Virus record (IMG/VR): IMGVR_UViG_3300025872_000364
Location: 1 to 21,436 of that record
Length of the DNA: 21,436 nt
Strand: one strand, 5' to 3'
From: a virus
Position numbers and translations under genes: made by a program. Positions 1 through 21,436 of the stretch are shown one piece after another. The notes under the pieces were generated by a model. It had not been told where the DNA came from and ran no database searches. It was given only the letters and a program-made list of their open reading frames with translations. The number at the start of each line of letters is the position of its first letter. The first letter of the stretch is position 1.

Positions 1-3000
1 AATAACTTAATACAACATCTTTCAAGACTTTATTTGTAAGTCCATCAATTACGATTAGATTGGGTGGAGTGTTATAATTTTTACCAAAAGAACTTATTCC
101 AATATAATCAAATGTTGACAAAGATTCAAGTTGCAAAATACTTGGGAATCTAGCTGTTGGTCTAACACTGTAATCGGAAGAATAATCAAAGCCAATGTCT
201 TGTAAAGTCACTGATGTAACTTTACCGATATTATTTGAATCGGGTATTAAATACGCATTTTCACCACTTTCTGATATTATGGAACTAATCCCAGGTAAAG
301 TTGAGTATCCATTTCCTTTATTTAAAATTGTTATTTCTTTAATTGGTCCAGTAGGATTATGACTATCAGTGTAGTATTCAATACCATTATTATATGATAC
401 AACTTCTGGATTTTTTAAAATATTATATTTAAATGTAGATGGAGAAATTTCAGAAATTGTATAAGTACCATTATATTCACTTTCATTAATTGATATCTTA
501 TTATTTGATACAACCTCAGAATCTAAAATAATATCTTTTTTGATTTGTTGATTCAGATCAAGATTAATTGGAACTAAGTTGTAATATAATTCAGAAGGAA
601 CTTTATCGTTTAACTTTAATGTCAATTTTGCAGTTGAATCTATACCAACTAATCCTGATTTTTGAAGTTCAAAAGTAATTGTTAGTTCGGTGGTGTCAAA
701 TTCTTCAGAAAGTGTAGAATCCTTAAATAGTTTTAATTCAAAAGCCGGATATGAAACTGAGTTTCTAACAAAGGATAAAGAAGAATCAGAAAGATCAAAA
801 TTAACAATATAATTTCTTATCAAATTGACAGGTGGATTTATTGGCGAAATAACACCAGGAGTAGAAGAGAAAATAGTAATATTTTCTGTAGTTAGATTTG
901 TTGAGTTGTAGTAACTATTGGCTAATTGAATTTTGTCCGGATCAATTACAATAACATAATACATTCCATTATTAACTAATCCAGAAGCCGGAGTTACTGC
1001 AGTATATAAAACTTTTTGTCCATTATAAAATCCATGTTTGTTGATAGTAATAATACTATTTGAAGTATCAATTGAACTGAATGATCTTGGATTAATTATT
1101 ATCCTGCGATTATAATCATCATACTTAACAATAATTGAGGTTTCTATACCAGATTTAACGTTTATTGTAACCGAATCAAGTAGAGATAGACCATGAGTTT
1201 GTGCAGTAGACACTGTAACTATATTTTTAGTTACCTTTGTACTTAAAAGATTGGAATAATTTGTTTTAAAACTATGAATTTGCCCGGTTCCTACTGAAGT
1301 AATATAAAGTATTTCTGATACAGTAGAACCAATACCAACAAATGTTCCAGTTGATCCAATACCAACTTTAGATGTTGATATTCCAATTAAATCATTTGAA
1401 ATTTTTGCAACATAAACTATAGAATTATTTGAAAGTTGGAAACTATTAATGCCATCTGTGGAGACAGAAATAGGAGTTCCGCCATTTGAAAAATATGTTA
1501 AAGAATCTCCAGTATTTAAATCGTGATTTTCAAAATATATTGATCTAGTTGGAATTACTAATTCAGTAATTCCTGCACCTGGATTTGAAAAATAAAGCGT
1601 ACTTCCAATTCCAATTCCCGATAGTGTACCCAATCCTACTGATTCAGTTGGGTTAAAATAAATTTCTCTGTTAATATTAAAGTTATATGATGTCGATATT
1701 CCAAAATTTAAAGTAATTTTTCTTGGTTTTTCTGTTATTATAGTTCCAGATGAATATGATGTTAATCCTATGGTTCCATTAAAATTACGTAAAACTCTTA
1801 TTCTTGATGATTTTGAATCTACATTTAATACTTTAACCTGTTCTTGTCCAAATTGATAAATGTCATTTTCTCTAATTTCTGGGTGATTTAGATTACCAGA
1901 AACATTAAAATAGGTTACAATTCCTGTATACTGCGCAGACCCAACTCCACTAGTTAAAGTTAAGAAATTTTGTAATACCTTTATATTCCCAGATTTTCTA
2001 TAATCATATTTACCGGTGATGTTTACAAGATCATTATTTGATAATCCATGAGGAGTTGTTGTAAATCCAATAAATTCTTGATTATATGGATAGAAAATTA
2101 CATCATTATAAGAAGAAGATGCGACACTAATTTGAGTTACTTCTTTGCCTTTTATTTTTGTGACTTTTGCCTTTGTATTAGAATACGAAAAATCATCAGT
2201 AAATTTTAAAACATCATTAACTTTATAATCATTTCCTCCAGTTATTATTCCTACATTGTACACGTTACCAGAGGTAACACTATTAACGATAGATTTTTGT
2301 TGTTTGATTGTATTCGGATTGACTAAGTAATCGTAATCTTTTAGATTATAAGGAGTGATATTTCTCCTCCAGTCAGTCTGATTTATATCAATAAAATCTT
2401 GGTTTGATGAAGGTTTAAAATTAAACTCTATTAATTTAAACTTATATGTTGGTCCTACAGCGTATGGGAAAACTGGATTTTTGAATCTAACTTCACTATT
2501 ATCAATAGTAGTAAAGTAAGCATATACTCCATATGGATATTCTGGAGTTATACAAAATCTTCCATTATGCTCATCTAGATCTCCGTCTGCATTGTATACA
2601 TAATCTTCAATGAAAAATCCTTGAGGATACAGAGAAAGAGATGGTCTATCGATTCTTGAATTAAGTTCTGGATCAATTTTGTAACTAGATGATAATAATT
2701 TTACAGAACCACCAGTTTTTGAAGAATATCCATAAGGACCATATATTGGACTACCATCATAAGCCCAACCTAAAATTGGAGAATGTGCAGTTGATGTCAG
2801 TTCATTATTGTTGATAAATTGTAAATCTGAGGTATAATTAATTTCACCATCTACAAAACTAGTTGCTTGAGCAAGTTTTCGTAACTGCTTAGGAGCATAT
2901 GCGTGTGTGTATTGTAATCCAAATGACGGATTTAATCCCGTTGTTAGTACGCCATCATCATTCGGTAGTTGTGAGTTTAATCTCAACCTCTCAACCAAAT

Positions 3001-6000
3001 TTATTTTCCAAGGTTTAATCTGAGCCTCAAATTTTGCCCCGCTTCCACCAGAAGTTATATTGATGAAAGTATTTGAATTATCATAACCAGCTCCACCATA
3101 AATTACATCTACTTTTATTAATGTTCCATTCGAAAAAACAGGAGCTAATACTGCGCCAGATCCAGAACCAATGATCTCAATATTTGGTGCTGAAATATAT
3201 CCACTTCCTGAACTTTGTACCAAGACTTCTACAATCTTTCCATCAAAAATAACAGGTTTAACTTGAATTCCTGATCCAGAATTTAACTGAAATAGAGGTT
3301 GCCTATTATAGTTAAGAATATCTTCAGAACCATAGTTATTTCCACCAGATTCTATACATACTGACTGAATTTTACCTCTGAATACTGGTCTAATTGCGGC
3401 ATTAAAATTTTGTCCAGTTAAAGTAGATATTCCAATTCTTCCATTTATAATAACTTCAATTTCCGGATAATTAAACTTATGGAGACCTGATCCAGTTGAT
3501 GTTAAGTTTATATATTGATTTGTATCATAATAGAAAGAAGTTGTAATTCCTAGAGAAGAAATACCAATCTGAGACAATCTAAATTGATTGTCATTTATTT
3601 TTGTTATATAATAAGAAGACTCCGAAGTTAAACCGCTAATTGGAGTTTCTGTTGGATGATACGTTACAATTTCTCCACTCAAATATCCATGATTTTCGAT
3701 ACTAATAATATTAGAAGAAGTATTAATTCCAGTTGGATTTGCAATTGATAATTTATTTTGATAATTTTCTCCAGAATTTTCAATACTAATAGAACTTATT
3801 TTTTTCTTTTTATTCCTCGATTTGAATAAATGATTTCCCACACCAAATGATGTTAGGTTTATGGTATTAATACCAATGACTGCATCATCAAAAGACGGAT
3901 ATAATTTTATTGTTTTTCCATCCTGAACGGAAATAAAATATGAAGAATTTGAAACCAATCCTCCGATTGGTGTTTGTTCTTCCGATGAATAGATAACTTC
4001 TTCAATATCTCTAAACTTATGATAAGTTGAAAAACCAATAGTATTAATTGGACTGAGATTTACGAAACCAGTAGAACCTTGAGAATTAAAATTAACTTGA
4101 TGATCAAAACTTACTAGATTTGCTCTTGCTTTTGCTTGAGATCCATTTCCACCTTTGATTACTATCAAAGGATCCTCCAAATAATCAAATCCAGGGTCTA
4201 GAATGTCTATTCGTTCAAGACTACCAATTACTGAACAATATGCAGTTACACCAGAACCAATTGGATCAATGACAGTTAACTCTGGTGGATTAATAATATC
4301 ATAACCAGATCCAGAAGAAGTTGGGATGATCTTTTGGATTGGGCCATAATAAACATTATCTTTAGACTTGTAATTTAAGAGTTCAACTCCATTAATAAAA
4401 ATTCCAATTAATCCGGGTTCAGTTTCATATACATTTCCATCATTCTCTGGAACTGAAATTCTTCTAATTAACTTTTGAGATTCTAAAGTTTGACTTGTTA
4501 GATCTGTGTAAGTAAATTCTGAGAGTTCAAATTTAACATTTGTTACTGTGGTTGATGCTATCGAAACAAAATTATCAGTAAAAATATTGTTTCTACTTCT
4601 TGATAGTTTTACTTCAGTGTCACTAATCTTTTTGATGAAGTATATTCCAGTAGAAATTCCCAAATTATTATTTGGAGTTGGTCGATAAACAATAGAATCT
4701 CCGGTATATAAACCATGATTACCTATTTGTAAAATAGTTCCTTTTGTTGCATCAGTTTCATCTTCTGGAGTAAATGTACCACTAAAAGTTATTGAACGAT
4801 CTCTTATATCTAATGGACTATCTTGATATGAAGGTAGCGATGGAGAAGCTACATATAAACTAGAATCTTCTTTAGAATAATAAATATTTTGAATATTCGA
4901 TGTATATTTGTTTACTTCTGGGTAGTTTGGAGAATTAACCTTTAATAAATTTTTTCTTACAGTATAAGAAAGACTTTCATTTAATAAAGATTGCTCTGAA
5001 CCAAACTGAACAATGAATGATCTTGAATTTTCAAATGAAGTAACTGATCCAGTTTGTTCGACTCCGCTTGAAGGAATAAGAGTTACCGAATCTCCAACTT
5101 TTATTAGATGATCATCAACTGTGTTAATTGCATAAGAACCATCTGAAGTATCTAAAAGTTCAACAGATTTGACTTCGTATTTTGTTGAAAGATTGAAAAA
5201 CCAATCATTTGATTTATAATCCTTTAAATCTATTCCTAATGTTTTAATTTTTATAGTATCTCCTTTAGAATAGAATCTTGTATTATTTGGTATATTCAAT
5301 TCGGAGAGAACACCAAGAATTCTTACTTTTATTCTTTCTGTTGTATCAGCATTTTGATCTCTGTAATCACCATATGCAAAAGCATTATATTTCATTTCCG
5401 TTTTTAATGGAATATCCTGATCGATTCCAGAACAATTTAAAAACTGATTTAGTGTCTTAGATCTATAATTAATCTTTAAAGTTGTTCCATTTTCCAAATT
5501 AACAACTAAATTTCCACTACTAGGAAATGAAACTGTAGAATCAACATCGAGAGTATTTGATCCAGATATTGCAGAAGTAACTAATCTAGTCTTTGGATGA
5601 ATAGAAAATTTACCATAAACAGTACCACTGGGTAAAATATCTTTATTATAATCAGCATCTAAACTTATTACATAATAATCTTTTTGATTTCTTCTGATTT
5701 TTTCTATTTTTGTTATGGTTCCTTGTGCACTATTTAAAAATCCATCTCCATCTTGTTTAAAAGTTAAATTAACAAGATTTTCTGGATTTCCCTCTATTTT
5801 TTCTACAACTAGATCAGAAGTAATTCTATATTGTGCATTGGATGGTTCTATTAAGTAATCTCTTGGTCTAATTATTTCCACATTTTTCCCATACAAGGCA
5901 CCAAAAAGAATCTTAAAAGAATTATCAGTTCCTTTTGATGAATAAAAATCAATAGTTTGTTTAATAAAAAGTCTTTGGTTCAAATCCGAATATAACTTTC

Positions 6001-6535
6001 TATCTTCAAAACCAGGAGTTACTTGTTTCTTTACTTTATATAAAAATTGCTTGAGAAAAAGAATACTTAAATTTATAACTTTTGTTGGATTCCCATCTGA
6101 ATCTAATGCATAGTGCTGCTGAGACTCAGAATCAACAAATGAAAGTTCATCATTGGAATAATATGTAGTAATTCCACTAAAACCACGAACACATCCCTCA
6201 AATGAAGTAGATGTTTTTGAAGTATATGTTATGATTTCAGAATCAATTAGAAGAAGACCATATGATTCTGGAAATCCCGCAGTGGATTTTACTGAAATGC
6301 TAGAATCAAAAAAAGTTATATCCGAAGTCAGTGTAGTAGAATCTATTAAGTTTGTTAGGTTATCAACGTTGATATATTGATCAATATTCTGAAGTATATC
6401 ACTTACTCCACCTTGACTTTCCAGTGAAGTGTAATATTGTGTTAAAAATTCAGAAGCGAGAGGAAACTCTTCTATTACATATTGAGGGAATTGATTTTCA
6501 ACAATTGAACTAACTTTGATTCTGGTTTCTTTCAT
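1..6535 (-). CDS. Giant virion structural protein with YHYH-type module (3' end outside window)
   Basis: The frame is open from the ATG at 6535 to the window edge, so at least 2178 residues are present and the C-terminus is missing. The start lies 4 bases after the gp6 stop. Residues near 1256-1270 read GWAYDGSPIYGPYGY, followed near 1315-1340 by DLDEHNGRFCITPEYP. Both are typical of the YHYH protein family, although the YHYH tetrad itself is not visible. Two internal repeat types recur. Glycine-rich beta units of the GSGY...PP...GSGA kind lie near 740-805, 1060-1170 and 2067-2165. HG..(T/S)G(D/E).(V/L).Y units lie near 603, 947, 1665 and 1832. Position after gp25 and gp6 suggests a baseplate or tail-fibre component, perhaps taking the place of T4 gp7. 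That role is inference; the virion assignment is fairly firm. Confidence 0.82.
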   Translation of the reverse strand, partial: MKETRIKVSSIVENQFPQYVIEEFPLASEFLTQYYTSLESQGGVSDILQNIDQYINVDNLTNLIDSTTLTSDITFFDSSISVKSTAGFPESYGLLLIDSEIITYTSKTSTSFEGCVRGFSGITTYYSNDELSFVDSESQQHYALDSDGNPTKVINLSILFLKQFLYKVKKQVTPGFEDRKLYSDLNQRLFIKQTIDFYSSKGTDNSFKILFGALYGKNVEIIRPRDYLIEPSNAQYRITSDLVVEKIEGNPENLVNLTFKQDGDGFLNSAQGTITKIEKIRRNQKDYYVISLDADYNKDILPSGTVYGKFSIHPKTRLVTSAISGSNTLDVDSTVSFPSSGNLVVNLENGTTLKINYRSKTLNQFLNCSGIDQDIPLKTEMKYNAFAYGDYRDQNADTTERIKVRILGVLSELNIPNNTRFYSKGDTIKIKTLGIDLKDYKSNDWFFNLSTKYEVKSVELLDTSDGSYAINTVDDHLIKVGDSVTLIPSSGVEQTGSVTSFENSRSFIVQFGSEQSLLNESLSYTVRKNLLKVNSPNYPEVNKYTSNIQNIYYSKEDSSLYVASPSLPSYQDSPLDIRDRSITFSGTFTPEDETDATKGTILQIGNHGLYTGDSIVYRPTPNNNLGISTGIYFIKKISDTEVKLSRSRNNIFTDNFVSIASTTVTNVKFELSEFTYTDLTSQTLESQKLIRRISVPENDGNVYETEPGLIGIFINGVELLNYKSKDNVYYGPIQKIIPTSSGSGYDIINPPELTVIDPIGSGVTAYCSVIGSLERIDILDPGFDYLEDPLIVIKGGNGSQAKARANLVSFDHQVNFNSQGSTGFVNLSPINTIGFSTYHKFRDIEEVIYSSEEQTPIGGLVSNSSYFISVQDGKTIKLYPSFDDAVIGINTINLTSFGVGNHLFKSRNKKKKISSISIENSGENYQNKLSIANPTGINTSSNIISIENHGYLSGEIVTYHPTETPISGLTSESSYYITKINDNQFRLSQIGISSLGITTSFYYDTNQYINLTSTGSGLHKFNYPEIEVIINGRIGISTLTGQNFNAAIRPVFRGKIQSVCIESGGNNYGSEDILNYNRQPLFQLNSGSGIQVKPVIFDGKIVEVLVQSSGSGYISAPNIEIIGSGSGAVLAPVFSNGTLIKVDVIYGGAGYDNSNTFINITSGGSGAKFEAQIKPWKINLVERLRLNSQLPNDDGVLTTGLNPSFGLQYTHAYAPKQLRKLAQATSFVDGEINYTSDLQFINNNELTSTAHSPILGWAYDGSPIYGPYGYSSKTGGSVKLLSSSYKIDPELNSRIDRPSLSLYPQGFFIEDYVYNADGDLDEHNGRFCITPEYPYGVYAYFTTIDNSEVRFKNPVFPYAVGPTYKFKLIEFNFKPSSNQDFIDINQTDWRRNITPYNLKDYDYLVNPNTIKQQKSIVNSVTSGNVYNVGIITGGNDYKVNDVLKFTDDFSYSNTKAKVTKIKGKEVTQISVASSSYNDVIFYPYNQEFIGFTTTPHGLSNNDLVNITGKYDYRKSGNIKVLQNFLTLTSGVGSAQYTGIVTYFNVSGNLNHPEIRENDIYQFGQEQVKVLNVDSKSSRIRVLRNFNGTIGLTSYSSGTIITEKPRKITLNFGISTSYNFNINREIYFNPTESVGLGTLSGIGIGSTLYFSNPGAGITELVIPTRSIYFENHDLNTGDSLTYFSNGGTPISVSTDGINSFQLSNNSIVYVAKISNDLIGISTSKVGIGSTGTFVGIGSTVSEILYITSVGTGQIHSFKTNYSNLLSTKVTKNIVTVSTAQTHGLSLLDSVTINVKSGIETSIIVKYDDYNRRIIINPRSFSSIDTSNSIITINKHGFYNGQKVLYTAVTPASGLVNNGMYYVIVIDPDKIQLANSYYNSTNLTTENITIFSSTPGVISPINPPVNLIRNYIVNFDLSDSSLSFVRNSVSYPAFELKLFKDSTLSEEFDTTELTITFELQKSGLVGIDSTAKLTLKLNDKVPSELYYNLVPINLDLNQQIKKDIILDSEVVSNNKISINESEYNGTYTISEISPSTFKYNILKNPEVVSYNNGIEYYTDSHNPTGPIKEITILNKGNGYSTLPGISSIISESGENAYLIPDSNNIGKVTSVTLQDIGFDYSSDYSVRPTARFPSILQLESLSTFDYIGISSFGKNYNTPPNLIVIDGLTNKVLKDVVLSY

Positions 6536-6539
6536 TTGA

Positions 6540-8450
6540 TTATATTCTTACGAGATCTCCGTTGTTATAACTTGATGTAAATTTATATGTGGAACCAGAA
6601 ATATCTGCTCCAGAAGAAATTTCATCAGATAACATATTTAATGTACTATTATTAATATCTAGTTGCAAATATAAATCCTGCAATCCGATCACATCATTTG
6701 ATTTTGGAATTGCTGAAATCTGAATAATTGGTTGTGCAAATGAAGTTTTAGTTGTAGAAGTTATGTTTACCGGATATAAAATAATCTCTCCTTTTGCGTA
6801 ATTAATTTTTCCTGCATCTTTTTTAATAATTACAGGATTTGTTGGGGATTGGAGTCTAAAGAATGATATTGTTCCGGTGATGCCATCTGAATTTGGAAAA
6901 TCTGCAAGATACAATGTTCCAGTTGTCCCCGCAATAGTAAATCCAGAAGATTTGATATTATATCCATTTGATTTTTGAATAAAAAATTCATTACCAAAAC
7001 ATATTTCATAATCAGCAAACTTACTTGTTTCTGCTCTTAAATCTCTTCTGATTTTAATTTTTGTAATGTTAGAAGTTATAGAATTATCAGAATCGTCAAT
7101 TATTTTCAAAAATTTACTATATTTAAAGCGAGCGCCATATCTATTCAATTCACTAGAGTCTGCATATCTCTGTATATTATTAAGAATAGTCGTTTTAATT
7201 TGATTTGGATCTAGAATATTATTTGAATTATAGTAGGCAACAGTATCTGATTCTACATAGAGATATTTAAGGTCAATAATTTCAGGAACTATTCCAGCGA
7301 CGGAGTATCTCCTCAAAGAATTTCTAATATTATCTTTAACTTGGTTTGATACAAATGGACCATTAACTGGTTTAATACTAATAAAAACTCTTCCATATTT
7401 TGGTGGACTTAAATCTTCTCCACCAAAAACAGAAATTGATTCTGCTTCAGGATAAATTGTAGGAATAATTGTTTCGTAGTCAGTAGCCGTTACTGCACGA
7501 TTTTGTGAAGAATATTTTCTGGGAGCATATTTCTTAATAGACTCTACTGATTCAATTTCTCTTCCATTTTGAGATGGAGAATTTGTTGTGATTAGTGAAA
7601 TGCCAGTAGTGACAACACGATTATTATTATCTACGATTCTTCCATTAAAATTAAATGCTGATACTCCATTTGCATCCTCTCCATTGGTTATAATGTAAGA
7701 AACTTCTATAAAGTTTTGATTGTCTAGTTTTTTTCCAAAAATACCATCACCAAAAATTAATTCATATCTTTGATCTTCTATTTCCTGAATGAAAAAGACT
7801 CTTGATTCTGAATCAATATCAAAAAGATTTTTTGATATTTTAAAAGTTTTTCTAATTGTACTTTGTTGATTATTTCTAACACTTACTTGAATTGAGTCAA
7901 TATCAATATTAGTATTATCTAAAATAAAACGTTGATTTGGATTATTTGAGTCTACCGTAAATGTATTAACTACAAAAGCGCCTTCATAAACATTTATATT
8001 TTCAAATAATGCAATATTATTTACAACTGGAACAGTAATATCTTGAGGAATCGTGAAAGTATAATTTTGATTTCCAAATACTGCAGAAGTTGTGCAAATA
8101 ATACCCTTTTTAAGAGTCAAAGTAATTGGATTTGTAGTAAATCCTGCAGTATCGACAAAGAATGTTATATTTGACTTTGCTGCTGAACGAGAACGTGGAA
8201 CATAACCAATATTTCTTGCAAGAGAAACAACATTTTCTCTTAGTGTTGCACTATCAATAAAAACCTCATTACTCACCATATTTGCATTATATGATGAGAT
8301 ATAGGTATTATACGCTAAAACATCTATTATAGTAGAAAGATTCGATCCTTCAAAATCATAATCAGTAAAATTCGAATTCGCTCTAAGATAATCACGAATT
8401 GAGAATTTAATTTGATCGAAATCTAAATTAGTAAAATTTACTAGTGACAT
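6540..8450 (-). CDS. 6: Baseplate wedge protein gp6
   Basis: The product has 636 residues, close to T4 gp6 (about 660). In T4, gp6 forms the inner ring of the baseplate and joins neighbouring wedges. The N-terminus (NFTNLDFDQIKFSIRDYLRA, then FTDYDFEGSNLSTIIDVLAYNT) is the pattern I know from gp6 of T4-like cyanophages. The central stretch KYAPRKYSSQNRAVTATDYE, near residue 310, is characteristic of gp6/gpJ-type baseplate proteins. The ATG directly follows the gp25 stop, with no spacer, so translation is probably coupled. The next gene starts 4 bases after this stop. No membrane segment or enzyme motif is seen, as expected for a structural subunit. The identification rests on recognition rather than on a search. 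Confidence 0.92.
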   Translation of the reverse strand: MSLVNFTNLDFDQIKFSIRDYLRANSNFTDYDFEGSNLSTIIDVLAYNTYISSYNANMVSNEVFIDSATLRENVVSLARNIGYVPRSRSAAKSNITFFVDTAGFTTNPITLTLKKGIICTTSAVFGNQNYTFTIPQDITVPVVNNIALFENINVYEGAFVVNTFTVDSNNPNQRFILDNTNIDIDSIQVSVRNNQQSTIRKTFKISKNLFDIDSESRVFFIQEIEDQRYELIFGDGIFGKKLDNQNFIEVSYIITNGEDANGVSAFNFNGRIVDNNNRVVTTGISLITTNSPSQNGREIESVESIKKYAPRKYSSQNRAVTATDYETIIPTIYPEAESISVFGGEDLSPPKYGRVFISIKPVNGPFVSNQVKDNIRNSLRRYSVAGIVPEIIDLKYLYVESDTVAYYNSNNILDPNQIKTTILNNIQRYADSSELNRYGARFKYSKFLKIIDDSDNSITSNITKIKIRRDLRAETSKFADYEICFGNEFFIQKSNGYNIKSSGFTIAGTTGTLYLADFPNSDGITGTISFFRLQSPTNPVIIKKDAGKINYAKGEIILYPVNITSTTKTSFAQPIIQISAIPKSNDVIGLQDLYLQLDINNSTLNMLSDEISSGADISGSTYKFTSSYNNGDLVRI

Positions 8451-8852
8451 TTATCGTGTTGGATGAAGTGCAAATGATAATTGTTGTGGAAGAACGTCGA
8501 TTCCAACAATACGGTAGTTAATCGTCACATAAAAATCATTATCATCAAAATTCGGTACGACAGTTACCTCAATTAATTCTACTCTAGGTTCATAATTTAA
8601 AATTGTATTTTCAATTTCATCCTTTATGATGGATGCAGAAATATCATCAATATTTTCAAAAAGAGCACGACTTATCCCTGATCCTAGATTTTCATTAAAA
8701 AATCTTTCTCCAGGATAGGTAAGTACTAAATTCCTTATAGAACGAGCAATTGCGGTTTCATTTTTAAGAACAATTAAATCATAATTAATAGGATTTACTT
8801 GAAAAGACATACTTATATCTTTAAATCCTTTACTTACCCGTTCTACAGGCAT
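8451..8852 (-). CDS. 25: Baseplate wedge protein gp25
   Basis: The product has 133 residues, the same size as T4 gp25 (132). The segment ARSIRNLVLTYPGERFF, then GSGISRALFEN, near residues 36-67 is the signature of the GPW/gp25 family. These proteins sit at the baseplate-sheath junction and start sheath polymerisation. The gene is leftward and its stop abuts the gp6 ATG, the order commonly seen in T4-like cyanophages. A T4-type late promoter candidate (AATAAATA on the minus strand at 8874-8881) lies about 20 bases upstream, which suits a late structural gene. The Shine-Dalgarno is not obvious. Confidence 0.93.
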   Translation of the reverse strand: MPVERVSKGFKDISMSFQVNPINYDLIVLKNETAIARSIRNLVLTYPGERFFNENLGSGISRALFENIDDISASIIKDEIENTILNYEPRVELIEVTVVPNFDDNDFYVTINYRIVGIDVLPQQLSFALHPTR

Positions 8853-8873
8853 AAAAAAATATAAAAACTGTAT

Positions 8874-8881
8874 TATTTATT
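8874..8881 (-). promoter_or_regulatory. T4-type late promoter candidate before gp25
   Basis: The minus strand reads AATAAATA, matching the T4 late consensus NATAAATA, 22 bases upstream of the gp25 start. It overlaps the end of the preceding small gene. This short match can occur by chance in AT-rich DNA; its placement is the supporting point. Confidence 0.5.
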
Positions 8882-9134
8882 CGGTTTTTTTGGATTCGTA
8901 AAGAGGTTCTGTTCCATATTCCCAATCATCATAATCCTCATCATTGCGAATTTTGGAATGAATTTCATTTTGAATTTTAAAATCATGTTTTTTTGGTGTT
9001 AGATCATCATTTGAGATCTCACGAAGCATTTTTTGTCTCAAAATTTTCTCTTCCCAACCATATTCTGAGGACAAATATTGTGTACCCCATTCATTTTTCA
9101 TAAAATCTTCGTTTTTATCAACTTTTTTAGTCAT
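8877..9134 (-). CDS. Small acidic hypothetical protein, 85 aa
   Basis: I do not recognise this protein. It is rich in charged residues (many K, E and D) and has no hydrophobic segment. It contains a tryptophan/tyrosine-rich stretch (NEWGTQYLSSEYGWEEKIL, residues 14-32) and ends acidic (DEDYDDWEYGTEPLYE). The ATG has a good Shine-Dalgarno (AGGAG, about 7 bases upstream), unlike genes in the right half of the window. It lies between an unknown 152-aa gene and gp25, so it may be a small late protein. The RBS partly overlaps a small hairpin at 9144-9160. Confidence 0.75.
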   Translation of the reverse strand: MTKKVDKNEDFMKNEWGTQYLSSEYGWEEKILRQKMLREISNDDLTPKKHDFKIQNEIHSKIRNDEDYDDWEYGTEPLYESKKTE

Positions 9135-9140
9135 TTTTTT

Positions 9141-9160
9141 CTCCTGATTTATAAAATCAG
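9141..9160 (-). promoter_or_regulatory. RBS overlapped by a 7-bp hairpin
   Basis: On the minus strand CTGATTT, a 3-base loop and AAATCAG form a perfect 7-bp stem (9144-9160). The Shine-Dalgarno AGGAG begins in its 3' arm. The stem also holds TATAAATC, one mismatch from the T4 late promoter. It could be a weak RBS occluder, a near-consensus promoter, or chance. Confidence 0.3.
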
Positions 9161-9177
9161 AACTTTTTACGGGGTTT

Positions 9178-9636
9178 CTATCCCGTTTTGACTATATCAT
9201 AGTCATTTTGAAGAATTTCTTTAAGATACTCATCATCCCATAGGTCATAATATAAAGTTTTTGCTAAATTTTCACGAAATTTACGTAATTTTTCAGTTGG
9301 TTGCGCTAAAATTAAATTGTACTTACCATTATTTGTTTGAATTCCATTGATATAGGTATCATAAGATCCACAATCTTCAAAAAATTTCCATTTTTCATAT
9401 TTTTGATTATAAAAATCAACCCAAAATTGAACGGAACTCAAATCAAAATAGTCTTCAACTATAAAAATGATAACCTGATACCCATCTATTGGATTAATGT
9501 CCTCAACGGAGCACTCTACAATCTTAAATTTTGCATTTGATGCAAAAGGACAGATTGCAAATCCATTCAATTCTTTTCTTAGTTTTGATACTTCCTTAAT
9601 CCAATTTAAAATGTGAAGTTCTTTTTCTGAAAACAT
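9178..9636 (-). CDS. Conserved-looking phage hypothetical protein, 152 aa
   Basis: Function unknown. From the ATG at 9636 the product is 152 residues. A longer frame starts at a GTG at 9666 and adds ten residues, but that GTG lies inside a terminator hairpin, so I prefer the ATG. The N-terminal part reads MFSEKELHILNWIKEV, then ELNGFAICPFAS. The ICPFA pattern loosely resembles DUF1415 proteins, but the remainder does not let me claim membership. The middle has alternating hydrophobic strands (VIIFIVEDY), and aromatic residues are frequent. There is no convincing Shine-Dalgarno: a T run from the terminator abuts the ATG. Confidence 0.75.
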   Translation of the reverse strand: MFSEKELHILNWIKEVSKLRKELNGFAICPFASNAKFKIVECSVEDINPIDGYQVIIFIVEDYFDLSSVQFWVDFYNQKYEKWKFFEDCGSYDTYINGIQTNNGKYNLILAQPTEKLRKFRENLAKTLYYDLWDDEYLKEILQNDYDIVKTG

Positions 9637-9669
9637 AAAAAAAGAGTGCTTATTGTATTTAAGCACTCT
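9637..9669 (-). terminator. Rho-independent terminator abutting a start codon
   Basis: On the minus strand AGAGTGCTTA, a 7-base loop and TAAGCACTCT form a perfect 10-bp stem, followed at once by a T tract (A run at 9637-9643 on plus). It ends the glycosyltransferase/46-aa unit, whose last stop is at 9675. The T tract touches the ATG at 9636, so it may also act as an attenuator for the next gene. Confidence 0.85.
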
Positions 9670-9674
9670 GAAAA

Positions 9675-9815
9675 TTATTTACCTTGACCTCTATATTTTT
9701 TCTTACGTCCATTGCGAGAAGTTGCACTCAGTAATGTGCGAGGAGAACGTCCTTGCCGAGTCTTCTTAGGCGCTCCGGGTTCAAAGAGAGTCTTATTGCC
9801 ACCACCTTTTGCCAT
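9675..9815 (-). CDS. Small basic protein, 46 aa
   Basis: The product has 46 residues, begins MAKGGGNKTLFEPGAPKK and ends SRNGRKKKYRGQGK. Lysine, arginine and glycine dominate, so nucleic-acid binding is possible but unproven. I recall very similar small proteins in T4-like cyanophages, without an assigned function. The ATG has a strong Shine-Dalgarno (GGAGG, 6 bases upstream), starting just after the stop of the glycosyltransferase-like gene, so the two form an operon. A strong terminator follows. Confidence 0.85.
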   Translation of the reverse strand: MAKGGGNKTLFEPGAPKKTRQGRSPRTLLSATSRNGRKKKYRGQGK

Positions 9816-9827
9816 AAATTACCTCCA

Positions 9828-10595
9828 TTAAATTACGCGAGTTTTCTCATGTCCTACTCTGATACGAGGATCGCACCAGATCTCAAATCCTGCCTCTTTT
9901 GCATCAAGACAGAAAGAAACGTCTTCACCACACATATCTTGAACTGCACCAGACTCAAAGACTTGCATCTTCGGAGCAAACCAAGGGTATTCAAGATTCT
10001 CAAAGACTCCCTTCTTAATCAGAACCCAACCAAAACCAGTGTAGTCTACTGTGAAAGGCTTTCTACGCTTGGAAATTGATTCCACGGTTTCATGATTCAT
10101 CACACCACCGTTCTTGCGGAAATCATCTTCCTCCAACCAGTGTGCGACAGATGTTGTGTGACCATCTTCGGTAGCATACCATCCAGCAACAACTTCTTTT
10201 TCTTCTCCATCTTCCGAAAGAGCAACATCACAGAGTTGCCAGAATTTGTTAGAATCAAAAACAATATCACTATCAATCCAGAGTTGATAATCATATTGTA
10301 GTTTACCATCCCAAGGAACTTGTTTTGGTCCTCTAAGTACATTTGCGCCGAGAACCTTACATCTTGCAAAGTTAACCATCGAGGAGTAATCCTGAGAAAT
10401 CTGAATACTCATACCGTTTTGAACCATATCAAAACAGAGTTGTACAAATGCTTTGAGGAAAATAAAAGAGCATCCACGCCCAGGAAGGCAGAAGATAATT
10501 GATTTTCCCCTCATTCTTTCTTTAATCGCATCATAGTCCCACTCAGGTCCTGAGACTTTTGGTGCTGTTGCTTTAACTGTAAATCCTTTTGCCAT
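9828..10595 (-). CDS. Glycosyltransferase-like protein (GT-A type)
   Basis: The product has 255 residues and looks like a GT-A fold glycosyltransferase. LWIDSDIVF (residues 105-113) supplies a DxD-type metal/nucleotide-sugar motif. GEDVSFCLDAKEAGF (223-237) resembles the acidic acceptor-side motif of family-2-like enzymes. CLPGRGCSF (36-44) sits where the first beta strand is expected. There is no signal peptide or membrane span, so it probably acts in the cytoplasm, perhaps on a virion protein or on DNA bases. Substrate and target cannot be read from the sequence. A TTGACA/TAAAAT promoter lies just upstream. The 46-aa gene follows after 12 bases. Confidence 0.75.
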   Translation of the reverse strand: MAKGFTVKATAPKVSGPEWDYDAIKERMRGKSIIFCLPGRGCSFIFLKAFVQLCFDMVQNGMSIQISQDYSSMVNFARCKVLGANVLRGPKQVPWDGKLQYDYQLWIDSDIVFDSNKFWQLCDVALSEDGEEKEVVAGWYATEDGHTTSVAHWLEEDDFRKNGGVMNHETVESISKRRKPFTVDYTGFGWVLIKKGVFENLEYPWFAPKMQVFESGAVQDMCGEDVSFCLDAKEAGFEIWCDPRIRVGHEKTRVI

Positions 10596-10618
10596 AAGTT
10601 AAAATAACCTTCAGATCA

Positions 10619-10647
10619 ATTTTATCGTCCTATTTAGTATTTGTCAA
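10619..10647 (-). promoter_or_regulatory. Sigma70-like promoter of the glycosyltransferase-like gene
   Basis: On the minus strand a perfect TTGACA (10642-10647) is followed after exactly 17 bases by TAAAAT (10619-10624). The start would be near 10612, giving a leader of about 17 bases before the ATG at 10595. The -35 box overlaps the end of the upstream gene. Confidence 0.7.
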
Positions 10648-10844
10648 TATGATGCATTTTGTACTATGTGTTTATTGACAGTCACTTCTTCATACTTCAA
10701 ATCTTCTTTTGAAATATTCGCACCTAACAAATCAACCATTCTGTGTAACATCTCCCAGATTTCAGAGAATTTACTCTCTGGGAGACTGTGATAGATGCAC
10801 CGATCCTTTGCGTATATGTGATATAATTTTTCGTAATTTTCCAT
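10644..10844 (-). CDS. Conserved-looking cyanophage hypothetical protein, 66 aa
   Basis: The product has 66 residues and no assigned function. The opening (ENYEKLYHIYAKDRCIYHSL, residues 2-21) matches a small protein pattern I associate with T4-like cyanophages. It appears helical and soluble, with one cysteine (C16). No clear Shine-Dalgarno precedes the ATG; the leader is AT-rich with a TCCGGA palindrome. It follows a long non-coding stretch with a late promoter candidate at 10981-10988. Confidence 0.75.
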   Translation of the reverse strand: MENYEKLYHIYAKDRCIYHSLPESKFSEIWEMLHRMVDLLGANISKEDLKYEEVTVNKHIVQNASY

Positions 10845-10891
10845 AAAATTTTTCCGGATTTTTTATCTGGTCACCGCATTATATATCATCA

Positions 10892-10948
10892 CTAGCTGCG
10901 TTTATCTGGGCGCGACTTACCGTTCTTATGAATCCATCTTGTGAACGT
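10892..10948 (-). pseudogene. Possible relic micro-gene with ACG in place of ATG
   Basis: On the minus strand a perfect GGAGG (10955-10959) sits 6 bases before an ACG codon. That codon opens an 18-codon frame ending in TAG; its product would be basic (FTRWIHKNGKSRPDKRS after the first residue). A GATAAATA late promoter lies about 30 bases upstream. Promoter, RBS and frame are all in register, but the start codon is not standard. It could be a decayed gene, a rare ACG start, or chance. Confidence 0.25.
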
Positions 10949-10980
10949 TTTTTACCTCCGGAAATTTTTTATGAGATTGA

Positions 10981-10988
10981 TATTTATC
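10981..10988 (-). promoter_or_regulatory. T4-type late promoter candidate
   Basis: GATAAATA on the minus strand fits NATAAATA. It would transcribe the relic frame at 10948 and then the 66-aa gene at 10844 and its followers. Confidence 0.45.
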
Positions 10989-11038
10989 GGTCGATTTGTC
11001 ACCTCTGTAGGTTAGGGTAGTGATCGATTTTTATATAT

Positions 11039-11098
11039 CGGGACAACGCCGCGCGACGCTATAACAAATCGGCGCGATTTAACTGCTCTACGACTGTC
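11039..11098. other. GC-rich foldable island, possible structured RNA
   Basis: In AT-rich surroundings this stretch is GC-rich and self-complementary. GGACA at 11041 can pair with TGTCC near 11095; CGCCG can pair with CGGCG inside it; AAATCG, 3 bases and CGATTT form a 6-bp hairpin. It is too short and lacks the T-arm consensus for a tRNA. A small RNA or a leader structure is possible. Confidence 0.3.
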
Positions 11099-11116
11099 CT
11101 CACGATCATAACATAA

Positions 11117-11144
11117 GGGCGCTCCAGTGTCAACCAGAGCACCC
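11117..11144 (-). terminator. Terminator-like hairpin
   Basis: On the minus strand GGGTGCTC and GAGCGCCC can pair over 8 bp with one G-U wobble and a 12-base loop. It lies 10 bases after the stop of the 46-aa gene ending at 11155. The following bases are T-rich only in part (TTATGTTATG), so termination strength is uncertain. Confidence 0.5.
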
Positions 11145-11154
11145 ACAGTTAGTA

Positions 11155-11295
11155 TCAGAAATCAATCACATCTGCAGTGGGTTCGCTACCATAACCCTCC
11201 GAAACATCGTCAGAGGTGAGTGCATCAAGAATGGAAAGAATCTCAGTGCCAGTGTTACCTTGTGCCAGCAGGGAAACAAGAACTTGCTTGGTCAT
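11155..11295 (-). CDS. Small acidic hypothetical protein, 46 aa
   Basis: The product has 46 residues: MTKQVLVSLLAQGNTGTEIL, then an acidic tail ending DVIDF. The first half looks like an amphipathic helix and the C-terminal half is acidic. I do not know its function. No Shine-Dalgarno is seen; the leader is pyrimidine-rich (CTTTTCTTCTTC) before the ATG. It is the last gene of a leftward unit headed by the repeat at 11681 and is followed by a terminator-like hairpin. Its leader contains TTAAAG..ACTCAC, a partial echo of the repeat. Confidence 0.7.
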   Translation of the reverse strand: MTKQVLVSLLAQGNTGTEILSILDALTSDDVSEGYGSEPTADVIDF

Positions 11296-11398
11296 AATGA
11301 AGAAGAAAAGTGTAAGAAACAGTGTGTGTTGTGAGTGTCTTTAACGGTCGGAGATTTCCAACCCTTTATAGTGGCGCACTCATTCCACTTGCTATAAC

Positions 11399-11650
11399 TT
11401 AGAAGTCGTCGAACACATCGCTATTCAGTTGGATCGCATTTACAGCAGGATCATCAAACCTTACACCGTCAAGAGTTTGTGTCATAAAATCACGGATAGA
11501 TTCAACGAAGTCTTGATACGAACCGCACTCACGAGCGATATCATAAAGACCCTCATCATTGAGGATCCAGAGTGCAACATTCCAGGTCTCATAATTCTCC
11601 CAACCGTTATAGGAAACGTCAAGAGCATTGCGTTGGAAAGTGGTAGTCAT
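11399..11650 (-). CDS. Phage protein with NYETWNVALWI motif, 83 aa
   Basis: Residues 15-31 (YNGWENYETWNVALWIL) carry a motif found in many small phage proteins; I believe the family is catalogued as DUF7249, but cannot confirm it here. The rest is acidic, ending DVFDDF, with no membrane segment. Function is unknown. It is the first gene after repeat copy 1, but here the repeat is separated from the ATG by about 30 bases of pyrimidine-rich leader (TTCTTCTCCAA) and no Shine-Dalgarno is present. Confidence 0.85.
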   Translation of the reverse strand: MTTTFQRNALDVSYNGWENYETWNVALWILNDEGLYDIARECGSYQDFVESIRDFMTQTLDGVRFDDPAVNAIQLNSDVFDDF

Positions 11651-11680
11651 TTGGAGAAGAATTTAAGTAGGTTGGTCTTA

Positions 11681-11716
11681 TACTACTAGGACACTTTAGA
11701 GATGAGTAACTTTAAT
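11681..11716 (-). repeat. Operon-head repeat, copy 1
   Basis: On the minus strand it reads GTTACTCATC, then AAAGTGTCCTAGTAGTAT. Here TAT runs into AAG rather than an ATG, and the gene start is 31 bases further on (11650). Centre mismatches: GAGATG replaces GAAGGTG. Confidence 0.9.
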
Positions 11717-11730
11717 CACTCACACATCGA

Positions 11731-11919
11731 TCAGACTTGGGTAACGAAGTTGGTACCACTGGAGCGATTTGTGCGGCAACGATTTCCCTTCGTTTGTGTC
11801 ATCACCAGATCAGACTTACGGGGTTTCGCAGATGCTAACCGTGTGACCTTAACCTTACCCTGAACCTCAGCAATCATCAGATCCAGAGTAGACATTGAAG
11901 CGAACTCAGTGAGTGTCAT
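11731..11919 (-). CDS. Basic hypothetical protein, 62 aa
   Basis: The product has 62 residues. The first 20 look helical (TEFASMSTLDLMIAEVQGKV), followed by a strongly basic part (ASAKPRKSDL, then KGNRCRTNRSSGTNFVTQV). Such a shape suits nucleic-acid binding, but nothing specific is recognisable. It is the second gene of the unit headed by repeat copy 2, and its stop lies 15 bases before repeat copy 1. The leader is pyrimidine-rich without a Shine-Dalgarno. Confidence 0.65.
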   Translation of the reverse strand: MTLTEFASMSTLDLMIAEVQGKVKVTRLASAKPRKSDLVMTQTKGNRCRTNRSSGTNFVTQV

Positions 11920-11953
11920 TTTGAGAAGGATTGAAGGGAGTTTGTGTTACTTA

Positions 11954-12202
11954 TCAGTCGCGGGGAGATGTAGACCAAGGAGCATAAAATCCTTCAATCT
12001 CACCAAACGTTTGCTCCAGATACTTCTCTTCATTTGAGAGAGTTTTGGTCACAAATTCGTCGTTCAAATAGTATTGAAACTCAGTGTACCATGACTTGAT
12101 ACGATTACCCTGAGCGTCCCACGATTGACGCCACAGAGTGTTAGGAAAGCACTGATAGACGTTACCAGTGAAGGGGGAAGTGTAGGAGGAGGTGTTTCTC
12201 AT
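11954..12202 (-). CDS. Hypothetical protein, 82 aa
   Basis: The product has 82 residues and is aromatic-rich (SYTSPFTGNVYQCF near the start, TEFQYYLNDEFVTKTL in the middle). Its ATG is the last codon of repeat copy 2, so translation begins directly at the repeat without a Shine-Dalgarno. Function is unknown. It may form a small beta-rich domain; no catalytic motif or membrane segment is visible. Confidence 0.75.
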   Translation of the reverse strand: MRNTSSYTSPFTGNVYQCFPNTLWRQSWDAQGNRIKSWYTEFQYYLNDEFVTKTLSNEEKYLEQTFGEIEGFYAPWSTSPRD

Positions 12203-12237
12203 ACTACTAGGACACTTTCAAGGTGAGTAACGTTAAT
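12202..12237 (-). repeat. Operon-head repeat, copy 2
   Basis: Minus strand: AACGTTACTCACC, then AAAGTGTCCTAGTAGTATG, whose ATG is the start of the 82-aa gene. One change (AACGTT for AAAGTT) relative to the consensus, plus one in the centre. Confidence 0.95.
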
Positions 12238-12252
12238 TGTCGAACACTAGTG

Positions 12253-12666
12253 CTACTCTACTGTCTGCAGACGTTCTATAAACTCATCCAGATAGTCTGT
12301 CGGATCGTGACCTAACTCTGCGATACGATTTAACTCATTTAAGATAGCACTCATTTGCTTCACATAAGGTACGCGCATTCTCTCTGTCGTACCCAGAAAA
12401 GTGTAATTCTTCGGTCTCCCGCCAGCACAATTCTTGGGACGAAACCTAGCATCTTTCCTACTCTTTTCGATGTGGCATTTGTTACATAAAAGTTGGCACT
12501 TTGATAACTCTTCCTCCAAAACTTCCTTGGGTTTGTGATACCCTGCGGAAATGTTGAATGACTTTGTGGAGGGGTCAATATGGTCGAACTCTAATGTTTC
12601 AGTGCAACCGCATTCTACACACTTTCCACCCAGTTTTTCGATGAGGATTTCTCTAAAATAGTTCAT
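12253..12666 (-). CDS. HNH endonuclease (putative homing type)
   Basis: The product has 137 residues. KCVECGC (15-21), LEFDHIDP (25-32) and CQLLCNKCHIEKSR (57-70) form an HNH fold. C16/C19 and C61/C64 probably bind zinc; D28, H29 and the residues around N62-H65 form the metal site. The C-terminal half (from about 75) would bind DNA. It probably nicks or cuts a phage target so the gene can spread. Unlike its neighbours it has a T4-type late promoter (12693-12700) and a Shine-Dalgarno (AAAGGA), both consistent with independent insertion. A small hairpin encloses the RBS and ends next to the ATG. Confidence 0.92.
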   Translation of the reverse strand: MNYFREILIEKLGGKCVECGCTETLEFDHIDPSTKSFNISAGYHKPKEVLEEELSKCQLLCNKCHIEKSRKDARFRPKNCAGGRPKNYTFLGTTERMRVPYVKQMSAILNELNRIAELGHDPTDYLDEFIERLQTVE

Positions 12667-12689
12667 AGGTATTTTGTCCTTTAATACCT
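12667..12689 (-). promoter_or_regulatory. Hairpin around the HNH gene RBS
   Basis: AGGTATT (12683-12689), a 9-base loop holding the AAAGGA Shine-Dalgarno, and AATACCT (12667-12673) form a perfect 7-bp stem on the minus strand. The ATG follows immediately. A transcript from the late promoter would start within the 5' arm and weaken the stem. Confidence 0.45.
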
Positions 12690-12692
12690 TTT

Positions 12693-12700
12693 TATTTATA
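12693..12700 (-). promoter_or_regulatory. T4-type late promoter, perfect match
   Basis: TATAAATA on the minus strand, 27 bases before the HNH start codon. This is the exact T4 late consensus, with the expected spacing for a short leader. Confidence 0.7.
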
Positions 12701-12742
12701 GTGTTTTTGATGTATTAAGGGACAAAACTAAAAGTGCGTTTC

Positions 12743-12916
12743 TTACCACTTAGAGGGACAATCGAGGTCCTCAACGTATGCTTCACACTTCTCAGATGGC
12801 TCAAGTTCGAATAACTTCTCCCAGTCTATTTGGTGTGGATCGAAGTCTGCTAGAACGTTCATTTCCAGAGTGATCCTATAACGCTGCTTCTGTGCTTGAT
12901 GATACGCAACCGACAT
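12743..12916 (-). CDS. Acidic hypothetical protein, 57 aa
   Basis: The product has 57 residues: MSVAYHQAQKQRYRITLEMN, then DFDPHQIDWEKLFELEPSE, ending DLDCPSKW. The basic N-terminus contrasts with an acidic C-terminal half. Function is unknown. It is one of few genes in this half of the window with a clear Shine-Dalgarno (AAAGGAG, 7 bases upstream) and has its own TTGACA/TAGAAT promoter plus a late-promoter match. It sits between the HNH gene and the divergent promoter region. Confidence 0.8.
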   Translation of the reverse strand: MSVAYHQAQKQRYRITLEMNVLADFDPHQIDWEKLFELEPSEKCEAYVEDLDCPSKW

Positions 12917-12943
12917 AAGTACGCTCCTTTGAGTTATGGAATC

Positions 12944-12972
12944 ATTCTATAATGTCTTGGAGTAGGTGTCAA
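12944..12972 (-). promoter_or_regulatory. Sigma70-like promoter of the 57-aa gene
   Basis: Minus strand TTGACA (12967-12972), exactly 17 bases, then TAGAAT (12944-12949). The start would be near 12937, about 20 bases before the ATG at 12916. Strong match for an early or host-type promoter. Confidence 0.75.
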
Positions 12973-12984
12973 GTACCTGGGGAG

Positions 12985-12992
12985 TATTTATG
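12985..12992 (-). promoter_or_regulatory. T4-type late promoter candidate
   Basis: CATAAATA on the minus strand, directly upstream of the TTGACA box, would add a late start for the 57-aa gene with a leader of roughly 60 bases. Confidence 0.4.
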
Positions 12993-12993
12993 T

Positions 12994-13017
12994 GGGTTCC
13001 GGGGGACTCTGGGAGGG
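12994..13017 (+). other. G-quadruplex motif
   Basis: Plus strand GGG, TTCC, GGGGG, ACTCT, GGG, A, GGG: four G runs with loops of 4, 5 and 1 bases, the canonical G4 pattern. More G runs flank it (GGGG at 12979-12982, GGGGG at 13041-13045). It lies between two divergent promoters, in a low-GC phage genome. Confidence 0.65.
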
Positions 13018-13045
13018 TCTTGTGAGGATTTTGTGACCTTGGGGG

Positions 13046-13074
13046 TTGACGGATTGCGTTCCTTATGTTATGCT
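13046..13074 (+). promoter_or_regulatory. Sigma70-like promoter of the GIY-YIG gene
   Basis: Plus strand TTGACG (13046-13051), 17 bases, TATGCT (13069-13074). The start would be near 13081, giving a leader of about 155 bases before the ATG at 13236. It is one of the few rightward signals in the window. Confidence 0.6.
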
Positions 13075-13235
13075 GTCTTAGATGACTACAAGATCACACA
13101 TTTATTAAAGATACCACGATCAATATAACAATCTCATACACCTTTTATTTTACATTATTTTTTCCATCAGTTAGTATAGCAAACCATCATCAAAAAGGTG
13201 CTATTTATACATATTATTAGAACGTCTTATCAGTA

Positions 13236-13988
13236 ATGAACCAAGGAATAATCTATGCCATTTTCAATAAAGAAACTGGCAAATATTACATAGGTCAAAC
13301 TATACACGAACTGAACAAAAAGTGGAAGGAACATCTATATGAAGCGCGGAGAATGAATGATGCTCCACTATACAGATCTCTACGCAAATATGGAGAAGAT
13401 AAGTTTAAGATTAGGGTGATAGAAGAGTGCTCTGCGGATATACTTGACGACAGAGAAACTTACTGGATAAATGAATACAACTCTTACATCAATGGATATA
13501 ATCAAACTTCAGGATCTGGCGGTCAGTATAGAGTAAGCATTACAATGAGTGGGGTTGAGAAGACACCAGAACACATTGAAAATATAAGAAAATCAATAAA
13601 AAGAAACGGCGTTGGTTTTAAGATAAGAGGTGACGGTAAGCATAGTTGTGTCAAAGTAAAAACGATAAATGTTGATACTCTGGAAGAAAAGTTTTACGAT
13701 AGTTTAACTGAATGTGCGAAAGCATTAAATATCACAAATGGAAACCTTTGTCGTTATATCAAACACGGATGGAAAGTTAAAGGTCACAGAATAATCAAGT
13801 TAGAGAATAAAAAGAAAAGTCACGCAATCTATGGCGTAGATAAGATTACAAATCAAGTCAAATATACGTTCTCAAGTGTAAGAGAAGCAGGGAGAGTTTT
13901 AGGAACTGGTGGAGCAAGTGGATGTGATAAATCACTCAAACATCCACACAAATACACTTGGAAAGGTTGTTATTGGTTCTATCAATAA
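13236..13988 (+). CDS. GIY-YIG homing endonuclease with NUMOD-type DNA-binding repeats
   Basis: The product has 250 residues. GIIY (4-7) and YIG (18-20) open the nuclease domain. E74 in DRETYWINEYN aligns with the catalytic E75 of I-TevI, and INGYNQT (85-91) closes the domain. The catalytic Arg27 of I-TevI is replaced by Lys29 (NKKWKEH). TPEHIENIRKSIK (about 111-123) is a NUMOD3-like linker. Two NUMOD1-like helix modules follow (near 145-185 and 205-235), for binding a long DNA target. The gene is transcribed opposite to its neighbours, with its own promoter and no Shine-Dalgarno, as for a mobile free-standing endonuclease. The Arg-to-Lys change may weaken cutting. Confidence 0.92.
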   Translation: MNQGIIYAIFNKETGKYYIGQTIHELNKKWKEHLYEARRMNDAPLYRSLRKYGEDKFKIRVIEECSADILDDRETYWINEYNSYINGYNQTSGSGGQYRVSITMSGVEKTPEHIENIRKSIKRNGVGFKIRGDGKHSCVKVKTINVDTLEEKFYDSLTECAKALNITNGNLCRYIKHGWKVKGHRIIKLENKKKSHAIYGVDKITNQVKYTFSSVREAGRVLGTGGASGCDKSLKHPHKYTWKGCYWFYQ

Positions 13989-13992
13989 ACAT

Positions 13993-14022
13993 AAAAAAAG
14001 AGCGCGGTTACCAATCGCGCTC
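13993..14022 (-). terminator. Strong rho-independent terminator (leftward)
   Basis: GAGCGCG (14000-14006), a 9-base loop and CGCGCTC (14016-14022) form a perfect GC-rich stem. Leftward transcripts then meet a run of seven T (13993-13999 on plus is all A). It ends the unit headed by repeat copy 3 and stops leftward transcription running into the GIY-YIG gene. Confidence 0.85.
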
Positions 14023-14136
14023 GTGTTCACCCAACCACCTTTTTATTGGAATTATCTATACTCTACGGAAGTCACTTTTGATTGTAGATGAGGCAAACTC
14101 CCTTCCTCTTTGTATGAAATTAGTTAAACCAGTATG
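14008..14136 (-). pseudogene. Possible gene relic with one in-frame TAG
   Basis: One minus-strand frame reads NFIQRGREFASSTIKSDFRR, V, TAG (14056-14058), then IIPIKRWLGEHERDW and a TAA inside the terminator loop. The composition looks like real protein and the TAG could derive from a CAG codon. No start codon is present and the upstream end overlaps the preceding small gene. Possibly the remains of a gene lost near the GIY-YIG insertion; chance is not excluded. Confidence 0.3.
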
Positions 14137-14221
14137 CTAAATCTGCGAGTTCTGATGCAATCTCTTCTAGATTATCTTCGGTGAGTTTGCTGATGAGTTG
14201 TTGTTTGAGATTAGCGTCCAT
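14120..14221 (-). CDS. Small acidic hypothetical protein, 33 aa
   Basis: The product has 33 residues: MDANLKQQLISKLTEDNLEE, then ASELADLAYWFN at the end. It looks like one or two amphipathic helices. An in-frame ATG three codons upstream (14230) is an alternative start. It follows the 103-aa gene after about 15 bases, in the unit headed by repeat copy 3. Function is unknown; the size makes the call moderate. Confidence 0.55.
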   Translation of the reverse strand: MDANLKQQLISKLTEDNLEEIASELADLAYWFN

Positions 14222-14236
14222 GATTATCATTTAAGT

Positions 14237-14548
14237 TCAGTTGAGTTTGATACCATTGTTGAAAGGAACATCACCGTTGGATGTTGATACAAACCACTGA
14301 AAGTTCTTTTGATAAACAGACTCACCAGTTCCGTGCTCTGAGAGAATAGCATTAAGACGCGATTTGGTGGTATTTGATTTTACTCCACCATCAAAGATTT
14401 CCAACCAAGTATCACCTACCATTGCAATCAGATTGCTATACAGATAGACGAAACTTACACCTTCAATGTTAATGACTTGAGTGTTTGCGGATTTCCAATC
14501 AGTTTCGGTGCTGATTGCGCGGTTCATTTGTGCTTCGATCTTACGCAT
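14237..14548 (-). CDS. Conserved-looking phage hypothetical protein, 103 aa
   Basis: The pattern MRKIEAQMNRAI near the start and DGGVKSNTTKSRLNAIL (residues 53-69) is one I have seen in small proteins from many unrelated phages, without an assigned function. The middle has beta-type strands (VSFVYLYSNLIAMVGDTWLE). The C-terminal part, QKNFQWFV, is aromatic. It is first in its unit, but the ATG lies about 20 bases after repeat copy 3 with a C/A-rich leader and no Shine-Dalgarno. Confidence 0.88.
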   Translation of the reverse strand: MRKIEAQMNRAISTETDWKSANTQVINIEGVSFVYLYSNLIAMVGDTWLEIFDGGVKSNTTKSRLNAILSEHGTGESVYQKNFQWFVSTSNGDVPFNNGIKLN

Positions 14549-14570
14549 TGTGGTTTGGGGTAAGTGGTGA

Positions 14571-14606
14571 TACTACTAGGACACTTTGAAGGTGAGTAAC
14601 TTTAAT
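14571..14606 (-). repeat. Operon-head repeat, copy 3
   Basis: Consensus copy on the minus strand: AAAGTTACTCACC, then AAAGTGTCCTAGTAGTAT. The final base is C instead of G, so the ATG is lost; the gene starts 23 bases further, at 14548. Confidence 0.95.
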
Positions 14607-14614
14607 CAGGCAGG

Positions 14615-14818
14615 TCAGAGATTGGATTCCATGATCACATCACGAACTTCCATCTTGAAGTAATCATAACCCAGCTTCTCCAGCAGATAGATCGTGTAAG
14701 CATCTGCAGTGGATTTACAATCAAACAGTTTCAGGGAGTTGAAGTCTTCACCTTCATACTTATATCCACCAATTACAGCATAGACTTTCATATTGATTTG
14801 ATCGGGAGTGAGAGTCAT
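14615..14818 (-). CDS. Phage hypothetical protein, 67 aa
   Basis: VYAVIGGYKYEGEDFNSLKL (residues 12-31) followed by FDCKSTADAY and YDYFKMEVRDV is a recurrent small phage protein pattern with no assigned function. It is probably a small alpha/beta domain. Met9 (MKVYAVIGG) is a possible alternative start. It is third in the unit headed by repeat copy 4, starts 6 bases after the preceding stop and has no Shine-Dalgarno. Confidence 0.85.
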   Translation of the reverse strand: MTLTPDQINMKVYAVIGGYKYEGEDFNSLKLFDCKSTADAYTIYLLEKLGYDYFKMEVRDVIMESNL

Positions 14819-14824
14819 TTCAGT

Positions 14825-15085
14825 TCAGAAATTAAGTGATTTAATGTTGAGAAAAACCATCTGAAGAGGTTCACCGTTCACATGAAAGAACACATAGTTA
14901 GGGTGAACTTCAATGTCACCATCTACAGTGGAGAGGTCAACATAATCATGCCCATCATTGTCTGAAATGTAGGGATTGTCGTCTGTATCATACCCTACAA
15001 AATAGAGGATATCATTGACACTTACAGCATAGGAATCTGCCAGAAGATTGTGAAATTGATTGAGAGTGATAGTAGTGTGAGTCAT
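14825..15085 (-). CDS. Acidic hypothetical protein, 86 aa
   Basis: The product has 86 residues and is rich in aspartate (YDTDDNPYISDNDGHDYVDL, residues 32-51). Hydrophobic strands at both ends suggest a small beta fold. No family recognised. It is second in the unit headed by repeat copy 4. The leader has no Shine-Dalgarno (ACTGTAACACAA before the ATG). Confidence 0.8.
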   Translation of the reverse strand: MTHTTITLNQFHNLLADSYAVSVNDILYFVGYDTDDNPYISDNDGHDYVDLSTVDGDIEVHPNYVFFHVNGEPLQMVFLNIKSLNF

Positions 15086-15109
15086 TTGTGTTACAGTTTG
15101 TGAGGGAAA

Positions 15110-15397
15110 TCAGATACGAAATGCACCGAGAGAGTTAAACTTAGTCCAGATGTTTTTCTCTGCGATACGCTTACCGTCAATCTGGAAAGTATAACGGAGT
15201 TGTCCTTTTACAGTCTTGGAAACTTTACACGTGAGGCAAATCTCACCGTCACGCTTACCATTCCAATCATACTTTGGAAAGTAGTGATTACAAACTCCAT
15301 CGAAACGGCAATCAACAACACTGTTACGTTGTTGATAGTTTTCAAGTGCAAGTTGCTCAGTGAGAGCAATGCTGTCGAAGAGGTCGTGTGTGTTCAT
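15110..15397 (-). CDS. Hypothetical protein with two cysteine pairs, 95 aa
   Basis: The product has 95 residues. DCRFDGVCNHYF (29-40) and EICLTCKV (52-59) supply four cysteines in two pairs plus a histidine, compatible with a zinc-ribbon-like site, though the first spacing (CX5C) is unusual. The C-terminal part (RYTFQIDGKRI) looks like beta strands. Function is unknown. The ATG is the end of repeat copy 4, so this gene heads a three-gene unit. Confidence 0.8.
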   Translation of the reverse strand: MNTHDLFDSIALTEQLALENYQQRNSVVDCRFDGVCNHYFPKYDWNGKRDGEICLTCKVSKTVKGQLRYTFQIDGKRIAEKNIWTKFNSLGAFRI

Positions 15398-15432
15398 ACT
15401 ACTAGAACACTTTGAAGGTGAGTAACTTTAAT
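15397..15432 (-). repeat. Operon-head repeat, copy 4
   Basis: Minus strand AAAGTTACTCACC, then AAAGTGTTCTAGTAGTATG, with T for C in GTGTCC. The ATG starts the 95-aa gene. The far end touches the stop codon of the ArdA-like gene. Confidence 0.95.
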
Positions 15433-15845
15433 CAGTAGTAAGTTCGAAACACATAACCATTCACAAATGTGAAATCATAGCGTAGATTTTGCTCAAAAGT
15501 TTCTTGCCAATCAATCACAACAAATGAAGGAATATCGTACTGTTCAGATGTATATTCCTCTGCAAACTCTGCTTCTGAACGATACTCTCCAACGTATGCG
15601 TTCTCTGCGTTCTCTACATCAGAAAGACCAAACTCTTCAACGAACGCATCAACAACATCATAACCAAGATTCTCACCTTGCGTCACATATTCTTCGTAAT
15701 AGTTAAGAAAATCCTCTTCAGAGTTTGCATCAATGAACTCTAGAATATCCTCCAGAGCATAGTTATCCTCCACGAACTCATCAATCTTATTGACAATTTC
15801 TTCGTTGAAGATTTCTTTATAGTTGTTAGTGAGAGTGACAGGCAT
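15432..15845 (-). CDS. ardA-like: ArdA-like anti-restriction protein (DNA mimic)
   Basis: The product has 137 residues. It is extremely acidic: I count 35 D/E against 5 K/R, as in ArdA proteins, which mimic B-form DNA and block type I restriction enzymes. The C-terminal half follows the ArdA pattern: AYVGEYRSEAEFAEEY (83-98), then IPSFVVIDWQETFEQNL (104-120) and FVNGYVF (127-133). The N-terminal part is shorter than in typical ArdA (about 165 residues), so the first domain may be reduced. It lies second in a unit headed by repeat copy 5. In this phage it would shield incoming DNA in the host; that role is inferred from the family. Confidence 0.8.
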   Translation of the reverse strand: MPVTLTNNYKEIFNEEIVNKIDEFVEDNYALEDILEFIDANSEEDFLNYYEEYVTQGENLGYDVVDAFVEEFGLSDVENAENAYVGEYRSEAEFAEEYTSEQYDIPSFVVIDWQETFEQNLRYDFTFVNGYVFRTYY

Positions 15846-15894
15846 TTGTGTTAAGAATTGTGGTTTGAGTTTGTGACTTTAATATCTTGGAAAA

Positions 15895-16077
15895 TCACAT
15901 TCCGTTGATAAAGTCAGCGAGTGCTTTTTTGTATTCAGTTTCGGTAGCAAATGTGCGACCGTGAATGGTACGCGGATAGGTTACGTTTGTTTCACCAACT
16001 GCAGCAACATTGCGGCAGTCTTGCTCATCGTAACCCATTTCAATGAGGTTTTGAACGTAGGGATTGTAATGTGTCAT
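15895..16077 (-). CDS. Hypothetical protein, 60 aa
   Basis: The product has 60 residues. YVQNLIEMGYDEQDCRNVAA (7-26) faintly recalls a UBA-like three-helix motif, but too weakly for a claim. YPRTIHGRTFATETEYKKAL (34-53) follows. The ATG is the last codon of repeat copy 5. The ArdA-like gene follows about 50 bases later, so the two may be co-expressed. Confidence 0.75.
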   Translation of the reverse strand: MTHYNPYVQNLIEMGYDEQDCRNVAAVGETNVTYPRTIHGRTFATETEYKKALADFINGM

Positions 16078-16112
16078 ACTACTAGGACACTTTGAAGGTG
16101 AGTAACTTTAAT
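16077..16112 (-). repeat. Operon-head repeat, copy 5
   Basis: Exact consensus on the minus strand; ends in the ATG of the 60-aa gene. It follows the truncated GIY-YIG gene after about 24 bases. Confidence 0.95.
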
Positions 16113-16136
16113 TCATTGAAACTTTCTCTCTTAAAC

Positions 16137-16316
16137 TTACATCAATGCCTCTTCTTCATCTATATTTTTCTTGAGGAAAATGATACGTTTTCTATCTTTT
16201 GGAACAGGACAACTCCTGTTCTGTTTGCAATATGCTCTCCTACCTTCTCCCTTTCCAATGTAATAGGGAGTTCCATCTTCACGCAGATATGCGTAAGTGT
16301 AAAACTTGTTATTCAT
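16137..16316 (-). pseudogene. Truncated GIY-YIG endonuclease, 59 aa
   Basis: The product has 59 residues: YTYAYLREDGTPYYIGKGEG (6-25), then VPKDRKRIIFLKKNIDEEEA (38-57). This is the N-terminal half of a GIY-YIG nuclease common in phages (full proteins are usually well over 100 residues). The frame stops at TAA right after EEEALM, where the family normally continues into the catalytic Glu helix. A second stop follows two codons later. It keeps a T4-type late promoter (16339-16346) and no Shine-Dalgarno. It is most likely a decaying homing endonuclease, although the short product may still be made. Confidence 0.8.
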
Positions 16317-16338
16317 TCTACTTTATGTGCCGCATCAG

Positions 16339-16346
16339 TATTTATG
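16339..16346 (-). promoter_or_regulatory. T4-type late promoter of the truncated GIY-YIG gene
   Basis: CATAAATA on the minus strand, 23 bases before the ATG at 16316 and directly after a terminator, so this gene would be transcribed only from here. Confidence 0.6.
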
Positions 16347-16371
16347 CAAGAAAGGGGGCATTTCTGCCCCC
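16347..16371 (-). terminator. Rho-independent terminator
   Basis: GGGGGCA and TGCCCCC pair perfectly (7 bp, 4-base loop, 16354-16371). On the minus strand TTTCTT follows. It ends the five-gene unit headed by repeat copy 6. Confidence 0.8.
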
Positions 16372-16413
16372 AATCTCTTTGCTTAGTTGCGACACATAAG
16401 CACTATTATTTAT

Positions 16414-16578
16414 TCAATCAACCTCAACCCATTCTTCTCCATTATACACAACATCTGTACCAAAAACATCTGTGAACTCCAGCAAATAGTAATCTACAGA
16501 TACACCTTTGATTGCAGCATCTTGAAGAGTTTGGTGATACTGTTCAGAGGTGAGAATGAAGAAATCAGTTTCAATCAT
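16414..16578 (-). CDS. Acidic hypothetical protein, 54 aa
   Basis: The product has 54 residues: MIETDFFILTSEQYHQTLQD, ending TDVVYNGEEWVEVD. It is acidic with beta-prone ends. I do not recognise it. Its ATG overlaps the stop of the preceding 36-aa gene (ATGA), which supports translation by coupling in the absence of a Shine-Dalgarno. It is the last gene of its unit, about 40 bases before a terminator. Confidence 0.75.
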   Translation of the reverse strand: MIETDFFILTSEQYHQTLQDAAIKGVSVDYYLLEFTDVFGTDVVYNGEEWVEVD

Positions 16579-16685
16579 TGAGGTGAAATAATATCAGCAG
16601 CAGTGTGCAATGTGTTGGATGTTACGTTGCGAACTGCTGGTGAAAGTAGAAACGCAACGGTGAAAATCAGGAGAATTGTTTTCAC
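16575..16685 (-). CDS. Small membrane or exported peptide, 36 aa
   Basis: Starts at GTG (16685); the product reads MKTILLIFTVAFLLSPAVRN, followed by a polar tail. A single lysine and a run of about 13 hydrophobic residues, then SPA, look like a signal peptide or single membrane span. The stop overlaps the next ATG by ATGA. Function is unknown; it lies next to another peptide of the same design. The GTG start and small size reduce confidence. Confidence 0.6.
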   Translation of the reverse strand: MKTILLIFTVAFLLSPAVRNVTSNTLHTAADIISPQ

Positions 16686-16720
16686 TTTACACGGTGATTT
16701 GAGTGTTAAACTTCTGCGGA

Positions 16721-16855
16721 TCATTTGCAGAAATTAGGATCAATGTTACAGAATTGTTCTGCGCGTTGTTCTTGATACTCATTCACGGTTGCGATAGCAT
16801 TAGCACCGAACTGAATACCAACGAAAAGTGTAGCGAAGAGAAGAACAATTCTCAT
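16721..16855 (-). CDS. Small exported-looking protein with two cysteines, 44 aa
   Basis: The product has 44 residues. MRIVLLFATLFVGIQFGANA resembles a signal peptide with a possible cleavage after ANA. The mature part would be about 24 residues with two cysteines (C36, C43), able to form a disulphide outside the cytoplasm. The ATG overlaps the stop of the preceding gene (ATGA). It may act at the host membrane; this is inference from the leader only. Confidence 0.7.
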   Translation of the reverse strand: MRIVLLFATLFVGIQFGANAIATVNEYQEQRAEQFCNIDPNFCK

Positions 16856-17058
16856 TTCAGAATGTAACGATAATCAATGGATTTGATGCACCAACCTGTT
16901 GCACAGGTAATCTCTTCAACTAGATCATCCTCATCATCTGCTTCCCAGATTTGACCAATGGTTTCATCAATGATTTGTTCTTGTTTGGATGGTTGAAGTT
17001 CATACTCACCATCATCAGTGGTGAAATCAAACTTGATTTCAGTAACTTGGAACAGCAT
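16852..17058 (-). CDS. Phage hypothetical protein with GWCIKSIDY tail, 68 aa
   Basis: The product has 68 residues. The start (QVTEIKFDFTTDDGE), the acidic middle (IGQIWEADDEDDLVEEI, 34-50) and the end (TGWCIKSIDYRYI) form a pattern I know from small phage proteins of unknown function. The predicted arrangement is beta-alpha-beta. It starts two bases after the stop of the 56-aa gene and overlaps the next gene by ATGA. Confidence 0.85.
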   Translation of the reverse strand: MLFQVTEIKFDFTTDDGEYELQPSKQEQIIDETIGQIWEADDEDDLVEEITCATGWCIKSIDYRYILK

Positions 17059-17060
17059 AA

Positions 17061-17231
17061 TCAGTCAACGATAGAGTAGTTTGCAACCCAGGAAGGAATA
17101 CCGCTCAGTGATAAAGAACTGTTGCGGGCATCGCAATAATCTTGGGCATCATCTTCAGAGTAAAAAGGTCCAATGTATTCTGGAGAATCAAGAGATTCAG
17201 ACCAGAAACGAACGGTGAAAGTGTTAGTCAT
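17061..17231 (-). CDS. Hypothetical protein, 56 aa
   Basis: The product has 56 residues: MTNTFTVRFWSESLDSPEYI, then GPFYSEDDAQDYCDARNSS. It looks like a small beta-alpha domain (strand, then a helix starting at SEDDAQDYCDAR). The ATG is the end of repeat copy 6, so it heads a five-gene unit linked by overlaps or tiny gaps. Function is unknown. Confidence 0.8.
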   Translation of the reverse strand: MTNTFTVRFWSESLDSPEYIGPFYSEDDAQDYCDARNSSLSLSGIPSWVANYSIVD

Positions 17232-17266
17232 ACTACTAGAACACTTTGGAGGTGAGTAACTTTAAT
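17231..17266 (-). repeat. Operon-head repeat, copy 6
   Basis: Minus strand AAAGTTACTCACCTCC, then AAAGTGTTCTAGTAGTATG; the ATG starts the 56-aa gene. The far end overlaps the stop codon of the 47-aa gene by one base. Confidence 0.95.
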
Positions 17267-17409
17267 TAGTTGAACTTTGCGTTCACTCCAACTACCTTAC
17301 AAGTTGGGTTCCTTACGAGTGCAGTTTCACGCGCATCTTTGGGTGAGTTAGCATACACTTCCTCAGTGAAGACTTTGCCGCCTTGATAGAGTTTAACTTC
17401 GAATTTCAT
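17266..17409 (-). CDS. Small basic hypothetical protein, 47 aa
   Basis: The product has 47 residues: MKFEVKLYQGGKVFTEEVYA, then NSPKDARETALVRNP and VVGVNAKFN. It appears to be a beta-beta-alpha-beta mini-domain and is similar to small proteins I recall from cyanophages. Function is unknown. The start overlaps the stop of the preceding gene (ATGA). It is the last gene of the unit headed by repeat copy 7. Confidence 0.82.
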   Translation of the reverse strand: MKFEVKLYQGGKVFTEEVYANSPKDARETALVRNPTCKVVGVNAKFN

Positions 17410-17567
17410 ACAGAAGGAATAACAGAGATTTCTTTAATGTTGAGACCGCAGAGTTGATTATAGACGCGATTGAGTATCAGTTTGTCCGCAGTCTTTGCAT
17501 CGGATTTCTCATACCAAACGGTCACACATCCATCGTTAGTTTCAACCATCACGCGATAGTTTTTCAT
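17406..17567 (-). CDS. Hypothetical protein, 53 aa
   Basis: The product has 53 residues: MKNYRVMVETNDGCVTVWYE, then KSDAKTADKLILNRVYNQ and IKEISVIPSV. Layout is strand-strand-helix-strand, like the 47-aa protein that follows; the two could be distant paralogues. Stop and start codons overlap on both sides (one base with the preceding gene, ATGA with the next). Confidence 0.78.
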   Translation of the reverse strand: MKNYRVMVETNDGCVTVWYEKSDAKTADKLILNRVYNQLCGLNIKEISVIPSV

Positions 17568-17716
17568 CAGTCAAGACACACAAAGTTGTAATCAATAATG
17601 TCTTCACCTTCATCAAGATTTAGACATTCAGCAATAGCATCAGGGATAAACTTGCGAGGATGACTATTCTCATCAATCACAATCTCAAGTTTAACAACCC
17701 AAGTTTTGGTAGTCAT
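17567..17716 (-). CDS. Acidic hypothetical protein, 49 aa
   Basis: The product has 49 residues: MTTKTWVVKLEIVIDENSHP, then RKFIPDAIAECLNLDEGEDI, ending NFVCLD. It fits a strand, helix, strand layout. Unknown function. It starts two bases after the preceding stop, and its own stop shares one base with the next ATG. Confidence 0.75.
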   Translation of the reverse strand: MTTKTWVVKLEIVIDENSHPRKFIPDAIAECLNLDEGEDIIDYNFVCLD

Positions 17717-17718
17717 AA

Positions 17719-17850
17719 TCAATAAGTTTCTTTCTGGTTTTGTCGGCGTTGAGAGTCTTCATCCTCCTTAAATGGTTTATACTCAGGATGAGCATTTTCC
17801 CATTTAATCAGTTCATCAATCCAGGAAGAGTTGGAGTTGGTTTTTTTCAT
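17719..17850 (-). CDS. Hydrophilic hypothetical protein, 43 aa
   Basis: The product has 43 residues. It is very polar: MKKTNSNSSWIDELIKWENA, then HPEYKPFKEDEDSQRRQNQ. It probably forms a single helix and a disordered tail. No family recognised. It is separated from both neighbours by only two bases, which supports its reality despite the small size. Confidence 0.7.
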   Translation of the reverse strand: MKKTNSNSSWIDELIKWENAHPEYKPFKEDEDSQRRQNQKETY

Positions 17851-17852
17851 AA

Positions 17853-18092
17853 TCAGGCAGGAAGTGTGCAGAAAGTTCCACACCAACCGCGAACCCATTG
17901 TAGAGTTTCAGCGTAGGAAGTGCGAGGGTTGGACATCTCCATCGTCTTACCATTGCGGGGATTGTGTGCAACGGCGACGTAGGAATAACCTTTGTACTCA
18001 TCACCAGACTGCTCAATCCACATCTGGTTGACTTTGCCTTCCTTCCAATCGGTGTGGTAGGAGTAGATTTCGGAAACGATTGTTTTGCTCAT
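17853..18092 (-). CDS. Hypothetical protein, 79 aa
   Basis: The product has 79 residues: beta-rich in the middle (YKGYSYVAVAHNPRNGKTME, 33-52) and a tryptophan/cysteine-rich end (LQWVRGWCGTFCTLPA, 64-79). The two cysteines lie close together (C71, C75). The ATG is the end of repeat copy 7, so it heads a five-gene unit (17266-18092). Function is unknown. Confidence 0.8.
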   Translation of the reverse strand: MSKTIVSEIYSYHTDWKEGKVNQMWIEQSGDEYKGYSYVAVAHNPRNGKTMEMSNPRTSYAETLQWVRGWCGTFCTLPA

Positions 18093-18127
18093 ACTACTAG
18101 GACACTTTGGAGGTGAGTAACTTTAAT
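18092..18127 (-). repeat. Operon-head repeat, copy 7
   Basis: Minus strand AAAGTTACTCACCTCC, then AAAGTGTCCTAGTAGTATG; the ATG starts the 79-aa gene. Confidence 0.95.
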
Positions 18128-18133
18128 TGCTTG

Positions 18134-18397
18134 TCACCAAGTTCCTCTTTGGACGTGGATTTTGCGAATCTCCGAATAAATGAAGCGACGCAGTTTATCA
18201 TCTGTGCTATTGTCAAAAGCAAAGTACAGACGATTAAGATACTCATCTTGTGTAGCACATTTGATACTCTCTTTGGTGCTCATTCCAATGTCGTTGAGTG
18301 TAGAACCTACAGAAACTTTGTTGCGGCCGAAGTTGCCCGAAACCCTACCTTGTGTGCGAAGTTTAGGTTTAATCTTAGAGAGATTTGAGTAGGTCAT
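18134..18397 (-). CDS. Basic hypothetical protein, 87 aa
   Basis: The product has 87 residues with a basic N-terminal third (SKIKPKLRTQGRVSGNFGRN, 7-26) and helical remainder (DDKLRRFIYSEIRKIHVQRG near the end). Nucleic-acid binding is possible by charge but unproven. The start overlaps the stop of the preceding gene (ATGA). It is last in the unit headed by repeat copy 8. Confidence 0.78.
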   Translation of the reverse strand: MTYSNLSKIKPKLRTQGRVSGNFGRNKVSVGSTLNDIGMSTKESIKCATQDEYLNRLYFAFDNSTDDKLRRFIYSEIRKIHVQRGTW

Positions 18398-18543
18398 TCT
18401 TCCTCAGTCACAGCATCAAAAAAGAACTCATAAGTTGCAGAACCATTTACACTTTGTTTTGTACTCTTGAACCATTCAACAGGACATTCTTTCAACCATT
18501 CATTAAAATCTATGTGTTGACTTGTGAGATTTGGTACAGTCAT
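18394..18543 (-). CDS. Hypothetical protein with WLKECPVEW motif, 49 aa
   Basis: I use the ATG at 18543, one base after the upstream stop; an ATG at 18582 in the same frame would run back into the previous gene. From there the product is 49 residues, with FNEWLKECPVEWF in the first half and an acidic C-terminus (FFFDAVTEEE). The WL..CPV.W pattern recurs in small cyanophage proteins in my memory. Unknown function. Confidence 0.75.
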   Translation of the reverse strand: MTVPNLTSQHIDFNEWLKECPVEWFKSTKQSVNGSATYEFFFDAVTEEE

Positions 18544-18544
18544 T

Positions 18545-18742
18545 TCATTTGGTAGAGAGATTGTTGATAATACGACGGGCAAACTTCATAAAATCATAGG
18601 AAGTTACACCGTCATTATCATAACCATCCAGCATATCTGTTTGGTTGTAAGTATTCACAATCAGCAAACAAGCATCATAAAGTGCTGCCTGATGTTCCTC
18701 TTCAGAGTGAAAAGAAATTGCGTTGTAGTTAGGAAGGGTCAT
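18545..18742 (-). CDS. Acidic hypothetical protein, 65 aa
   Basis: The product has 65 residues: MTLPNYNAISFHSEEEHQAA, then LYDACLLIVNTYNQT and DFMKFARRIINNLSTK. Mostly helical by composition. No family recognised. The ATG overlaps the preceding stop (ATGA). Confidence 0.75.
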   Translation of the reverse strand: MTLPNYNAISFHSEEEHQAALYDACLLIVNTYNQTDMLDGYDNDGVTSYDFMKFARRIINNLSTK

Positions 18743-18858
18743 TTCAGTTTCAGTTTGAGTGATTGAAGAGATTGCTTGCGGGATTTGATTTTACCCTTAC
18801 ACATACCCTTGGTTCGTTTACACTTACCAGAGTTGTGTTTCCAGTTTGGAGTGTTCAT
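18739..18858 (-). CDS. Lysine-rich peptide, 39 aa
   Basis: The product has 39 residues, 13 of them K or R: MNTPNWKHNSGKCKRTKGMC, then KGKIKSRKQSLQS and a K/L tail. Two cysteines (C13, C20) flank basic residues. Binding to DNA or RNA is likely from charge alone. It starts at the ATG of the divergent half-repeat (copy 8), and its stop overlaps the next ATG by ATGA. Too short for a firm call without homologues. Confidence 0.65.
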   Translation of the reverse strand: MNTPNWKHNSGKCKRTKGMCKGKIKSRKQSLQSLKLKLK

Positions 18859-18886
18859 ACTATAGGGACACTTTCAGCGTCCCCCC
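18858..18886 (-). repeat. Operon-head repeat, copy 8 (half copy with hairpin)
   Basis: Only the gene-proximal half is kept: AAAGTGTCCCTATAGTATG. The distal half is replaced by GGGACGC, so GGGACGC, TGAAA and GTGTCCC can form a 7-bp hairpin with one G-U pair. This copy shows which half is essential. Confidence 0.75.
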
Positions 18887-18892
18887 TTTCAA

Positions 18893-19351
18893 TCAACGAG
18901 CGTACAAATAACCACCAGACCAGTCAGCATTTGCCAGCAACCATTCACGATCTTTAATCAATCGCAGGTCATAACGAACACCTTTCGCAGGTGCTTTCCA
19001 TGATGCAGACTTATACACTTCACCAGTCTTTTTGTCAATGAAGCAATGCACACTCCGCGATCCATTAGCGTTCATAATAACTTTGTGATACTTTCTACCA
19101 GTCTCAGGGTAGAACTCATAATCACAAATACCCTTGCGAAGTTTATCAATGCAAGCGATGTGATAGTGAGCATTATCACCTTTCTCAACAGAATGTTTGT
19201 GAGAACGGATAGAATAATCAATAAAGTTCTGTCGAAGTGCCTCACACAGAGCGTAAGTGTGACCCAGAACTGCAGTTGCAATATCTTGCCGTGCTTCAGC
19301 AGCGGCAGAGTATTCAACGAAGGTAGTTGTAGTCATTTCAGTTGTGCTCAT
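18893..19351 (-). CDS. Phage hypothetical protein, 152 aa
   Basis: The product has 152 residues. The C-terminal region (GRKYHKVIMNANGSRSVHCF at about 85-104, then DKKTGEVYKSASWKAPAKGV, RYDL) is a motif seen in many phage and some plasmid proteins with no assigned function. The VHCFIDKKTGEVYK hairpin looks like a beta domain. The N-terminal half is helical. The ATG is the end of repeat copy 9; a second in-frame ATG lies 15 bases further (Met6). It forms a single-gene unit. Confidence 0.88.
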   Translation of the reverse strand: MSTTEMTTTTFVEYSAAAEARQDIATAVLGHTYALCEALRQNFIDYSIRSHKHSVEKGDNAHYHIACIDKLRKGICDYEFYPETGRKYHKVIMNANGSRSVHCFIDKKTGEVYKSASWKAPAKGVRYDLRLIKDREWLLANADWSGGYLYAR

Positions 19352-19386
19352 ACTACTAGGACACTTTGGAGGTGAGTAACTTTAAT
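19351..19386 (-). repeat. Operon-head repeat, copy 9
   Basis: Minus strand AAAGTTACTCACCTCC, then AAAGTGTCCTAGTAGTATG; the ATG starts the 152-aa gene. A short frame ending RQSIYLAKTW stops one base upstream. Confidence 0.95.
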
Positions 19387-19403
19387 TCACCAAGTTTTGG
19401 CAA

Positions 19404-19411
19404 GATAAATA
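19404..19411 (+). promoter_or_regulatory. T4-type late promoter candidate (outer)
   Basis: GATAAATA on the plus strand, about 90 bases before the HNH start at 19499. It lies outside the hairpin at 19421-19491, so its transcript would keep the whole hairpin. Confidence 0.35.
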
Positions 19412-19420
19412 CTTTGCCTG

Positions 19421-19491
19421 GTTTGTGTGGTAACTTCTCAGGTAGGGGAGATTTTAGGATTTCCCCTCATAAATAATAAAACCACACAAAC
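19421..19491 (+). promoter_or_regulatory. Nested hairpin in the HNH gene leader
   Basis: GTTTGTGTGGT (19421-19431) and ACCACACAAAC (19481-19491) are perfectly complementary over 11 bp. Inside, AGGGGA (19444-19449) and TCCCCT (19462-19467) form a second 6-bp stem. The 3' arm ends 7 bases before the ATG, so the structure would cover the ribosome site. Confidence 0.6.
19468..19475 (+). promoter_or_regulatory. T4-type late promoter inside the hairpin loop
   Basis: CATAAATA on the plus strand lies between the two arms of the outer stem. A transcript from here would begin near 19481 and lack the 5' arm, freeing the start site of the HNH gene at 19499. Confidence 0.55.
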
Positions 19492-19498
19492 AGAGCAG

Positions 19499-19879
19499 AT
19501 GAAAGAACATCCTACCCATAAGGGTTACTTTATCACGAAAGATGGTAAGATTTTTAGTGCCTGGCAAAGAAAAGCAAATCCAGGATTTGGTAATAGTTTT
19601 TACTATGTAATAGATACAAATAAGATGAGAGAACTGAAATCTTGGGACAATAAAAAGGGGTACTTAATCCTTAACTTAAAAGGTTCTAAAAAGAACTGGA
19701 AAGTCCATAGATTAGTTGCAGAAACTTATTTGCCTAATCCATATAATCTACCACAAATCAATCATAAAAATAAAAATACAAAAGATAATAGTATTTCCAA
19801 TCTAGAATGGTGTACGGCATCATATAACGCAATACATAGAGATTACTTTTCTATACTTTCTGAAAGCGTCCAGAGTTAA
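19499..19879 (+). CDS. HNH homing endonuclease with NUMOD4-like start
   Basis: From the ATG at 19499 the product is 126 residues; an upstream GTG (19427) lies in the hairpin and is unlikely. GYFITKDGKIFSAWQRK (9-25) is a NUMOD4-like module. KVHRLVAETYLPNP (68-81), INHKNKNTKDNSISNLEWCT (86-105) and NAIH form the HNH_3-type nuclease core. The last residues, SILSESVQS, run 29 bases into the 3' end of the convergent ligase-like gene, so the end may be recent and truncated. It is opposite in strand to its neighbours and has its own late promoter, as expected of a mobile endonuclease. Confidence 0.9.
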   Translation: MKEHPTHKGYFITKDGKIFSAWQRKANPGFGNSFYYVIDTNKMRELKSWDNKKGYLILNLKGSKKNWKVHRLVAETYLPNPYNLPQINHKNKNTKDNSISNLEWCTASYNAIHRDYFSILSESVQS

Positions 19880-20753
19880 AGTTAGCGTGGGAAAAAACTT
19901 CTCTATTCACCAACTTATAGCAACCAAACTTGTTAGATAAGCAGTAACCTTCTGCATCAATACGATTGTATCCGATATAAGCAGCAGGACCATCATTACG
20001 ACAAAGAAACAGGCAATCGTCTTTGATAGACTTCACAAGAGACCACAAACGAATGAGGTTAGGGTCACAATCAAAGTCATTCACATTATCTACAGTAATC
20101 TGCTCACCTGCACGAATAAAATCATTCAGTTTCTTGGTAATCTTTGCTGCTTCTTTGTTAGAAACAAACTCACACATCGTAGACATTTGACGCGCAAATG
20201 CACAAACTTCTTTTACATCAGCGAAGTATTCTTGCTGATGGACGATATAAGCATCAGGTTTCACAAACTTGCAGTAAGGTGTATCGGTGATACTAAACTT
20301 CATCGGATACGCTACTGCATCACGCAAATCATTCTCTGCGATGTAGACAGTATGAGGAGCAAGAATAATCTCCTCAGTAACTACATCAGGAAACTTGTAA
20401 GTGATAGTATTTGGTTTGTACTCATCACTACCACCAAACCCGATAAAGTCTGCTTGAATGATAGCATTTACACGCGGCAGATAGTCAAAGCAAGCGTGAA
20501 GAATGTTTGCTACATTACCTTCGTGATTTGCGTCAATATCCTGATGCGATTCGTTGATTTTGATTTTAACTTTATTGAAGACACTTTTGGTCCCCACGAA
20601 GAAGTTACCAGTCGCAGGATTAATACCAAAAACTACTGCAGGAGCACCATCAATCTTGACAGACAGATTGCCAGGAGTTACAAACCAATCCAGCACAGAC
20701 AAATCGCCCGTGAGAATAGAATCTTCAGGATGTTGCAGGTGAGTGTTCTTCAT
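19851..20753 (-). CDS. Ligase-like nucleotidyltransferase (KxDG), 300 aa
   Basis: The product has 300 residues. SVKIDGAPAVVFG (31-43) carries the KxDG active-site motif, K33 being the likely nucleotide-linked lysine. FFVGTKSVFNK (51-61) follows. EGYCLSNKFGCYKLVNREVF near 269-288 fits the EGxx and KxxN-type motifs IV and V of the RNA/DNA ligase superfamily. I recall close relatives in many phages (I believe DUF6267), still without a proven substrate; HPED near the N-terminus is typical. It may join or cap nucleic acid ends. No OB-fold domain is evident. The ATG ends repeat copy 10. Its 3' end overlaps the HNH gene and may be truncated by that insertion. Confidence 0.82.
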   Translation of the reverse strand: MKNTHLQHPEDSILTGDLSVLDWFVTPGNLSVKIDGAPAVVFGINPATGNFFVGTKSVFNKVKIKINESHQDIDANHEGNVANILHACFDYLPRVNAIIQADFIGFGGSDEYKPNTITYKFPDVVTEEIILAPHTVYIAENDLRDAVAYPMKFSITDTPYCKFVKPDAYIVHQQEYFADVKEVCAFARQMSTMCEFVSNKEAAKITKKLNDFIRAGEQITVDNVNDFDCDPNLIRLWSLVKSIKDDCLFLCRNDGPAAYIGYNRIDAEGYCLSNKFGCYKLVNREVFSHANFNSGRFQKV

Positions 20754-20788
20754 ACTACTAGGACACTTTGAAGGTGAGTAACTTTAAC
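20753..20788 (-). repeat. Operon-head repeat, copy 10
   Basis: Consensus copy on the minus strand. Its ATG starts the ligase-like gene, and the TAA of its opening TTAAAG is the stop codon of the methyltransferase gene, so both coding ends are built into the element. Confidence 0.95.
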
Positions 20789-21436
20789 TCATTGCAGAAA
20801 TGAGAGGATTGTTGATACGATCTTGTGCAATCTTAAAATACTCCTCATCCATTTCAATACCCACAAAGTTTCTATTAGTGTTCACACACGCTACACCAGT
20901 TGTGCCTGATCCCATCGTATTGTCTAGTACAGTATCACCTTCGTTAGTGTATGTTTTAATTAGATACTCCATCAAATCAACAGGTTTTTGTGTAGGATGC
21001 AGACCCTTTTCTTGCTTGAATCGCAATACTGTCTTAGGGTATCTTGATCCATCAGGATTATCCCGATGCTTGCTCTTTGCACTACCATAAACCTCACCAA
21101 TCTTACTGGTTTCGGATGAGAAACCACTGTAAGGTGTAGAGTACCACATTTGAGGATTGTATGTAGGTTTCTTTCTATAAAAGACCAGTATGTTTTCGTG
21201 TGACTTGAGAGGCATTACTTTTGAGTTCATAGGATTAGTCCCCTGAGGTTTTTCCCAGATCCATTCATAACGAAAGTTCTCAAGATTTGATGCTGCAAGT
21301 ATAGTTGTGAATGGTTGTGCTGCAGTGAATACCATTGCACCATCTTCTTTACAGATTCTATTGTATTGCTCCCACAGTTTATCCAGAGGAATGATAGAAT
21401 CCCATTTACACGCTGTTGTACCGTATGGCAAATCTA
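20784..21436 (-). CDS. DNA methyltransferase (N4/N6-type), 5' end outside window
   Basis: The frame is open to the right edge; the first visible residues are DLPYGTTACKWDSIIP. DLPY is a form of the DPPY catalytic motif IV. Near the end, HPTQKPV (motif X) and DNTMGSGTTGVA (motif I, SAM binding) are followed by FVGIEMDEEYF. The order IV, then target region, then X and I marks the beta class. No restriction nuclease is seen next to it, so it is probably an orphan enzyme that marks phage DNA. It would complement the ArdA-like protein. The recognition site cannot be read. TAA (20784-20786) lies in repeat copy 10. The apparent start at 21431 is a TTG inside the DLPY motif, so the real start is outside. 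Confidence 0.92.
   Translation of the reverse strand, partial: DLPYGTTACKWDSIIPLDKLWEQYNRICKEDGAMVFTAAQPFTTILAASNLENFRYEWIWEKPQGTNPMNSKVMPLKSHENILVFYRKKPTYNPQMWYSTPYSGFSSETSKIGEVYGSAKSKHRDNPDGSRYPKTVLRFKQEKGLHPTQKPVDLMEYLIKTYTNEGDTVLDNTMGSGTTGVACVNTNRNFVGIEMDEEYFKIAQDRINNPLISAMS

Follow-up and report, generated by a model that had tools for sequence, protein, structure and literature searches.

What function could be served by a short sequence that stands, always in the same orientation, at the head of one small gene unit after another, and what might recognise it? The question is raised by a viral contig fragment, IMGVR_UViG_3300025872_000364, whose analysed stretch (the window, 21,436 nt in full) is assigned to a T4-like cyanophage; it encodes gp25, gp6 and a Kyanoviridae family protein and gives short megablast matches to cyanophages.

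Copies of the element in the window

Positions are numbered from the first A of AAAGTG (position 0), so that the embedded ATG occupies 16-18 and negative numbers run into the left half. Scanning with the pattern AAAGTGTCCTAGTAGTATG, allowing up to three mismatches, gave ten matches in the window, all on the minus strand (table 1); shuffled controls gave 0.01 matches on average and 1 at most. The ten copies in one orientation and their absence from the structural half, both described in the first-pass annotation, are thus confirmed in the window. Every copy occupies the gap separating two genes, and GTTACTCACC is found 13 bp upstream in nine of the ten (once with a mismatch, 11701-11710). As was also noticed then, the final ATG of eight copies is a start codon from which an ORF opens (the exceptions end in TATA and TATC), and the TAA at the left end of copy 10 is the stop codon of the preceding gene, a DNA methylase ORF (20784-21431).

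Table 1. The ten element copies and one contrasting promoter-like site in the window.
Feature	Coordinates	Strand	Position 0	Left half	Start codon and gene headed
Copy 1	11679..11717	-	11697	type A with changes	TATA, no ATG in element; gene start 11650, 47 nt past position 0
Copy 2	12200..12238	-	12218	type A	ATG starts 82-aa ORF 11954-12202
Copy 3	14569..14607	-	14587	type A	TATC, no ATG in element; Kyano_Gp96 family gene start 14548, 39 nt past position 0
Copy 4	15395..15433	-	15413	type A	ATG starts 95-aa ORF 15110-15397
Copy 5	16075..16113	-	16093	type A	ATG starts 60-aa MTHYNPYVQNL family, 15895-16077
Copy 6	17229..17267	-	17247	type A; one T change in right half	ATG starts 56-aa MTNTFTVRFWS family, 17061-17231
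Copy 7	18090..18128	-	18108	type A	ATG starts 79-aa ORF 17853-18092
Copy 8	18856..18894	-	18874	type E, GGGGGGACGCTG, with right half CTATAGTATG; complete	ATG starts MNTPNWKHNSGK family
Copy 9	19349..19387	-	19367	type A	ATG starts 152-aa DUF7717 protein, 18893-19351
Copy 10	20751..20789	-	20769	type A (GTTACTCACC)	ATG starts 300-aa DUF6267 protein, 19851-20753
TTGACA-N17-TAGAAT site	12944..12972	-			heads unit 12743-12916, without element

Three details of that first description have to be changed. The copy at 18858, taken for a half, is a full element in which GGGGGGACGCTG is joined to AAAGTGTCCCTATAGTATG; since its left half is of a type belonging to other phages, it looks imported and is probably a foreign cassette. 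The length of 36 bp falls short of the stretch conserved across relatives, which covers about 42 bp (-20 to +22). Finally, most gene units are indeed headed by a copy, but not units 12743-12916 and 9828-10595, where canonical TTGACA-N17-TAGAAT/TAAAAT sites take its place.

Relatives and position in the genome

The exact pattern of both halves occurs in 71 stretches in IMG/VR, and a pattern of the right half only, blind to the left half, in at least 120. In all, 731 copies were assembled among the matches listed; the contigs are fragments and partly redundant, the genes are simple ORF calls, and the statistics ignore relatedness. Two isolates, SynMITS9220M01 and S-SM2 (the latter with nine copies at 47.3-57.1 kb), bear the element, S-B43 has diverged copies, and it is absent over the homologous region in six others (S-SRM01, S-SKS1, Bellamy, P-SSM2, S-BM3 and Syn9). 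A GTGGCACA-type box, considered as a counterpart class in other Kyanoviridae, gave counts too unclean to claim.

The strong copies of near-complete relatives (190-285 kb) all point the same way and are gathered in a single island before purM/gp25/gp6. There are 14 in contig G001 (45.5-60.9 kb of 222.6 kb), 14 in G003 (44.1-62.3 kb of 204.8 kb, in a contig that lacks part of the genome) and ten in SynMITS9220M01 (38.9-50.0 kb of 190.2 kb). Outside the island these genomes contain only single stray weak matches near the threshold, and the random intragenic copies that would have spoken against a regulatory role did not appear in the related genomes. The island, which lies between the tail-fibre genes and purM/gp25/gp6, codes for a helicase, DUF6267 and DUF7717 proteins and a large number of small uncharacterised ones. 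Of 710 copies, 633 have the stop codon of the preceding gene within -35 to +20, in most cases between -22 and -15, and the element makes up the whole intergenic gap.

A constant right half and a left half that follows the genome

The right half, AAASTGTNCYWRTARTRT (S = C/G), is common to the 731 copies, with an identity of 0.837 between random contigs; T12, A13, T15 and T17 are among its most invariant bases. The left half tracks the genome, not the downstream gene: at -13 to -3 the identity is 0.929 within a contig, and between members of one gene family from separate contigs it is 0.508, which is the random level (0.512). In the set collected blind to the left half, identity was 0.921 within a contig versus 0.490. 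About twenty left-half sequences can be told apart, some of them variants of one another, including GTTACTCACC, ATAGCTCACC, GTTAGGATCG, CTCTGGGGCC, AACTGGGCCC, AGGGGGGACG, GTTAGTAACC, AACTGAAGCC and ACTTGGATCC. A single class is present in 86 of the 106 contigs with at least three copies; of the 20 mixed contigs, some contain apparently imported cassettes, as in the window, and others mix similar classes.

The replication proteins of the close relatives G001 and G003 are 95-99% identical (median 80% over 161 reciprocal pairs), and the left half at all strong sites is GTTACTCACC in G001 and TTGGATCC in G003; the more distant SynMITS9220M01 has GTTACTCACC, the left half of G001. Because close relatives differ at all strong sites, and because concerted change over this number of sites calls for a shared trans-acting reader, a trans-acting, phage-specific factor is the best explanation of the left-half pattern. 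Short palindromes occur in a number of left halves (GGATCC, GGGCCC, GTTAGTAAC); they are not long enough to form hairpins and would suit a DNA-binding dimer.

Candidates for this putative factor were sought among proteins nearer to a phage with the same left half than to a closer relative, a screen in which the G003 contig has missing stretches. Three proteins, one of 373 aa encoded next to the clamp loader, one of 176 aa from the island and one of 382 aa, were rejected, as they are also found in many phages, some of them element-free; S-SRM01, for example, lacks the element and encodes the 373-aa and 176-aa proteins. No candidate survived the protein comparison among relatives, given the incomplete G003 contig, and single-subunit RNA polymerase (PF00940) was found in 0 of 12 records by a search run without a positive control.

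Start codon and transcript start

The embedded ATG is present in 418 of the 731 copies and opens a long ORF in 390 of these. Copies that lack it carry ATAA, GTAA or similar, and their genes start mostly at 31-40, a few at 19-30. The choice follows the gene family, some families always using the embedded ATG (25/25, 16/16, 14/14, 11/11 and 8/8) and others never (0/25 and 0/22). In 110 copies the codon at 16 is the only start, with no other within 20 codons, so that ribosomes must use it; 30 of the 82 testable copies of this kind head single-gene units.

Given that the ATG lies at either 16 or 31-40, and the distance from element to start codon thus varies, a translation signal acting at a fixed distance was rejected as the role of the right half. 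The suggestion of a leader read by an altered ribosome is likewise unsupported, as an identical right half precedes ATGs at both distances. Mimicry of the anti-Shine-Dalgarno sequence was discarded too: type A contains TCACCTCC, which resembles the 16S 3' end, but the other left-half types do not. A search for 5' boundaries by complementarity of the leaders to the element gave a weak excess at 15-28, which is not decisive.

The failure to place a convincing -35/-10 pair, reported in the first-pass annotation, holds for canonical hexamers, and a scan with the sigma-70 consensus recovered no element. The strongest -10 candidate is TANNNT at 12-17, which hardly varies, and not the TAAAGT favoured earlier, which is restricted to some left-half types. 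Read as a sigma-70 -10, TANNNT would put +1 near 24, past the embedded ATG; a start at or before 16 would need a -10-like hexamer where none is present. As far as the sequence goes, promoter logic (+1 near 24) and start-codon logic (ATG at 16) are in conflict. In the remaining genes, the ATG distance of 31-40 would equally suit a start near 24.

Proposed explanation and its alternatives

The suggestion that the element is a promoter class, a conserved leader or both fits a sequence that is strand-specific, intergenic, confined to one island and placed before homologous genes in many phages. Orientation, the filling of the gap, one copy per unit and the canonical sigma-70 sites at some element-free units favour this reading, and the most likely identity is a promoter/leader that differs from the canonical sigma-70 promoters also present in these genomes. 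We propose that the element is probably a compact transcription-start element with a constant core and a phage-specific left box, used by a subgroup of the Kyanoviridae. It would comprise the promoter and the first bases of the transcript. RNA polymerase holoenzyme would read the constant right half, AAASTGTNCYWRTARTRTRA, and a phage-encoded or phage-specific factor would contact the 8-11 bp of the left half (-13 to -3); the DNA preference of this factor would differ by phage, and all sites of one genome would change together. One copy would drive each unit of the small-gene island, from the tail-fibre genes to purM/gp25/gp6. The transcript would begin at or upstream of 16, giving leaderless or nearly leaderless mRNAs for the genes with an embedded ATG. 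Expression is expected to be early, because the island is homologous to the small-gene island of Syn9 and because of the early-gene element reportedly described by Doron 2016. A bolder version, which we offer tentatively and would not count as the likelier outcome, is a fast-diversifying promoter code, in which near-identical phages keep the same core, different left boxes of 8-11 bp at about 14 sites per genome switch together with a swapped phage initiation factor, transcription starts inside the element and the AUG of the core serves leaderless mRNAs.

The strongest alternative, although we consider it rather unlikely, is a sigma-70-type promoter read by host SigA, with TANNNT at 12-17 as the -10, +1 near 22-24, the left half standing in for the -35 box and bound by a phage activator in the manner of T4 MotA, and the embedded ATG translated only from read-through transcripts of upstream units. 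T12, A13 and T17 show little or no variation, and either purine may stand at 14 and 16, the pattern of -10 hexamers. The left half would then fall at about -37 to -29, and the main ATGs of copies without an embedded one, which peak at 31-37, at about +8 to +14; moreover, the units that open each array lack an embedded ATG. On the other hand, a promoter starting near 24 could not express the single-gene units (30 of 82 testable copies) whose sole start lies at 16. No MotA-box consensus was found in the left halves of the collected copies, and a TTGACA-like -35 at 16-18 bp upstream of the -10 never occurs in the left halves, which vary by phage. T4-like cyanophages are reported to lack motA and/or asiA (stated in PMC5780444, which cites Doron 2016 and Thompson 2016). 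The island is not significantly depleted of canonical sigma-70 sites (two observed against about four expected in G001, four against about three in SynMITS9220M01).

Less probable still is an RNA-level element lying within long mRNAs, as an RNase processing site or the site of a phage RNA-binding regulator. It would accommodate the roughly 110 genes that need the embedded ATG inside the mRNA, and some long leaders do form hairpins whose 5' arm begins at 15-20, with a weak excess of complementarity there (z 2-4). However, 15 representatives share no common fold, with z near 0 for most types and a clear fold only in type E, and there is no Rfam match; the element keeps no constant spacing to the start codon, and the left-half palindromes cannot make hairpins at their length. 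A repeat providing short homology for cassette exchange, its left halves homogenised by gene conversion, is very improbable: foreign-type cassettes of element plus gene are indeed seen (those of type E in both the window and contig L110, those of type A in a genome of type C), and T4-type PeSL elements are reported in such a role (PMC4503421), but homogenisation of 14 scattered sites with differing flanks would require conversion tracts shorter than 40 bp, the 20 mixed contigs indicate that imports are not quickly homogenised, and neither the single orientation nor the fixed stop-start gap is explained.

Significance and comparison with known systems

Little is known of how T4-like cyanophages control their many small genes, which are thought to take over the host. 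A recognition half that changes wholesale between close relatives, with the served genes unchanged, predicts a specific and swappable phage factor, and the roughly 20 box sequences form a natural series for finding it. As the isolates S-SM2 and SynMITS9220M01 carry the element, start sites and timing are measurable; if activity is shown, the element could become a source of orthogonal promoter parts for use in cyanobacteria.

Doron et al. (2016, ISME J) reportedly described an early-gene regulatory element of the T4-like cyanophages Syn9 and P-TIM40. These belong to the same phage family, and Syn9 has the same island, with small genes around the helicase and before gp25/gp6. It likewise has an island-confined repeat of its own, with GTGT-N-CTATA (GTGTATTCTATAAGAGTCAAAGG), but that repeat is accompanied by a AAGGTGGCACA/AAGTGTCCAC box about 40 bp upstream and a Shine-Dalgarno-like AAAGG. 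With up to three mismatches, our right-half pattern had a single stray match in Syn9, which lies outside the island, and none in P-TIM40, from which the Syn9 repeat is also missing. PeSL (promoter-early stem-loop) cassettes of T4-type phages are said to have been described by Arbiol in 2010 and Comeau in 2014. The present element lies, as a PeSL would, in the hyperplastic region of a T4-like phage at the head of gene units, and is likewise a promoter-like intergenic repeat, one per unit of a hypervariable region, with foreign-type cassettes that recall the cassette exchange linked with PeSL; unlike PeSL, it has no stem-loop or terminator in most types, and it has a genome-specific left half and an embedded start codon.

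Two further systems should be considered. The SAS/ESAS repeats of Cluster K mycobacteriophages are short, run in one orientation and mark the start codons of numerous small genes, and the ESAS half-sites differ between subclusters, as our left halves do between genomes (PMC3203893). However, SAS is linked with translation initiation sites, whereas our element has two modes of start distance and no Shine-Dalgarno, and the ESAS arms are 17-bp inverted repeats. The intergenic repeats of halovirus HF2 (29-58 bp) are conserved in place among relatives and act as promoters in reporters (PMC8707807); HF2 is, in contrast, an archaeal virus, and the abstract of that paper describes no genome-specific half. 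Repeated early regulatory elements are thus already known in T4-like phages, as PeSL and the Syn9 early element, but these do not explain the combination of a genome-specific left half with a constant right half and a start codon in the core.

Stop codons and left halves of the element

In elements of type A, with positions counted from the first A of AAAGTG, stop codons occupy all three frames, at positions -17, 12-14 and 17-19 (TAA, TAG and TGA/TAA/TAG), and it is therefore impossible for any gene to read through the element. The last of these, T17-R-A19, is still a stop codon in most element variants. The type A left half also contains TCACCTYC (window 11701-20782), which resembles the anti-Shine-Dalgarno end of 16S rRNA, but because the other left-half types lack this motif, the likeness is probably a coincidence.

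Copy 8 (18856-18894) and its gene are probably an element-gene cassette brought in from elsewhere. Its left half is of the GGGGGGACG type, which is proper to another phage group, and in L110, one of the stretches compared, the same gene family is again preceded by a GGGGGGACG-type left half, the remaining left halves there being mostly of the ATAGCTCACC type.

The island also holds homing-type endonuclease genes, GIY-YIG and HNH; one of the four entries is a short GIY-YIG-like piece assigned by eye.

Endonuclease and methylase genes around the elements
Feature	Position	Strand	Remark
Homing-type endonuclease (GIY-YIG or HNH)	12253-12666	-	
Homing-type endonuclease (GIY-YIG or HNH)	13236-13988	+	Against strand of island's other genes
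Homing-type endonuclease (GIY-YIG or HNH)	16137-16316	-	
Homing-type endonuclease (GIY-YIG or HNH)	19427-19879	+	Against strand of island's other genes
N6/N4 DNA methylase, incomplete at window end	20784-21431	-	Immediately precedes copy 10

Leaders and related arrangements

Where a copy has no embedded ATG that could serve as start, its leader is often long and contains a hairpin (stretches L045, L074, L081 and L195). Since the hairpin starts directly 3' of the element, as does GAGAACGCC...GGCGTTCTC, which begins at position 18, the hairpin-forming bases just after the element are suggested to be part of the mRNA.

The isolate Syn9 (DQ149023) has a separate island-confined repeat, GTGTATTCTATAAGAGTCAAAGG, at five sites (46339, 47254, 48608, 51050 and 53046), where it precedes ATGs. 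Boxes of the form AAGGTGGCACA/AAGTGTCCAC lie some 40 bp upstream, and the annotated start of gp73 coincides with one of the five sites. In the P-SSM2 island (AY939844, L307), the start codon of several genes is preceded by three parts in a row: TGGCACACA, an inverted repeat that is rich in C/G and has a T-run, and TATAATA. This arrangement looks like a composite promoter-terminator similar to the promoter-early stem-loop (PeSL) cassettes of T4-type phages.
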